From an uncultured Clostridia bacterium (lineage in GTDB: Bacteria > Bacillota > Clostridia > Christensenellales > Aristaeellaceae), in NCBI GenBank assembly GCA_946629635.1, contig CAMOYA010000001.1, forward strand, positions 1-64,000: a stretch of 64,000 bases of DNA, written 5' to 3'. The first letter of the stretch is position 1, and each line of letters begins with the position of its first letter. The notes below the pieces were generated by a model that had not been told where the DNA came from, made no database searches, and saw only the letters and a list, made by a program, of their open reading frames with translations. Below, one piece after another: positions 1 to 64,000 of the stretch. The position numbers were made by a program, and so were the translations under genes.

Positions 1-54
1 TAAGGCGAAGGTCTGCAAAACCTTTATTCTCCAGTTCGAATCTGGATGGCACCT
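1..54 (+). tRNA. tRNA-Cys (GCA), 5' part cut by window edge
   Basis: Anticodon arm AAGGT-CTGCAAA-ACCTT gives anticodon GCA; T-arm TCCAG-TTCGAAT-CTGGA; acceptor 3' strand TGGCACC plus discriminator T; CCA not encoded. Confidence 0.88.
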
Positions 55-60
55 CGCCTT

Positions 61-87
61 GAATCGCTGAGAAGCGATTCTTTTTTT
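61..87 (+). terminator. Intrinsic terminator after tRNA-Cys
   Basis: GAATCGCT-gaga-AGCGATTC followed by T7. Confidence 0.85.
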
Positions 88-106
88 ACATTTTTTTCAA
101 AAATAC

Positions 107-136
107 ATGTACAAATAAAAAACAGCATGATATAAT
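107..136 (+). promoter_or_regulatory. Putative sigma-A-type promoter for the zinc-ribbon gene
   Basis: TATAAT at 131-136; weak -35 TGTACA at 107-112, 18-bp spacer, in an AT-rich stretch. Confidence 0.55.
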
Positions 137-190
137 GATTGAGTAAGCCCAACCCCTGGTCGTTACTGCTGCGGTTCACTTCCTCCATGG

Positions 191-255
191 TTTGTTTATC
201 ATAACCATTGTCTGGAACGGGGCACGATTCATCACCAATGGTATGGGTAAACAAA
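191..255 (+). promoter_or_regulatory. Long 5'UTR hairpin upstream of the zinc-ribbon ORF
   Basis: TTTGTTTA (191-198) pairs with TAAACAAA (248-255); ATA/CCATTG (201-210) pairs with CAATGG/TAT (236-244). SD GAGGAGG follows at about 263. Confidence 0.7.
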
Positions 256-277
256 CATTTTTGAGGAGGTTTTTCCC

Positions 278-568
278 ATGTACGAAGACAAGACTCTGAC
301 CTGCCGTGACTGCGGCAACGAATTCGTTTTCTCTGCCAGCGAGCAGGAATTCTTCGCCCAGAAGGGTTTCCAGAATGAGCCCAGCCGCTGCCCGGCCTGC
401 CGTGCGGCCCGTCGTGCTCAGAATGGCAACGGAGGCGCTCCCCGCCAGATGTACACCGTGATCTGCGATGGCTGCGGCTGTGAGACCCAGGTGCCCTTCC
501 AGCCCCGTGGAGATCGTCCCGTGTACTGCCGCGAGTGCTTCGAAGCGCAGCGTCAGCCCCGTTATTGA
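278..568 (+). CDS. Small Cys-rich zinc-ribbon protein (zf-trcl-like)
   Basis: ATG with SD GAGGAGG; four CxxC-type knuckles (CRDC, CPAC, CDGC, CREC); 9 Cys in 96 aa. Confidence 0.9.
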   Translation: MYEDKTLTCRDCGNEFVFSASEQEFFAQKGFQNEPSRCPACRAARRAQNGNGGAPRQMYTVICDGCGCETQVPFQPRGDRPVYCRECFEAQRQPRY

Positions 569-581
569 TTTAAAACGGATC

Positions 582-609
582 AAAAAAACCGCCGCAGGGC
601 GGTTTTTTT
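582..609. terminator. Bidirectional intrinsic terminator
   Basis: AAAAAAACCGCCgcaGGGCGGTTTTTTT between convergent genes. Confidence 0.9.
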
Positions 610-619
610 GTGCGCTGTT

Positions 620-2278
620 TTACTCACACAGCTGACGGACAGAGGTTTCCAGCCCGTCCAGGATCTTTTCTGCGGACGCCTGATCCTCTCCGCGGGCAAA
701 CAGGTAGGCCTTGAGCTTGGGCTCCGTTCCGGAGGGCCGTACGATGAATTTCAGACCGCTGCGCAGGCGGAACTCGAGCACATCGCTCTTCGGAAGACCG
801 GTTTCATCCTTCAGATAATCGGTGCGGGATGCGGTTTCCCGATCAGCCGGCACGATCTGATCCAGCGGGCCGCGGAGCCTGGCCATGATGGAGTCCATCT
901 GCCTTGCACCGTTCTCACCCTCATATTCGAATGTCAGGAGCCGCTGGGCAAAGAAACCGAATTCGGTCCGCAGCTCATCGAGCCGATCCAGGAGTGTTTT
1001 GCCTTCGGATTTGAGCTGAGCGGCCAGATCGCACAGGAGGAGAGCGGCGTTGACTGCATCCTTGTCCCGGACATCGGTGCCTGAAAGATAGCCGTAGCTT
1101 TCCTCAAAGCCGAAAAGGAATGAATCCTTCCGCCCTTCCTTTTCCAGCAGACCGATCTGTTCGCCGATAAACTTGAATCCGGTCAGCACATTGCGCAGCT
1201 CGATATGATACTTTTCACAGATGGCGGCAGCCATGTCGGTGGAAACGATGGTCTTGACAACGACACGGTTTTCTTTTGCGGAATCGGGAAGGGAACGGCA
1301 AAGGTAATCCAGCATCAGGATACCCATATCGTTGCCGCTGATCAGCTCCACATGATCTCCCTTCCGCACGCCGGCCCCCATCCGGTCGCAGTCCGGATCC
1401 GTGGCGAAACAGAGATCCGCTCCCGTTTCCAGCGTCGTCCGGATGGCGAGCTGCATGGCTTCCCGGATCTCCGGGTTCGGGTAGGGACAGGTGGGGAAAT
1501 GCCCGTCCGGCAGCTCCTGCTCGGGAACCACGGTGACACGGATATTTCCCATCCGTTTCATGATTTCGCGGACCGGGATATTGCCCGTGCCGTTCAGCGG
1601 AGAATAGACCAGCCGGAGCGGCGTGTCACAGGGACGGACACGAAGCTTCCACACGGCCTGATAGTATGCTTCAATGACGTCATCGCTGATCCAGGAGATC
1701 ATGCCGGAAGAAAGGTATTCATCAAATTCCGGCAGGCGATCCACCAGGACAGGCTCCTGACTGATTTTGTCCAGAATGCGCTGCGCTGCGTCCAGCGTGA
1801 TCTGGCATCCGTCAGCCCCATATACCTTGTAGCCGTTGAATCTGGAAGGGTTATGGGAAGCCGTGATCATGATGCCGGCGGAAGATGCCAGATGACGGAC
1901 GGCGAAGGAAAGCATCGGCGTCGGCTGGAGCCGTGGGTAAAGATGAACGCGGATTCCCATGGAAGCCAGCACGGCGGCAGAAAGCCGGGCGAAATCCTCG
2001 CTGTGAATCCGGCTGTCAAAACTGATGGCGCAGGAAGGCGCGGGGAACGCTTCCAGCAGATATCTTCCAAGTCCCCGGGTCGCCTTGGCCACGGTGAACA
2101 GGTTCATCCGGTTGGTGCCGGCACCCAGCACGCCGCGAAGGCCGCCTGTGCCAAACGCCAGGTCACGCCAGAAGCTGTCGTTCATCTGCTCCGGGTTCAT
2201 GAGCCTCAGATCCTGCAGCAGTTCCTCCGGCATGGCGGGACAGGAAAGCCATGCCCGATGCATATCCTGGATACTCAA
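620..2278 (-). CDS. Phospho-sugar mutase (phosphoglucomutase/phosphomannomutase family)
   Basis: 552 aa; catalytic TASHNPSRFNGYK, metal loop DPDCDR, FGFEESYGYL, C-terminal RPSGTEPKLK. Confidence 0.95.
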   Translation of the reverse strand: MSIQDMHRAWLSCPAMPEELLQDLRLMNPEQMNDSFWRDLAFGTGGLRGVLGAGTNRMNLFTVAKATRGLGRYLLEAFPAPSCAISFDSRIHSEDFARLSAAVLASMGIRVHLYPRLQPTPMLSFAVRHLASSAGIMITASHNPSRFNGYKVYGADGCQITLDAAQRILDKISQEPVLVDRLPEFDEYLSSGMISWISDDVIEAYYQAVWKLRVRPCDTPLRLVYSPLNGTGNIPVREIMKRMGNIRVTVVPEQELPDGHFPTCPYPNPEIREAMQLAIRTTLETGADLCFATDPDCDRMGAGVRKGDHVELISGNDMGILMLDYLCRSLPDSAKENRVVVKTIVSTDMAAAICEKYHIELRNVLTGFKFIGEQIGLLEKEGRKDSFLFGFEESYGYLSGTDVRDKDAVNAALLLCDLAAQLKSEGKTLLDRLDELRTEFGFFAQRLLTFEYEGENGARQMDSIMARLRGPLDQIVPADRETASRTDYLKDETGLPKSDVLEFRLRSGLKFIVRPSGTEPKLKAYLFARGEDQASAEKILDGLETSVRQLCE

Positions 2279-2296
2279 AGTGATCTTCCTCCTTCA

Positions 2297-2322
2297 AAAA
2301 AAGCGCCCCGGAATCGGGCGCG
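2297..2322 (-). terminator. Intrinsic terminator between the 2336-2863 gene and the mutase
   Basis: Minus-strand GCGCCCGATTCCGGGGCGC followed by T7, which runs straight into the mutase SD. Confidence 0.75.
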
Positions 2323-2335
2323 CAGAATCAAATGA

Positions 2336-2863
2336 TTATATGGCACTTTGCTGCCCGGTCGAATAGGTGGGATTCTTCCGGAAGGGCTGAATCCGCTGCG
2401 GATCCCACTGAAAACCGTCCAGCGTCAGCCGTATGCCGATTTCAGCAAACAGATTGGCAACATCTTCAAACAGAACATACAGGTGACGGGAGAAAAAACC
2501 GCCCTCCGAACCGGCCGGCTCCACAAGCAGATCGTTGATCCCCCAGATGCGGACGGGATCATATCCGTCAAACGCGAAGGAGGAGGCATACGGCGTGATG
2601 CCCGCGGAACGCAGATCCACCGGACACGCGGGAAGCCAGCTGCCGGCGTTGTGCAGCAGACTGTAAAAACAGTGCAGCACGCGGGAAGGGCAGGAAAAAC
2701 AGAGCTCATCCATAAAGGCACCGGTGACATCATATGTGCTGAAGGAGAGAACTCCGTTTTCATATAGAATGATGCAGAAACCGCCATCCGGAGCGCGCCG
2801 GTCGTTCATCAGGGGGCGAAACTGATACTGAAATACCGGTTTACAATTATACCCGGCAATCAT
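2336..2863 (-). CDS. Hypothetical protein
   Basis: 175-aa ORF, own consensus promoter upstream and terminator downstream; no family recognised. Confidence 0.7.
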   Translation of the reverse strand: MIAGYNCKPVFQYQFRPLMNDRRAPDGGFCIILYENGVLSFSTYDVTGAFMDELCFSCPSRVLHCFYSLLHNAGSWLPACPVDLRSAGITPYASSFAFDGYDPVRIWGINDLLVEPAGSEGGFFSRHLYVLFEDVANLFAEIGIRLTLDGFQWDPQRIQPFRKNPTYSTGQQSAI

Positions 2864-2899
2864 GAAAATCCCCCCTGACAGTTTTCAAATTCAAACTCA

Positions 2900-2928
2900 A
2901 TAATAACTATATATCAGTTGACTGTCAA
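2900..2928 (-). promoter_or_regulatory. Sigma-A-type promoter for the 2336-2863 gene
   Basis: Minus strand TTGACA - 17 bp - TATTAT. Confidence 0.8.
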
Positions 2929-2951
2929 TGGGGATACACTACATCTTGTGG

Positions 2952-4103
2952 TCAAAATTGTGAACTTTTTGTAATAAATTGCATCAGCGCATCTCTGTTT
3001 TCGATGGGGGTGGTGGTGGGCCTTCCCAGATCGGACCTTGCGCCGCAGGCACAGCGGATCTCGAGCATCCGCGGTCCCGTCCCGGGCGTTTTTTTCCACT
3101 CATTCAGCGCTTCGGCAAGCGTATGCTCAGAATCAGCCTGCAGGACTTCGGTGTAGCCGGATGCGCATGCGAGCGCGCGGATGTTCAGTTTTCCGGAGCA
3201 GACCGGCATACCGCCCACGGTCTCATGGGCACCGTTATTGATCACGACATGATTGAAATTGGAAGGCCTCCGCCGGCCGATCAGCGGAAGGCTCCCCAGA
3301 TGCATCATCATGGCACCGTCACCGTCCAGACACCATACGGTTCGCTCCGGACATTCCTCGGCGATTCGCAGGGCGATCATGGAGGCATGCCCCATGGACC
3401 CGACGGTCAGGAAGTCCTGCTGATGGGAATGACCGGACTGTTCCCGAAGCTCAAAAATCTCGCGGGAAAGCTTTCCGGTCGTCGATACAATGACGTCTTT
3501 TTCGCCTGTAAAGGAGAGAAGAACTTCAGCCGCCTTTTCCCTTGAAAGCGAAAACCGGTTTGCATAAGACGGACTGCTGAGCGATTTCAGGGAGCCCTTC
3601 CGGGCAACGACTGCAACGCAGCGGCCGGCATCGAGGCAGGCTCTGAGCCTTTGGAAATCTGCCAGAAATGCTGCCTCCGTCGTTTCGGGGGAGAGCACTG
3701 CATACGGAATATCCATCAGCTCCAGCTGGCGAAGCGTAATCGCGCCCTGGGTGATGTGCTGCGGTTCGTCTTTCTGCCCGGGTTCTCCGCGCCAGCCGAT
3801 GACCAGCATCAGCGGAATCCCGTAAACCCCGGGATCCGTCAGCGATGCCAGCGGATTGATGGCGTTCCCCAGGCCGCTGTTCTGCATATAGCAGAGCGCG
3901 GGACGGCCAGTGGCGAGGTAATGTCCCGCACAAAGGGCGACAGCGCCTCCCTCGTTATGGGCGACGATATGCTCCTTTTGATCTGTCCCGTAGCGGGTGA
4001 AGAGTTCATTGCACAGACCGCTCAGATAGGAATCCGGAACGCCTGTAAAGAAATCAATTCCGGCCTCAAGACATGTATCCAGCAGAAATGATGCGAGCAT
4101 CAT
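2952..4103 (-). CDS. aepY: Phosphonopyruvate decarboxylase (TPP-dependent)
   Basis: 383 aa; GIDFFTGVPDSYLSGLCNEL, HNEGGAVALCAGHYLATGRPALCYMQNSGLGNAINPLASL, TPP-binding GDGAMMMHLGSL. Confidence 0.88.
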   Translation of the reverse strand: MMLASFLLDTCLEAGIDFFTGVPDSYLSGLCNELFTRYGTDQKEHIVAHNEGGAVALCAGHYLATGRPALCYMQNSGLGNAINPLASLTDPGVYGIPLMLVIGWRGEPGQKDEPQHITQGAITLRQLELMDIPYAVLSPETTEAAFLADFQRLRACLDAGRCVAVVARKGSLKSLSSPSYANRFSLSREKAAEVLLSFTGEKDVIVSTTGKLSREIFELREQSGHSHQQDFLTVGSMGHASMIALRIAEECPERTVWCLDGDGAMMMHLGSLPLIGRRRPSNFNHVVINNGAHETVGGMPVCSGKLNIRALACASGYTEVLQADSEHTLAEALNEWKKTPGTGPRMLEIRCACGARSDLGRPTTTPIENRDALMQFITKSSQF

Positions 4104-4121
4104 GCGCCTCCATCAACAGGA

Positions 4122-5264
4122 TTATTGAAATTCAAAGGGATAATCCACCAATGCGTATTCCAGATGCTTGCTGTTGTTTCGCAGAATCGTCAGAATCGAA
4201 TCCGTCTCCGATCCGACGGGAAATGGGGTCGGAATAAAATCATTCCGGTTTCGGGTGGATGAAATCCGGAAGGGGATAATCCGAAAATCCTTGTAGGAAA
4301 TGCTGCCCATCTTGATGCGATAACGGATCTGCAGCATGAACGCGGACATATCGGAAGGCTTGCTGTTCCCGGCAAAGCAGAAATTGCCCAGAGAATAGCA
4401 GATCAGTTTCCCGTTATACATTTCAATCGGCTGAATCCGATGGGGGTGATGGCCGACAATCAGATCGGCGCCGGCATCCACCGCCATCCGGCCGAGCCGG
4501 ATCTGGTTATCGGTGGTGATGTATCCCAGGGAAGGCTGCTCGCCGGTGGGCTCCCGGCCCCAGTGGAAGGAGACAATGACCAGCGGATAGTACTTCTTGG
4601 CTTCCTGAATATCATGCACCACTTTTTCCTCGAAGGTATCAAATCCGCCGAAGGGCTTTCCGTAGCGGTCGATACACAGATAGGAAAGCATCGCAATCCG
4701 GATGTCCTGAAACTCAAACACGCCGATCTCTTCGGAATTGGAATAGATCACGCCCGCTTCCCGCAGGGTGTTCTTCGTGTCCTCGTATCCTTCCTCGCCA
4801 TGATCCATGACATGATTGTTTTCCAGCGAAACGGCCTCGATGCTGTTGTCAGTGAGCAGGGAAACATAGGAAGGTGAAATACTGAACAGAAAGGAATTCC
4901 CTTTCTTGCTGTCCGGTACATACTTTGTATCGGTCAGCGTGCCTTCAAAATTGACCAGCGTCAGATCATCTGCGGCGAGGATATCCCGGACGTTCTGCAT
5001 GGTGAAATTGATATCTCCGTCGTGGGCATTGAGCTCGGGCGTAAAGATATCCTTCCGGTGATAATTATCCCCGCCGACCGTCAGATCTCCGGTGCAGGTG
5101 ATGGTCATGATGACGGCACCGTCATCGTCCAGCGTCAGCTTCGGACCGGATGCCTGGGGAACATATTCAATCAGATCCTCGATCTCCAGATCGTCATCCT
5201 CTGCAAACGCACAGGTACAAATCAAAAGGAAAAGAAGAAAAATGGAAAGGGTTCTGCGAAGCAT
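4122..5264 (-). CDS. CapA-family (poly-gamma-glutamate synthesis/metallophosphatase-like) secreted protein
   Basis: Signal peptide; TCTGDLTVGGD, NFEGTLTDT, SLENNHVMDHGEEGYEDT, HWGREPT, DLIVGHHPHRIQPIEMYNGKLICYSLGNFCF. Confidence 0.9.
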   Translation of the reverse strand: MLRRTLSIFLLFLLICTCAFAEDDDLEIEDLIEYVPQASGPKLTLDDDGAVIMTITCTGDLTVGGDNYHRKDIFTPELNAHDGDINFTMQNVRDILAADDLTLVNFEGTLTDTKYVPDSKKGNSFLFSISPSYVSLLTDNSIEAVSLENNHVMDHGEEGYEDTKNTLREAGVIYSNSEEIGVFEFQDIRIAMLSYLCIDRYGKPFGGFDTFEEKVVHDIQEAKKYYPLVIVSFHWGREPTGEQPSLGYITTDNQIRLGRMAVDAGADLIVGHHPHRIQPIEMYNGKLICYSLGNFCFAGNSKPSDMSAFMLQIRYRIKMGSISYKDFRIIPFRISSTRNRNDFIPTPFPVGSETDSILTILRNNSKHLEYALVDYPFEFQ

Positions 5265-5288
5265 GAAAGATCCTCCGATTATCAGTCA

Positions 5289-6470
5289 TCAGCGGCAGGA
5301 GGCGACGAAATCCGCCATTCGGTCGAGCGCGATATTCAGCTTATCGATCGCGGTTGCGTAGCAGCAGCGGATGTTGCCTTCGCCGCAGGGGCCGAAAGCC
5401 GTGCCCGGCACGGCTGCAATGCTTTTTTCCTTCAGAAGGCGGGAACAGAATTCCTCACTGGACAGCCCCGTTGAACGGATGGAAGGGAATACATAGAACG
5501 CGCCGAATGGCTCAAAACAGTGAAGCCCCATTTCCCGGAAGGCATGCACCATCAGCCTGCGGCGCCGGTCGTAGCTGTCCCGCATCCGGGAGACTTCTTC
5601 ATAATTGTTTTCACGGCCGGAGCGCAGGGCGGCCGCTGCAGCCACCTGCCCCTGACGCGGTGCACACATAATACTGTACTGGTGAATTTTGTTCATGATG
5701 CCGATGATCTCCGCCGCACCGCAGGCGTATCCCACACGCCAGCCGGTCATGGCGAAGGACTTGCTGAAGCCGTTGATGGTCAGCGTTCTGTCATACATGT
5801 CCGGAATGGAAGCAAAAGAGACATGCGTGCGCCCGTCATACATCAGCTCCGAATAGATTTCATCCGAGATTACAAACAGATCATGCCGCCGGACGACATC
5901 CGCAACCGCTTCCAGATCCGATTTTTCCATAATTCCGCCGGTCGGATTGTTCGGATAGGGAAGGATCAGCAGTTTGGTTCTGGGCGTAATGACTTTTTCC
6001 AGATTTTCGGCCTTCAGACGGAACTCATCCTTTTCCAGGGTTTCAACGCCGATGGGCGTTCCTCCGGCGAAAATAACGCCGGGCGAATAGGAAACATAAC
6101 TGGGCTCCGGAACCAGCACCTCATCACCGGGGGAAAGCATGGCGCGCAGCGCCAGATCAATCGCTTCGGACGCGCCGATGGTGACCAGAATCTGCGTATT
6201 CGGGTCATATGAAATGTGATATCGCCCGGAAAGATAGATGGAAATCTCCTGGCGCAGCTCCAGCAGGCCGCGGTTGGCGGTATACTGCGTTTCTCCGTCC
6301 AGAATCGAATCCACCGCCACGGACCGGATGGAGTAAGGCGTTTTGAAATCCGGCTCGCCGACGCCCAGGGAGATGGTATCCTTCATGTTGGCAGCCAGGT
6401 CGAAGAAACGGCGGATTCCGCTGGGCGGAACAGCCGCAATTCTTTCGTTCAGAAACCGGTCATAATTCAC
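5289..6470 (-). CDS. Pyridoxal-phosphate aminotransferase class I/II
   Basis: GVGEPDFKTP, PYPNNPTGGIM, SDEIYSELMYDG, NGFSKSFAMTGWRVGY (PLP lysine). Confidence 0.95.
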   Translation of the reverse strand: MNYDRFLNERIAAVPPSGIRRFFDLAANMKDTISLGVGEPDFKTPYSIRSVAVDSILDGETQYTANRGLLELRQEISIYLSGRYHISYDPNTQILVTIGASEAIDLALRAMLSPGDEVLVPEPSYVSYSPGVIFAGGTPIGVETLEKDEFRLKAENLEKVITPRTKLLILPYPNNPTGGIMEKSDLEAVADVVRRHDLFVISDEIYSELMYDGRTHVSFASIPDMYDRTLTINGFSKSFAMTGWRVGYACGAAEIIGIMNKIHQYSIMCAPRQGQVAAAAALRSGRENNYEEVSRMRDSYDRRRRLMVHAFREMGLHCFEPFGAFYVFPSIRSTGLSSEEFCSRLLKEKSIAAVPGTAFGPCGEGNIRCCYATAIDKLNIALDRMADFVASCR

Positions 6471-6967
6471 GGTGAGATCACCAGCCTGTGATCAGATTCG
6501 CCCGAATCGAAAATGACGCCTTCTTCCTTATAACGTTTGAGAACGAAGCTGGTGGAGGTCCCAGTGACATTCTCCAGCGGAGAAAGCTTTCCGGATACGA
6601 AGCCGGCCAGTTCCTTCAGCGTCCTGGCTTCAACCAGCACGAGCAGGTCATAGGATCCGGACATCAGAAAAACGCTCTTGACTTCGTCAAAGCAGTAAAT
6701 TCTCCGGGCGATTGCATCAAATCCCATATCCCGCTGCGGGGTGACGCGGACTTCGATAATGGCCTCCACCCGTTCCCGGTCTGTCAGATCCCAGTTGATC
6801 ATCGGCGCGTAGCGCAGAATGACCCGGCGCTTTTCGAGATCGTCAATCGTTGCAGCAACCTCTTCCATGGTTGCGCCGGTCATGGCGGACAGCTTTTCAA
6901 GCGGAAGGCGGCAGTCTTCCTTCAGCAGATCCAGCAGGGAAGTTTCCAGCTTTGTCATGAACAACAC
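6467..6967 (-). CDS. Lrp/AsnC-family transcriptional regulator
   Basis: N-terminal HTH, C-terminal RAM/AsnC ligand domain; 4-bp overlap with the aminotransferase. Confidence 0.9.
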   Translation of the reverse strand: MLFMTKLETSLLDLLKEDCRLPLEKLSAMTGATMEEVAATIDDLEKRRVILRYAPMINWDLTDRERVEAIIEVRVTPQRDMGFDAIARRIYCFDEVKSVFLMSGSYDLLVLVEARTLKELAGFVSGKLSPLENVTGTSTSFVLKRYKEEGVIFDSGESDHRLVISP

Positions 6968-7024
6968 TTCCTCCGTATATATAATCCTTTATATTTTACA
7001 TCATAAAGAGCCGGGTGACAATAA

Positions 7025-7054
7025 AAATCCGTTGAGCGATGAAACTCAACGGAT
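7025..7054 (-). terminator. Intrinsic terminator after tRNA-Pro
   Basis: AATCCGTTGAG-tttcatcg-CTCAACGGATTTTTA read on the minus strand. Confidence 0.85.
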
Positions 7055-7058
7055 TATG

Positions 7059-7132
7059 TCTGGGTGAGAAGATTCGAACTTCCGGCCTCTTGAACCCCAT
7101 TCAAGCACGCTACCAAACTGCGCCACACCCAG
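7059..7132 (-). tRNA. tRNA-Pro (GGG)
   Basis: Minus strand CTGGGTG...CACCCAG acceptor; anticodon arm CTTGA-ATGGGGT-TCAAG; T-arm GGAAG-TTCGAAT-CTTCT; CCA not encoded. Confidence 0.93.
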
Positions 7133-7163
7133 ATATCATCAGGTGCTCCTGACAACAAAAGGT

Positions 7164-7192
7164 ATAATATCACAACTGACCATCAATGTCAA
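7164..7192 (-). promoter_or_regulatory. Sigma-A-type promoter of tRNA-Pro
   Basis: Minus strand TTGACA - 17 bp - TATTAT. Confidence 0.85.
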
Positions 7193-7237
7193 ATGGAATT
7201 TTTGACAGTTTGATTCTTCCGACGGTCATCCGAAATG

Positions 7238-7573
7238 TCAGGGAGAGCCTTCCGGGGAAAGGTCGGACGGGGACAGCACCTGAATCTCCGCTTCCAGGGC
7301 GGCAATATCTTCCTTCAGTTCAGCAGATCTTTCCTGTGATTCCTGCAATGTCAGCTCCATGTCCCGCAGCTGTTCCGTCGCCGCTTTCAGCTCCTCCTGC
7401 ATGCTTTCCTTCAGGGAGGCGGTTTCCTTCCAGGATGCCATGGAATCCGCAAGTTCGCGATTGACGGCATTCAGCTCCTGCCGGAGTGCGGAATACCGAA
7501 GGATCAGGAAACAGGCAGTGATCAGGGCCAGGCAGCAGACGACGGACAGAACCCAAATGATGCGCTTATTCAT
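7238..7573 (-). CDS. Small single-pass membrane protein with coiled coil (unknown)
   Basis: One N-terminal TM (IIWVLSVVCCLALITACFLIL) then an extended heptad-rich helix; overlaps the upstream gene. Confidence 0.8.
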   Translation of the reverse strand: MNKRIIWVLSVVCCLALITACFLILRYSALRQELNAVNRELADSMASWKETASLKESMQEELKAATEQLRDMELTLQESQERSAELKEDIAALEAEIQVLSPSDLSPEGSP

Positions 7574-7931
7574 GATGATCCTCCAGCGGTGAAGTCAGAG
7601 AACCGTCCGTTGAGGCCAGCGCTTCCTTCTGTTTGCGAAGCTCCTTCCGGCGGGCTTTCAGCTCAGCGATCTCCGCCTCCGCCCGGGCGGCCTGCGGAGC
7701 GAGTTCCTCCATGCGCTCCCTTACGGAAGGAAGTTCGGCCTGCACCTGGGCATATTCGGCCTCCTGCTTTCTTTCCCTTCCCTGACTGGTTTCGAGGGAG
7801 AGATGTGCATCGGTGATGGAGAAGCGGATGGAGGCGTATGAAGGGATATACCAGGCCAGGAAAGCCGCAAAAAGGAAGAGCACGATAGGAAAAACGCAGA
7901 AAGGCCAGCGGGGACGAACGGATGAATTCAT
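7566..7931 (-). CDS. Small single-pass membrane protein with coiled coil (unknown)
   Basis: One TM (FCVFPIVLFLFAAFLAWYI) then coiled coil; ATG overlaps the lipase stop (TGATG). Confidence 0.8.
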   Translation of the reverse strand: MNSSVRPRWPFCVFPIVLFLFAAFLAWYIPSYASIRFSITDAHLSLETSQGRERKQEAEYAQVQAELPSVRERMEELAPQAARAEAEIAELKARRKELRKQKEALASTDGSLTSPLEDHHE

Positions 7932-8923
7932 CAGTCAGGCGCTCCTTTCAGGAAAGAGAGAATGCGGTGCCACCAGGGGAACAGCACGTCATTGGTGGAA
8001 CGGTATATTTCATGGCGTGACCCGGGAACGAAGAGGTGCTGCCCCTTCGGGACGCGGGAAATAAACGCCTTCTGAGGGCCGGGAAGCACGCTGAAATCCC
8101 GGTCGGCCGTCGAGAGAAGAACCGGGCAGCGGATCGACTCGGGAGCACCGGGAGCGAGAATCCGCCGGGTGACGGAAACCGACTGGGCGACCCAGCCGTA
8201 GCTCGGGACGGAGTTCTGGAATTCCGGGCGGGAGGCTTTGACCTCGTCGTACCAGGCAAAGCGGGCGGCATCCGTGGCACAGGAGGTCTCAAAATCCTCC
8301 GGTCCGGCATAGGGCTTCATGAAGAAGGGATTCCGTCTGCCTCTGCCAAACAGGATTGCGGTGCGGCAGACGGCGGAGGAGAGAAAAGCCGGGAGGCCGC
8401 CGGTATTGGGGGCAATCATCGGGGCGCACAGAGCTGCGGCGGAAAAAAGATCGGGCTCCTGCTCGAGAAAGAGGGAAGCGATGGCACCGCCCATGGAATG
8501 CGCGAACAGCACATATGGCCCCGGCATGCCGGGCAGGATCCCGCTGCAGAGGATCTTCATGTCCTCCACGTATTCATCGAAGGCATCGACATGGGTGACG
8601 GAGGGATCGGGAATCCCCTCTGCCCGATATGAACGTCCGTGTCCGCGCTGATCCCATGCAACAACGCAGAAGCCGTTCCTGAGAAGCGAGTGGATCAGCT
8701 CCTGATATTTGAACGCATTTTCGGTGAAACCGTGAACGATCAGGGCCGTGGCGATGGGCGCCTCCGCAGGGTATGAGACGGTGTACAGCGGCGCATCCCC
8801 CGCGCCCGGAACCGTCCTGAGCTGCTGGATTGTTTCAAGCCAGGGAATCACATCCTGATTCATTACCCCTGCATAATCGGGGGAAGCGACAAGATAATCC
8901 TCGTTAAAATCGGAACGGTTCAT
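7931..8923 (-). CDS. Alpha/beta hydrolase, lysophospholipase/monoacylglycerol lipase-like
   Basis: IVHGFTENAFKYQEL, AWDQRGHGRS, FAHSMGGAIASLFL nucleophile elbow, GSRHEIYRS. Confidence 0.92.
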   Translation of the reverse strand: MNRSDFNEDYLVASPDYAGVMNQDVIPWLETIQQLRTVPGAGDAPLYTVSYPAEAPIATALIVHGFTENAFKYQELIHSLLRNGFCVVAWDQRGHGRSYRAEGIPDPSVTHVDAFDEYVEDMKILCSGILPGMPGPYVLFAHSMGGAIASLFLEQEPDLFSAAALCAPMIAPNTGGLPAFLSSAVCRTAILFGRGRRNPFFMKPYAGPEDFETSCATDAARFAWYDEVKASRPEFQNSVPSYGWVAQSVSVTRRILAPGAPESIRCPVLLSTADRDFSVLPGPQKAFISRVPKGQHLFVPGSRHEIYRSTNDVLFPWWHRILSFLKGAPD

Positions 8924-8933
8924 AGATTCCTCC

Positions 8934-10160
8934 TCAGTAGGATCTGGTGCGGAAGTGCCCGCGGAAGCGATAGGGGTTGTGCATGAGCTGCGGTGTATTG
9001 ACCGGCACGGAAAGGGAACGGTTGCGGGTGACGTTGAGGACGAGTCCGACGCCGCCCATGTTGGTCATCATGTTGGATCCGCCGTAGGAGAGAAAGGGGA
9101 GCGGTATGCCGGTGATGGGCATGAGCCCCAGAGTCATGGCAATGTTTTCGAGCACATGGAAAAGAAGCATGCCCATGACGCCGATGATGATGAGCCGGCC
9201 AAACTTGTCCCGCGTATAAAAGGCGAGATACAGCATGCGCAGCAGGATCAGAAAATAACCGACGAGCACGGCGACGCACCCGATGAAACCCCAGGTTTCT
9301 CCGATCGTGGCATAGATAAAGTCCGTCCAGTCGGCAGGAACATAGTTCAGCTGGCTGATGGCGCCCTGGACGAACATCCCGTTCCCGCTCATGCCGCCGG
9401 AGCCGATGGCCATCCGGGACATGGTCTGCTGATAGGCGTCGGAGGAGGAATAGAGCTCCGGGTTGAGCCATCCGGCGATGCGCGCGAGCCGGTAGTCGGT
9501 GGAGCCGGTGGCGACCATGAACCCGTAGAGGGAGAGCACGCCAAGGGTGGCGATGGCGGCCAGAATGGAGAGGGTTTTCATGGAAACGTTGGCAAAATAC
9601 ATCATCACGGCAAACATGAAGATGATCACCAGCAGGGATCCTGTTTCACCCTCGAGCAGAATGACCACGCCCGGGACGATCACCAGCATGAAGGTGCGGA
9701 TGAAGGACCGTCGGTCGGAAAGCGGCCTGTCCTGTTTTGCCATCTGTTTGGCGAGCACGAGGATCAGGGCGAGCTTGGTAAACTCGGAAGGCTGAATGGT
9801 GTATCCCCACAGAATGTCCAGCCACGCCTTGACGCCCTGTGCGCCGTTGAACACGGTGGTGACGGCAAGCAGAATGAACGCGGCCCAGTAAATCATTTCC
9901 GCGCGGCGACGCAGCAGGTCATAGGGAAAGGCCATGATGACGCCGACGACCAGCGGCGCGACGAGCAGGAACAGGCATTGCCGCGTGGCATAGGAGGATT
10001 CAAAGATGTGGCTGAGGAAGGATGCGTCTGCCGATGACGAAGGGGAAAAGGTGGCGACGCAGACGGCCACGATTCCGAACAGCGACATCGCAAAAACGAG
10101 GGCAATCAGCACGCCGTCCACGTGGGCCCGGCTGCGGCGGGAATCGTCAGTGATTGTCAA
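8934..10160 (-). CDS. rodA: Rod-shape-determining SEDS protein RodA (FtsW/RodA/SpoVE family)
   Basis: Multi-TM; WLDILWGYTIQPSEFTKLALIL, ETWGFIG, TGIPLPFLSYGGSNMMTNM. Confidence 0.95.
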   Translation of the reverse strand: MTITDDSRRSRAHVDGVLIALVFAMSLFGIVAVCVATFSPSSSADASFLSHIFESSYATRQCLFLLVAPLVVGVIMAFPYDLLRRRAEMIYWAAFILLAVTTVFNGAQGVKAWLDILWGYTIQPSEFTKLALILVLAKQMAKQDRPLSDRRSFIRTFMLVIVPGVVILLEGETGSLLVIIFMFAVMMYFANVSMKTLSILAAIATLGVLSLYGFMVATGSTDYRLARIAGWLNPELYSSSDAYQQTMSRMAIGSGGMSGNGMFVQGAISQLNYVPADWTDFIYATIGETWGFIGCVAVLVGYFLILLRMLYLAFYTRDKFGRLIIIGVMGMLLFHVLENIAMTLGLMPITGIPLPFLSYGGSNMMTNMGGVGLVLNVTRNRSLSVPVNTPQLMHNPYRFRGHFRTRSY

Positions 10161-10971
10161 GGGATGAGACCTCCTTCAGCTGGCGGAGGAAGAGCCGGCG
10201 CATGAGCGGCGGACGGCGGCTTCCGTAGTCCGGCGGGGATACCTGTTCGCCGCGGAGCCGCCGGGCAATCCGATTGATCGCATTCCTTGCCTCGCACTGG
10301 TACTGGAGCACCAGCGCGTGGCGCAGTGCGGCGCGGGGGACGGCCGGATCCTCGGGGATTTCGCCGATCAGGTTCATATCGAGGGTCTGTGCCACTGTGC
10401 GGGCGGAATACATCTCTCCCGCGGAGATGAGCCCTTCGTCGAGACGGTTGACGATCAGCTCCGGCCTTTCCTCCATGCAGTGCCGGGCTTCGATGACCTG
10501 GGCCGCGCGCTCCGCATCCCGGATGGAAATATCGTCCGGCGTGGCCACGAGAATCATCCGTCCGATTCCGGCACCGAGCAGGTTGCGGAAGCCGCGTTCG
10601 ACGCCGGCAGGGGAGTCAACGATCACGAAATCGTTCGCTTCCCGCAGATCCCGGATAATCTTCTTCAGCCGTGCGCTATCGAGCGCCTTGGCCCGGGCAA
10701 ACTGGGCGGCAGGCAGCAGGGCGAGCGACGGGTAAACGGGATGATGAAGCAGCGCCTGATCGAGTGCGCAGTCCTTTCCGGCGACATCCACCAGGTCATA
10801 AACGACCTGATTTTCGAGGCCCAGCAGCGCATCCTGGGCACGCAGCCCGATATCCGCGTCAATGATGACTACCTTTGCGCCCATGGAAGCGAGGGCGGCA
10901 CCGATGTTCGCGGCAATGGTCGATTTGCCGACCCCGCCCTTTCCACTGGCGATACATATGGACTGACCCAA
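10147..10971 (-). CDS. minD: Septum site-determining ATPase MinD
   Basis: SICIASGKGGVGKSTIAANIGAALA, DADIGLRAQDALLGLE, C-terminal amphipathic RRLFLRQLKEV. Start set at TTG 10971 preceded by GGAGGGAG; the ORF-track start would run into the PBP gene. Confidence 0.9.
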   Translation of the reverse strand: MGQSICIASGKGGVGKSTIAANIGAALASMGAKVVIIDADIGLRAQDALLGLENQVVYDLVDVAGKDCALDQALLHHPVYPSLALLPAAQFARAKALDSARLKKIIRDLREANDFVIVDSPAGVERGFRNLLGAGIGRMILVATPDDISIRDAERAAQVIEARHCMEERPELIVNRLDEGLISAGEMYSARTVAQTLDMNLIGEIPEDPAVPRAALRHALVLQYQCEARNAINRIARRLRGEQVSPPDYGSRRPPLMRRLFLRQLKEVSSLDNH

Positions 10972-11011
10972 CCGATCTCCCTCCGTTTCGCGTATTCCCG
11001 TCAGTTGCTGC

Positions 11012-13516
11012 TTACGGCGCCAGCGAGTTTCCGGCCGGCAGCGATACGTCGACATTACGCAGCGTCTTCTGCTGCATGTACCATTCAATGAAGTCCCGGG
11101 GCGCCTTGCTCGCTTCGGAACCGGAATACCCGCTGGGAATGAAACAGATCACAGCGATCTCAGGGTTATCATACGGTGCGAAGCAGACGAACCAGCTGTT
11201 ATCCTCCAGGTCGATGCTCGTGACCTGAGCGGTTCCGGTCTTGGCCGCGATATCATTTTTGTACTGCCAGTGGCGGAAATACTTATCCGCGGTACCGCTC
11301 TCGTCCACCACGCCGGCCATCCCTTCGCGGATCAGCGGCAGGTACTCATCGCTGCCCTCGAGTCGGTGAATGAGCGTCGGCTCCCGCCGGGAAAGGATTT
11401 CACCGGTGGGAGAGGTGATGGAGTCGATCAGGGAAACATTGTACAGGTATCCGTTGTTGGCGACCGTGGCGACGTAGCGGGCGACCGCGATGGGGGTGAG
11501 CACGGTGACACTCTGCCCGATTCCGGCCAGAATCGTCTGGCCGCCGCCCCACTTGATATCGTTCATGTAGTTGTATGTATCACCGATCACGGTCTGCAGA
11601 TACACCATTTCCTTCGTCATGTTCAGCTCTTCCATCAGGATGGTGCGCATGTGCTCGAGCCAGTCGCCTTCACCGTAATTGACGGCCATGTCCATCAGCC
11701 GCTTGGCGCAGATACTGAGACGCTCGTCGTCATATTCGATGTTGCGGCTTTTGCCGCAGTTCTTCAGATGGGTTTTGATGGAGTTGAACACGATGATCGG
11801 CAGGGAAGTATCCTGATTGGCCTCGTTGACGGGGCGGGAAGGATCATAGAGCGTGTTCTGACTCCCGACCACGCTGCGCACCTCGCCGGGCAGGTCGATT
11901 CCGGTCTTGGATGTCAGCCCGAACAGGGAGGCATACCGGTACAGCCGTTCCTCACCCAGACGGTCCGCCAGCGTGTAGAAGAAATAATTGCAGGAATGGC
12001 TCAGCCCTTCGATGATGGTCTGGTTGGCATGCTTGTAGCGGTAATTCTTGTTGATCCAGCACTTGGGCGCCGTGGTCAGATCCGCATTGTATTTGGTGAA
12101 ATATCCTTCGTCGGAGATGCGCTCGGTGGGCGTCAGTTCACCGGTCGCCAGCGCGCCCATTCCGGTGACCATCTTGAAGATGGATCCGGGCGTTCCGCGG
12201 GTGTGAATGCCATAGTTGAGCAGCAGGTTCCGCTCATCGGACAGGATGGCAATGGCATCCTGTCCGCCGGCAACCAGCGCGTTCAGGTCATATGTGGGAT
12301 AATTGGCCAGGGCCAGCACCCGGCACTGCATATCCAGCACGATCAGGCATCCGTGCTCCGCCAGGGCGAGGGGATACTTGACCCAGTTCCGGTTATGAAT
12401 ATCCGCTTTGTTGGCCTCCTGCCATCTGGGGTCGGCCAGTTTGCTTTCCTCCAGATCCCGCGTAGAATTGACGTTCGCAGCCAGGCACCGCTCGGCGACC
12501 TGCTGAAAGGCAGCGTTGAGGGTGAGCTTTACGTTGTTTCCGTCCTGCGGCGGGGTGTAGCTCAGCTCGCGCACCACGCGGCTCATCTGGTCGCGCTCGA
12601 CGACGCGGCTGCCCTTGCGGAGGGAGGAATTCTGGGTCAGCCAGTCCTCCATCGAGCTTTCGATGCCATCGCGCCCGATGGTATCGTTGTATGCATACCC
12701 CTTCGCCTTCAGCTGCAGCCACATCGACCGGCTGGGGATGGCCCCGGTGTATCCGATGATCTGGGCTGCCAGCGTCGAACGGGGATAAACGCGCTTGGTG
12801 CCGATCTCGATCGCCATCCCGGGAAGCAGCATGGACTGGGTCTCGATTTCGATAACCGTTTCGTACCGGACATCCTTTGCGATGACAATCGGCTGGCTGT
12901 TGAAGATGTTCATCTGCATTTCGGAGTAGACGGCCATGATCTTCAGCATCGTCTCCTCGTCCGTATCCTCAGGGATCTGGTACCGCTTGCGGAACGAGTC
13001 AATGCACAGGGCGGCCGTGGCGTAATTCCGGCCGGTGGCATAGTTGTTGCTGCGCCACTGCCGCTCCCGCGTCTCCAGCACGCCTTCGGATACGCCGCTT
13101 CCGAAGTTGAATTCCCACTCGCCGCTCTCCGGATTGCGCCGGATCACATAATCGACGGCCATCTTTCCGCCACCCGATTCAATGATCCCGATCGTCCGGG
13201 TGATCGATTCGGTGTACCGCTGATATTCCGCTTTCGAATTCTGTGCGGCATCCTTGTGAAAGGTAACGTTGTAGATCGGTTCATCCTCGGCCATCACCAC
13301 GGAGTCGGCTGTTGTGATGCTGCCGCGCTTACCGCGCAGCGCAATGGGATAGGTCCGCGTGCCCTCCGCTTTTTCCCTGAACTCTTCGCTTTCCTTCAGC
13401 TGAAGTGTGATCAGACCGGATACCAACCAGACAAATATACCGAGCAATACGGCCAGAAATGCCGCGTAGCGCCAGAAATCCGCACGGCGTTTTTTCTTTT
13501 TATCTTCCATCAGCAC
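11012..13516 (-). CDS. mrdA: Penicillin-binding protein 2 (elongasome transpeptidase)
   Basis: N-terminal TM; TPGSIFKM (SxxK), SCN, KTGTAQ. Start GTG 13516 (AGGAGG 9 nt upstream) or ATG 13510. Confidence 0.93.
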   Translation of the reverse strand: MLMEDKKKKRRADFWRYAAFLAVLLGIFVWLVSGLITLQLKESEEFREKAEGTRTYPIALRGKRGSITTADSVVMAEDEPIYNVTFHKDAAQNSKAEYQRYTESITRTIGIIESGGGKMAVDYVIRRNPESGEWEFNFGSGVSEGVLETRERQWRSNNYATGRNYATAALCIDSFRKRYQIPEDTDEETMLKIMAVYSEMQMNIFNSQPIVIAKDVRYETVIEIETQSMLLPGMAIEIGTKRVYPRSTLAAQIIGYTGAIPSRSMWLQLKAKGYAYNDTIGRDGIESSMEDWLTQNSSLRKGSRVVERDQMSRVVRELSYTPPQDGNNVKLTLNAAFQQVAERCLAANVNSTRDLEESKLADPRWQEANKADIHNRNWVKYPLALAEHGCLIVLDMQCRVLALANYPTYDLNALVAGGQDAIAILSDERNLLLNYGIHTRGTPGSIFKMVTGMGALATGELTPTERISDEGYFTKYNADLTTAPKCWINKNYRYKHANQTIIEGLSHSCNYFFYTLADRLGEERLYRYASLFGLTSKTGIDLPGEVRSVVGSQNTLYDPSRPVNEANQDTSLPIIVFNSIKTHLKNCGKSRNIEYDDERLSICAKRLMDMAVNYGEGDWLEHMRTILMEELNMTKEMVYLQTVIGDTYNYMNDIKWGGGQTILAGIGQSVTVLTPIAVARYVATVANNGYLYNVSLIDSITSPTGEILSRREPTLIHRLEGSDEYLPLIREGMAGVVDESGTADKYFRHWQYKNDIAAKTGTAQVTSIDLEDNSWFVCFAPYDNPEIAVICFIPSGYSGSEASKAPRDFIEWYMQQKTLRNVDVSLPAGNSLAP

Positions 13517-13555
13517 AGATTCCCGCCTCCTTTCGCTGCATGAGCCATGCATGAA

Positions 13556-14140
13556 TTACCGTTTCTCAAAAGTGACCGGGGCAGGCCGGATCACCGTCTG
13601 CTCCGTTTTTTTGCCGAATATCAGCCGGCGTGCCGGGAACATGATGAGGGCACAGAGCAGCCCGGTTCCGACCACGGAGAGCGCGGCGCGAAGGAAGTGT
13701 CCTCCGTCCAGCCGGGAGCCGCCGAGATAGATGTATGTCATCCGTACCGCTTCATACAGGAACGTATTGAGCATCGTGCATCCCAGGGTCCGCGCCCAGG
13801 CCGGTATTTCGCGCCTTTCGCGGTTCATCGCCCGTTCATACTCAATGGTTTTCAGCGGTTTGTCCGCAAAAGCGAAGGATACGAACAGCGTTGTCAGCGA
13901 ATACAGCCCCAGATCCAGGAACGGACCACTGGGCAGCATGATCTGGACGAGCAGTCCATAGATCATTCCGGCCCAGAACGCGCGCAGCTTTCCGTAAGCC
14001 ACCGTGACGATCCCGATGACGACATACAGCATGTTCGGACTCACTCCGCCGAGGCGGATATAGGGGATGATGGTCACCTCGCTCAGATATCCGAACAGAA
14101 TCAGGATGACATACATCCCGCTGCGTCGGGCGAAGTTCAT
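13556..14140 (-). CDS. mreD: Rod-shape-determining protein MreD
   Basis: Multi-TM; ATG 14140 overlaps the mreC stop (ATGA). Confidence 0.87.
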   Translation of the reverse strand: MNFARRSGMYVILILFGYLSEVTIIPYIRLGGVSPNMLYVVIGIVTVAYGKLRAFWAGMIYGLLVQIMLPSGPFLDLGLYSLTTLFVSFAFADKPLKTIEYERAMNRERREIPAWARTLGCTMLNTFLYEAVRMTYIYLGGSRLDGGHFLRAALSVVGTGLLCALIMFPARRLIFGKKTEQTVIRPAPVTFEKR

Positions 14141-15693
14141 TCCCCTTCCTCCTCTTCCCATGTCATTCCTTCGGGATCCGGCGTGATATAGGGCGTCCAC
14201 GTGGGCTCAAGGGTCGGTGTGGGCGATGGCGTCGGCTCTCCCCGCAGGGACACGATCTGATACTCGATCTCCGGCTCTTCCTCCTGCGCAGGCGTTGCGG
14301 ACGGCGACGGGGTGGGCGACGGCGTTTCGGTTGCTTCCGGGGAGGGAGTTGGCGTCTCCGGCTCACCGATTCCCAACGGCGTGGCCGTCGCTTCGTCAAA
14401 AAGGGATGCCGCGATCTGCGGAACAATCGGCGAAGGCCTGGCGCTCTCAAGCGGAACCAGTTCGATTTCCGTCCGACCGTTTTCACGGCCCTGGACCTCC
14501 TCCGCCTTCGGCTTGTATCGAAGGACGATCACGTATTCCAGGTGCTGAAAGTCCGCCTGCGGTTCCAGTACGATATACTGCTTGTTGTTCTCCATTCCCC
14601 GCGTGCTCTCCCGGATCACGCCGATCGGGATTCCCTTGGGGAAGGAAAGCCCGACTCCGCTGGTGACCACCAGATCCCCCGGGCGCGGCAGATTATCATC
14701 CGGCAGGTAATACATCCGGCACATCGGGGTTCCGTCGATTCCCAGCGTTCCGCGGACGGTTCCGTGGTCCCGGCTGGACTGGATCAGCGCGGCGATGGAT
14801 GCATCCGAATCAATCACGGTCCGAACCGTTGCAGAATGCGCCTGAACGTTCTCCGTGTATCCGACCAGCGCTCCGCCGACCGTTACGGCCATATAGTCCT
14901 CCACGCCGTCTGCCGTTCCCTTGCTGATGGTCAGGGTGGAAAAGTAGTTGTTGTCGGATTTTCCGATGACCGTGGCAACGATGGGGCGCATCTCGCGGTT
15001 GGCGCGGATTTCATCGCTCAGATCCTCGTACTGGCTCAGCGTCCGCTCCAGTTCATCCGCCAGCATGGCGCGATAAGTCAGCTGCTCGTTTTCCGCCACG
15101 ACGGCGTTGTATGCGGCTTCAATGTTGGCCCTGAGCTTCATTCCCCGAAAATATCCGGCAACGGCTTCCGTAAGCCCGGAGAAAAAGCTCTGCACCGGAG
15201 TTACCGCCGAGCTGATGGCGCTTTCCGGCGCTCCCAGAATTCCGACCTCCGGCATGATCCGATGGAAGATGTAGGCACCGACGAAGGCGATCAGGATCGC
15301 TGTGATCCCTCCCAGAATGAGAATCCGGATCCGCCGATGCTCCCGGAGCCCCTTCCGGCGACCTTCCGTCTCGATGGGCTGCAGATCGTTATCCAGCATG
15401 ATCCCGCCGCTGTATACCTTTCGCCCTTCGGCTTTTTCTGCCTGCTCCTGAGAAAGGTCTTCCGCTCCGTCCGCCGCGTCCGTCGAAGCGCTTTCTTCTT
15501 CGGAATCAACCCCGTATGCGTCACGCTGAACGGGCGTTTTTCCTTTCCGGATCTTCCGGATCGCTTCCTCCGGCGTATCGGAGACGGCGGACAGGGTATC
15601 CGTGCCTTCCTCCGGCTCGTCGTAAATGAAATCGTCCACAGCCACGGGGCGCTCGACCGCCTCGGTCTTTTTCCTGCGACGCAGTCCCGCCAT
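14137..15693 (-). CDS. mreC: Rod-shape-determining protein MreC with extra N- and C-terminal regions
   Basis: Single TM, coiled coil, beta domain (VVTSGVGLSFPKGIPIGVI); Pro/Thr/Ser/Glu-rich C-terminal tail. Confidence 0.93.
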   Translation of the reverse strand: MAGLRRRKKTEAVERPVAVDDFIYDEPEEGTDTLSAVSDTPEEAIRKIRKGKTPVQRDAYGVDSEEESASTDAADGAEDLSQEQAEKAEGRKVYSGGIMLDNDLQPIETEGRRKGLREHRRIRILILGGITAILIAFVGAYIFHRIMPEVGILGAPESAISSAVTPVQSFFSGLTEAVAGYFRGMKLRANIEAAYNAVVAENEQLTYRAMLADELERTLSQYEDLSDEIRANREMRPIVATVIGKSDNNYFSTLTISKGTADGVEDYMAVTVGGALVGYTENVQAHSATVRTVIDSDASIAALIQSSRDHGTVRGTLGIDGTPMCRMYYLPDDNLPRPGDLVVTSGVGLSFPKGIPIGVIRESTRGMENNKQYIVLEPQADFQHLEYVIVLRYKPKAEEVQGRENGRTEIELVPLESARPSPIVPQIAASLFDEATATPLGIGEPETPTPSPEATETPSPTPSPSATPAQEEEPEIEYQIVSLRGEPTPSPTPTLEPTWTPYITPDPEGMTWEEEEGE

Positions 15694-15723
15694 CTCCTCT
15701 CACCTCCGTCCTGCCTGATGATG

Positions 15724-16761
15724 TTACTGCATTTTCTCGAATCGCTTCTGCTTTCCGCCGGAAGCGGATACCAGCTGGATGTTTTCCGTCAGATATCCGA
15801 TCCCCAGGATACAGCAGTCTCCCGGGTCCCGTGCCAGCAGCACCGGAATCCCGAGGCTTTCAGAAATGTACCGATCCAGCGCGAACAGCCTCGCTCCGTC
15901 CCCGGTCAGATGAATGCCGCTCTTCATGATGTCCGCCGCCAGCTCCGGAGGCGTCCGCTCCAGCACCCACCGGATCGCCTGCCCGATGGCCGCCACGGGG
16001 CTTTTGACCGCCTGATACGCCTGCCTGGAGGTGAACTCCACCACCCCGGCACTGGTGTTCAGCTGGCTGATCCCCCTGACTCGGACCGTTCGCTCCTCCT
16101 CCAGCGGGAGGGCAGCCGCCAGATCCTTCTTGATATTCTCCGCAGTTGCCTTTCCGACGAGGATCCCGCATTCCCGCCGCAGGTATTCTGCGATGGCCTC
16201 ATCGAACTTCGCCCCGCCGACCGGAATGCTCCTGGAAACGACCAGGCCGCCCAGCGAGATGACCGCCACATCCGTCGTCCCCGCGCCGATATCGACCACC
16301 AGGCTCCCGACCGGGTCGTAGACCGGCAGGCCCGTTCCGATCGCAGCGGCAAAGGGTTTTTCAATCAGATAAATGTGCTTTCCGCCGGCGGCAAACCGCA
16401 TGGCTTCCTCCAGCGCCCTGCGCGCCACGTCGTCGAGCGAGCAGGGGATGCTCAGAATGGCCCGCGGCTTTCCGATATAGCTGACGCCGATCGCCTTGCG
16501 GATGAAGTATTTGAGCATCATCTCCGTCATATCGAAGTCCGCGCTCTGACCGCTGACGATGGGGGCAACAGCGGTCAGCCGGTCCGGCGACCTTCCCATC
16601 AGGAAGGCGGCTTCATCGCCGACTGCGCGAACGCTGTGTTTCGACTCCCGGTCCAGCACGACCAGCGAGGGTTCGCTGACAACAATTCCCCGTCCCCGCA
16701 CATATATGCTTACATGATCCGTTCCCAGATCGATCCCGATATCCGGTGCCCAGAATGGCAT
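15724..16761 (-). CDS. mreB: Rod-shape-determining actin homologue MreB/Mbl
   Basis: DIGIDLGTDHVSIYVRGRGIVVSEPSLV, VVDIGAGTTDVAVISLGGLV, HLTGDGARL. Confidence 0.95.
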   Translation of the reverse strand: MPFWAPDIGIDLGTDHVSIYVRGRGIVVSEPSLVVLDRESKHSVRAVGDEAAFLMGRSPDRLTAVAPIVSGQSADFDMTEMMLKYFIRKAIGVSYIGKPRAILSIPCSLDDVARRALEEAMRFAAGGKHIYLIEKPFAAAIGTGLPVYDPVGSLVVDIGAGTTDVAVISLGGLVVSRSIPVGGAKFDEAIAEYLRRECGILVGKATAENIKKDLAAALPLEEERTVRVRGISQLNTSAGVVEFTSRQAYQAVKSPVAAIGQAIRWVLERTPPELAADIMKSGIHLTGDGARLFALDRYISESLGIPVLLARDPGDCCILGIGYLTENIQLVSASGGKQKRFEKMQ

Positions 16762-16783
16762 ATCCTGTCTCAGTCTCCTTTGC

Positions 16784-17398
<615 letters not shown>

Positions 17399-17454
17399 AG
17401 GAAAGATGGTAACCTGTGAATTATATCATATGATGAAGGAAAATAAAAGCCAAA

Positions 17455-17484
17455 TTGACAAATGAGAAAGGCAGGGCCTATAAT
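17455..17484 (+). promoter_or_regulatory. Promoter for the ACT/PFL operon (divergent from maf)
   Basis: TTGACA - 18 bp - TATAAT; a minus-strand TATAAT for maf lies at 17420-17425. Confidence 0.82.
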
Positions 17485-17495
17485 ACAATGTATTT

Positions 17496-17789
17496 TTGTA
17501 TGCTGGAGGAAATGAGATGACCAAGGCGCTGGTTTCCGTAACGGGGCTGGATACCACCGGCATCATTGCCGCTGTGGCGACGAAGCTGAGTGAAATGAAC
17601 ATCAATATTCTGGACATTACGCAGACGATCCTGGGCGGATACTTTACCATGATGATGGTGGTGGATCTGGATGGGGCCCAGCTTGACTTTGAAGAGATCA
17701 ACCGCCGGCTCCAGCCGGTGCGGGATGACCTGAAGATGACCATTCATCTGCAGCGAATGGATATTTTCGACGCGATGCACAGAATCTGA
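17496..17789 (+). CDS. ACT-domain protein (UPF0237-like); probable start ATG 17517
   Basis: [39 protein letters not shown] at 17517 with SD GGAGG; the earlier ATG has no clear SD. Confidence 0.9.
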
Positions 17790-17802
17790 CGGAGGCGGAA
17801 AG

Positions 17803-19149
17803 ATGATCGAAACAGGCGAAATCCTTCAGACGATGCGCATGATTCAGGAGGAAAACTTTGATATCCGGACGATCACCCTGGGGATCAACCTGCTGGACTG
17901 CTCGGATCCGGATCCGGAAAGATGCGCACAGCGGGTGTACGACAAAATCTGTCAGCTTGCCGGTAACCTGGTGCATACCGGCGAGGAGATCGAAACGGAA
18001 TTCGGCATTCCGATCGTCAACAAGCGGATCAGCGTCACACCGGTCAGCCTGATCTCCCAGGGGGATCCGCGGCCCATCGCCAGAGCGCTGGACCGGGCGG
18101 CAGCGGAGGTGGGCGTCAATTTTCTGGGCGGCTATTCCGCGCTGATGCACAAGGGCGCAACGAAGGCGGACGAGCGTCTGCTCGCGTCCATTCCGGAGGT
18201 TCTGAGCGAAACGAAGCTTCTCTGTTCCAGCGTAAACGTTGCGTCGACCCGATCGGGCATCAATATGAACGCCGTCCGGGAAATGGGAAAGATCATCCGG
18301 AAAACGGCGGAGCTGACGGCGGATTCCGATGGTCTGGGATGTGCGAAGCTGGTCGTGTTTGCCAATGCCGTGGAGGACAATCCGTTCATGGCAGGTGCGT
18401 TCTGCGGGACAGGAGAGCCGGAATGCGCGATCAATGTCGGGGTCTCCGGCCCCGGTGTGGTCAAGGTCGCTCTCGAATCCGTCAGGGGTCAGCCCTTTGA
18501 CGTGCTGGCGGAAACGATCAAGCGGACGGCTTTCAAGATCACCCGGGTGGGACAGCTGGTGGCCAGGGAAGCGAGCCAGCGGATGGGCGTTCCGTTCGGA
18601 ATCGTGGATCTGAGCCTTGCTCCGACGCCGGCGCGCGGGGATTCGGTGGCCCATATCCTGATGGAAATGGGGCTGGAGATGGCCGGTGCGCCCGGCACCA
18701 CGGCCGCGCTTGCCCTGCTGAACGATGCCGTCAAGAAGGGCGGTGTCATGGCCAGCAACCATGTCGGGGGGCTCAGCGGCGCATTTATACCGGTCAGTGA
18801 GGATATCGGAATGATAGAAGCGGCCTCCCGCGGCGTGCTGACGCTGGAGAAGCTGGAGGCGATGACTTGCGTGTGCTCCGTCGGACTGGACATGATTGCC
18901 ATCCCCGGGGATACTTCCGCGGCAACGATCAGCGGCATCATCGCGGATGAGGCGGCGATCGGCGTGATCAACAACAAGACGACCGCGGTCCGCGTGATAC
19001 CTGCTGTCGGAAAAAAAGCGGGGGACCGGGTCGAGTTTGGCGGACTGCTTGGATTTGCGCCGGTCATGCCGGTGAATCCGATGAAAAATGACGACTTTAT
19101 CGCGCGCGGCGGGCGCATTCCGGCGCCGCTGCATTCACTGAGAAACTGA
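17803..19149 (+). CDS. PFL-family/UPF0210 (DUF711) protein
   Basis: 448 aa; [61 protein letters not shown]. Confidence 0.9.
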
Positions 19150-19177
19150 TGGACAGGATCCTTTTTACGGGGGTTTT

Positions 19178-20449
19178 ATGAGCAATTTTGTGGACCAGGT
19201 TCGGATTACCGTCAAGGCAGGCAACGGCGGCAACGGTTCTGCATCGTTTCACCGGGAAAAATATGTGATGAACGGTGGGCCGGACGGGGGTGACGGTGGC
19301 AACGGGGGTGACATCCAGTTCATGGCCGATCCCAACATGCACACGCTGCTGGATTTCCGGTTCCGGAGCAAGTATACGGCGGAAAACGGAGGGGACGGAA
19401 GCGCCAACCGATGCACGGGAAAGCGGGGAGAGAACCTGCTGATCAAGGTTCCGGTCGGTACGGTGATCCGGAACGATGAAACCGGAAAAGTCATGGCGGA
19501 CATGGATCAGAGCGGAGAGATCCGGACGCTTCTGCGCGGCGGGAAAGGCGGATGGGGAAACCAGCACTTTGCCACATCGACGCGGCAGGCGCCGAACTTT
19601 GCCAGGCCGGGAATCAAAACGGAAGTGAAAACCATCCGGCTGGAGCTGAAAACGATCGCGGACGTCGGCCTGATCGGTTACCCCAACGTGGGGAAAAGTT
19701 CGATCCTCAGCGTGGTGACCAGCGCGCGGCCGAAGGTTGGCAATTATCATTTTACGACGCTGACGCCGAATCTCGGAATCGTGAGGCGATTCGGAAAGGA
19801 TATCGTTCTGGCGGACATACCGGGGCTGATCGAAGGCGCGGCGGAAGGCGCGGGTCTTGGACACGATTTCCTTCGCCATGTCGAAAGAACCCGGCTCCTG
19901 CTTCATGTGGTGGATATTTCGGGAAGCGAAGGGCGGGATCCGGTTGACGATCTGGATCAGATCAACACGGAGCTGGATCATTACGGCAATCTGTCCGAAC
20001 TGCCTCAGATAATCGTGTGCAACAAGACGGATCTGCCCGGTGCGGAGGAAAACCTCCGGCGGATGAAAATGCTGGGGGAAAGCATGGAATGCCCGGTGTT
20101 TGCGGTCAGCGCTGCCACGCATCAGGGGTTTGAGGCGCTGCTGGACGCCGTGGCGGAAAAACTGGAGACCCTTCCGCCCATTCTGCATTATGCGGAGGAA
20201 GAGGAAGAGGCCGAGAACCCCTCCGTCCGGGATGATTTTGAGATCATCGTAGACGACGGTGTCTTTGAGGTGGCCGGTCCCGGGATGGAAAGACTGATCG
20301 ACAGCGTGAATTTTGACGATCTGGAAAGCTTGAACTGGTTCCACAGAACCCTTCGCCGGCTCGGCGTCATCGATGCGCTCCGCGAAAAAGGCGCCGGGGA
20401 GGGCAGCACAGTCCGGATCGCGGGCATGGAATTTGACTTTGTGGAATAA
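19178..20449 (+). CDS. obgE: GTPase Obg/CgtA
   Basis: Gly-rich Obg fold (GNGGNGSASFHREK), GYPNVGKSSIL, DIPGLIEGAAEGAGLGHDFLRH, C-terminal OCT domain. Confidence 0.97.
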   Translation: MSNFVDQVRITVKAGNGGNGSASFHREKYVMNGGPDGGDGGNGGDIQFMADPNMHTLLDFRFRSKYTAENGGDGSANRCTGKRGENLLIKVPVGTVIRNDETGKVMADMDQSGEIRTLLRGGKGGWGNQHFATSTRQAPNFARPGIKTEVKTIRLELKTIADVGLIGYPNVGKSSILSVVTSARPKVGNYHFTTLTPNLGIVRRFGKDIVLADIPGLIEGAAEGAGLGHDFLRHVERTRLLLHVVDISGSEGRDPVDDLDQINTELDHYGNLSELPQIIVCNKTDLPGAEENLRRMKMLGESMECPVFAVSAATHQGFEALLDAVAEKLETLPPILHYAEEEEEAENPSVRDDFEIIVDDGVFEVAGPGMERLIDSVNFDDLESLNWFHRTLRRLGVIDALREKGAGEGSTVRIAGMEFDFVE

Positions 20450-20451
20450 GG

Positions 20452-20757
20452 ATGGAGGTTTCAGAAATGACAGGGAAACAGAGGGCTGCGCTCCGTGCGA
20501 TGGCAAATCCGCTGGATACCATTCTGTATATCGGCAAGGACGGAATCACCGATCACACCATCCGGGAAGCGGAGGATGCGCTGGAAGCGCGCGAGCTGAT
20601 CAAGGGATGCGTTCAGCAGGGGGCGCCGGTCTCCGCAAGGGAAGCGCTGAGCGAGCTTTGCGAGAGGACCCACGCGGAACCGATTCAGCAGATCGGACGC
20701 AGGTTTGTTCTGTACCGGCCCAGCCGGGAAAATCCCAGAATTGTGATTGGGGACTGA
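20452..20757 (+). CDS. yhbY: CRM-domain RNA-binding protein YhbY
   Basis: LRAMANPLDTILYIGKDGIT, IQQIGRRFVLYRPSREN. Confidence 0.92.
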   Translation: MEVSEMTGKQRAALRAMANPLDTILYIGKDGITDHTIREAEDALEARELIKGCVQQGAPVSAREALSELCERTHAEPIQQIGRRFVLYRPSRENPRIVIGD

Positions 20758-20764
20758 GAGTCAA

Positions 20765-22189
20765 ATGGAAACGGCACATATCAGAGACTACCGGGGAAAG
20801 AGAATTCACCTGATCGGCATCGGCGGAAGCAGCATGAGCGGACTCGCGGAAATGCTGATTACGGAAGGATATCGGGTTTCCGGCAGTGACCGGGACGAAG
20901 GATATCTGATCCACCATGTCCGCGAAAAGGGCGGAGAAGTGATGATCGGGCACCGGGCCGAAAATGTCCGGGGCGCGGATCTGGTCGTATATTCGGCGGC
21001 CATTCATCCGGACAATCCGGAACGCATGGAAGCGGACCGGCTTGGCATTCCATCCATCGAGCGCGCGGAGCTTCTGGGGCAGCTGATGGACGGATATGAC
21101 CGGGCAGTCGGCATATGCGGCGCCCACGGAAAGACGACGGTTACCTCCATGCTCAGCCAGATCCTGATGGAAGCCGGGAAAGATCCGAGCGTTCATATCG
21201 GCGGGCGTCTGGATGCGATCGGCGGCAGCGTTCGCGTGGGCGGAAGCGATCTGTTTGTTGCTGAAGCCTGCGAATATAACCGCAGCTTTCTGCATATGCA
21301 TCCGAGAATGGCGGTGGTGCTGAACATCGATGCGGATCATCTGGACTGCTACAGGGATCTGGACGAAATCGAGGATACGTTCGGAATATTTCTGCATCAG
21401 CTCCCGGATGACGGCATCGCCATCGGCAATGGGGATGATCCCCGCGTGCGCCGTCAGATCAACCGGCTGAAATGCCGGAAGGTCTTCTTCGGTTCTGACG
21501 GGGAGAACGACTGGTACCCTGAGCGGATTGAGGAGGACGGGGAAGGATACGCGACCTTCAATGTCATGCACTGCGGTCGGAAAGCGGCACGCCTGAAGAT
21601 GGGCGTCCCCGGAGATTTCAACCGGATGAATGCCCTGGCCGCGTTTGCGGCCGCTGTTGAACTGGGCGTCCTGCCGTCGGAGGCGGCAGCATCCCTGGAA
21701 CGGTTTACCGGCGCCCATCGGCGCTTTGAGAGAACCGATGTGATCGACGGCGTCGAGATCTTCCATGATTACGGTCATAACCCGACGGAGATGCGCAACG
21801 CGCTGTCCATTGCCCGGAAACGCTGCCACGGAAGGCTGTGGGCCGTTATGCAGCCGCATACTTTCAGCCGCGTGCGCACGCTGTTTGATCAGTATCTGAC
21901 CTGTACCGAAGCGGCAGATTATACCCTGGTGACGGATATATGTGCAGCCCGGGAAGCGGATCCCGGCGACCTGAACAGCGGCATGCTTGTGGACGGCATG
22001 AGGGAAAACGGAATCGACGCATTCTGGACGCCGACCTTTGATGACACGGAAGCATATCTTCGCAGCCACTGGCAGAGCGGAGATCTGGTGCTGACCATGG
22101 GCTGCGGGGACATCAACCTGCTGAATGATCAGATCCACCGGCATCAGCTGCAGCGTGAGCAGGACAAAGAAGGGGGCTCTCAGCTGTGA
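20765..22189 (+). CDS. murC: UDP-N-acetylmuramate--L-alanine ligase
   Basis: IHLIGIGGSSMSGLAEML, GICGAHGKTTVTSML, HDYGHNPTEMRNAL. Confidence 0.93.
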   Translation: METAHIRDYRGKRIHLIGIGGSSMSGLAEMLITEGYRVSGSDRDEGYLIHHVREKGGEVMIGHRAENVRGADLVVYSAAIHPDNPERMEADRLGIPSIERAELLGQLMDGYDRAVGICGAHGKTTVTSMLSQILMEAGKDPSVHIGGRLDAIGGSVRVGGSDLFVAEACEYNRSFLHMHPRMAVVLNIDADHLDCYRDLDEIEDTFGIFLHQLPDDGIAIGNGDDPRVRRQINRLKCRKVFFGSDGENDWYPERIEEDGEGYATFNVMHCGRKAARLKMGVPGDFNRMNALAAFAAAVELGVLPSEAAASLERFTGAHRRFERTDVIDGVEIFHDYGHNPTEMRNALSIARKRCHGRLWAVMQPHTFSRVRTLFDQYLTCTEAADYTLVTDICAAREADPGDLNSGMLVDGMRENGIDAFWTPTFDDTEAYLRSHWQSGDLVLTMGCGDINLLNDQIHRHQLQREQDKEGGSQL

Positions 22190-23304
22190 ATATGCCGCGA
22201 AACAGGCGGGTGATTCTCCCGGAGAATATCCGGAAAAACATGCGGGCGCTGTGCGGTATGGTACCGGAAGGCGTCGGCGTGATGGCGGTTGTCAAGGCGG
22301 ACGGATATGGCCACGGATCCGCTCCGGTGGCCCGGGCAGCGCTGGAGGGCGGTGCCTCCATGCTGGCGGTCGCTTCCGTCGCAGAAGGAACGGAAATTCG
22401 GAAAAGCGGGATCCAGGCGCCGATTCTGGTGCTGGGTGCCGTGAGCCGCGATGATGTGGACGAGGGAACGGAATCCGGTCTGATCCAAACGGTCTGTTCG
22501 CCTGAAATGGTTGAGATCTGCGAGAAGAGCGCAAAGGAACATAAAAAACAGACCAAAGTTCACCTGAAGATCGACACGGGCATGGGGCGGATCGGCGTCC
22601 GCAATCCGGCGGAACGGGACGCTGTGCTGCGCGCGCTGGCGCATTCGCCGCACGTGAAGCTGACCGGGACGTTTACGCATTTTTCCGACGCGGATGACGG
22701 CCCGGACGGCATGGAATACACGGAGCATCAGTACCGGATTTTCCGGGACATGACGGACATCCTTGACGCAGGGGTCCTCCGGCACTGCGCCAATTCTGCC
22801 GTGATCCACCGCAGACCGGATATGGCGATGGATATGGTCCGGGCCGGAATCAGCCTTTACGGGTATCCTCCGGTGGAAACCGGCCTTCCGCTCAAACCGT
22901 GCATGCGCTGGACCGCGCGGATCAGCTACGTCAAGGAAATTCCTTCCGGCGTATACATCAGTTACGGCCGAACCTTCCTTTCCGAGCGTCCGATGCGCAT
23001 CGCCACGGTGACCTGCGGATACGGGGACGGCTATCACCGGTGCGCCGGGAAAGCGGCGGAAGTGCTGATCCGCGGAAAGCGTGCCAGCGTCGTTGGCCGC
23101 ATTTGCATGGATCAGATGATGGTGGACGTAACGGACATCCCGGATGCCCGAATGGACGACGAAGTCGTTCTGATGGGTTCGTCCGGTCCGGAGCGGATTA
23201 CCGCGGAGGATCTGGCCCGATGGGCGGGTACGATCAGCTACGAAATTCTGCTCAGCGCCGGAAGCCGGGTGGAACGAATCTATGATTTCAGTCAGGAATT
23301 TTAA
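22186..23304 (+). CDS. alr: Alanine racemase
   Basis: MAVVKADGYGHGSAPVARAAL (PLP Lys), HLKIDTGMGRIGV, GRICMDQMMVDVT. Confidence 0.96.
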   Translation: MNMPRNRRVILPENIRKNMRALCGMVPEGVGVMAVVKADGYGHGSAPVARAALEGGASMLAVASVAEGTEIRKSGIQAPILVLGAVSRDDVDEGTESGLIQTVCSPEMVEICEKSAKEHKKQTKVHLKIDTGMGRIGVRNPAERDAVLRALAHSPHVKLTGTFTHFSDADDGPDGMEYTEHQYRIFRDMTDILDAGVLRHCANSAVIHRRPDMAMDMVRAGISLYGYPPVETGLPLKPCMRWTARISYVKEIPSGVYISYGRTFLSERPMRIATVTCGYGDGYHRCAGKAAEVLIRGKRASVVGRICMDQMMVDVTDIPDARMDDEVVLMGSSGPERITAEDLARWAGTISYEILLSAGSRVERIYDFSQEF

Positions 23305-23319
23305 TCTGGAGGTTGTCTT

Positions 23320-24132
23320 ATGGCCAGGAAGAAAAAACCGGTTCAGGAAGTCCGGAAACCCTATCTGATGGGAAAGATCTGGGATGAGGAGTCCTTCCGC
23401 AATGTGCTGAAGCTGTTCGGCGTATTCATTCTTTCATTCCTGATGACTTTTATCGTATGTTCCATGACGAGCTTCGACAGCCCGATTCTGCGGATTGCCG
23501 TCAATATCCTGATTGCGGCGCTGATTCTGTTCGTCTTTTATCATCAGGGTCTCTCCAGAGGGACGGATGCGGTGGCCAGAGGCGAGATCCTGTACCAGCG
23601 CCGGGAGAAGGGAATCGAGGTCTCCTCCGGGGAACAGGCGCTGTGCTATCATCATCTGAAGGGCTTTTTGACATGTCTGCTGGCGGTTGTGCCCTTTCTG
23701 ATTCTGGCGCTGATCCTGGCCTTCACGACGAAGCGTCAGATGACGGGCATCGGGGCGCTGCCCGGATGGATGAACAGTTTCCTGCGGAGAAACGAGATCG
23801 GCGACGCGCTCGTGACCTATACGCAGGCGAGCTCGCTTACCTTCCCGGACATCCTTCGGATCGTCGTCAGGATCTGCATCATGCCGTTCATCAGCATGGC
23901 CGGAACGGCGGATGCTGACCTGCTACTGCTCGTTGAACGGCTTTCTCCGGTCATTCTGCTTCTGCCCGTGATCGCATATGGCTGCGGATACATGGGCGGG
24001 CGAAATGTGAGAACTCAGATCCATACGGAAATCGCGGAGAACGCCCGGCTTCGCCGCCGCAGGGAAAACAGGACCAGGAAGAACAGAATGCGGGGCGCAG
24101 GTTCCGGCCGTACCCCTGAACAGCTGAACTGA
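23320..24132 (+). CDS. Polytopic membrane protein, unknown function
   Basis: 270 aa with several hydrophobic segments and a basic C-terminus. Confidence 0.85.
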   Translation: MARKKKPVQEVRKPYLMGKIWDEESFRNVLKLFGVFILSFLMTFIVCSMTSFDSPILRIAVNILIAALILFVFYHQGLSRGTDAVARGEILYQRREKGIEVSSGEQALCYHHLKGFLTCLLAVVPFLILALILAFTTKRQMTGIGALPGWMNSFLRRNEIGDALVTYTQASSLTFPDILRIVVRICIMPFISMAGTADADLLLLVERLSPVILLLPVIAYGCGYMGGRNVRTQIHTEIAENARLRRRRENRTRKNRMRGAGSGRTPEQLN

Positions 24133-24145
24133 GGGATGCATCATC

Positions 24146-24688
24146 ATGCGGATTATTGCAGGAGAGGCACGCGGACGGAGGATTGATGCGCCGGCCGGAC
24201 GGAATACCCGGCCGACGCTGGACCGCGTCCGGGAAAACCTGTTCAATATCCTTCAGAATCGCCTGATCGGACGGACTGTGCTGGATCTCTTTGCCGGTTC
24301 CGGGGCGCTGAGTCTGGAGGCGATCAGCCGGGGTGCGGCATTCGCTGTCATGGTGGATTCCTCCCGGGAAGCGCACCGGGTTCAGATGCGCAATACGGAG
24401 GGACTCGGTTTTTCGGACAGGGCAGAAATCCTGCTCTGCGACTGGCATCAGGCGGTATCGCGGCTGAAGTCGGAAGGGAGAACCTTTGACCTTGTTTTTC
24501 TGGATCCGCCCTATTCGATGACGGATCTGCAGGAAGTGTTCCGGGCAATTCATCCGCTGCTTTCTGCGGACGGGCTTGTGATCCTGGAGCATGAAGCCGG
24601 CGTGCAGCCGATGACAGGGGATACGCTCCGGAAGACGGACGAGCGGAAGTGGGGCTTCTGTGCCGTCACCTTCTTTACAGAAGCCTGA
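24146..24688 (+). CDS. rsmD: 16S rRNA (guanine966-N2)-methyltransferase RsmD
   Basis: MRIIAGEARGRRI, RPTLDRVRENLFNIL, VLDLFAGSGALSLEAISRGA, FLDPPY. Confidence 0.95.
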   Translation: MRIIAGEARGRRIDAPAGRNTRPTLDRVRENLFNILQNRLIGRTVLDLFAGSGALSLEAISRGAAFAVMVDSSREAHRVQMRNTEGLGFSDRAEILLCDWHQAVSRLKSEGRTFDLVFLDPPYSMTDLQEVFRAIHPLLSADGLVILEHEAGVQPMTGDTLRKTDERKWGFCAVTFFTEA

Positions 24689-24713
24689 GTCGGAATGGGA
24701 GGGAAACAGGACC

Positions 24714-25196
24714 ATGAAGAACCGATGCGTTTTTCCCGGATCCTTTGATCCGGTGACTGTCGGTCATATGAACCTGATCGAAAGAGCTGCCGGCATTTTT
24801 GATGAGGTGATCGTTACGGTTATGGTGAACATCCGTAAAACCGGGACGATCCCGGCTGAACACAGGGCAAGGCTGCTGGAAAAAGCGTGCGGGGAATTCA
24901 GCAATGTGTCCGTGGAGCAGTGGGACGGGCTGCTGGCGGATTATATGCGGATGCACCCGGATGCTGTCGTAATCCGCGGCGTCCGGAGCACGGCGGAATT
25001 TGAACAGGAAATCACCGCTTCAGCCATCAACCGCTCCATTTATGCGGATATGGAAACGCTGCTGATGCCATCAACGGAGGAGCTGAGCTGCATTTCATCC
25101 TCAGCGGTCCGGGAGATTGCGGCTTTCGGCGGGGATATCGGGGCATATGTTCCTGCATCGGTCCGGAAGGAAATTGAGCAGTATCTGAAGAAATAA
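24714..25196 (+). CDS. coaD: Phosphopantetheine adenylyltransferase
   Basis: FPGSFDPVTVGHMNLIERAA, VIRGVRSTAEFEQE. ATG 24714 is preferred over the ORF-track start. Confidence 0.95.
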   Translation: MKNRCVFPGSFDPVTVGHMNLIERAAGIFDEVIVTVMVNIRKTGTIPAEHRARLLEKACGEFSNVSVEQWDGLLADYMRMHPDAVVIRGVRSTAEFEQEITASAINRSIYADMETLLMPSTEELSCISSSAVREIAAFGGDIGAYVPASVRKEIEQYLKK

Positions 25197-25257
25197 ATAC
25201 TCATCACGCGTGTGATGATGATCAATCAAATATGATGAAGACGGAGGATGGATTTTC

Positions 25258-25896
25258 ATGGCTACGGATATCAACAGCGCTGAGCTTTGTCTGAATGCAG
25301 TGCGCGTCATGATGGATGAGGTTCGGAATGCAAAAAAGACGCTGCTCAACAGCGAAACCTGCATTGTGAACCGCGATGTGATGACTGCGCGGCTTGAATA
25401 TCTGAAGGAAAACCTGCCGGATACGGTGGAAAAGGCCGCCGAAATTGTTCAGCAGGAAGAAACCATCCGGAAGGAAACGGAACAGAAAAAGAATGAAATT
25501 CTGGACAGCGCATCCGCACAGGCCCAGACGACGGTGAACGAGGCAACCCAGAAGGCGCAGCAGATGATGGAGCGGGCCGGCTATGAGGCGAATGCGATGA
25601 TGGAACGGGCCCAGAATGAGGCGAAGGCATGCGTGGAAGCGGCCAAGGCGGAAGCGGGCAGGATCGTTGAAGACGCTGAAAAGAAAGCGGCAGAGCTTGT
25701 GGAGCAGGAAAGCATCGTCCGCCGTGCCCGGGTCGAAAGCGACGAGCTGAAGGAAAACGCCCGGCAGGAAGCGGCCAATCTGCACAAGAATACGCTGGAC
25801 TATATTGACTCGCTGCTTGCCGAAACGGACCGGAAGATGAGCGAGCTGATCAACAATATCCGGCTGGAGAGAAATGAAATCCGGAACCATCGGTAA
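25258..25896 (+). CDS. Coiled-coil protein, DivIVA/ATP-synthase-b-like; unknown function
   Basis: Long Ala/Glu/Lys-rich helix (EATQKAQQMMERAGYEANAMMERAQNEAKACVEAAKAEAGRIVEDAEKKAAEL). Confidence 0.85.
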   Translation: MATDINSAELCLNAVRVMMDEVRNAKKTLLNSETCIVNRDVMTARLEYLKENLPDTVEKAAEIVQQEETIRKETEQKKNEILDSASAQAQTTVNEATQKAQQMMERAGYEANAMMERAQNEAKACVEAAKAEAGRIVEDAEKKAAELVEQESIVRRARVESDELKENARQEAANLHKNTLDYIDSLLAETDRKMSELINNIRLERNEIRNHR

Positions 25897-25898
25897 GG

Positions 25899-25919
25899 TT
25901 TTGTGCAATATGCACAAAA
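25899..25919. promoter_or_regulatory. 21-bp perfect inverted repeat, candidate operator or RNA hairpin
   Basis: TTTTGTGCA-ATA-TGCACAAAA, directly after the coiled-coil stop codon and ~50 bp upstream of a TACAAT -10-like box. Confidence 0.6.
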
Positions 25920-26031
25920 TGAAAAGGAAAAGCTTGTGAAAACGGGCAATTCCTTTTTTTATTCTCCTTTGATACAATGTCATCAGTTTCAGGGGAGGAC
26001 CCTGATATCAGAAAGACAGGAGGATCTGCAA

Positions 26032-27153
26032 ATGGCAAGTGTATCCCTTCAGCACATCTACAAGGTTTATACCGGTAACGTGACCGCCGTCAGCGACTTC
26101 ACGCTCGACATCGAAGACAAGGAGTTTATCGTTCTGGTCGGTCCTTCCGGCTGCGGTAAGTCCACCACCCTGCGCATGGTCGCCGGTCTGGAAGAAATTT
26201 CCGACGGCGAACTGTACATCGGAGACAAGCTGGTCAATGACGTCGCCCCCAAGGATCGCGACATCGCCATGGTGTTCCAGAACTACGCGCTGTATCCGCA
26301 CATGACCGTTTATGACAACATGGCTTTCGGTCTGAAGCTGCGGAAGACCCCCAAGGATGAGATCAAGCGCCGCGTTGAAGAAGCCGCCAAGATCCTGGAC
26401 ATCGCTCACCTGCTGAACCGGAAGCCGAAGGCTCTGTCCGGCGGTCAGCGTCAGCGTGTTGCTCTGGGCCGTGCCATCGTCCGTGAGCCGAAGGTCTTCC
26501 TTTTCGACGAACCTCTGTCCAACCTGGACGCGAAGCTGCGCGTTGCCATGCGTACGGAGATCACCAAGCTCCATCAGCGCCTGCAGACCACCTTCATCTA
26601 TGTTACGCACGACCAGACCGAGGCCATGACCATGGCCAGCCGCATCGTCGTTATGAAGGACGGCGTTGTGCAGCAGGTGGATACTCCCCAGAACCTGTAC
26701 GACTATCCGGCCAATGAATTCGTCGCCGGCTTCATCGGCAGCCCCCAGATGAACTTCTTCAATGTCAAGCTGGATCGTGAAGGCCAGGATGTTGTTGCCA
26801 AGTTTGGCGATAACAAGATCGTCGTCCCGAACAAGAAGATTTCCAAGTTCGTGGATGAAAGCTACATCGGCAAGGATGTTGTCATGGGTATCCGTCCCGA
26901 AAACATTCACGATGACGAGAGCAAGCTGGCTGAGTTCTCCACCGCCACCATCGATGTGGACGTGGAAGTGACCGAACTGATGGGCTCTGAAACCTATCTG
27001 TATCTGAGCACCACCGGCAAGGACGGCAACATCATCGCCCGCGTGGATCCGCGCACCAGCAGCAAGGCCGGCAGCAAGATCCGCATTGCCTTCGATACCA
27101 ACCACCTGCACTTCTTCGACAAGGAAACGGAGAAGACCATCCTGAACAAGTAA
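26032..27153 (+). CDS. ABC transporter ATP-binding protein, UgpC/MsmX type (multi-sugar)
   Basis: [55 protein letters not shown]-terminal TOBE. ATG 26032 with SD AGGAGG. Confidence 0.95.
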
Positions 27154-27167
27154 TTTCCCCTGTGATC

Positions 27168-27206
27168 AGTAGCGCTCCCGAGTCAACCGATTCGGGAGCG
27201 CTTTTT
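27168..27206. terminator. Intrinsic terminator
   Basis: AGCGCTCCCGAgtcaaccgaTTCGGGAGCGCTTTTT between convergent genes. Confidence 0.9.
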
Positions 27207-27228
27207 GAGTGTTCATCGGAGATGGGGA

Positions 27229-27924
27229 TCAGTTGTCATCCAGATTCAGCTGGGAGCGGCAGATTTTGATTCCCGGGATCTGACTGATGGTTTCCAGGGA
27301 CGTTTCATCCGTATAATTTCCGTCGCACAGGCCGTGACCTGTCGAAATGCGTCCGAAGTTCAGACCGGAAACCTGCATGAACAGAATCTCTTCGCCGTTG
27401 ACGGCGTAAACGACTGCGCTGTGGGAGAAGCTTTTTTGATTGGCGCGGTATTCCACACGGATGATATCGCCCACCTTCAGGTGTCCGCCGGCCGCTTCAA
27501 TCCCGTAAAAAGTTTTCCAGTTTCCGTGGGGGTTGACTTCCCCGGACAGCAGGTATCCGATAAACTGGGCAAAACCGAAGCACTCCCCGTAGCCGCCCTT
27601 TCCGGGGCTGGTCGGCAGGACCCTGTCGATCGCCCAGCGGCAGCCGTATACATTGTGGAGATATCCCGTCCGATGATACGTCTCCACTGCCGTCGCCGTC
27701 CATCCTGGCGCTTCCGGCTGGCCGACAAAGGTCTGGGTTTCATTGGGCGCGGTTGTCCAGTACCACCCGTCAAAAAGCGAATACGTCTCGATGATGGCAT
27801 CGAGGTTCTCCGTGGTAAAATCGCCCTGAAACCGTTCATCCGTGAACCGGGATGAGGCCAAGGAAACGGATACAATCCCCAGCAGCAGCGCCGTGAGAAA
27901 GAAAAGACTGCGAAGATGCTTCAT
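27229..27924 (-). CDS. Secreted protein with papain-like (NlpC/P60/CHAP-type) features
   Basis: N-terminal signal peptide; GECFGFAQFIGYLLSGE...KVGDIIRV...SHSAVVYAVNGEEILFMQ resembles a Cys...His arrangement. Confidence 0.5.
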   Translation of the reverse strand: MKHLRSLFFLTALLLGIVSVSLASSRFTDERFQGDFTTENLDAIIETYSLFDGWYWTTAPNETQTFVGQPEAPGWTATAVETYHRTGYLHNVYGCRWAIDRVLPTSPGKGGYGECFGFAQFIGYLLSGEVNPHGNWKTFYGIEAAGGHLKVGDIIRVEYRANQKSFSHSAVVYAVNGEEILFMQVSGLNFGRISTGHGLCDGNYTDETSLETISQIPGIKICRSQLNLDDN

Positions 27925-27966
27925 GGCTTTCCGGACCTCCTTTTCCAGCGCTGATTATTCCTTCGC

Positions 27967-27995
27967 ATTATAACGCAACGCTTTCAGATGTTCAA
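27967..27995 (-). promoter_or_regulatory. Promoter for the 27229-27924 gene
   Basis: Minus strand TTGAAC - 17 bp - TATAAT. Confidence 0.7.
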
Positions 27996-28085
27996 CCGCG
28001 CCCGGGAAATGGAAAAACCGAAAAACCTTTTCAACAAACGGGCTTTATGGTAATATTAAAAAGATTGAATATAAGGAGGCGCGCC

Positions 28086-29042
28086 ATGAATGGCCTTTCC
28101 ATGAATGTGCGGATGCTTTCCCTGGAGGAGGCGGAAGAATGCCTCCTTCCGATTCCGGAAGCGTCCGGAAGGACTGCGCATGCGCAGGGATCCATCTGTC
28201 TGCGCATGGGTCAGCAGGTTCTCCTTTTTCCGGACAGTGCGGAGGGAAAGCGGATTGCGCAGACGATCCGGGATGCTCTGGCAAAGGAGCAGCCTGGCTC
28301 CGCGGATATCCATTCCCTGTGGAAGAGACTGCTGACCGGCCCGGACGCGGTCAGCCGTGACTCCGCAATCCGGGCCCTTGGAAAAGTGCGGGAAGTCAGC
28401 CGTTGCGTGATTGTTTTCAGGAACGTTCCGGAGCAATCGACGATGATTGACAGCCGGCGGTTTGCCGAGCTGGCTCCCATGGAACCGGGGGATGTGCTGA
28501 CGGATCTGGAGGAGCATACGGTTGCGCTGATCAAACAGATCCGGGAGCATTCCCCGGAGGATATTGCCGAATATGCAGCGGCCGTGATCGAAACGGTGGA
28601 AGGGGAGACGGGAATCCGTTTTCAGGCCGGCATCGGGAACGCGGAGGACAGCCTGCGGAACCTGCATCGCAGCGCCGAACAGGCCATGCAGGCACTGGAT
28701 ACCGCGAACCATTTTCATTCCGAAAGCCAGGTGGCTGAATACCGAAAGCAATCGCTGGAAAGGCTGATCCTGTCGATTCCGCCACAGGAGCGGAGCGCAC
28801 TCCGGCATGAACTGTTCAGCCCCGGGATGCAACGGATCATGAATGAAGAAATGAAGGATACGATTTCGGTCTTTTTTCAGAATGATCTGAACATTTCCAC
28901 GGCATCGAGACAGTTGTTCATCCATCGGAACACGCTGAATTACCGACTGGAAAAAATCCGGCGCGAAACCGGATATGATCTTCGGACCTTTCATGATGCC
29001 GCTGTATTCATGATTCTGAACAGCCTGCCTGCAGAGGAGTAA
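28086..29042 (+). CDS. CdaR/PucR-type transcriptional regulator
   Basis: C-terminal HTH NDLNISTASRQLFIHRNTLNYRLEKIRRETGYDLRTFHDAAVF. ATG 28086 with SD AAGGAGG. Confidence 0.88.
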   Translation: MNGLSMNVRMLSLEEAEECLLPIPEASGRTAHAQGSICLRMGQQVLLFPDSAEGKRIAQTIRDALAKEQPGSADIHSLWKRLLTGPDAVSRDSAIRALGKVREVSRCVIVFRNVPEQSTMIDSRRFAELAPMEPGDVLTDLEEHTVALIKQIREHSPEDIAEYAAAVIETVEGETGIRFQAGIGNAEDSLRNLHRSAEQAMQALDTANHFHSESQVAEYRKQSLERLILSIPPQERSALRHELFSPGMQRIMNEEMKDTISVFFQNDLNISTASRQLFIHRNTLNYRLEKIRRETGYDLRTFHDAAVFMILNSLPAEE

Positions 29043-29090
29043 TCATCGGCGATGCATGATCAGATTTCATTCAACCGGAGGACTTGATTC

Positions 29091-30368
29091 ATGAAACACA
29101 GAGTTTTGCTGGCGCTTCTCCTTTGCGGAATCCTGGCGGTACTGAGCAGCTGCGGAATGCTCTATACGGGGATGAACAGCCTGCTGTCCGGTGGAACCGC
29201 GGCAGGACCGGCGCAAGCGCCCGCCCAGGCTGCTCCGGCGGGTCAGACGGGCGATACGGTCACCATCAGCCGTCAGGAGTATGAACGGCTGATGGAATAT
29301 TCGGAGCTTTTCGATATCATGGATATCGCCGATGAGGTTTTCTACAGGGAAACGGATCACACGGCAATGCTCGAAAACGCCGCCAGAGGCATGCTGGTCG
29401 GCCTGGAGGATCCGTATACCTTCTATTACAACCCGGAAGAGTTCGCGGACATGTGGGAGGACGATGAAGGCAACTATGTCGGCATCGGTGTGCTGATCAG
29501 CGCAAATTATGAAACGCAGGAATGCACCATTGTCCGCGTGTTTGACGACAGTCCCGCGAAGGAGGCCGGCGTCCGGAAGGGCGATATTCTGTACCGGGTC
29601 GGTGAGGATCTGTACGTCAACGCAGACAATCTGAATGAAGCGGTCAGCATTATGCGCGGGGAGTCCGGAACGTCCGTGGATGTCACGCTGATCCGGGACG
29701 GGGAAGAGATCACGCTGAACATTCTGCGGCGCGAAGTCAATGTCAATCAGGTCGAATCCACGATGCTGGATCAGCAGATCGGCTATATCCAGCTTTATCA
29801 GTTTGCCGGCCATTGCGATCAGGAGTTTGAAAGCGCGCTGAACCGGCTTGTTTCCCAGGACGCGAAAGGAATCATCGTCGACCTGCGGGACAATCCCGGC
29901 GGATGGGTGGATCAGGCGTGCAGGATTGCGGACCTGTTCATGGATGAGGGGGAACTGTGCTATCTGGTTTATCGGGACGGGTCGGAGGATCACAGCGAGT
30001 ACCTGACGAAGAACGGAAAGACGGACATCCCGCTGGTGATTCTCCAGAATGAGTATTCAGCCAGCTCTTCCGAGATTCTGTCCGGCGCGCTCAGGGATCG
30101 GGCCAATGCCGAAATCGTCGGAACTACCAGCTTCGGGAAAGGCATCGTTCAGGGGGTATACTGGGTCGGAAGCAGGGGGGCCGGTATGCAGGTGACCATC
30201 GCCAGTTACCGGACGCCCGACGGGCATGAGGTGCATGAAGTCGGAATCGAGCCGGATGTGGTCTGCGAGCTTCCGGAAGGCGAAGTCGGTGACTTTCAGT
30301 TTGCGGACGTGGAGAATGACCCGCAGCTGAAAAAAGCGATCGAAGTGATGACGGAAAAAATCCGCTGA
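29091..30368 (+). CDS. S41-family C-terminal processing peptidase
   Basis: Lipoprotein-like signal (LLCGILAVLSSCG), PDZ domain, GIIVDLRDNPGGWVDQ, ASSSEILSGALRDR, GTTSFGKGIVQ. Confidence 0.95.
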   Translation: MKHRVLLALLLCGILAVLSSCGMLYTGMNSLLSGGTAAGPAQAPAQAAPAGQTGDTVTISRQEYERLMEYSELFDIMDIADEVFYRETDHTAMLENAARGMLVGLEDPYTFYYNPEEFADMWEDDEGNYVGIGVLISANYETQECTIVRVFDDSPAKEAGVRKGDILYRVGEDLYVNADNLNEAVSIMRGESGTSVDVTLIRDGEEITLNILRREVNVNQVESTMLDQQIGYIQLYQFAGHCDQEFESALNRLVSQDAKGIIVDLRDNPGGWVDQACRIADLFMDEGELCYLVYRDGSEDHSEYLTKNGKTDIPLVILQNEYSASSSEILSGALRDRANAEIVGTTSFGKGIVQGVYWVGSRGAGMQVTIASYRTPDGHEVHEVGIEPDVVCELPEGEVGDFQFADVENDPQLKKAIEVMTEKIR

Positions 30369-30400
30369 GCTCTTTACGAAAGCAGCCCCCTATGATATAT

Positions 30401-30567
30401 TGTTTCTGCCGGGGACCAAAGCCAGGCCGAACGGTGAGGCGGAGGGAAGGCAAAGACATATCCTTGTTTCAGCGCTGAGAGAGATCAGGGCGCAAGATGG
30501 GAAGGGGGCTGATATATGGTTGTTCTGTCCGCACGGCAGGGATTCGTCTGATGCCGTGCTTTTTCTC
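30401..30567 (+). promoter_or_regulatory. Riboswitch/attenuator-like 5' leader of the TM1266/ABC operon
   Basis: CTGCCGGGGAC (30406-30416) can pair with GTCC-gca-CGGCAG (30527-30539); the latter overlaps the terminator 5' arm GCACGGCA (30531-30538). Confidence 0.7.
30531..30564 (+). terminator. Intrinsic terminator within the leader, upstream of the TM1266-like ORF
   Basis: GCACGGCA-gggattcgtctga-TGCCGTGC followed by T5. Confidence 0.85.
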
Positions 30568-30590
30568 TGCCATGAGGGGAGGAAATGGAA

Positions 30591-30869
30591 ATGGAAACCA
30601 GGCTTGGATTTATCGGGATTGTGATTCAGCAGATGGAATCCGCGGAAAGCATCAATCGGATTTTATCCGCTTTCGGCGCCATCATCCGCGGCAGAATCGG
30701 AATTCCGGATCCGCAGAAGGGATCAGCCGTGATCGGGCTGATCGTGGAAGGAACCAATGATCAGGTCGGGGCGCTGACCGGAAAGCTTGGCAATCTGCCG
30801 GGCGTTACGGTGAAAAGCGCTCTGGCATCCCGGAAGAATGAAAAAAAGAAAGAGGGTTTTGAATCATGA
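30591..30869 (+). CDS. TM1266-like small ACT/NikR-fold protein (putative iron-only hydrogenase system regulator family)
   Basis: METRLGFIGIVIQQMESAESINRILSAFGAIIRGRIGIP, IGLIVEGTNDQVGALTGKLGNLPGVTVKS. ATG 30585 is an alternative start. Confidence 0.75.
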   Translation: METRLGFIGIVIQQMESAESINRILSAFGAIIRGRIGIPDPQKGSAVIGLIVEGTNDQVGALTGKLGNLPGVTVKSALASRKNEKKKEGFES

Positions 30870-31780
30870 AAAAAGTTTTTGCTGTTCTGCTTGCCATGCT
30901 GCTTCTGCTCAGCGGCGCTGCATGCGCTGAGAAAACAGGGGAGATGACGCTGTCCGCCCCGAACGGCGCGCCTGCGATCGCCGTGGCGGGTCTGGCCCTG
31001 GAGAATCCCGAAGCATTTACCTTTGTGGATGCGGAAACGATCGCCGCCGAGTTTGCCAACGCGACGCATGATTTCATCATTGCGCCGGTCAATGCCGGAG
31101 CGAAGCTGTTCAAGGCCGGAAAGTCCACCTATCGCCTGGCGGCGGTGATCACCTGGGGCAACCTGGTGTTCGCTTCCCAGAAAAAGGACTTCTCTCTGGA
31201 AAGCATCAATGGCAGCGCATTGACGCTCTTTGGTGAAAACACCATCAATGCCTCGGTGGCGCGCTATGTGCTCGAAAAGAAGGAAATCCAGCCGGCGTCG
31301 ACGGAATACCTGGCCGGAGCCGCCAATACGCAGCAGCTGCTGCTGAGCGATCCGGAAGCGGTGGTGCTGACCGCGGAACCGGCGGTGACGGCTGCGAAAA
31401 TCAAAAATGAAGCGGTGACCTCCATTGCATTGAATGAAGTGCTGGGCGAGATCACCGGCGTGGACGGTTTTACGCAGGCCGGTCTGTTCGTGAAGGAAGA
31501 AACGCTGAAGGCGGATGCCGCTGCGGTGGATGCCTATCTGGAAAGGATCCGTCAGGCGGCGGACATGGCCGTGAACGATCTGGAAACGCTGGCCAATGCT
31601 TCGGTGGAACTGGGGATCCTGCCCAATGCCAAGGTGGCGGTCAGCGCGATTCCGAACTGTGGAATTCGCTATGTTTCCGCTGCCGAGGCGAAGGAGTGGG
31701 TTGCGATCACTGCCGGAATGGATCTGAGCCAGTTCGGCGGGGAAGTTCCTTCCGATGATTTCTACTATGCGGGAGAATAA
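30866..31780 (+). CDS. ABC transporter substrate-binding protein (NMT1/SsuA-like)
   Basis: Signal peptide; LSAPNGAPAIAVAGLALENPEAF and DFIIAPVNAGAKLF. Confidence 0.8.
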   Translation: MKKVFAVLLAMLLLLSGAACAEKTGEMTLSAPNGAPAIAVAGLALENPEAFTFVDAETIAAEFANATHDFIIAPVNAGAKLFKAGKSTYRLAAVITWGNLVFASQKKDFSLESINGSALTLFGENTINASVARYVLEKKEIQPASTEYLAGAANTQQLLLSDPEAVVLTAEPAVTAAKIKNEAVTSIALNEVLGEITGVDGFTQAGLFVKEETLKADAAAVDAYLERIRQAADMAVNDLETLANASVELGILPNAKVAVSAIPNCGIRYVSAAEAKEWVAITAGMDLSQFGGEVPSDDFYYAGE

Positions 31781-32531
31781 AGGAAAAAAAGAACTATTCA
31801 CCTTCGGATCGGGAATCCTGCTGGTGATCCTGCTGGTTCATCTGCTGGGCCTGATCCGGGGTGACCGGCTGATCTTTCCCGGCGTCGGGGAGATCAGCCG
31901 GGCTTTTGTCCGGCTGCTGAGCACCGGAAATACGTATATCCAGATCGGCGTCACGCTGCTGCATACCGTTGAAGCGATGATTCTGTCCCTGCTGACCGGC
32001 GTTGCGGTCGGATATACGGAGGGGCTGATTCCCTGGGTTCACAGCCTGCTTCGCCCGCTGATGATGATTCTCCGAAGCATGCCGATGATCGTACTGGTCA
32101 TTACGATCATGGTGCTCTGTCCTTATGCCTGGGTGCCGGTGATCGCTGCCTGCGCCGTGCTGGTGCCGCTGATCAGCGAGGCGGTATATGAAGGATGCAG
32201 GCGGATTGAGCCGGAATACCTTGATGTGTACAGAATCAACAGCGATGTCAATGCCCGCGTGCTTGTGCACGTGTATCTTCCGCTGACAGCCGGATATCTC
32301 CGGCAGGCCTTCGTGAATGCGGCCGGGATGGGGCTCAAGGTTGCGGTGACGGCGGAGTATCTCGTTCAGACGCGGAATTCCCTGGGAAAAGCCATCTATA
32401 CGAGCAGCTATTTCATCGAGTATGCCGAGATATATGCATACGCGCTGATTATGGTGCTGCTGATCCTGATTCTGACCGGAATTCCGGAGACGGTGATGGC
32501 AATGCGCAGGCGCCTGAGCCCCAGTTCATGA
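31755..32531 (+). CDS. ABC transporter permease (SsuC/TauC-like)
   Basis: Multi-TM; EA-A-G-like loop NAAGMGLKVAVTAEYLV; overlaps the SBP stop. Confidence 0.85.
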   Translation: MISTMRENKGKKELFTFGSGILLVILLVHLLGLIRGDRLIFPGVGEISRAFVRLLSTGNTYIQIGVTLLHTVEAMILSLLTGVAVGYTEGLIPWVHSLLRPLMMILRSMPMIVLVITIMVLCPYAWVPVIAACAVLVPLISEAVYEGCRRIEPEYLDVYRINSDVNARVLVHVYLPLTAGYLRQAFVNAAGMGLKVAVTAEYLVQTRNSLGKAIYTSSYFIEYAEIYAYALIMVLLILILTGIPETVMAMRRRLSPSS

Positions 32532-33762
32532 TATCGGATTCCACCATGTCCGCTGCCTGCTGAACGCCATGCTCCTGCTTCATCGCAGCGGCCATCTGCG
32601 CCGCGTGAACGGCATATTTTTCCTGCCGGGTGAGATCGATCAGTGAGCGCGTCAGGGAATGAACGGTCAGGCTTTTACGGTTGACCGGTTTTGGACCGCA
32701 GCCGGACCGGAAAACCCGGTCCCCCCAGAAAGGCTGATCGCCCGCGAAGGGAATAACCAGCGTCGGCAGGCCGTAGCGAAGCCCGGCAGCCGTTGTTCCG
32801 GCTCCCCCGTGATGAACGACCGCCTGAACCCTGGGGAAGATCCAGTCATGCGGAATATAGGATGCAAACAGGACATTCCGGGTGGAATGAAGGCCCGTCC
32901 GCCTGTCTCCGAGGCTGACGATCGCCCGGATTCCGGATGCATGGATGGCGCGGAGCAGGATCGTCAGAAGACGGTTCATGTCTCCGGAGACCATCGAACC
33001 GAAGCCGATGTAAACCGGCCGGTCGCCTGCGGAAAGAAATGATTCCAGCGCATCCGGCGCTTTCCAGGAAACCGGCGTATCATCAAACCAGAACCCGCTC
33101 ATGCGGATGGACGGTCCCCACTCGGCCGGGCGGGGAAAAAGGCATGGGCTGATGGCATAGATGACGGGAACGGTATGATCGCCGATCTGATAGTTCGGAT
33201 GGGAGGATGCCTTTCGGGGATCCAGCCGGTTCTCCTTCCGCCAGGGGGAGAGGATCAGCTTTTCCACCGTGCCGATTGCCATATATCCAAGCTTATAGGA
33301 CTGACGGTTCAGCGCTGCGCCCAGATGCATGTTCCGGATGGACGAGATGGGAACAGCAGAGTTCGGATCCATGGGGAAGTAGTACGTCTGGATGCAGGGA
33401 ATACCGTATTTCTCCGCAATCGAATAATATACGGATCCGAAGAAATTGACCACCATCGCATCCGCATGCCGGCAGCTTTCATCCATGTCCCGGATCAGCT
33501 CCGGCGCGTACTGCTTCAGGCCTTTCCAGAGATGGGGCAGATAGGTCAGCCCATTGGTATCCGGGGCCATGATGGACGCCATGAATGCGGCAGCGTTTCC
33601 GCTGAGCGGGAAAAAGCCAAGCCCGGCGTCAAGAATCATTTTTTCGAACCCGGAAAATGTGGCAATGGTGATCGTGTGCCCCCGCGACCGGAGTTCACGG
33701 CCGAGCAGGACGAACGGGCGCACATCCCCCATGGAACCGATTGTCAGCATCGTGATGTTCAT
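32449..33762 (-). CDS. GT1/MGT-family glycosyltransferase (UDP-glucosyl/glucuronosyl transferase-like)
   Basis: TIGSMGDVRPFVLLGRELRSRGHTITIATFSGFE, VYIGFGSM, VVHHGGAGTTAAGLRYGLPTLVIPFAGDQPFWG. Confidence 0.92.
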   Translation of the reverse strand: MNITMLTIGSMGDVRPFVLLGRELRSRGHTITIATFSGFEKMILDAGLGFFPLSGNAAAFMASIMAPDTNGLTYLPHLWKGLKQYAPELIRDMDESCRHADAMVVNFFGSVYYSIAEKYGIPCIQTYYFPMDPNSAVPISSIRNMHLGAALNRQSYKLGYMAIGTVEKLILSPWRKENRLDPRKASSHPNYQIGDHTVPVIYAISPCLFPRPAEWGPSIRMSGFWFDDTPVSWKAPDALESFLSAGDRPVYIGFGSMVSGDMNRLLTILLRAIHASGIRAIVSLGDRRTGLHSTRNVLFASYIPHDWIFPRVQAVVHHGGAGTTAAGLRYGLPTLVIPFAGDQPFWGDRVFRSGCGPKPVNRKSLTVHSLTRSLIDLTRQEKYAVHAAQMAAAMKQEHGVQQAADMVESDIMNWGSGACALPSPSPEFRSESGSAAP

Positions 33763-33860
33763 GTCCAGTCCCCCGTTATCCAGTCTGAGAACCCTGGAAT
33801 GATTATATCACAGAATGCATCAAAAATACCGAAAACCGTCTGGAAACAGAGGGAAACAGT

Positions 33861-33889
33861 TTGCATAAACGATTGGAAGGCTGTATAAT
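33861..33889 (+). promoter_or_regulatory. Promoter for the 33935 gene
   Basis: TTGCAT - 17 bp - TATAAT. Confidence 0.8.
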
Positions 33890-33934
33890 ATCGATTGGTG
33901 TAAAGGTATCTTCCAGTTTTGACGGAGGTCTGGG

Positions 33935-34756
33935 ATGTATAAACTTTTACTTGTTTCTGATCAGGATGAAGTGCTGGATGCGTTTAATCAGGTTGGGAAC
34001 TGGGAAAGACTTGGCTTTAAACCGCCGCACATTCGACATGATTTTGAGGGCACGAAGGACAGTCTGGCCAAGCATCATGCGGATGGGATCTCCATTGCCG
34101 TCTCCTCGCACGAAGAAGAGGAAAAGATTCTGGCCTATCTGCAGGAATTTTTTCCATATGTTTCCATTTTTGAGGCCGGGAGAACAGTCGGTGAAGTGAT
34201 CACCTATCTGAATGAACTGAATACGCTGCTCAATCGGATTCGGGCTGATTTTTCCAATGACCGTTTTCGTGAAATCGATATGCTTCAGGAATGCCGGCAT
34301 GAGTTTTTCCGCCGCCTGATGAACGGGAAGGTGGAAAGCAGGGAAGAGCTGTGCAGGAATATGCGGTTGCTCCGCAGCCGGATGGACGCGGATCAGCCCT
34401 GCATGCTGATCGAACTGGAACAGAGTGCGCTGCCGGATGACCGGCTGGAAGGCCGCTGGCAATACGGTGACAATCGTCTGGAGCTGGCGCTCCGGAATAC
34501 GTTTGGCGGAGATATCAAAGGGATTCATGTCCTCCCGACCGTTCATCCGGACGGGCGGATTCTGATCCTTGCCTGTCCGCTGCATGGGCTTTCTCCGATG
34601 CCAACCGGTGATGCGCTTCCGGAAATCATGAAAATCTACGTGTCCAAGGGCATGGAGCATCTGAAGGAATATTTCGGGCTTGAGCTGAGCCTGAAGGAGT
34701 CCAGGGTGTTGCCCGCACTGCACGCGCTGTGCGTGAATGCGGGAATCAAACAATAA
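33935..34756 (+). CDS. Response-regulator-like protein (YesN-type) with degenerate receiver and no HTH
   Basis: Receiver-like start MYKLLLVSDQDEVLDAFNQVGNWERLGFKPP; no recognisable phosphoacceptor Asp motif; ends at 273 aa without an AraC HTH. Confidence 0.65.
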   Translation: MYKLLLVSDQDEVLDAFNQVGNWERLGFKPPHIRHDFEGTKDSLAKHHADGISIAVSSHEEEEKILAYLQEFFPYVSIFEAGRTVGEVITYLNELNTLLNRIRADFSNDRFREIDMLQECRHEFFRRLMNGKVESREELCRNMRLLRSRMDADQPCMLIELEQSALPDDRLEGRWQYGDNRLELALRNTFGGDIKGIHVLPTVHPDGRILILACPLHGLSPMPTGDALPEIMKIYVSKGMEHLKEYFGLELSLKESRVLPALHALCVNAGIKQ

Positions 34757-34788
34757 ATCTTTATTTTGAATCCGGGGAGGTTGTTGAC

Positions 34789-35847
34789 ATGGGTATCCTG
34801 AACATGATTAAGGGACAATTGATCGATGTCATTGAGTGGACTGACAATTCCGGCAAGACCATGGTTCATAAGTATGACATGAACGGCAAGGAGATCATGA
34901 TGGGGGCTCAGCTGACCGTTCGTGAAAGCCAGGTGGCTATTTTCGTCAATGAGGGTCAGCTGGCGGACATCTTTGAGCCGGGCCGGTATGAACTGCAGAC
35001 AAGCAACATGCCCGTACTGACCGCACTGAAGAGCTGGAAATACGGGTTCAACAGCCCCTTCAAATCGGATGTATATTTCATCAATACGAAGCAATTCCTG
35101 GACATGAAATGGGGAACCAGCAACCCCGTGATGATGCGGGATGCCGAATTCGGCATGATCCGCCTGCGGGCATTCGGCATCTACAGCTTTAAGGTATCCG
35201 ATCCCCAGACCTTCCTGAAGGAAGTGTTTGGAACCTCCGCGCTGTTTACGGTGGAAGGCGTTGAAGGCCAGATCAAGCGGACGCTGGTCAGCGGCCTGAG
35301 CGATGCGATTGCGGAAAGCAAGATTCCCGCTCTGGACCTGGCTGCCAATTATGACGAGCTCTCCAATTTTGCACTTCAGGCGATCAATCCCAAGCTGGCA
35401 GCGCTGGGACTGACCCTCTGCTCCTTTGTCATCGAAAATATTTCTCTTCCGGAAGAAGTCGAGAAGTCGATGGACAAGCGGACGAGCATGGGCGTGCTGG
35501 GCAATCTGGATCAGTATGCCAAGTATCAGGCGGCGGAAGCCATGCGCGAAGCGGCCAACAACGGCGGCAACGGCGGGATGGCCGGTATGGGTGTGGGCAT
35601 GGGTGCCGGGGCAGCCATGGGGCAGATGTTTGCCCAGAGCCTGGGCAACACCGCTGCTCCCGCGGCGGCACAGCCGGCCCCGGTTGCATCTGCTGCCTGC
35701 ACCTCCTGCGGCGCTTCGATTCCGGCCGGTTCGAAGTTCTGCCCGGAATGCGGCGCAAAGCAGGCGGCTGCCGGTTTCTGCACTTCCTGCGGCGCTGCCA
35801 TGACGCCCGGTGCAAAGTTCTGCCCGGAATGCGGTGCGAAACAGTAA
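34789..35847 (+). CDS. SPFH-domain protein with two C-terminal zinc ribbons (YdjI/virion-core-like)
   Basis: IKGQLIDVIEWTDNSGKTMVHKYDM; Gly/Met/Ala linker; two CTSCGA...FCPECGAKQ ribbons. ATG 34789 with SD GGGGAGG. Confidence 0.9.
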   Translation: MGILNMIKGQLIDVIEWTDNSGKTMVHKYDMNGKEIMMGAQLTVRESQVAIFVNEGQLADIFEPGRYELQTSNMPVLTALKSWKYGFNSPFKSDVYFINTKQFLDMKWGTSNPVMMRDAEFGMIRLRAFGIYSFKVSDPQTFLKEVFGTSALFTVEGVEGQIKRTLVSGLSDAIAESKIPALDLAANYDELSNFALQAINPKLAALGLTLCSFVIENISLPEEVEKSMDKRTSMGVLGNLDQYAKYQAAEAMREAANNGGNGGMAGMGVGMGAGAAMGQMFAQSLGNTAAPAAAQPAPVASAACTSCGASIPAGSKFCPECGAKQAAAGFCTSCGAAMTPGAKFCPECGAKQ

Positions 35848-35871
35848 GGACAGAAGTTCAGACGGAAAATC

Positions 35872-35905
35872 AACAGGGGATGCGCGGCAATGCGCATCCC
35901 CTGTT
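35872..35905. terminator. Intrinsic terminator
   Basis: ACAGGGGATGCGCggcaatGCGCATCCCCTGTTTT between convergent genes. Confidence 0.92.
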
Positions 35906-35920
35906 TTGTCATGGCGCTCC

Positions 35921-37360
35921 TTACAGATCCGAATACAGCAGATCGTAATCCATGGCATATTTTTTGGCATAGCTGTCAGGATAAACGAACAGCATCAGAT
36001 GACGGCAGTCGGAAAAAGCGTCCGGAGCGATATCGGAGATGGACTGGGGCAGCTGAAGCGAAAGCAGATTGTCGCAGCTGATGAAAGCCTCCGGACCGAT
36101 CTCTTCGATCCCTTCCGGAATGATGACGTTGTTCAGATTGCTGCAGCGTGAAAAAGTCTGCGGGGCGATCTGCTTCATTTTCGGGCTGAGATGAATGCTG
36201 TCCAGCAGCACGCATGATCCGAAGGCATGGGGCCCGAGGTTCGTCACGCTTTCCGGGAATGTGACGGTCTCCAGAGAACGGCAGCCCTCAAAGGCGGACT
36301 CACCGATATCGACGAGCCCCTCCGGCAGCACGATGGAATTCAGACTGCTGCAGCCGCTGAAGGCGCATGCGGCGATATACCGGATCGTTTCCGGAAGCGT
36401 GACCGAGGTCAGGGAGGCGCATGCATAGAAGGTGGAGTACTCGACGGACGTCACAGAGGAAGGGAGCACGATCCGGGTCAGGGAGGAACACCCGTGGAAC
36501 GCGTTGCTTCCGATCCGGGAAACGCTGGATGGAATGGTGACCGTTTTCAGGTTCCTGCACCCGTAAAATGCCTTCTGGCCGATGGTGGTGACGGATTCCC
36601 GGAGGATGACTGTTTCCAGGGCCTGATGATTGGAAAACACTTCATCCGAGATCGTCTGAACGGTCAGCGGGACTTCGTATACATGATCCTTTTTTGTAAA
36701 CGGGTAGAAAATCAGGCTGCGGGTGACACGGTTAAACAGAGCACCATCATCATTCACAAAGATGTCATGGTTCGGACTGATCTCAAAATCAGACAGGGAA
36801 GTACAGCCGGAGAAAACGTTCGATCCGATCTCGGACAGCTTGCGGGGAATGGTTACGGATTTCAGACTGTCGCAGGCAGCAAAGGCGCCTTCCCCGAGGA
36901 TGGAAAGGGATTTGGGCAGCTGGATGGACTCCAGGCTGCGGCACTCCGAAAAGGCTTCGGGGCCGATGGTATGGATTCCGTCCGGCAGGATGACGGACTT
37001 CAGGGAAGCGCAGGACTGGAAGGTTGAATAATTGATCTTTTTCACGCGGGAAGGAATCACGACTTCCCGCAGCGCGCTGCAGCCGATAAAGCACCATTCG
37101 CCGATGGTTCTGACAGATTCCGGAATGGATATGGTCACCAGGGATTCGCACCAGGAGAAAGCCGCTTCTCCCAGCGCAGTTACCGAATCCGGAATGATGA
37201 CGGAGCGGATTTCCGTCTGCCAGGAGAAAGCATTGTCAGCGATTGTCCTGACGGGATGCCCCTCAAATTCCGCAGGAATGACAATGTCCGCAGCGTTGCC
37301 GTCGAAGCTATCCAGCTGCGCTGAGCCGTCCCGTCGGATGGAAAACTGAAAATCTGTCAT
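35921..37360 (-). CDS. Leucine-rich repeat protein, BspA/LRR_5 type
   Basis: About 15-18 tandem ~23-aa repeats (x-IGxxAFxxCxSLxxVxLPxSVxx). Confidence 0.95.
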   Translation of the reverse strand: MTDFQFSIRRDGSAQLDSFDGNAADIVIPAEFEGHPVRTIADNAFSWQTEIRSVIIPDSVTALGEAAFSWCESLVTISIPESVRTIGEWCFIGCSALREVVIPSRVKKINYSTFQSCASLKSVILPDGIHTIGPEAFSECRSLESIQLPKSLSILGEGAFAACDSLKSVTIPRKLSEIGSNVFSGCTSLSDFEISPNHDIFVNDDGALFNRVTRSLIFYPFTKKDHVYEVPLTVQTISDEVFSNHQALETVILRESVTTIGQKAFYGCRNLKTVTIPSSVSRIGSNAFHGCSSLTRIVLPSSVTSVEYSTFYACASLTSVTLPETIRYIAACAFSGCSSLNSIVLPEGLVDIGESAFEGCRSLETVTFPESVTNLGPHAFGSCVLLDSIHLSPKMKQIAPQTFSRCSNLNNVIIPEGIEEIGPEAFISCDNLLSLQLPQSISDIAPDAFSDCRHLMLFVYPDSYAKKYAMDYDLLYSDL

Positions 37361-37402
37361 GTCTGATCTGCACTCCTTATTCGGTTTGCCATGCCGACCG
37401 GA

Positions 37403-38338
37403 TCAGAGCATTGCCGCTCCGATGATCCCGGCCTTGGAACCCAGAATCGCCAGCTTGATCTCCGGCATGGGCTGATCATTGAAGATGACATAACGCTTAT
37501 ACTCTTCCCGGATGGGATCCAGCAGGAAGCTTCCGGCCTTGCTGACGCCTCCGCCGATCACGATGACCTCCGGATCCAGCAGATTGACGACGCTGGCGAT
37601 GGCCTGGGACAGGTAGGAGATAAAACGGCCGTAAACTTCAACTGCGATGGGATCCCCAGTGCGCGCGTTGTCGATCACTGTCCTCGCCTCGATCCGGCTG
37701 GCATCTCCCGAGGCGCTGGCCAGGATGCCGGATTCGGGATGACCGTGAACGGCCTCCCGACCCATACGAATCAGGGCGGTCGCGCTGCAGTAGCGCTCGA
37801 GGCAGCCCCGGTTCCCGCAGCTGCAGGGTTCTCCGTCCAGCTTCAGAATCACGTGCCCCAGTTCACCGCCGATGCCGTGAAATCCTTTCCAGATCTTTCC
37901 GTTGATGATGATGCCGCTTCCGATGCCAGTGCCGACCGTGATGAAAACGCTGGAGGAGGTTCCGGCGCTGACGCCGGAGACGCTCTCCGCCAGGGCGGCT
38001 ACATTGGCATCGTTGTCAATCCTGACCGGGACATCCCAAAGACGGCGGAAGGTTGCAGAAAACGGCACATGATTCCAGCCCATATTGGTGCACTTGATGA
38101 CGACGCCTTCATCGTTGGCGATGCCGGGAATGCCTACGCCGACGGATTCGATTTCATGTTCGCCGATTCCGGCCCCGGAGGCGGTTTCCCTGATGCACTG
38201 CACGATTCGTGCCACCTGGCTTTCAAAGGCGTCCGAGATGACCGTGGGGATGGACCCCTCCGTGACCAGCTGATGTGCTTCATTCAGAATACCGACCTTG
38301 ATACCCGTTCCGCCGACGTCAATACCCACTCTGTACAT
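37403..38338 (-). CDS. ROK-family glucokinase
   Basis: RVGIDVGGTGIKVGIL, DNDANVAALAE, GTGIGSGIIINGKIWKG, ELGHVIL, CSCGNRGCLERYCS. Confidence 0.95.
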   Translation of the reverse strand: MYRVGIDVGGTGIKVGILNEAHQLVTEGSIPTVISDAFESQVARIVQCIRETASGAGIGEHEIESVGVGIPGIANDEGVVIKCTNMGWNHVPFSATFRRLWDVPVRIDNDANVAALAESVSGVSAGTSSSVFITVGTGIGSGIIINGKIWKGFHGIGGELGHVILKLDGEPCSCGNRGCLERYCSATALIRMGREAVHGHPESGILASASGDASRIEARTVIDNARTGDPIAVEVYGRFISYLSQAIASVVNLLDPEVIVIGGGVSKAGSFLLDPIREEYKRYVIFNDQPMPEIKLAILGSKAGIIGAAML

Positions 38339-38355
38339 GATTGAATCCTCCCGAA

Positions 38356-39255
38356 TTATTGTTGAAATGCGGAATTCAGCTCCCGCACGGCACTGTATCC
38401 CAGTTGCCTGAGGCTCAGATTTCTTGCTGCGACCTCAACGATGATGGCCAGATTTCTCCCCGGTTTAATGGGAATGGTCTGCCGGGGAATTTTGACACCG
38501 AGGATTTCGGTGCTGTCTTCCCCGATGCCGATCCGGTCATAGCTGCGCGTTTCATCCCATGCTTCCAGCTCGATCATCAGGTCAATCGTTTTGCTGAAGG
38601 CCACCGCGCCGATTCCGTACATGGCACGGATATCGATCACGCCGATTCCGCGGATCTCCATCAGATGCCGGATCCGTTCCGGGCAGGTTCCGATCAGCCG
38701 GCTGTCGGTGATCCGGCAGATATCGACCACGTCATCGGCCACCAGCTGGTGACCGCGCTTGATCAGCTCCAGTGCGGCTTCGCTTTTCCCAACGCCGCTT
38801 TTCCCGGTCAGCAGAATGCCGACTCCGTACACATCCAGCAGCACGCCATGCCGTGTCAGATGCGGTGCGAGACACCGGTTCAGGTACATGATCGCATTGG
38901 CGGTGAATTTGGCGGTGACGGACGCGCTGCGAAACACACAGACATGGTGCGCACGCGCGATCGATTCCAGTTCGGGCGGCGGCTCCATATTGCGGCAGAT
39001 GATCAGGCAGGGAATCCGGAAGGAAAAGAATTTTTCCAGGATTGCCTTGCGCTCCTCTGCACTTCGCCTCTCCAGGTATGTCATTTCAACCTTGCCGATG
39101 ACCTGCGGACGTTCGAAGGCGAAGTATTCATAGAAGCCGCAGAACTGCATTCCCGGCCGGTTCAGCTCCGGGGAACGGATATCCCACTGCTCACAGGATG
39201 GCTCAACCAGGCATTCCAGATGAAGCGCTTCCTGAAATTCCTTTGCGCTGATCAT
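38356..39255 (-). CDS. hprK: HPr kinase/phosphorylase
   Basis: LLTGKSGVGKSEAALELIKRGHQLVADDVVDI, EIRGIGVIDIRAMYGIGAV. Confidence 0.96.
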   Translation of the reverse strand: MISAKEFQEALHLECLVEPSCEQWDIRSPELNRPGMQFCGFYEYFAFERPQVIGKVEMTYLERRSAEERKAILEKFFSFRIPCLIICRNMEPPPELESIARAHHVCVFRSASVTAKFTANAIMYLNRCLAPHLTRHGVLLDVYGVGILLTGKSGVGKSEAALELIKRGHQLVADDVVDICRITDSRLIGTCPERIRHLMEIRGIGVIDIRAMYGIGAVAFSKTIDLMIELEAWDETRSYDRIGIGEDSTEILGVKIPRQTIPIKPGRNLAIIVEVAARNLSLRQLGYSAVRELNSAFQQ

Positions 39256-40076
39256 ATGCGTTCCCTCCTGTTCAGGACGCGTTCAGAAAGATAATGTGCA
39301 ACGCCGTCCTCTCCGTTGGTGCCGCAGACATCATCGCATTGCTCCCGGACTTCCCTCCTGGCATTGGATACAGCCACCGACCATCCGGCCGTTTCGAGCA
39401 TGGGAAGATCGTTCAGGCTGTCGCCGAAGGCGATGGTTTCCGCAAGGGAGAAACCCAGCAGGGAAGCGGCATACTCAAGCGCGATCCCCTTGGTCGCCCG
39501 GAGCGGATTGAATTCGAGAAAATACGGCTTCGAGCATGTGACGGAAACCCTGCCCCGAAAACGGGCCCGGGCTTCCTGCAGCATGTCGGCGATCTTCCTT
39601 TCATCGGCCATCATCAGGATTTTGTTTCGTTCCTCCCGGATAAACGTCCGCAGATCACCGACATATACACCGGTCAGCACGGAAGCGGCAGCGTATCGCT
39701 CCGCGTATTCGGAGTGTTCATTATAGTAAAAGTGACTGCCGTCATATGTCTGGGCATACACGTGATGCTCCGCGCCAAAAGAGGCAATCTCCCGGGCGGT
39801 CTGAGCGGAAAAGAACTCCCCATGAATCAGCTCGTCATTTTCCGCGCTACGGATTTCCGCTCCGTTGCAGGCGATATAGACGGAAAGGCTGCCGAGCCGA
39901 TCCACGAACGGTTTCATACTCATCTGTGCGCGTCCGCTGGCGGCTATGACATGCATGCCGGAACGCTGCGCCTCAAGCATCGTCTGCACCGTAAAGGGAG
40001 AGATGGACAGGTCATCGTGCAGAAGCGTATCATCCAGATCAAAGACGACGGCCTTCACGCGGCGGGGAGCGGCCAT
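39252..40076 (-). CDS. Cof-type HAD hydrolase
   Basis: VVFDLDDTLLHDD, AASGRA, AFGDSLNDLPMLETAGWSVAVSNA. Confidence 0.94.
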   Translation of the reverse strand: MAAPRRVKAVVFDLDDTLLHDDLSISPFTVQTMLEAQRSGMHVIAASGRAQMSMKPFVDRLGSLSVYIACNGAEIRSAENDELIHGEFFSAQTAREIASFGAEHHVYAQTYDGSHFYYNEHSEYAERYAAASVLTGVYVGDLRTFIREERNKILMMADERKIADMLQEARARFRGRVSVTCSKPYFLEFNPLRATKGIALEYAASLLGFSLAETIAFGDSLNDLPMLETAGWSVAVSNARREVREQCDDVCGTNGEDGVAHYLSERVLNRRERI

Positions 40077-41662
40077 TACTTCAGGCCGTCCACTGCAGCG
40101 TGCTGGGCAGGAATGCAGGCGCAGAAGCGCTCCATGTAACGGTTATAACCCGCCTCGTCCTCCGGATCCGGCGAAACCGTCAGCTGATTCATTCCGGCGA
40201 ACACCTTCTGCTCCAGATAGTCCTCCAGGGAAAGCCCGGAATCCTGTGCACAGAAGTCAGCCAGCACGGCAATGCCCCAGGCTCCGCCTTCTCCGGCGGT
40301 TTCCATGACGGTGACCGGGGCATGAATGGCAGCGGCCAGCAGATTCTGGGCGACGCCCCTGGTCTTGAAAAGGCCGCCATGTCCGTAGACCCGGTCAATG
40401 GCTACTTTTTCGCTGCTCAGGATTTCCATGCCGGCCTTCAGGGTTTCCATGCTGGCATAGATCTGGACGCGCATGAAATTGGCGATATTCATCTTTGCAT
40501 CCGGAAGACGGATCAGCATCGGGCGGCCTTCCTGGAATCCGGTCACCGGTTCGCCCGCATAATAGTTGAAGCTGACGAGACCGCCGCCATCCTTTTCCCC
40601 TTCCATGGCCTTGCGGAACAGTTCCGTATAAACCTGACCGCGGTCCGTCTCAAAGCCCATCAGGGAAGCAAATTCGCGGAAAAGATCCACCCAGGCGTTG
40701 ATATCCGAGGTGCAGGAATTGCAGTGCACCATCGCGACCTGTTTTCCGGTGGGCGTCGTGACGATGTCGATCTCCGGATGTACATGTGCCAGCGGCTTTT
40801 CCAGCACGATCATGCTGAAAATGGAGGTTCCCGCGCTGACATTGCCGGTTCTTTCGCGGACGCTGTTGGTGGCGACCATGCCGGTACCCGCGTCCCCCTC
40901 CGGCGGGCACAGGGCGGCACCGGGCTTCAGATCTCCCGCCGGATCCAGCAGCAGCGCGCCTTCCGCGGTCAGCTTTCCGGCATCGTCACCGGCGCACAGA
41001 ACCTTCGGAAGAATATCCTTCAGCTTCCAGGGATAGCGGTGGGAAGCGACGAGCTGGTCAAACTGCGCCACCATCCCGGCATCATAATCGAGCGAATCAC
41101 TGTCCACCGGCATAATTCCGCTGGCATCGCCGATGCCCAGTACCTTTTCGCCGCTGAGCAGATAGTGCACCCAGCCGGCCAGCGTGGTCAGGAAGCGGAT
41201 ATCCTTCACGTGGGCTTCCTGATTGAGGACCGCCTGATACAGATGGCTCAGGCTCCATCTCTGCGGCATGTTGAAGGAAAACAGCCCGGTCAGCTTTTCA
41301 GCCGCTTCGCCGGTAATGGTGTTCCGCCAGGTGCGGAAAGGAGTCAGCAGCTGCATATTCTGATCAAAGGGAAGATAACCGTGCATCATGGCACTGATGC
41401 CGATGGCCCGGAACGATTCGGGAACGATCCCGTATTTTTCCTTCACGTCCCGCTTCAGATCCGCGTAGCTGGCCTGAAGACCGGAGCGGATATCGTCTTC
41501 GCTGTATGTCCATATGCCGTCCTGAAGGCTGTTTTCCCATTCATGAGCTCCGGAGGCGATGACATGAAAAGACGGATCGATCAAAACACTTTTGATCCGG
41601 GTGGATCCAAACTCGATTCCCAGGACAGCGCGCCCCTCCTGAATGATTATCTGACTCATCAA
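40076..41662 (-). CDS. FGGY-family carbohydrate kinase (xylulokinase-like)
   Basis: LGIEFGSTRIKSVLID, ISAMMHGYLPFD, GNVSAGTSIFSMIV, GHGGLFKTRGVAQNLLAAAIHAPVTVMETAGEGGAWG. Confidence 0.9.
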   Translation of the reverse strand: MMSQIIIQEGRAVLGIEFGSTRIKSVLIDPSFHVIASGAHEWENSLQDGIWTYSEDDIRSGLQASYADLKRDVKEKYGIVPESFRAIGISAMMHGYLPFDQNMQLLTPFRTWRNTITGEAAEKLTGLFSFNMPQRWSLSHLYQAVLNQEAHVKDIRFLTTLAGWVHYLLSGEKVLGIGDASGIMPVDSDSLDYDAGMVAQFDQLVASHRYPWKLKDILPKVLCAGDDAGKLTAEGALLLDPAGDLKPGAALCPPEGDAGTGMVATNSVRERTGNVSAGTSIFSMIVLEKPLAHVHPEIDIVTTPTGKQVAMVHCNSCTSDINAWVDLFREFASLMGFETDRGQVYTELFRKAMEGEKDGGGLVSFNYYAGEPVTGFQEGRPMLIRLPDAKMNIANFMRVQIYASMETLKAGMEILSSEKVAIDRVYGHGGLFKTRGVAQNLLAAAIHAPVTVMETAGEGGAWGIAVLADFCAQDSGLSLEDYLEQKVFAGMNQLTVSPDPEDEAGYNRYMERFCACIPAQHAAVDGLK

Positions 41663-41758
41663 TGATATCCTCCTTCAATCGTATGAAATTCCATTCTGTC
41701 AACTATATTTTAACCCATTAAGAGAAAAAAAGGAACAGCAAAATCCGGAAGAGCCGTT

Positions 41759-43219
41759 TTATTTCACGTAGCGGTTCTTAGGCCGGGGCGGCTTCATGCC
41801 GGAGGCCCTTCTCCGCCGGGAAAGCAGCCGGAGGAGAACTGCCACCGCGCCGATCACGAGCAGTGGAGACGCAAAGATCATGAACAGCTCGAATGAAAAC
41901 GGCGGCAGGGGATTGGGATCGGAATATGTTTCGTTGACAATTTCTTCCAGCGTTTTGGGCGCGTTTTCCCGTCGGGCGACGGAGCGGGATGCCGTCAGCT
42001 GGTATACCACCGGATCTCCGTTTTGCGGGAACCAGGTCATGGTGCCCATCTGCTCTCCGGCGGTGATCGGCGCAGCAAAATCACGCGTATACTGAATCAG
42101 CATCGTATCCGTCAGATGGCTGGCCATGCGCTGAACTTCCGCCTTAGTGGTGACGATGCGGGCCTCAGAAGCGCTGCCGTCCGCGGGGGACTGGCACATC
42201 AGCTGAACCCGTCCGCGATTCGTGTCAGACGTGGAGTATCCGCTGGTTTCGATCGTGATGGGATTGATACTGTACAGCTCCGGCGGGGTCACGCTGACAT
42301 ACTGGCTGAATCCGTAATCCATCAGTTTGATGGTATCCGCCCATCGGGCGCGATTGCCCGTAAAAAGCACAACGGAGATCAGACGGACATCGTTTTTTTC
42401 CGCCGCGCCGGCAAAGCACCAGCCGGAATGCGAATGGGAACCCGTTTTGATGCCGGTGGCATACTGATAATAATACTTGTTGGGGTTCTCCGATGATCCG
42501 GGCAGCATGTAGGAGGATTTGGTGCTGATCGTCCGCGCCCGCTGCATGTTCGTCCGTGCGATCGTATAGGAAGTGGTGCCGACGATCTGGCGGAAGGTTT
42601 CGTTCTGCATGGCCTGGCGGGCAATCAGCGCCAGATCACGGGCAGTGGAATAGTGATAATCATCGTGGTAACCGTGTGCGTTGACGAAGTGCGTGCTTTC
42701 ACAGCCGAACATGGCCGCCGTTTCGTTCATCAGGTCCACAAAGCGGGGAATTGAACCGGAAACGACCTCCGCGATGACGTTGGCGCCGTCATTGCCGGAA
42801 AGCAGCATCGTTCCGTACAGAACATCGATGAACGGAATCTCTTCCCCGGCCAGCAGATGCATGGTGGACGATCCGGGCGGAACCGCGACGGCCAGATCGG
42901 AAACGGTCACCTTCTGATTCAGATCGTCCACAAACAGGATCCCCAGCAGAACGGTCATCATCTTGGTGATGGATGCCGGATAACGGATCTCGTCCGCATT
43001 CTTTTCAAAGATCACTTCCCCCGTGTCCTGGGCAATCAGGATCGCGGAAAGCGCGTACAGCTGATCCGGCATCAGGTCTTCAGGATGCTCCGGATCGTAT
43101 TTTTCGGCATCCGGCGACAGCGTCGGTTCCGGAATGGGATCGTTGCCGGTTTCCTCCGACAGGGCAGCGGAGGAGAACAGCAGGCAGAATACGGTCATCA
43201 GGCAAAGCAGTCTGCGCAT
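41759..43219 (-). CDS. D-alanyl-D-alanine carboxypeptidase (penicillin-binding, S11)
   Basis: Signal peptide; YPASITKMMT (SxxK), SGNDGANVIAE (SxN), GIKTGSHSHSGWCF (KTG); C-terminal TM. Confidence 0.95.
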   Translation of the reverse strand: MRRLLCLMTVFCLLFSSAALSEETGNDPIPEPTLSPDAEKYDPEHPEDLMPDQLYALSAILIAQDTGEVIFEKNADEIRYPASITKMMTVLLGILFVDDLNQKVTVSDLAVAVPPGSSTMHLLAGEEIPFIDVLYGTMLLSGNDGANVIAEVVSGSIPRFVDLMNETAAMFGCESTHFVNAHGYHDDYHYSTARDLALIARQAMQNETFRQIVGTTSYTIARTNMQRARTISTKSSYMLPGSSENPNKYYYQYATGIKTGSHSHSGWCFAGAAEKNDVRLISVVLFTGNRARWADTIKLMDYGFSQYVSVTPPELYSINPITIETSGYSTSDTNRGRVQLMCQSPADGSASEARIVTTKAEVQRMASHLTDTMLIQYTRDFAAPITAGEQMGTMTWFPQNGDPVVYQLTASRSVARRENAPKTLEEIVNETYSDPNPLPPFSFELFMIFASPLLVIGAVAVLLRLLSRRRRASGMKPPRPKNRYVK

Positions 43220-43299
43220 TTTTCTCCTCCTTTCCGAATCATATGACAGTCTGGATATGGTGAACAGGGCACGGCTTCCGTTCCCGCCCGCATGATGCG

Positions 43300-44151
43300 T
43301 CAGCCGATGGCAAACGGGGGAATAAACGATGCGCCGGAGAGCTGAAGCAGGAGATACACGATGCCGATCACGGCCAGATACAGGGAGAACCAGCTCAGCG
43401 AAATCCGGTTGATCAGCTTCAGCATCCAGCGGATGGCCAGATAGCCCGATATGCAGGCGACGGCGATGCCGGCGAGCGTCGGAATCAGATCAATATAGTT
43501 GAACAGCCCTTCTTCCAGTGCGCTTTTTCCTTCCATCAGAAGGGAACCCAGAATGGCCGGCGCGCTCATCATGAATGAGAAGCGGGCCGCCTTTTCCTTG
43601 TCCAGTCCGGAAGTAACGCCGCCGAAGATGGTGGAACCGCTGCGGGAGATGCCGGGAACCATGCCGATGCCCTGAAAGATGCCCATCACGACGGCGTGCA
43701 AGAAGCCAACCTGCTGTGCACCTGCCTTCTTCCTCCGGGAAGCCATCCGGTCGCAGAGCATCAGGAAAAGGGCCGTGATCAGGAAGGCACACCCCAGGAA
43801 CCATCCGCTGTCAAAAACAGAAAACCCGTCCACAGCCGGGAAGAGCGTTTTGGCCAGCAGGTAGATCACCAGCGTCGGCAGGGAAGCGATGATCAGCAGG
43901 AGCAGCGTCCTGTTCCGGACGGGATGCAGGATCATCTCCTTCCAGTCCTTCCAGAAAACGACTGCAACGGGGATCAGCGTTCCGACATGCAAAAGAATGT
44001 CCAGCATCTTCATGGCGGACTGAACCTCCGGGGCACCGGATTCAATGCCCATCAGAATCCGGGTCAGCAGCAGATGGCCGCTGGATGAAATGGGCAGGAA
44101 TTCCCCCAACCCCTGAATCAGCCCAAGCAGAATTCCCTGCAGCAATGTCAT
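43300..44151 (-). CDS. uppP: Undecaprenyl-diphosphatase
   Basis: GLIQGLGEFLPISSSGHLLL, GIGMVPGISRSGSTIFGG. Confidence 0.96.
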   Translation of the reverse strand: MTLLQGILLGLIQGLGEFLPISSSGHLLLTRILMGIESGAPEVQSAMKMLDILLHVGTLIPVAVVFWKDWKEMILHPVRNRTLLLLIIASLPTLVIYLLAKTLFPAVDGFSVFDSGWFLGCAFLITALFLMLCDRMASRRKKAGAQQVGFLHAVVMGIFQGIGMVPGISRSGSTIFGGVTSGLDKEKAARFSFMMSAPAILGSLLMEGKSALEEGLFNYIDLIPTLAGIAVACISGYLAIRWMLKLINRISLSWFSLYLAVIGIVYLLLQLSGASFIPPFAIG

Positions 44152-44218
44152 CCCAAATCGCTCCTCCCTGAAATCGTCATTCCATTCATTTTATCATAAC
44201 GGGAGGCGTTTGGAAAGC

Positions 44219-44247
44219 TTGACGCCAAAGTTCAGCTTCTATATAAT
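44219..44247 (+). promoter_or_regulatory. Promoter for ychF
   Basis: TTGACG - 17 bp - TATAAT. Confidence 0.82.
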
Positions 44248-44290
44248 ACCAGATTGATGCGAAGAGAACGGAAGGAGCGGAAACTGAAAG

Positions 44291-45388
44291 ATGAAACTGG
44301 GAGTTGTCGGGCTGCCGAACGTCGGGAAAAGCACCCTTTTTAATGCGATCACCAATGCGGGAGCTCAGGCGGAAAACTATCCCTTCTGTACGATCGAACC
44401 CAATACGGGGGTCGTGATGGTGCCGGATGAGCGGCTGAACGTGCTGGCGGAGATGTATCATCCGAAAAAGGTCACGCCGACCACCATTGAATTTGTGGAT
44501 ATCGCCGGCCTGGTGAAGGGCGCAAGCCGCGGGGAAGGCCTCGGGAACAAGTTTCTGAGCCACATCCGCGAGGTGGACGCCATCGTTCATGTCGTCCGCT
44601 GCTTTGAGAACGAGAATATCATCCACGTGGACGGCTCGGTGGATCCGGCCCGGGATATCGAAACGATCAATCTGGAACTGATCTTTGCGGATATGGATAC
44701 GGTGCAGCGCAGAAAGGAAAAGGCGGAGAAGAGCTTCCGGGGCGGGGACAAAAAGGCCGGTGCGGAAGCGGAACTGGCCGGCAGGCTGTACGCGCATCTG
44801 GAGAGCGGCAAACCGGCGAGAACGTATGATGCGGATGACGAGGAAAAGGAGATCATGAGCGGCTGGTTCCTGCTGACGACCAAGCCCGTGATTTATGCTG
44901 CGAATATCTCTGAGGATGACCTGGGCAAGCCCGAAAACGAAATCAGGCATCTGGACCGCGTGCGGGAAATCGCACAGGCGGAAAATGCCGGAATGATCGT
45001 CATCTCCGCTGCCATCGAAGAAGAAATCTCCCGGATGAGCCCGGATGAAAAAACGGAATTTATCGAAGAGCTCGGGATCGGCCAGAGCGGCCTGGACCGG
45101 CTGATCAAGGCCTGCTACAGCCTCCTGGGACTGATTTCATTCCTGACGGTCGGGGAGGATGAGTGCCGCGCGTGGACCATTATCCGGGGGACCAAAGCGC
45201 CCCAGGCGGCCGGAAAGATTCACACGGACTTTGAAAAGGGCTTTATCCGGGCAGAGGTCGTTCCCTACGATGTGCTGGTGGAGAACGGCAGCATGGCCGT
45301 CTGCCGGGAAAAGGGACTGATCCGGAGCGAGGGAAAGGACTATGTCATGAAGGACGGGGATGTGACCCTGTTCCGCTTCAATGTCTGA
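44291..45388 (+). CDS. ychF: Obg-like ATPase YchF
   Basis: [43 protein letters not shown] domain at C-terminus. Confidence 0.97.
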
Positions 45389-45429
45389 GTCAGACCGGGA
45401 AATAACCGTTCGATGAAAGGATTGCCGTC

Positions 45430-46440
45430 ATGAGCCGATTGGAGTATTTCTGGAGCCGCGTCACCAAGATGGACTGGAAAGCCATGTGGGCCACCACGGG
45501 ACTGCTGAAAAAGCGCAGCGGAAAGGGCCGGCTGTGGCTTTTGTGCGATATGCTCAAATGCGCAGTGAAGTACAATGCCGGATATGTGGATTACAAAATT
45601 GCCCAGATGTACCGGCTGACGGACGCGCAGCGCAGCACGGTGATTACCCGCGGAATCAGCAATGAGATCGTGCGCAGGATGAATCCGAAGGAGTTCTGGC
45701 ACTGTTTCGACGACAAGGCGGAATTCAATACGCTGTTCCGCGAATGGATCCCGCGCCGATGGCTAGCCATCTCGGCGGATACGGATCCGGAAGCGCTCTT
45801 CTCCCTGTGCCGATCCAATTCGCAGCTGATCGGCAAACCGCTGGAAGGCTCCAGCGGCCAGGGAATCCGGAAATATACGGCGGAAGACTGGAAGGATGGC
45901 CCGGAAAAGTTCCTGAACCGCCTGCGGAATGACGGAATCGGGATCCTCGAGGAGATGGTCATTCAGCATCCCAAAATGGCGTCCCTCTGTCCCACGTCCG
46001 TCAATACATGCCGGATTACCACGCTGATGGGGGATAAACAGCAGGGAATCGTCTACGCGTTTCTGCGGATCGGCAACGGCAAGGTCATGGATAACGTGGA
46101 CTGCGGCGGAATGGCCGCCCGGATTGATCTGGCCTCCGGAAAGCTTCTGACCGTGGGGGCGGACAAGCAGGGCAATACGTTCATCAAGCATCCGATCACC
46201 AATACGAGCATCATTGGCTTCACGATTCCTTTCTGGGAAGAAGCGAAAGCCATGTGCCTGGAAGCGGCGAAAAAAGTGCCGGAGATGCGCTATATCGCCT
46301 GGGACGTGGCCATCACGGAGAAGGGGCCGACCTTTATTGAAGGAAACAGCTTCCCCTCCCATGCTGTGCCCCAGTTTGCGGCCCACTATCCGGACGGGAT
46401 CGGCATCATGACAGAATTCAGAAAATTCATCGATATCTGA
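45430..46440 (+). CDS. Sugar-transfer-associated ATP-grasp protein
   Basis: KPLEGSSGQGIRKY, EEMVIQHPKMASLCPTSVNTCRITTL, WDVAITEKGPTFIEGNSFPSH. Confidence 0.75.
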   Translation: MSRLEYFWSRVTKMDWKAMWATTGLLKKRSGKGRLWLLCDMLKCAVKYNAGYVDYKIAQMYRLTDAQRSTVITRGISNEIVRRMNPKEFWHCFDDKAEFNTLFREWIPRRWLAISADTDPEALFSLCRSNSQLIGKPLEGSSGQGIRKYTAEDWKDGPEKFLNRLRNDGIGILEEMVIQHPKMASLCPTSVNTCRITTLMGDKQQGIVYAFLRIGNGKVMDNVDCGGMAARIDLASGKLLTVGADKQGNTFIKHPITNTSIIGFTIPFWEEAKAMCLEAAKKVPEMRYIAWDVAITEKGPTFIEGNSFPSHAVPQFAAHYPDGIGIMTEFRKFIDI

Positions 46441-46454
46441 AACAAAAACAGTTC

Positions 46455-46483
46455 TTGCTTTTTGGCATTGTGTATGATAAAAT
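46455..46483 (+). promoter_or_regulatory. Promoter for rplS
   Basis: TTGCTT - 17 bp - TAAAAT. Confidence 0.65.
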
Positions 46484-46490
46484 CTGAACG

Positions 46491-46580
46491 TTATGCGGGC
46501 GGTCCTCTGCCCGGTTTGCACAGGTGATCCGTTCGGTTCACTTTCCGGGGCATGAACGTCTGAGAGGGAAGGAGGCACTG
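46491..46580 (+). promoter_or_regulatory. Structured 5'UTR of rplS (possible L19 autoregulatory leader)
   Basis: ~90 nt untranslated with GCGGGCggtcctctGCCCG hairpin and a GTTC/GAAC pairing; position fits Firmicutes L19 leaders. Confidence 0.4.
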
Positions 46581-46583
46581 ATT

Positions 46584-46934
46584 ATGAATGAAATTATCCG
46601 TTCCATCGAAGCCAAGCAGATTCGCAGCGATCTTCCGCAGATCAATGTGGGCGACACCGTTCGCGTATGGGTCAAGGTTGTTGAAGGCAACCGTGAACGT
46701 CTGCAGGCTTTCGAAGGCACCGTCATCGCCAAGAGAAACGGCGGCGTCCGTGAGACGTTTACCGTTCGCCGCGTATCCTACGGTATTGGCGTAGAAAGAA
46801 CTTTCCCGATCCATTCCCCGCGCGTGGATCATGTCGAAGTGATTCGTCATGGCAAGGTGCGGCGCGCCAAGCTCTACTATCTGCGTGAACTTCAGGGCAA
46901 GGCCGCGAAGATCAAGGAAGTCAAGCGGGTCTGA
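46584..46934 (+). CDS. rplS: 50S ribosomal protein L19
   Basis: [61 protein letters not shown]. Confidence 0.97.
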
Positions 46935-46947
46935 TCTGTGCCAGATA

Positions 46948-46978
46948 AAGCTGTCGCTGTATGCGGCAGCTTTTTTCT
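46948..46978 (+). terminator. Intrinsic terminator after rplS
   Basis: AAGCTGTCGCtgtatGCGGCAGCTTTTTT. Confidence 0.85.
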
Positions 46979-47078
46979 TCTGCTCCGGAAGGGTTTCCGA
47001 ATACAGGCGTTTAATTAATAAATGGTATGTACATTTTTTTCACTCACAGGACTTCATTCAGAACAGGAGAAAACAGAG

Positions 47079-49148
47079 ATGAGAGACAGAACCGAAGCAG
47101 CGTCCCTGGCAAGGGAGCTGGTATCCCGGATGACGCTGGAGGAAAAGGCTTCCCAGCTCAAATACGATGCGCCGGCCATTCCGCGGCTGAATATTCCCGC
47201 CTACAACTGGTGGAATGAGGTGCTTCACGGCGTAGCCCGTGCCGGAACGGCTACCGTTTTTCCGCAGGCCATCGGTCTGGCGGCCATGTTTGATGAGGAC
47301 TTCCAGGAGGAAATTGCCTCCGTGATTTCGCAGGAGGCCCGGGCCAAGTACAACGGACAGAGCCGCCACGGGGATCGGGATATCTATAAGGGGCTGACCG
47401 TATGGAGTCCGAACATCAACATTTTCCGGGATCCCAGATGGGGCCGCGGCCATGAAACATACGGGGAGGATCCCTATCTGACCAGCCGGCTTGGCATCCG
47501 CTTCATCAAAGGGCTGCAGGGGGACGGCAAGTATCTGAAGACTGCCGCCTGCAGCAAACACTTTGCTGTCCATTCCGGTCCGGAAGCGCTTCGGCATCAT
47601 TTTGATGCCGTGGCAAGTCCCCGGGACATGGCGGAAACCTATCTGCCCGCCTTCGAAGCGACGGTGAAGGAGGCGGAAGTCGAATCGGTCATGGGGGCAT
47701 ATAACCGGGTAAACGGTGAGCCTGCCTGCGGCAGCGAAACGCTTCTGAAGAAGACCCTGCGCGACAAATGGGGGTTCCGGGGCCATGTGGTCAGCGACTG
47801 CTGGGCGATCCGCGATTTCCATGAAAACCACAAGGTGACTGCCACCGCTCCCGAAAGCGCGGCGCTGGCCATGAAAAACGGCTGCGATCTGAACTGCGGG
47901 AATACGTATCTGCATATTCTGGAAGCGCTTCAGGAAGGCCTGATCACGGAAGAGATGATCACCACCGCCTGCGAGCGCCTGTTTACCACCCGCTTCCTGC
48001 TCGGCCTCTTCGCGGATGACTGTGAGTATGACCGGATTCCGGTGACGGACAACGATACGGATGCCCATGCGGCCCTGGCGCTGAAAGCGGCGGAAAAGAG
48101 CATGGTGCTGCTGGAAAACGACGGTGTACTGCCGCTGGATCCCGCGCAGGTGAAGACGGTGGCGGTGATCGGTCCGAACGCGGACAGCGTGATGGCGCTG
48201 GAAGGCAACTATAACGGAACGAGCAGCCGCTATGTGACATTCCTGGAAGGCATCCGGGAATACTGCGGAAAGCACGGGATTCGGGTGCTGTACAGCCTCG
48301 GATGCCACCTGTTCAAGGATCGGACATCGGGCCTTGCCCAGGCGGATGACCGGCTGGCCGAGGCAGCCATGTATGCGGAAGTGGCGGATGTGACGATCGC
48401 CTGCGTGGGCCTGGATGCGGGCCTGGAGGGCGAAGAAGGGGATACGGGGAACGAGTATTTCAGCGGGGACAAGAAGGACCTGCTGATTCCCGAATCCCAG
48501 CGCCGGCTGATGGAAACGCTTCAGAAGAGCGCCCGGAAACTGGTCACGGTGATCGCAGCCGGTTCCGCGCTGAACGTGGAGGGCGGAAACGCCAAGATTT
48601 TTGCCTGGTATCCCGGTCAGGCAGGCGGTACTGCGCTGGCGGAGTTGCTCTTTGGCGAGAAGAATCCCGGCGGCCATCTGCCGCTGACGTTCTATCGCAG
48701 CGTGGATGAGCTGCCCGATTTTGAAGACTACAGCATGAAGAACAGAACATACCGCTACTTTACCGGAACCCCGCTGTATCCGTTTGGCTTCGGGCTGAGC
48801 TATACGACGTGGAAGCTGGAGGGAGCGGAACGGAACAACGGCTCTGTCGGGGTCACCGTGCGGAATACGGGGAGCATGGACGGCGATGCGGTGATTCAGA
48901 TCTACGAAGCGTGCGACAGCCCGTTTGCACCGGTACATCCCCGTCTGAGCGGATTTGCCCGGGTGGAGGTTCCCGCGGGCGAAAAGCGTACTGTACAGGT
49001 GAAGCTGGACCGGCTGACCGGAACGGTAGTCAACGAGCAGGGCGAGCGGGTCTCCGCCTCCGCGGTCACCTATTATGTCGGCATGAGCCAGCCGGATCCG
49101 CTGAGCGTGAAGATGACCGGTGTGGAGCCCATCGTGCTCAAGGACTGA
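47079..49148 (+). CDS. Glycoside hydrolase family 3 (beta-glucosidase/beta-xylosidase-like), no signal peptide
   Basis: MTLEEKASQL, SPNINIFRDPRWGRGHETYGEDPYLTSRLG, KHFAVHSGPE, GFRGHVVSDCWAI, PLYPFGFGLSYT. Confidence 0.94.
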   Translation: MRDRTEAASLARELVSRMTLEEKASQLKYDAPAIPRLNIPAYNWWNEVLHGVARAGTATVFPQAIGLAAMFDEDFQEEIASVISQEARAKYNGQSRHGDRDIYKGLTVWSPNINIFRDPRWGRGHETYGEDPYLTSRLGIRFIKGLQGDGKYLKTAACSKHFAVHSGPEALRHHFDAVASPRDMAETYLPAFEATVKEAEVESVMGAYNRVNGEPACGSETLLKKTLRDKWGFRGHVVSDCWAIRDFHENHKVTATAPESAALAMKNGCDLNCGNTYLHILEALQEGLITEEMITTACERLFTTRFLLGLFADDCEYDRIPVTDNDTDAHAALALKAAEKSMVLLENDGVLPLDPAQVKTVAVIGPNADSVMALEGNYNGTSSRYVTFLEGIREYCGKHGIRVLYSLGCHLFKDRTSGLAQADDRLAEAAMYAEVADVTIACVGLDAGLEGEEGDTGNEYFSGDKKDLLIPESQRRLMETLQKSARKLVTVIAAGSALNVEGGNAKIFAWYPGQAGGTALAELLFGEKNPGGHLPLTFYRSVDELPDFEDYSMKNRTYRYFTGTPLYPFGFGLSYTTWKLEGAERNNGSVGVTVRNTGSMDGDAVIQIYEACDSPFAPVHPRLSGFARVEVPAGEKRTVQVKLDRLTGTVVNEQGERVSASAVTYYVGMSQPDPLSVKMTGVEPIVLKD

Positions 49149-49172
49149 TGACGGATTCCGGAGGTTTTTCCG

Positions 49173-49856
49173 ATGTTTACCGGTTTTACAGACGAGACGA
49201 TTCAGTTTTTTCTGGATCTGAAGTTCCATAATTCGACGGAATTCTTTCACAGCCAGCACGACAGGTATCTCGAAACGGTCCAGAGCCCCTTCTATGAAAT
49301 GATCCGGGAGATGGCGCCGGCCATGCTGAAGATCGATCCCGAAATGGAGATCCGGCCGTTCAAATGCCTCTCGCATATCCATCGGGATACCCGCTTCTCC
49401 CGCGATAAAAGCCCGTACCGGGATCATCTCTGGTTCCTGTTCAGAAGACAGGCGGAACCGCGGGAGAAATCGCTGTTCTACTTCTTCGAACTCGGCCCTG
49501 ACCGGCTGGCCTGGGGGCTTGGCTTCTGGGGCGAGAACAGGGAGGCCATGGATCTTTTCCGGAAAAGAATGCGCGCGAACCCGGACGGAACCCTGGCGCT
49601 GATCCGCGATATGGATCTGCCGTCCCGGAACCTGTTTCTCAGCGGCAGCGTATTCAAGCGGATGGAGATCCCGCCGGAAATCCCCGGGCCGCTGGAAAGC
49701 TGGTACAGGACGAAGGAGCTGTATGTCGGGAAGGCCGAACCGGATTACCGGATGGTTTTCTCGAAAAGAATTGAGAAGGAAGTTCTGAAGGATTTTCAGG
49801 CCATGGCGCCGCTCTACCGGATGCTGAGAGGCTTCTGTGACGACCTGAATCAATAA
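49173..49856 (+). CDS. DUF2461-family protein
   Basis: FTGFTDETIQFFLDLKFHNSTEFF, SHIHRDTRFSRDKSPYRDHLWF. Confidence 0.9.
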   Translation: MFTGFTDETIQFFLDLKFHNSTEFFHSQHDRYLETVQSPFYEMIREMAPAMLKIDPEMEIRPFKCLSHIHRDTRFSRDKSPYRDHLWFLFRRQAEPREKSLFYFFELGPDRLAWGLGFWGENREAMDLFRKRMRANPDGTLALIRDMDLPSRNLFLSGSVFKRMEIPPEIPGPLESWYRTKELYVGKAEPDYRMVFSKRIEKEVLKDFQAMAPLYRMLRGFCDDLNQ

Positions 49857-49871
49857 TGGAGGATACGGCAA

Positions 49872-51383
49872 ATGGATTGGTTGAGCTTGAAAAGCGGATC
49901 CGATGTGCGTGGAACCGCCATCGGAGAAGGGACAAATCTGACAGGCGAAGTTGCCTGCGCACTGGGAATGGCTTTTGTGGAGTGGATTGCCGCGCGGAAA
50001 GGCAAAAAGGCGGATGGGATTACCATCGCTCTCGGACGGGACAGCCGGGTGACCGGGCCGGACCTGCTGCGGGCGACCGCCGGGGGCGTGATGCGCGCCG
50101 GCGCACATGTGATGGACTTTGGCATGTGTTCCACGCCCGCGATGTATATGTGTACCATTACGCCGGGGTTTGAGCCGGACGGGTCCATTATGATCACGGC
50201 CAGCCATCACCCCTGGAACAAGAATGGCCTGAAGTTCTTCACCCGCGAAGGCGGCCTTGAAGGCAGGCAGGTGGAAGAACTGCTGAAGAAGGCACAGACG
50301 CTGACGCCTTCGGATTGTCCGGAAACCGGGACCATCGAAGAGAGAGCTTTCCTGCCGGTATACAAGCAGCAGCTTGCGGACCGAATCCGCACGGGTCTCG
50401 GCACGGACAGCGACAAACCGCTGGCAGGGCTGCACGTGGTGGTGGATGCCGGAAACGGCGCCGGCGGGTTCTATGCGGATCTGCTGGAGAGCCTGGGAGC
50501 GGACGTGTCCGGCAGCCAGTTCCTGAATCCGGACGGATATTTTCCGAACCATATTCCGAACCCGGAAAACAGGGATGCCATCAACGCGCTCCAGAGCGCG
50601 GTGCTGAAGGCGGGCTCCGACCTGGGCGTGATCTTTGATACGGACTGCGACCGGGCCGCCGTGGCGGACGCGGACGGGAAGGAGATCAACCGGAACCGCC
50701 TGATCGCCCTGATCAGCGCGATTCTGCTGGAGGATCATCCGGGGCAGGTGATCGTGACGGACTCGGTGACATCCGCCGGGCTCAGGACGTTCATTGAGGC
50801 CAGAGGCGGTGAGCATTACCGGTTCAAACGCGGATACCGTAACGTGATCGATGAAGCGATCCGGCTCAACGCCGAGGGGAAGGAGTGCCCCCTGGCGATC
50901 GAGACCAGCGGACATGCGGCACTGAAGGAAAATCATTTCCTCGATGACGGCATGTATCTGGTGACCGTGCTGATCGTCAAGGCCATGCAGCTGAAGCGGG
51001 AAGGCCGGACATTGGGAAGCTTGATTGCGGATCTGAAGGATCCCGTGGAGAGTACCGAGATCCGCCTGAACATTCTGGACGCAGATTTCCGTGCCCGGGG
51101 TCAGGAAGCGATTGAAACCGTGCTGGAGAAGGCCCGGCAGGATCCGGAGTGGCATCTGGCGCCGGATAACCGGGAAGGCGTCCGGATCAGCTTTGACATG
51201 GACGGCGAAAAGGACGCGGGCTGGTTCCTGCTCCGCCTGAGCGTGCATGATCCGGTGCTTCCGCTGAACGCGGAAAGCGATGTCCGGGGCGGCGTCGTGC
51301 AGATGCTGAAGAAGCTGTGGGATGTGATCTCCGGCATCCAGGGCATTGACCTGTCGAATCTCGAAAAGGAAATCAGAGGCTGA
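49872..51383 (+). CDS. Phosphomannomutase/phosphoglucomutase
   Basis: LKSGSDVRGTA, MITASHHPWNKNGLKFF, DTDCDRAAVAD, ETSGHAALKENHFLDDG. Confidence 0.93.
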   Translation: MDWLSLKSGSDVRGTAIGEGTNLTGEVACALGMAFVEWIAARKGKKADGITIALGRDSRVTGPDLLRATAGGVMRAGAHVMDFGMCSTPAMYMCTITPGFEPDGSIMITASHHPWNKNGLKFFTREGGLEGRQVEELLKKAQTLTPSDCPETGTIEERAFLPVYKQQLADRIRTGLGTDSDKPLAGLHVVVDAGNGAGGFYADLLESLGADVSGSQFLNPDGYFPNHIPNPENRDAINALQSAVLKAGSDLGVIFDTDCDRAAVADADGKEINRNRLIALISAILLEDHPGQVIVTDSVTSAGLRTFIEARGGEHYRFKRGYRNVIDEAIRLNAEGKECPLAIETSGHAALKENHFLDDGMYLVTVLIVKAMQLKREGRTLGSLIADLKDPVESTEIRLNILDADFRARGQEAIETVLEKARQDPEWHLAPDNREGVRISFDMDGEKDAGWFLLRLSVHDPVLPLNAESDVRGGVVQMLKKLWDVISGIQGIDLSNLEKEIRG

Positions 51384-51399
51384 AATCCGGGATGAAAGT

Positions 51400-51438
51400 G
51401 CCGGGAGAACCGCGACAGACGGTTCCCCGGCTTTTTTT
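51400..51438 (+). terminator. Intrinsic terminator
   Basis: GCCGGGAGAACCGcgacagaCGGTTCCCCGGCTTTTTTT. Confidence 0.92.
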
Positions 51439-51476
51439 GACGCATCATGGACGCGCGCTTTTGCCTGCGATGTCGC

Positions 51477-51506
51477 TTGACGGATGTTTCCGGATGAGCA
51501 TATAAT
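51477..51506 (+). promoter_or_regulatory. Promoter for rbgA-rnhB-yraN
   Basis: TTGACG - 18 bp - TATAAT. Confidence 0.8.
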
Positions 51507-51542
51507 GAAGGAAAGTTTTCAAAGGGAAGGACTGAATCCCGG

Positions 51543-52436
51543 ATGAGCATCCAGGAACCGCAGATCAACTGGTACCCGGGACACATGGCCAAAGCCCGGC
51601 GGCAGCTCTCGGAGCAGCTGAAAAAGATCGATCTGGTGATCGAACTGTGCGACGCCCGTCTGCCGTATTCGAGCCGCAATCCTGAGCTGAAGCGGATGAC
51701 GGCCGGGAAACGCAGGATTCTGCTTTTGAACAAGGCGGATCTGGCGGATCCGGAGGAGAACCGCACCTGGATCAGCTTTTTCAGGGGACGCGGCGAGGAG
51801 GTCATGGCTGTCACTGCCACCCGGCTCAACAGCAAGGAAACGATGGCCATGATTGAGCGGGTTACCCGGGAGCTGGTGGAGAAGGCCCTGGACAAAGGAA
51901 TCCGGAAGACCATCCGCGCGATGATCATCGGCGTGCCGAACGTGGGAAAGAGCACCATGATCAACCGGCTTCACGGGCAGAGCATCGTGAAAACGGGGGA
52001 CCGTCCCGGCGTGACCCGCAGCAGCCAGTGGGTGAAGATCACGCCTTATCTGGAACTTATGGATACGCCCGGGCTGCTGTGGCCCCGGCTGGATGATCAG
52101 GCTGCCGCCCGGAGGCTGTGCTATATCGGTTCCGTGCGGGATGATGTGGTGGATACGGGGGAGCTGACGCTGAGCCTGCTGGAAGAGATGAAGACCATCC
52201 GTCCGGATATGCTCATGACGCGGTTTCACCTGACGGAGGAAGAGCTTGGACTGGAGGGCGTCCCCCTGCTGGACGCGGTCTGCCGCGGGCGGGGATGGCT
52301 TTTGCGCGGGAACCGTTTTGATTACGACCGCTGCTTCAGCGTCGTGCTCGATGAATTCCGCGCCGGAAAACTGGGAAGAATCACGCTGGAAAAACCAGGT
52401 GCCTCCGGCGCGATGAAAGGAGCGGCTCAGGAGTGA
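51543..52436 (+). CDS. rbgA: Ribosome biogenesis GTPase YlqF/RbgA
   Basis: INWYPGHMAKARRQL; circularly permuted G motifs: LNKADL then GVPNVGKSTMINRL. Confidence 0.96.
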   Translation: MSIQEPQINWYPGHMAKARRQLSEQLKKIDLVIELCDARLPYSSRNPELKRMTAGKRRILLLNKADLADPEENRTWISFFRGRGEEVMAVTATRLNSKETMAMIERVTRELVEKALDKGIRKTIRAMIIGVPNVGKSTMINRLHGQSIVKTGDRPGVTRSSQWVKITPYLELMDTPGLLWPRLDDQAAARRLCYIGSVRDDVVDTGELTLSLLEEMKTIRPDMLMTRFHLTEEELGLEGVPLLDAVCRGRGWLLRGNRFDYDRCFSVVLDEFRAGKLGRITLEKPGASGAMKGAAQE

Positions 52437-53044
52437 AGGACAGACTGGCCCATGCGCAGCAGCTGCTGGCCTTTGAGGCCGGATACCGCGCCGGCGGGAT
52501 CGTTGTGGCCGGAATGGATGAAGTCGGCCGGGGTCCCCTGGCCGGGAATGTGGTCACCGCCTGCGTCGTCATGCCGGAGGAACCTCTGCTGATCTGGGTG
52601 GATGACAGCAAGAAGCTGAGCGAATCCCGCCGGGAGAAGGTGTATGAGGAGATCATGGCGCACGCGCTTTATGTGGGAATCGGTCAGGTGGATCCTGCGG
52701 GGATTGACGAAATCAACATCCTCGAGGCGACGCGCAGGGCGATGCGGATGGCGGCGGAGAGCGTACCGGCGGATGTGTTCCTGATCGACGCGGTCCGCGG
52801 CCTCGGGCTGAAGGGCATCGAAATCCCGCTGATCCGCGGCGATGCGCAGTCCTACAGCATTGCAGCCGCCAGCATCGTGGCGAAGGTGACGCGGGACCGG
52901 CAGATGATCAACCTCGATGCGCAGTATCCCGAATACGGATTTGCCCGGAACAAGGGATATGGCACGCAGGAGCATATTGCAGCGCTGAAAAAATATGGGC
53001 CCTGCCCCATTCATCGGCGGAGCTTTATCGGGAATTTCATATGA
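52433..53044 (+). CDS. rnhB: Ribonuclease HII
   Basis: VAGMDEVGRGPLAGNVVTACV, DDSKKLSESRREKVYEEI, GDAQSYSIAAASIVAKVTRDR. Confidence 0.96.
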   Translation: MKDRLAHAQQLLAFEAGYRAGGIVVAGMDEVGRGPLAGNVVTACVVMPEEPLLIWVDDSKKLSESRREKVYEEIMAHALYVGIGQVDPAGIDEINILEATRRAMRMAAESVPADVFLIDAVRGLGLKGIEIPLIRGDAQSYSIAAASIVAKVTRDRQMINLDAQYPEYGFARNKGYGTQEHIAALKKYGPCPIHRRSFIGNFI

Positions 53045-53409
53045 AACAGACTTATCAGACCGGCGTGAACGGGGAACGCGAGGCGGAAGCGTATCTCTGC
53101 GACGAAAAAGGCATGCAGTGTCTCGAGCGGCGCTTTCGCTCGCGGCATGGGGAGATCGACCTGATTCTGCGCGACGGGGAAACGATCGTGTTTGCCGAGG
53201 TGAAAACCCGGAAAAGCGGTGTGGAGGGATCCGGGCTGATGTCCGTCACTCCGGCCAAGCAGAAAAGAATCGCTCAGGCGGCTACGGTCTATCTGATGAC
53301 GCATCATCAGCTGAACTTCCCTGTCCGCTTTGACGTGATCGAGATCTTTCAGGGAAGAATTACCTACATTCCCAACGCATTTCAGCCTGGCGGTGTCTTT
53401 TACCGCTGA
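53041..53409 (+). CDS. YraN-family (UPF0102) endonuclease-like protein
   Basis: GEREAEAYL, RFRSRHGEIDLILRDGETIVFAEVKTRK. Confidence 0.94.
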   Translation: MKQTYQTGVNGEREAEAYLCDEKGMQCLERRFRSRHGEIDLILRDGETIVFAEVKTRKSGVEGSGLMSVTPAKQKRIAQAATVYLMTHHQLNFPVRFDVIEIFQGRITYIPNAFQPGGVFYR

Positions 53410-53431
53410 TCAAGGAAGGACAGAGGCAGCA

Positions 53432-56400
53432 ATGATATCTTTTCTCATGAAACGGCTTACAGCGTGCTGGATTGTTTTTCTGGCGCTGATCATGGCCGTT
53501 TCATTCTCTTCGTGTGAAAGCGGCGATGGAAACCTGATCGCAAACGGCAGCTTTGAAAGCCTGGATTCGGACGGAATGCCGGAATCCTGGTATACGGACG
53601 CCTATAATGCTGCGGCCGGATATACCCTTTTTTCCACGCAGGAGGATCCGGAACGCGGAACGGTGGCGGAGATCCGCAATCTGGGGCTGAACGATGCACG
53701 GTTTGCCCAGTCGGTGCGCGTAGAGCCCGATACGGTGTACTGCCTCAGCGGGTTGATCCGCGCGGAGGGCGTGGAAGAGGGGCACGGTGCCAATCTGAGC
53801 ATTGAGGATGTATATGCCTTTTCCGAGGAAATCTTCGATACGGACGGCGCATGGCAGTATATCGAGTATTACGGGGAGACCGGGCCGGATCAGCATGATC
53901 TGACCGTGTTTGTCCGGCTGGGCGGATACAGCGGCGAGAGCACCGGTCGTGCGGCCTTTGACGGGATCTCCCTGAAGAAAGCCGATACGATTCCGGATGA
54001 TGTGATCGCCGACCGGTGGTATCGGGTGAATACCTCCGCCGGCTCCGATGACCGGGATGCGGAAGAGGAGGGAGATACGGCGGGCCCCGCCTGGCCGTTC
54101 CTTCTCGTGACCGGCTGCATATGGGCCCTGGCTTTTCTGCTGATGATTCGTATTTTCCGGGACGGAGAGAGAACCGGCGACGCGCCGGTATGGCGCAGGG
54201 GCGTCCCCCTGCTTCCGATTCTGCTTTTCGCGCTGGGACTTCGGATGCTCCTCAGCTATCGGATCGAAGGGTATCAGGTGGATGTCAACTGCTTTCTCAG
54301 CTGGGGGCATACCATGGCCCAGTGGGGACCGGCGGAGTTCTATTCAAAGACCAGCTTCTGCGATTATCCGCCGCTTTACCTCTATGTGTTGGGGCTGAAC
54401 TCGGCGCTTTCATCGCTGGTCGGTGCCGGAGAGGGATGGACGCGGGTGATTTTCCGGCTGATTCCGTCCCTGTGCGATCTGACGGCCGTATGGATGCTGG
54501 ACCGCGTGCTCCGGCGGGACGGGGAGCACAAAAACCGGCTGTGGATCACCGCTGTCCTCGCCTTCATGGCGCTGAATCCGGCCGTCATCCTCAACAGCGC
54601 CGCATGGGGCCAGATGGACAGCGTGCTCTGCCTGCTCCTGACGATGGTGGCCGTATGCGCCGTGGAGAAGAAATGGCAGGCCGCCATCCCCATCTATGCG
54701 CTCAGCGTTCTGATCAAGCCTCAGGCCCTGATGCTGGGCTTCCTGGGGCTCGGATATATCATTCTCAGCTGGATCCGCCATCCGGAGGAGAGGAAACGCC
54801 TTCTGGCCGGGCTTTTAATCGGGCTCGCCGCGCTGGCAGCCGGCATCCTGCCCTTCGGGATCCGTCAGCCCTTCGGATGGCTGATTGAACGCTACGGAGC
54901 CACGCTTTCCTCCTATCCGTACGCGACGCTGAATACTGCGAATCTTTATTATCTGGCGGGGGGAAACTGGTCCGGAGTCGATACGGCCGCCCACTGGACG
55001 GTGCCGGTGCTGTTTGCGCTGCTCTCCGTCGCCTACGGCACGTATATGCTCCTCCGGCGGAAAAACCTTCCGCTCTTCTGGCTGGAGGGTTCGCTGGGCT
55101 TTGGCTTTACCGCCTGGTTCATTTACTGCGCGGTGGCTTCCTGCCCCTGGGCCTTTGCCGGAGCCGGCGCGATGGCGCTGAGCTTTGTCGTGGTGCTTTC
55201 GCTGGCACTGCGCAGCGGCGAAATCCGCTTCCTGCCGTATCTCGGCGCGCTGCTGTTCGTGCTTCTGTACGTCTTTGGCGTCAAGATGCATGAACGCTAT
55301 CTGTTCCCGGCACTGTTCCTGATGGGTGCCGCCTGGGCGTACTGCCGGGACCGGCGAATCCTGTATCTGCTGATTCTCTTCAGCTCAACGCTGTTCATCA
55401 ATGCGGGAATCGTGCTGGACAACAGCATCCGCCTGGGCTCCTCCATGGGGCATCTGAACCGGGATACGACGGCGCTGGCCTGCGTGCTGAGCGTCATGAA
55501 CTGCCTTGGCGCTGCGTATGCGGTATATATCGGCTTTGCCCTCTGCTCCGGCGGGAAGCCGGCTCCGATGGGAACACTTCCTTCCTTCCTGCCGGTTCGC
55601 AGGGTGGAGCGCGCGCATTCTCCGCTGGACTGGCGGCCGGACCGCTCCCTGCACTGGAAGGGGAAGGATACGCTGATCCTGCTGGCGATCACGGCGGCGT
55701 ATTCCGTCGTCAGCCTGAGCACGCTCGGCTCCGGGAAGGCGCCGCAGCGGGCATGGACATCCTCCGGCTTTGACGAGCAGGTGGTCTTCGATCTGGGGAA
55801 GCAATATGACGATGTTCAGATCCTGTATTTTGCGCAGGTGAGCCGGAATGATTTCAGCTTTGCCCAGAGCGACGATGGGACGTTCTGGTCCGAGGAAACC
55901 ATGGCCGAGATGGATCAGGGCCAATGCTGGAAATGGAAGTATGTGACGCAGAGCCGGGAGGGTGAGGACGGAAAAAGGGAATACTACACCGGTCCCCGGT
56001 ATATCGTTTCCTTCAGCGGAAGATATATCCGGCTGACTGCCGGTCAGCTGGGGCTGACGCTGAACGAAGTGCTTTTCCGGGATCCGGAGGGGCAGATCAT
56101 TCCGGCCACGATCGTGTCGCGCAGCGGCGAGACGCCTGAATCGGAGCTCTGCTCGGATCCGGCGATGCTGCTCGACGAACAGGATACGCTGGAAGCCATG
56201 CCCGTGATATTCGGCCCCCCTGCGGAGAAGGCGGAACCTTCCTGGTGGAACAGCAGCTATTTTGATGAGATTTATCATGCCCGGACGGGATTTGAATTCC
56301 TGCGCGGGACTACGCCTTATGAAACCAGCCATCCGCCGCTGGGCAAGGTGCTGATGAGCGTGAGCATTGCGCTGTTTGGCATGACGCCGTTCGGCTGGCG

Positions 56401-57613
56401 CTTTGCCGGCGCCCTGGCGGGCATCCTGATGCTGCCCGGCATGTACCTGATCGTCCGGCAGCTGACGAAAAAGACATGGCTCGCATCCGTAGCCTGCCTG
56501 CTGATGGCGCTGGACTGCATGCATCTGACGCAGACGCAGATTGCCACGATTGACAGCTTCCCGGTGCTGTTCATCATCTACGCGTTCTTCTTCATGCTCC
56601 GGTATATGCAGACGGATCTGGTGCGCAGCCGGATGAAGGACATTCTCATGCCGCTGTTCTTCAGCGGTCTGTTCATGGGGCTTTCCATCGCCAGCAAATG
56701 GATCGGGATCTATGCCGGTATGGGGCTGGCCGTGCTGTTTGTCTTCCACGGGATCCGCCATCTCCGGCTGAATGCCATGGCGGTCCGGCTGATGCATTCC
56801 GACGATCTGAGCGAGGAGGAGAAAGGCCGGCTGATGCCTTACGTCCGGGATCCGAAGGGAAACGATCATCCGGAGCTGCGGCGCCTGATGACGGTCTGCC
56901 TGTGGTGCCTCCTGTTCTTTATTGCCGTTCCGCTTGCGATCTATCTGCTTAGCTATATCCCGTACATGGCCTACAATCACCGGATCCGCTCCCTCTGGGA
57001 TTTCCTTGCCGAGGTATGGAAGAGCCAGACCGGGATGCTGAATTATCACTCAACGCCCGGGCTCGGTATGGATCATCCCTTCTATTCGCCCTGGTACGAG
57101 TGGCCGGTGATCGGAAAGCCGATGTATTACGCTTCGGATCAGTATCCGCTCTCCGGCACCGGTCTGCACCACAGCATCTTCAGCTTTGGCAATCCCGTGG
57201 TCTGGTGGGGAGGGCTGGGCGCCATGCTCCTGTGCGTTCTCCGGTGGCTGATGACAAGACGGTATCTGACCGGTGATTCTCCGGACCGCTGGCATCTGAA
57301 CGCTGACGGGTTCCAGGTACGCTATGTCTTCCTCTTTATCGGGTTCCTGGCGCAGTATCTGCCCTGGGTGCTCGTTCCGCGCGGAACCTATATCTACCAT
57401 TACTTTGCCAGCATTCCGTTCCTGATTGTCGCGGTCTGCCTGTGTCTGGACGGGTGGGGAGGCAGAGGACGGAAAACGGCACAGATCATCGGCTGGATCA
57501 CGGTGGCGCTGGCGCTGGCGATGCTGATCATCCTCTTCCCATACGCCAGCGGGATGCCGGCCTCCGCAGCCTGGATGGATCTGGGCAGACAAATCCTGCG
57601 AATCTGGTACTGA
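53432..57613 (+). CDS. Multi-domain membrane glycosyltransferase: carbohydrate-binding-like domain, GT-C module, discoidin-like domain, PMT (GT39) module
   Basis: LIANGSFESLDSDGMPESW; YQVDVNCFLSWGHTMAQWGPAEFYSKTSFCDYPPLYLYVLG; FDEQVVFDLGKQYDDVQILYFAQ; FDEIYHARTGFEFLRGTTPYETSHPPLGKVLMSVSIALFGMTPFGWR. Confidence 0.85.
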   Translation: MISFLMKRLTACWIVFLALIMAVSFSSCESGDGNLIANGSFESLDSDGMPESWYTDAYNAAAGYTLFSTQEDPERGTVAEIRNLGLNDARFAQSVRVEPDTVYCLSGLIRAEGVEEGHGANLSIEDVYAFSEEIFDTDGAWQYIEYYGETGPDQHDLTVFVRLGGYSGESTGRAAFDGISLKKADTIPDDVIADRWYRVNTSAGSDDRDAEEEGDTAGPAWPFLLVTGCIWALAFLLMIRIFRDGERTGDAPVWRRGVPLLPILLFALGLRMLLSYRIEGYQVDVNCFLSWGHTMAQWGPAEFYSKTSFCDYPPLYLYVLGLNSALSSLVGAGEGWTRVIFRLIPSLCDLTAVWMLDRVLRRDGEHKNRLWITAVLAFMALNPAVILNSAAWGQMDSVLCLLLTMVAVCAVEKKWQAAIPIYALSVLIKPQALMLGFLGLGYIILSWIRHPEERKRLLAGLLIGLAALAAGILPFGIRQPFGWLIERYGATLSSYPYATLNTANLYYLAGGNWSGVDTAAHWTVPVLFALLSVAYGTYMLLRRKNLPLFWLEGSLGFGFTAWFIYCAVASCPWAFAGAGAMALSFVVVLSLALRSGEIRFLPYLGALLFVLLYVFGVKMHERYLFPALFLMGAAWAYCRDRRILYLLILFSSTLFINAGIVLDNSIRLGSSMGHLNRDTTALACVLSVMNCLGAAYAVYIGFALCSGGKPAPMGTLPSFLPVRRVERAHSPLDWRPDRSLHWKGKDTLILLAITAAYSVVSLSTLGSGKAPQRAWTSSGFDEQVVFDLGKQYDDVQILYFAQVSRNDFSFAQSDDGTFWSEETMAEMDQGQCWKWKYVTQSREGEDGKREYYTGPRYIVSFSGRYIRLTAGQLGLTLNEVLFRDPEGQIIPATIVSRSGETPESELCSDPAMLLDEQDTLEAMPVIFGPPAEKAEPSWWNSSYFDEIYHARTGFEFLRGTTPYETSHPPLGKVLMSVSIALFGMTPFGWRFAGALAGILMLPGMYLIVRQLTKKTWLASVACLLMALDCMHLTQTQIATIDSFPVLFIIYAFFFMLRYMQTDLVRSRMKDILMPLFFSGLFMGLSIASKWIGIYAGMGLAVLFVFHGIRHLRLNAMAVRLMHSDDLSEEEKGRLMPYVRDPKGNDHPELRRLMTVCLWCLLFFIAVPLAIYLLSYIPYMAYNHRIRSLWDFLAEVWKSQTGMLNYHSTPGLGMDHPFYSPWYEWPVIGKPMYYASDQYPLSGTGLHHSIFSFGNPVVWWGGLGAMLLCVLRWLMTRRYLTGDSPDRWHLNADGFQVRYVFLFIGFLAQYLPWVLVPRGTYIYHYFASIPFLIVAVCLCLDGWGGRGRKTAQIIGWITVALALAMLIILFPYASGMPASAAWMDLGRQILRIWY

Positions 57614-57640
57614 TCGGGACGCTCCGGGAGGTGAAAACGC

Positions 57641-59191
57641 TTGGATGAAATGATGGCCAGTACCCTGAGCTTTGGCGTCAGCGGCGTGAACGGTTTTCCG
57701 GTTCATGTCGAGGTGTTTTCGGTCAACGGCATTCCGGGAATGGAGATCATCGGCCTCCCGGATACCTCCGTGCGCGAGAGCCGTGACCGGGTCAACGCCG
57801 CAATCATCAACAGTGGGCGACAGATGCGCCCGAAGCGGATCACCATCAATCTGGCCCCGGCGGACATGAAGAAGGAGGGCCCTTCCTTTGATCTGCCGAT
57901 CGCCGTGGGAATCATGATCGCGACCGGTGAACTGCATCCGGCACCGTTTTTCGACTGCCAGGCCGTTGCGATGTTCGGGGAGCTGAGCCTGGACGGACGC
58001 ATCCAGCCGATCAACGGCGCCCTGCCCATGGTGATCAGTGCCAAGGAAAACGGAATCCGCGAGGTGCTCCTTCCGGCGGAGAACGCCCTGGAGGCCGCGT
58101 GCATTGAGGGCATGAATGTCTATCCGGTGACAGATCTGAAACAGGTGATCGCCTGGATGGAGGGAAGCATCGCGATTGAACCCCAGGCGCAGGTCGCCTA
58201 CAGCGACCTGGTCCGGACCGGCGCATGCGCGGTGGACATGGCACAGATCCGGGGGCAGACCGCAGCGCGCAGGGCGCTTGAGGTTGCTGCCGCCGGCGGG
58301 CATAATATGCTGATGATCGGCGTACCGGGCAGCGGCAAGACGATGCTCGCCCGCTGCCTGCCGGGCATCCTGCCGCCGCTGACCTTTGAGGAAGCGCTGG
58401 AAACCACCCGGATTCATTCGATCAGCGGGAGGCTTCCCCGGGGAAGCGGCCTGATGGTCAGCCGCCCTTTCTGCGCGCCCCATCACAGCGCCTCGGTGGC
58501 ATCGCTGATCGGCGGGGGGCAGGATGCGATGCCCGGCGAAGTGTCCGCGGCGCACAACGGCGTGCTTTTTCTGGATGAACTGCCCGAGTTTTCCCGCAAT
58601 ACGCTGGAATCGCTCCGCCAGCCGCTGGAGGACGGGATCGTGACCGTATCCCGGGTGCGCCATCAGGCACAGTATCAGTCCTCATTCATGCTGGTGGCGT
58701 CCATGAATCCGTGCCCGTGCGGATTCTATGGCAGCTCCCGCAGGGAGTGCCGCTGTACGCAGCAGGAGATCCGCCGTTACCTGGATCGGATTTCCGGCCC
58801 GCTTCTGGACCGGATCGATATTCAGATCGAGGTGGATTCCGTGCCGGTCAGTGAGATCAGCCAGACGGCCACGGCGGAATCCTCCGCCGCGGTCGCATCC
58901 CGGGTCGCGCGGGTCAGAGCGCTTCAGCAGGAACGCTACAGGGGCACGGGCATCTACAGCAATGCCCATCTGAGTTCCGCCATGATCCGTCGCTACTGCC
59001 CGCTGAGCGGTGAGGCGACCTCGCTGCTTCATGCCGCGGTGGAGGCGATGAATATGAGCATGCGCGGATATAACAGAATTCTGAAGGTGGCCAGAACCAT
59101 CGCTGACATGGCCGGGGAAGAGCTGATTTCCTCCGCCCATGTGGCCGAGGCGGTTCAGTACCGGGAGCTGGATCAGAAGTACTGGAGATGA
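57641..59191 (+). CDS. comM: YifB/ComM-family Mg-chelatase-like AAA ATPase
   Basis: GLPDTSVRESRDRVNAAIINSG, GVPGSGKTMLARCLPGILPPL, ASMNPCPCGFYG. TTG start with SD GGGAGGTG, or ATG 57650. Confidence 0.95.
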   Translation: MDEMMASTLSFGVSGVNGFPVHVEVFSVNGIPGMEIIGLPDTSVRESRDRVNAAIINSGRQMRPKRITINLAPADMKKEGPSFDLPIAVGIMIATGELHPAPFFDCQAVAMFGELSLDGRIQPINGALPMVISAKENGIREVLLPAENALEAACIEGMNVYPVTDLKQVIAWMEGSIAIEPQAQVAYSDLVRTGACAVDMAQIRGQTAARRALEVAAAGGHNMLMIGVPGSGKTMLARCLPGILPPLTFEEALETTRIHSISGRLPRGSGLMVSRPFCAPHHSASVASLIGGGQDAMPGEVSAAHNGVLFLDELPEFSRNTLESLRQPLEDGIVTVSRVRHQAQYQSSFMLVASMNPCPCGFYGSSRRECRCTQQEIRRYLDRISGPLLDRIDIQIEVDSVPVSEISQTATAESSAAVASRVARVRALQQERYRGTGIYSNAHLSSAMIRRYCPLSGEATSLLHAAVEAMNMSMRGYNRILKVARTIADMAGEELISSAHVAEAVQYRELDQKYWR

Positions 59192-59194
59192 TCG

Positions 59195-60526
59195 GTGGAC
59201 ATGATCGCAAAGAGTCAGAATGAGATGGTGTATCTGGCCTGGCTGGCCTGGGCCGCGATGCAGTCGGGAGACATGCTGCCGCTCAGACGCCTGCTGGAAA
59301 CCTTCGGGGAAGGAACCGGAGTATATGAGGCGCTGCGCCGGGGAGATCCGCTGCTGTCCGAGACCGTCCCGGAAAGGTTTCTGCTCCGGATGAAGAAAAG
59401 CTGCGGCAGGGAGTCCTTCCGGAAATGGGAAGAGCTGATCGGCGCACACGGCATTCATGCCATGACCTTTATGGATCCTGAGTTTCCGGATGTGCTCGGT
59501 GAAATCCAGGATCCGGCCTCGATCCTGTTCTTTCAGGGCGATCTTTCCTGCCTGAAACGGCGGAAAATCGCGATCTTTGGCAGCCGGGCTGCGTCCCTGT
59601 TGGGGCTGAAGGCGGCCCGGCAGATCGCAGAAGATCTGAGCCGGAACGGGATTGCGGTCGTCAGCGGGTTTGCCTACGGCATTGATGCTGCGGCGCATCA
59701 GGGATGCCTTTCCGGTACCAGCCCGACCATCGCCGTGATGGGCTGCGGGCTGGACCAGACCTATCCGTCGGATCACGGAACGCTGCGGCGAAATGTGCTG
59801 GAAAAGGGCGGTCTGCTGATGACGGAGTATCCGCCGGGGGAAAAGCCGCTTGGGCATCATTTCCCGTTCCGGAACCGGGTGATCTCCGGGCTGAGCGACG
59901 CGCTGGCGCTGATTGAGGCCCGAATCCGGAGCGGCAGCATGACGACTGTGGACAAGGCGCTGCAGCAGGGGAAGGAGCTTTTCGTCTATCCCGGCGATCC
60001 GATGTCTCCGGCCTTTGAAGGCAACCGCATGCTGATCCGGGACGGCGCCCGCTTCTTTACGCGGGCGGCGGATATTCTGGAGGATATGAATTGGCTTGAC
60101 AATCAGGACGATCAAGTGCAAAATAGCGATTGCGCCGGGCCGAAGATAACGGATCTGGGCGGAAATGAACGAAAGATTGCGGAAGCGCTGGAGCCCGGGA
60201 AAATGAGCTTTGACCAGCTCACGTCGGCAACCGGGCTGGCTCCGTCGGAGCTGATGAGCGCGCTGACCATCCTGCAGGTCCGGCAGTATATCGAAGCGCT
60301 GCCCGGCAAGATATATCAGCTGAAAGAACAATCTGATACAGAGAACTTACTGGATTCGGAGGAATCGGAACATGCCAACTGCCAAGCAGAAACTGATCAT
60401 CGTGGAGTCACCGGCCAAGGCGAAAACCATCAGCCGGTACCTGGGAAAGGGGTACAAGGTGGAAGCCTCCCAGGGCCATGTATGCGATCTACCCAAGAGT
60501 CAGCTGGGGATAGATCCGGATCATGA
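59195..60526 (+). CDS. dprA: DNA processing protein DprA, with C-terminal extension overlapping topA
   Basis: IAIFGSRAASLLGLKAARQIAEDLSRNGIAVVSGFAYGIDAAAHQGCL, winged-helix tail; GTG start (or ATG 59201). Confidence 0.93.
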   Translation: MDMIAKSQNEMVYLAWLAWAAMQSGDMLPLRRLLETFGEGTGVYEALRRGDPLLSETVPERFLLRMKKSCGRESFRKWEELIGAHGIHAMTFMDPEFPDVLGEIQDPASILFFQGDLSCLKRRKIAIFGSRAASLLGLKAARQIAEDLSRNGIAVVSGFAYGIDAAAHQGCLSGTSPTIAVMGCGLDQTYPSDHGTLRRNVLEKGGLLMTEYPPGEKPLGHHFPFRNRVISGLSDALALIEARIRSGSMTTVDKALQQGKELFVYPGDPMSPAFEGNRMLIRDGARFFTRAADILEDMNWLDNQDDQVQNSDCAGPKITDLGGNERKIAEALEPGKMSFDQLTSATGLAPSELMSALTILQVRQYIEALPGKIYQLKEQSDTENLLDSEESEHANCQAETDHRGVTGQGENHQPVPGKGVQGGSLPGPCMRSTQESAGDRSGS

Positions 60527-62495
60527 TTTTGAACTGAAATATATCACGATCCGGGGCCGGGGCGATATTCTCAGCCGGATCCGGAAGGAAGCAAAGAGCG
60601 CTTCCCAGATTTACTTCGCGACAGACCCGGACCGCGAAGGGGAAGCGATCAGCTGGCATCTGTTCCATGTGCTGGGCGTGGATGACAAGGCGCCCTGCCG
60701 GATTGAGTTCAACGAGGTGACCAAGAAGGCCGTTCAGGCGGCCATCAAGCATCCGCGCCAGCTGGATATGGGGCGGATTGACGCGCAGCAGGCCCGGCGT
60801 GCGCTGGACCGGCTGGTCGGATACAAGATCAGTCCGCTCCTGTGGGCGAAGATCAAAAAAGGCCTGTCCGCGGGGCGGGTGCAGAGCGTGGCGACCCGTA
60901 TGGTCGTGGACCGGGAAAACGAAATCAATGCCTTTATTCCGGAGGAATACTGGGATATCAATGTTACCTGCGCCGCGGAGGGCGGCAGGAAAGCCCAGAC
61001 GTTCACCGCCCGGTTCCATACGCTGGACGGCGAAAAATGCCCGATCGGCAACGAACAGAAGGCAGAAGAGATCCGTGCCCTGATCGAAAGGGAAGCCTTT
61101 ACCGTCACGGAGCTGAAGACGCGGGAAAAGCGGCGGATGCCCGCTCCGCCGTTCACCACCTCCAGCATGCAGCAGGAAGCCAGCCGCAAGCTGAATTTTA
61201 CGACTGCGCGGACGATGCAGATCGTTCAGCAGCTGTATGAAGGTGTGGACCTGGCCGGCGAAGGAACGCAGGGTCTGGTCACCTATATCCGTACGGACAG
61301 CGTCCGCATCAGCGATGATGCCATGACCGCGCTGCGGGAATTCATTCCCGGAAAGTTCGGACCGGAATTCCTGCCGGAAGAAAAGATCGAATACAAGGGC
61401 CGGAAAAACGCGCAGGATGCCCATGAAGCCATCCGCCCGACGGACGTGAACCGCACGCCGGAATCGATCAAGGCATCGCTGACGCGGGAGCAGTTTATGC
61501 TCTACCGGCTGATTTACAACCGCTTTGTGGCCAGCCAGATGATGCCGGCAGCCTATCAGACCCTGACGGCGGAAATCACCGGGAAGCGGGTCGGCCTCCG
61601 GTTCTACGGAGAGCACAAGACCTTCTCCGGCTTTACGGCGCTGTATGAGGAGGGAACGGACGAAACAGAGACCTCCGTGGAAATGAATCTTCCCGCGCTG
61701 AAGGAAGGAGAAAAGATCCGGGCGACGAGCGTGACAAGCGATCAGCATTTTACCCAGCCGCCGAGCCGGTATACGGAAGCCAGCCTGGTCCGCATGCTGG
61801 AAGAGAACGGAATCGGGCGGCCTTCCACCTATGCGCCGACCATTTCGACCATCATTTCCCGGGGATACGTTTCCCGCGAAAAAAAGCGCCTTTACCCGAC
61901 GGAGCTGGGGGTGATGGTGACCGAAATGATGGAAAAATACTTCAGTGAAATCGTGGATACCGAGTTCACCGCCAACATGGAATCCAAGCTGGACCAGGTG
62001 GAAGAGGGAAGCGCGGACTGGAAGCAGATCCTCCGGGAGTTCTATCCCAAGTTTGAAAAAACGCTGGCAGTGGCTGAAAAGGAAATCGAAAAGGTCGAGG
62101 TGCAGGACGAGGTCAGCGATGTGCCGTGCGACCAGTGCGGCGCCATGATGGTATACAAGATGGGCCGGTTCGGCCGGTTCCTGGCCTGCCCGAACTTCCC
62201 GGCCTGCCGGAACACCAAGCCGATCCTGACCTATATCGACGCGCCGTGCCCGAAGTGCGGCAGGCGCCTGCTGGAAAAGATCAGCCGCAAGAGCCGGAAA
62301 TTCTACGGATGTGAAGGATATCCGGACTGCGATTTTGTCAGCTGGGACAAGCCGGTCAGCGACAAATGCCCCCAGTGCGGCAGCTATATGATTGAAAAGC
62401 GAAACAGCAAGGGGGAAATCCTCCATCTGTGCGCCAACGAAAACTGCCGCTACAAGACCGTTGCGGCCGTGCCGGAGGAGGAAACGGATGAGTGA
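60372..62495 (+). CDS. topA: DNA topoisomerase I
   Basis: [43 protein letters not shown]-terminal Cys4 zinc fingers. Confidence 0.97.
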
Positions 62496-63795
62496 CCGAA
62501 GGGCGACGGTGATCGGCGCCGGGCTGGCGGGCTGTGAAGCGGCATGGCAGCTGGCGCGCCGCGGGATTCCGGTCACGCTGGTGGAAATGAAGCCCCGGAT
62601 GAAATCCCCTGCGCATCATTCGGATCAGTTCGCGGAGCTGGTCTGCTCCAACAGCTTCCGGGGGGACCGCCTGTCCAGCGCCGTCGGTCTGCTCAAGGCG
62701 GAGATGCGCCTGATGGATTCGCTGATCATGCGCTGCGCGGATGAGAGCCGGGTTCCCGCCGGGGATGCGCTGGCGGTCGACCGGGAAGGCTTTTCGCGCC
62801 GGGTGACCGATTGCCTGCGATCCCATCCCTGCATCACGGTCGAGGAGCGGGAAGTCACGGAGATTCCGGAGGGCCCGGTCATCGTGGCGACAGGGCCGCT
62901 GACCAGCGATGCGCTGGCGGATGCCATCGCATCCCTGCCGGGGATCGGCACGCTGCACTTCTATGACGCGGCTGCGCCAATCGTGATGAAGGATTCGCTG
63001 GACGAAAGCCGGATGTTCCGTCTCAGCCGGTACGGCCGGGGCGATGACTATCTGAACTGCCCGATGACCCGGGAGGAGTACGACCGTTTCATCGAAGCCC
63101 TGCTCGGCGCGGAAACGGCGGAAATTCACGGCTTTGAAGAATCCGGCGTCTTTGAGGGCTGCATGCCGATCGAGAGCATGGCCCGCCGCGGACACATGGT
63201 TCCCGCTTTCGGGCCGATGAAGCCGGTCGGTCTCCGGGATCCCCGGACGGGGAAGGAGCCTTTCGCGGTCGTTCAGCTGCGCCAGGACGATGCCGGTGAA
63301 ACCATGTATAATATCGTCGGGTTTCAGACGCGGCTGAAATTCGGCGAGCAGAAGCGCGTTTTCGGGCTGATTCCGGGCCTGGAGAACGCGGTATACGCGC
63401 GCTACGGCGTGATGCACCGGAATACATTTTTGAGCAGTCCGGGCTTTCTGAACGAAAGGTATGAGATGGTCAGCCGCCCGATGTGCTATTTCGCCGGACA
63501 GATGACCGGCGTTGAGGGCTATGTGGAGAGCGCGGGCAGCGGCCTGGTGGCGGGACGCTCGCTGGCGGACCAGCTGGAAGGGAAGACGCCGATGGCTTTG
63601 CCCGGGTTCACGGCGCTCGGCGCGATGGGGCGGTATGTATCCGCTCCGAACACGCATTTTCAGCCGATGAACTGCACCTTCGGGATCATCGATCCGCTCC
63701 CGGCCGTTCCCGGACAGAAGAAGATCCGCGACAAGAAAGCCCGCTACGAGGCCGTTTCGGCCAGGGCGCTGGAATATATCCGGAGTCTGCAATAA
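62488..63795 (+). CDS. trmFO: Methylenetetrahydrofolate--tRNA-(uracil-5)-methyltransferase TrmFO
   Basis: [55 protein letters not shown] 62488. Confidence 0.96.
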
Positions 63796-63814
63796 TCACG
63801 GAGGAACACAGCTT

Positions 63815-64000
63815 ATGAGCAGTCCTTTCAGAGGTACCACCATCTGCGCCGTCAAACGGAATGGCGTGATCGCCATCGCCGGGGACGGGCAGGTGACCAT
63901 GGGAGAAAATACGATTTTCAAGACGTCCGCCCGCAAGGTGCGCCGCCTGTTCAACGGGCAGGTCGCCGTCGGCTTTGCCGGCAGCGTTGCGGATGCGTTC
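63815..64000 (+). CDS. hslV: ATP-dependent protease subunit HslV (truncated by window end)
   Basis: [69 protein letters not shown]. Not in the ORF track. Confidence 0.95.

Follow-up and report, generated by a model that had tools for sequence, protein, structure and literature searches.

Two small genes close the rod-shape operon of an uncultured Clostridia bacterium, and the question that they raise is what their products are and whether they act with the elongasome, as a preliminary description of this DNA had proposed. Our analysis of the window (the whole stretch of 64,000 nucleotides) found both ORFs exactly where that description had placed them on the minus strand: CC1 (7566..7931, 121 aa) and CC2 (7238..7573, 111 aa), each encoding an N-terminal transmembrane (TM) segment followed by a long helix. 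The order of genes on the minus strand is maf-mreB-mreC-mreD-pbp2-minD-rodA-lipase-CC1-CC2, followed by tRNA-Pro(GGG), a Lrp/AsnC regulator and an aminotransferase; the pair does close the mre/rodA operon, as described, and maf and minD have to be added to its members. The lipase-like alpha/beta-hydrolase (Hydrolase_4; ORF 7931..8923, minus strand) starts 10 nt after the stop codon of rodA (8934..10160, minus strand; SEDS protein, Pfam FTSW_RODA_SPOVE, E 1.5e-75). Its own stop codon shares one base with the start of CC1 (TGATG), and the end of CC1 overlaps the start of CC2 by 8 nt (7566..7573, minus strand, ATGAATAA, with GGAGG just upstream), so the raw sequence bears out the overlapping start and stop codons reported earlier. 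Shine-Dalgarno-like sequences precede both starts (AAAGGAG for CC1 and GGAGG for CC2), and an overlap of CC1 and CC2 (-4 or -8 nt) is found in most species of the window's genus. The overlapping ends and the good Shine-Dalgarno-like sequences therefore suggest translational coupling.

The upstream part of the operon (minD, pbp2, mreD, mreC, mreB and maf; ORFs within 10147..17398, minus strand) was assigned by Pfam for minD and pbp2 and by sequence and gene order for the remaining four genes, and its order is kept in those species in which the pair lies next to the mre genes. Three features of this region may be recorded in passing: the match to the transpeptidase domain in PBP2 (window 11012-13552) is interrupted at model position ~144 by a stretch of about 100 residues, also in relatives; minD (window 10147-11088) is placed between pbp2 and rodA and has neither minC nor minE as a neighbor; and G091 and G259 have two tandem mreC-like ORFs (L043:10616-13625 and L184:1-2610). 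Downstream of CC2, tRNA-Pro(GGG) (7058..7132, minus strand) is preceded by a promoter-like site (7192-7164, minus strand) and followed by a terminator-like hairpin (7055-7026, minus strand), so that transcripts probably do not extend past about position 7026. Beyond it lie the Lrp/AsnC-family regulator, identified by Pfam, and the PLP-type aminotransferase, named from its sequence (both within 5289..6967, minus strand). The aminotransferase adjoins a secreted protein (window 4122-5264) that looks CapA-like by sequence and has relatives in 19 loci from three genera.

Hydropathy analysis detected a single clear hydrophobic segment in each protein (residues 11-29 in CC1 and 6-24 in CC2) and nothing comparable later in either sequence, in agreement with the single N-terminal TM segment proposed before. 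AlphaFold, run with about 30 homologues for each protein, predicted one unbroken helix for CC1 (residues 9-113, mean pLDDT 92.6) and one for CC2 (residues 3-104, mean pLDDT 94.2), with pLDDT of ~97 across the ~105-residue helix of each. Most outer segments of both proteins show a period of about 3.45-3.55 in mean hydrophobicity, which resembles that of a heptad coil. Each thus has one TM segment, a helical outer part and an adjacent partner, as is characteristic of bitopic coiled-coil pairs. The claim that the outer domains are coiled coil throughout agrees with the single predicted helices but needs a correction for CC1, where Pro79 occurs in 60 of 60 species and Pro68 in 52 of 60; these prolines probably put a kink in its coil. 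The core alignment of the two proteins is nearly free of internal gaps across genera and reveals clear signatures: SLETSxGRERKQQxEYD and, in the distal helix, RKxLRxEKKxLE in CC1, and ESRxxWExTAxEKExLQxELK...LKEAxLTLxES in CC2.

Neither protein had been recognized in the preliminary description, and our searches of Pfam, NCBIfam, PHROGs and PDB yielded no named family either. No match of CC1 or CC2 to Pfam or NCBIfam reached the cut-off, the sub-threshold matches being mostly to generic coiled coils, and in PHROGs and PDB no convincing relative was found beyond generic coiled-coil similarity; the pair is undescribed in the resources searched. The best PDB profile match of CC1 (4cgk_A, E 0.027) is to what we take to be pneumococcal PcsB, while CC2 matches myosin first, with EnvC (8hd0_E, E 2e-5) and keratin coils lower. 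This likeness to PcsB/EnvC-type proteins is generic, mixed as it is with myosin and keratin, and CC1 and CC2 lack a CHAP, M23 or LytM domain. They share with MreC a bitopic topology, a coiled stalk and a place in the mre operon. However, MreC has a beta domain past its coil, whereas CC1 and CC2 are all helix, and the window encodes a separate MreC. Rz-like spanins are also bitopic coiled-coil proteins, and weak, coil-type PHROGs profile matches (E 0.0015 and 0.0064) point to them; we rejected this candidate, as the pair is chromosomal, lies in housekeeping surroundings in many species rather than in a phage lysis cassette, and has no recognized lysis gene nearby.

Among 300 genomes from the window's family, a CC1 profile search (E<=1e-15) identified relatives of CC1 in 67, which belong to seven genera, and those that bear titles are mostly metagenome assemblies of ruminant-gut Clostridia. 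Among 396 genomes sampled from the order, the matches outside the family were weak or partial (E 1e-4 at best) and most of them fell in long unrelated frames. Within the window's genus a CC1 match is absent from 6 of 37 genomes, some of which are incomplete assemblies. Both genes were recovered at 60 loci, and without exception CC2 comes next after CC1 and has the same orientation, in line with the earlier pairing of the two proteins. Six of seven close species pairs have dN/dS ratios of 0.05-0.25, and the remaining one has 0.45-0.53. Conservation of the pair in 60 genomes together with the low dN/dS indicates that the arrangement exceeds chance and that CC1 and CC2 are real genes.

The reading that we prefer, with a probability of roughly 0.55, is that CC1 and CC2 are an obligate pair that forms a parallel coiled-coil rod or scaffold in the cell envelope, a stand-alone unit that in one sub-clade was joined to the rod operon. 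Both would be single-pass membrane proteins with the N-terminus inside and the C-terminus outside, and their outer helices of about 80 residues would pair side by side into a parallel rod, roughly 11–12 nm long, standing on the membrane. The formation of a heterodimer, suggested already in the preliminary description, is made plausible by the similar length of the two outer helices and by compensation of charges. In phylogenetic independent contrasts the charge changes in CC1 and CC2 were most compensatory in a parallel, in-register arrangement (z -2.43, offset +5), with a family-wise p of 0.05 for |offset|<=7 and of 0.31, hence not significant, over all 122 arrangements. An earlier version of the test, with permutation within genera, had looked strong, but the signal shrank once the contrasts handled phylogeny, so we count the complementarity as suggestive. 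The covariation of rates between CC1/CC2 and the genes of the operon was uninformative, because most operon genes covary. Coiled coils pair promiscuously, and CC1 or CC2 may also form homodimers; nevertheless, the pair is probably a heteromeric envelope rod. The rod may act in the envelope as a scaffold or a spacer, a role that we propose because of its shape and the absence of any catalytic domain.

Comparison of genomic neighborhoods weakens the link to the elongasome that the preliminary description had proposed. Of 30 pair-bearing species in the window's genus, 19 have the pair in the mreBCD-pbp2-minD-rodA-lipase context (one of them, G287, shows just the lipase before its contig stops), as against 0 of 30 species elsewhere; a lipase next to the pair was seen only together with rodA or where the contig stops. 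On a tree of CC1 and CC2, the 11 species of the genus that lack the mre context form a clade (support 99/98), and one or two changes suffice to explain the distribution of mre-adjacency. A second neighborhood, with the Lrp/AsnC regulator and the aminotransferase, was found in 23 loci from the window's genus and two others; its span of three genera suggests that it is probably older than the mre context. Genus g44 and the single-locus genera g9 and g33 show neither of the two. Since the contexts vary among genera, the pair is a stand-alone unit with changed neighbors: a bicistron of this bacterial family that would have joined the mre-pbp2-minD-rodA-lipase operon as its last part in a single sub-clade of the window's genus. 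There it would probably be co-expressed with the wall-elongation machinery and may assist it. Conservation beside shape genes had been proposed as the check on the elongasome link; it fails across the family at large and holds within one sub-clade. As the pair lies beside shape genes in a single branch of a single genus only, a dedicated role in cell shape is possible for that sub-clade and is not a general one.

A stronger version of this link would make the pair, in the window's genus, a dedicated regulator of RodA-PBP2 that activates or positions the synthase, as a functional analog of FtsL-DivIC. FtsL and DivIC (or FtsL and FtsB) are likewise a pair of small bitopic proteins whose outer parts form coiled coils, and they act on a SEDS-bPBP synthase (PMC10693644). 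On the other hand, CC1 and CC2 are encoded by adjacent genes, have outer helices of ~80 residues and carry no structured region after the coil. The mre-rodA operon of the 19 species of the sub-clade ends with CC1 and CC2, the genes overlapping or lying close together, and the pair has kept its position behind rodA despite the fast change of the CC1 and CC2 sequences. Moreover, two near-complete genomes of the genus, of two contigs each, contain one strong SEDS protein and one class B PBP (PBP_dimer), both of them in the mre operon. Against such a dedicated partnership, the association is absent from 41 of 60 pair-bearing genomes, CC1 and CC2 evolve about 4-6 times faster than RodA and PBP2, and a CC1 match is missing in some species of the genus. 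In G064 the pair lies elsewhere, yet this genome has its own RodA and PBP2 in addition to a SEDS/bPBP pair in the dcw (division and cell wall) cluster. A literature search on small coiled-coil partners of the elongasome found no papers. On balance we regard a dedicated RodA-PBP2 regulator as unlikely.

The variation of CC2 among genera raises another alternative. In the window's genus (g1) CC2 is a bare TM segment and coil of about 100-131 aa, while in other genera it reaches 468 aa and has a longer coil, so that the CC2 end of the proposed rod would bear there either extra coil or an FMN-binding domain. A C-terminal domain with the SGATxT motif is present in four species (L047, L048, L204 and L211) and was confirmed with Pfam as FMN_bind in two CC2 proteins (E 1.2e-16 and 5.2e-12); a similar tail without the motif occurs in four further species, and the domain search detected no FMN_bind domain with the [S/T]GA[S/T] motif in the window's CC2. 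The ancestral pair might accordingly have been a membrane anchor that holds a flavinylated FMN domain off the membrane for extracytosolic electron transfer, the window's form being a reduced remnant. Genera g9, g33 and g25 have CC2 proteins that end in this domain, four others have decayed tails, and the motif fits the one at which ApbE flavinylates other proteins (PMC8238504). A NusG_II protein adjoins one of the FMN_bind-bearing loci (L048). Nevertheless, likeness to FMN_bind proteins of the RnfG/NqrC type is limited to the C-terminal domain with its SGAT motif in these four relatives; the domain is missing from the window's CC2 and from most other CC2 proteins, and the constant part is the TM segment and coil, which is under purifying selection even without the FMN domain. 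Rough gene calling, with part of the neighbors scanned, recognized neither ApbE nor Rnf genes next to the four copies with an intact domain, and a literature search on flavinylated coiled-coil proteins found no papers. A redox arm is therefore an improbable origin for the pair. As the core survives without the FMN domain, we take the TM segment and coil as the essential part of CC2.

Could the pair instead serve cell division? In four species of the genus (L230, L231, L232 and L233) the dcw cluster reads mraZ-ftsL-murE-mraY-murD-ftsQ-ftsA-ftsZ and contains neither ftsI nor ftsW, and FtsZ is present in nine of nine genomes tested. Canonical FtsW-FtsI has been reported to be missing from many Clostridia, and C. 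difficile, which has no canonical FtsW/FtsI, possesses the lineage-specific midcell proteins MldABC (PMC10693644). By this precedent CC1 and CC2 might be a lineage-specific regulator of septal wall synthesis in a genus without ftsW and ftsI in its dcw cluster. We consider this quite improbable, as G064 carries the pair although an FtsI-type PBP and an FtsW-type SEDS protein are encoded in its dcw cluster, and no genetic link of the pair to division genes was seen in the loci examined. Taken together with the single SEDS and PBP of the mre operon in the two genomes of two contigs each, the dcw clusters without ftsW and ftsI do keep open, at very low probability, that in a genus apparently lacking FtsW/FtsI a single RodA-PBP2 serves both elongation and division and that the pair would be a new activator recruited to the rod operon. 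As a separate observation, a degenerate cluster with an FHA-domain protein and a SEDS-like protein was seen at three loci (L215:2845-6070, L216:6363-8727 and L217:2166-4111); L215 is an FHA-SEDS-transpeptidase cluster of the window's genome, the transpeptidase of G000 is truncated, and in G091 a 93-aa protein occupies the transpeptidase position.

The idea that the pair is FtsL and DivIC in diverged form can be practically dismissed. The resemblance noted in the preliminary description holds for topology and, approximately, size, and goes no further. Sub-cut-off matches were obtained to ftsL_broad (CC1, E 0.043) and DivIC (CC2, E 0.011; CC1, E 0.059); against the DivIC model the pair gives scores of 15.9 and 13.6 bits, in the coil part only (cut-off 28.9), and against the FtsL model TIGR02209, an insensitive one that exceeds its cut-off in only 2 of 14 control genomes, CC1 scores 13.7 bits (cut-off 42.45) and only 10.3 bits in the genome search. 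The same genome encodes a separate full-length DivIC-like protein (L136:4755-5096; 113 aa, model positions 3-78 of 80, 19.8 bits and thus under the 28.9 cut-off). It also encodes a separate FtsL-position protein in the dcw cluster, between mraZ and murE, so named by position and topology with no Pfam recognition. This protein is homologous across the four species and has a relative upstream of the FtsI-type PBP in G064 (E about 1e-15 at best). CC1 and CC2 do not occupy the dcw slot after mraZ/rsmH, which holds this homolog of the G064 protein, and their profiles give very low, coil-level scores to both the DivIC-like and the FtsL-position proteins. With separate proteins of both types in the window's genome, CC1 and CC2 are therefore not FtsL and DivIC.

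The pair thus represents undescribed, family-restricted coiled-coil proteins of the envelope, with a clear signature, in uncultured Clostridia mostly from the ruminant gut. The absence of ftsW and ftsI from the dcw cluster in the same genus makes the question of a RodA-PBP2 partner testable. If the pair does act on RodA-PBP2, it would mean that SEDS-bPBP synthases can gain new bitopic partners through operon capture.
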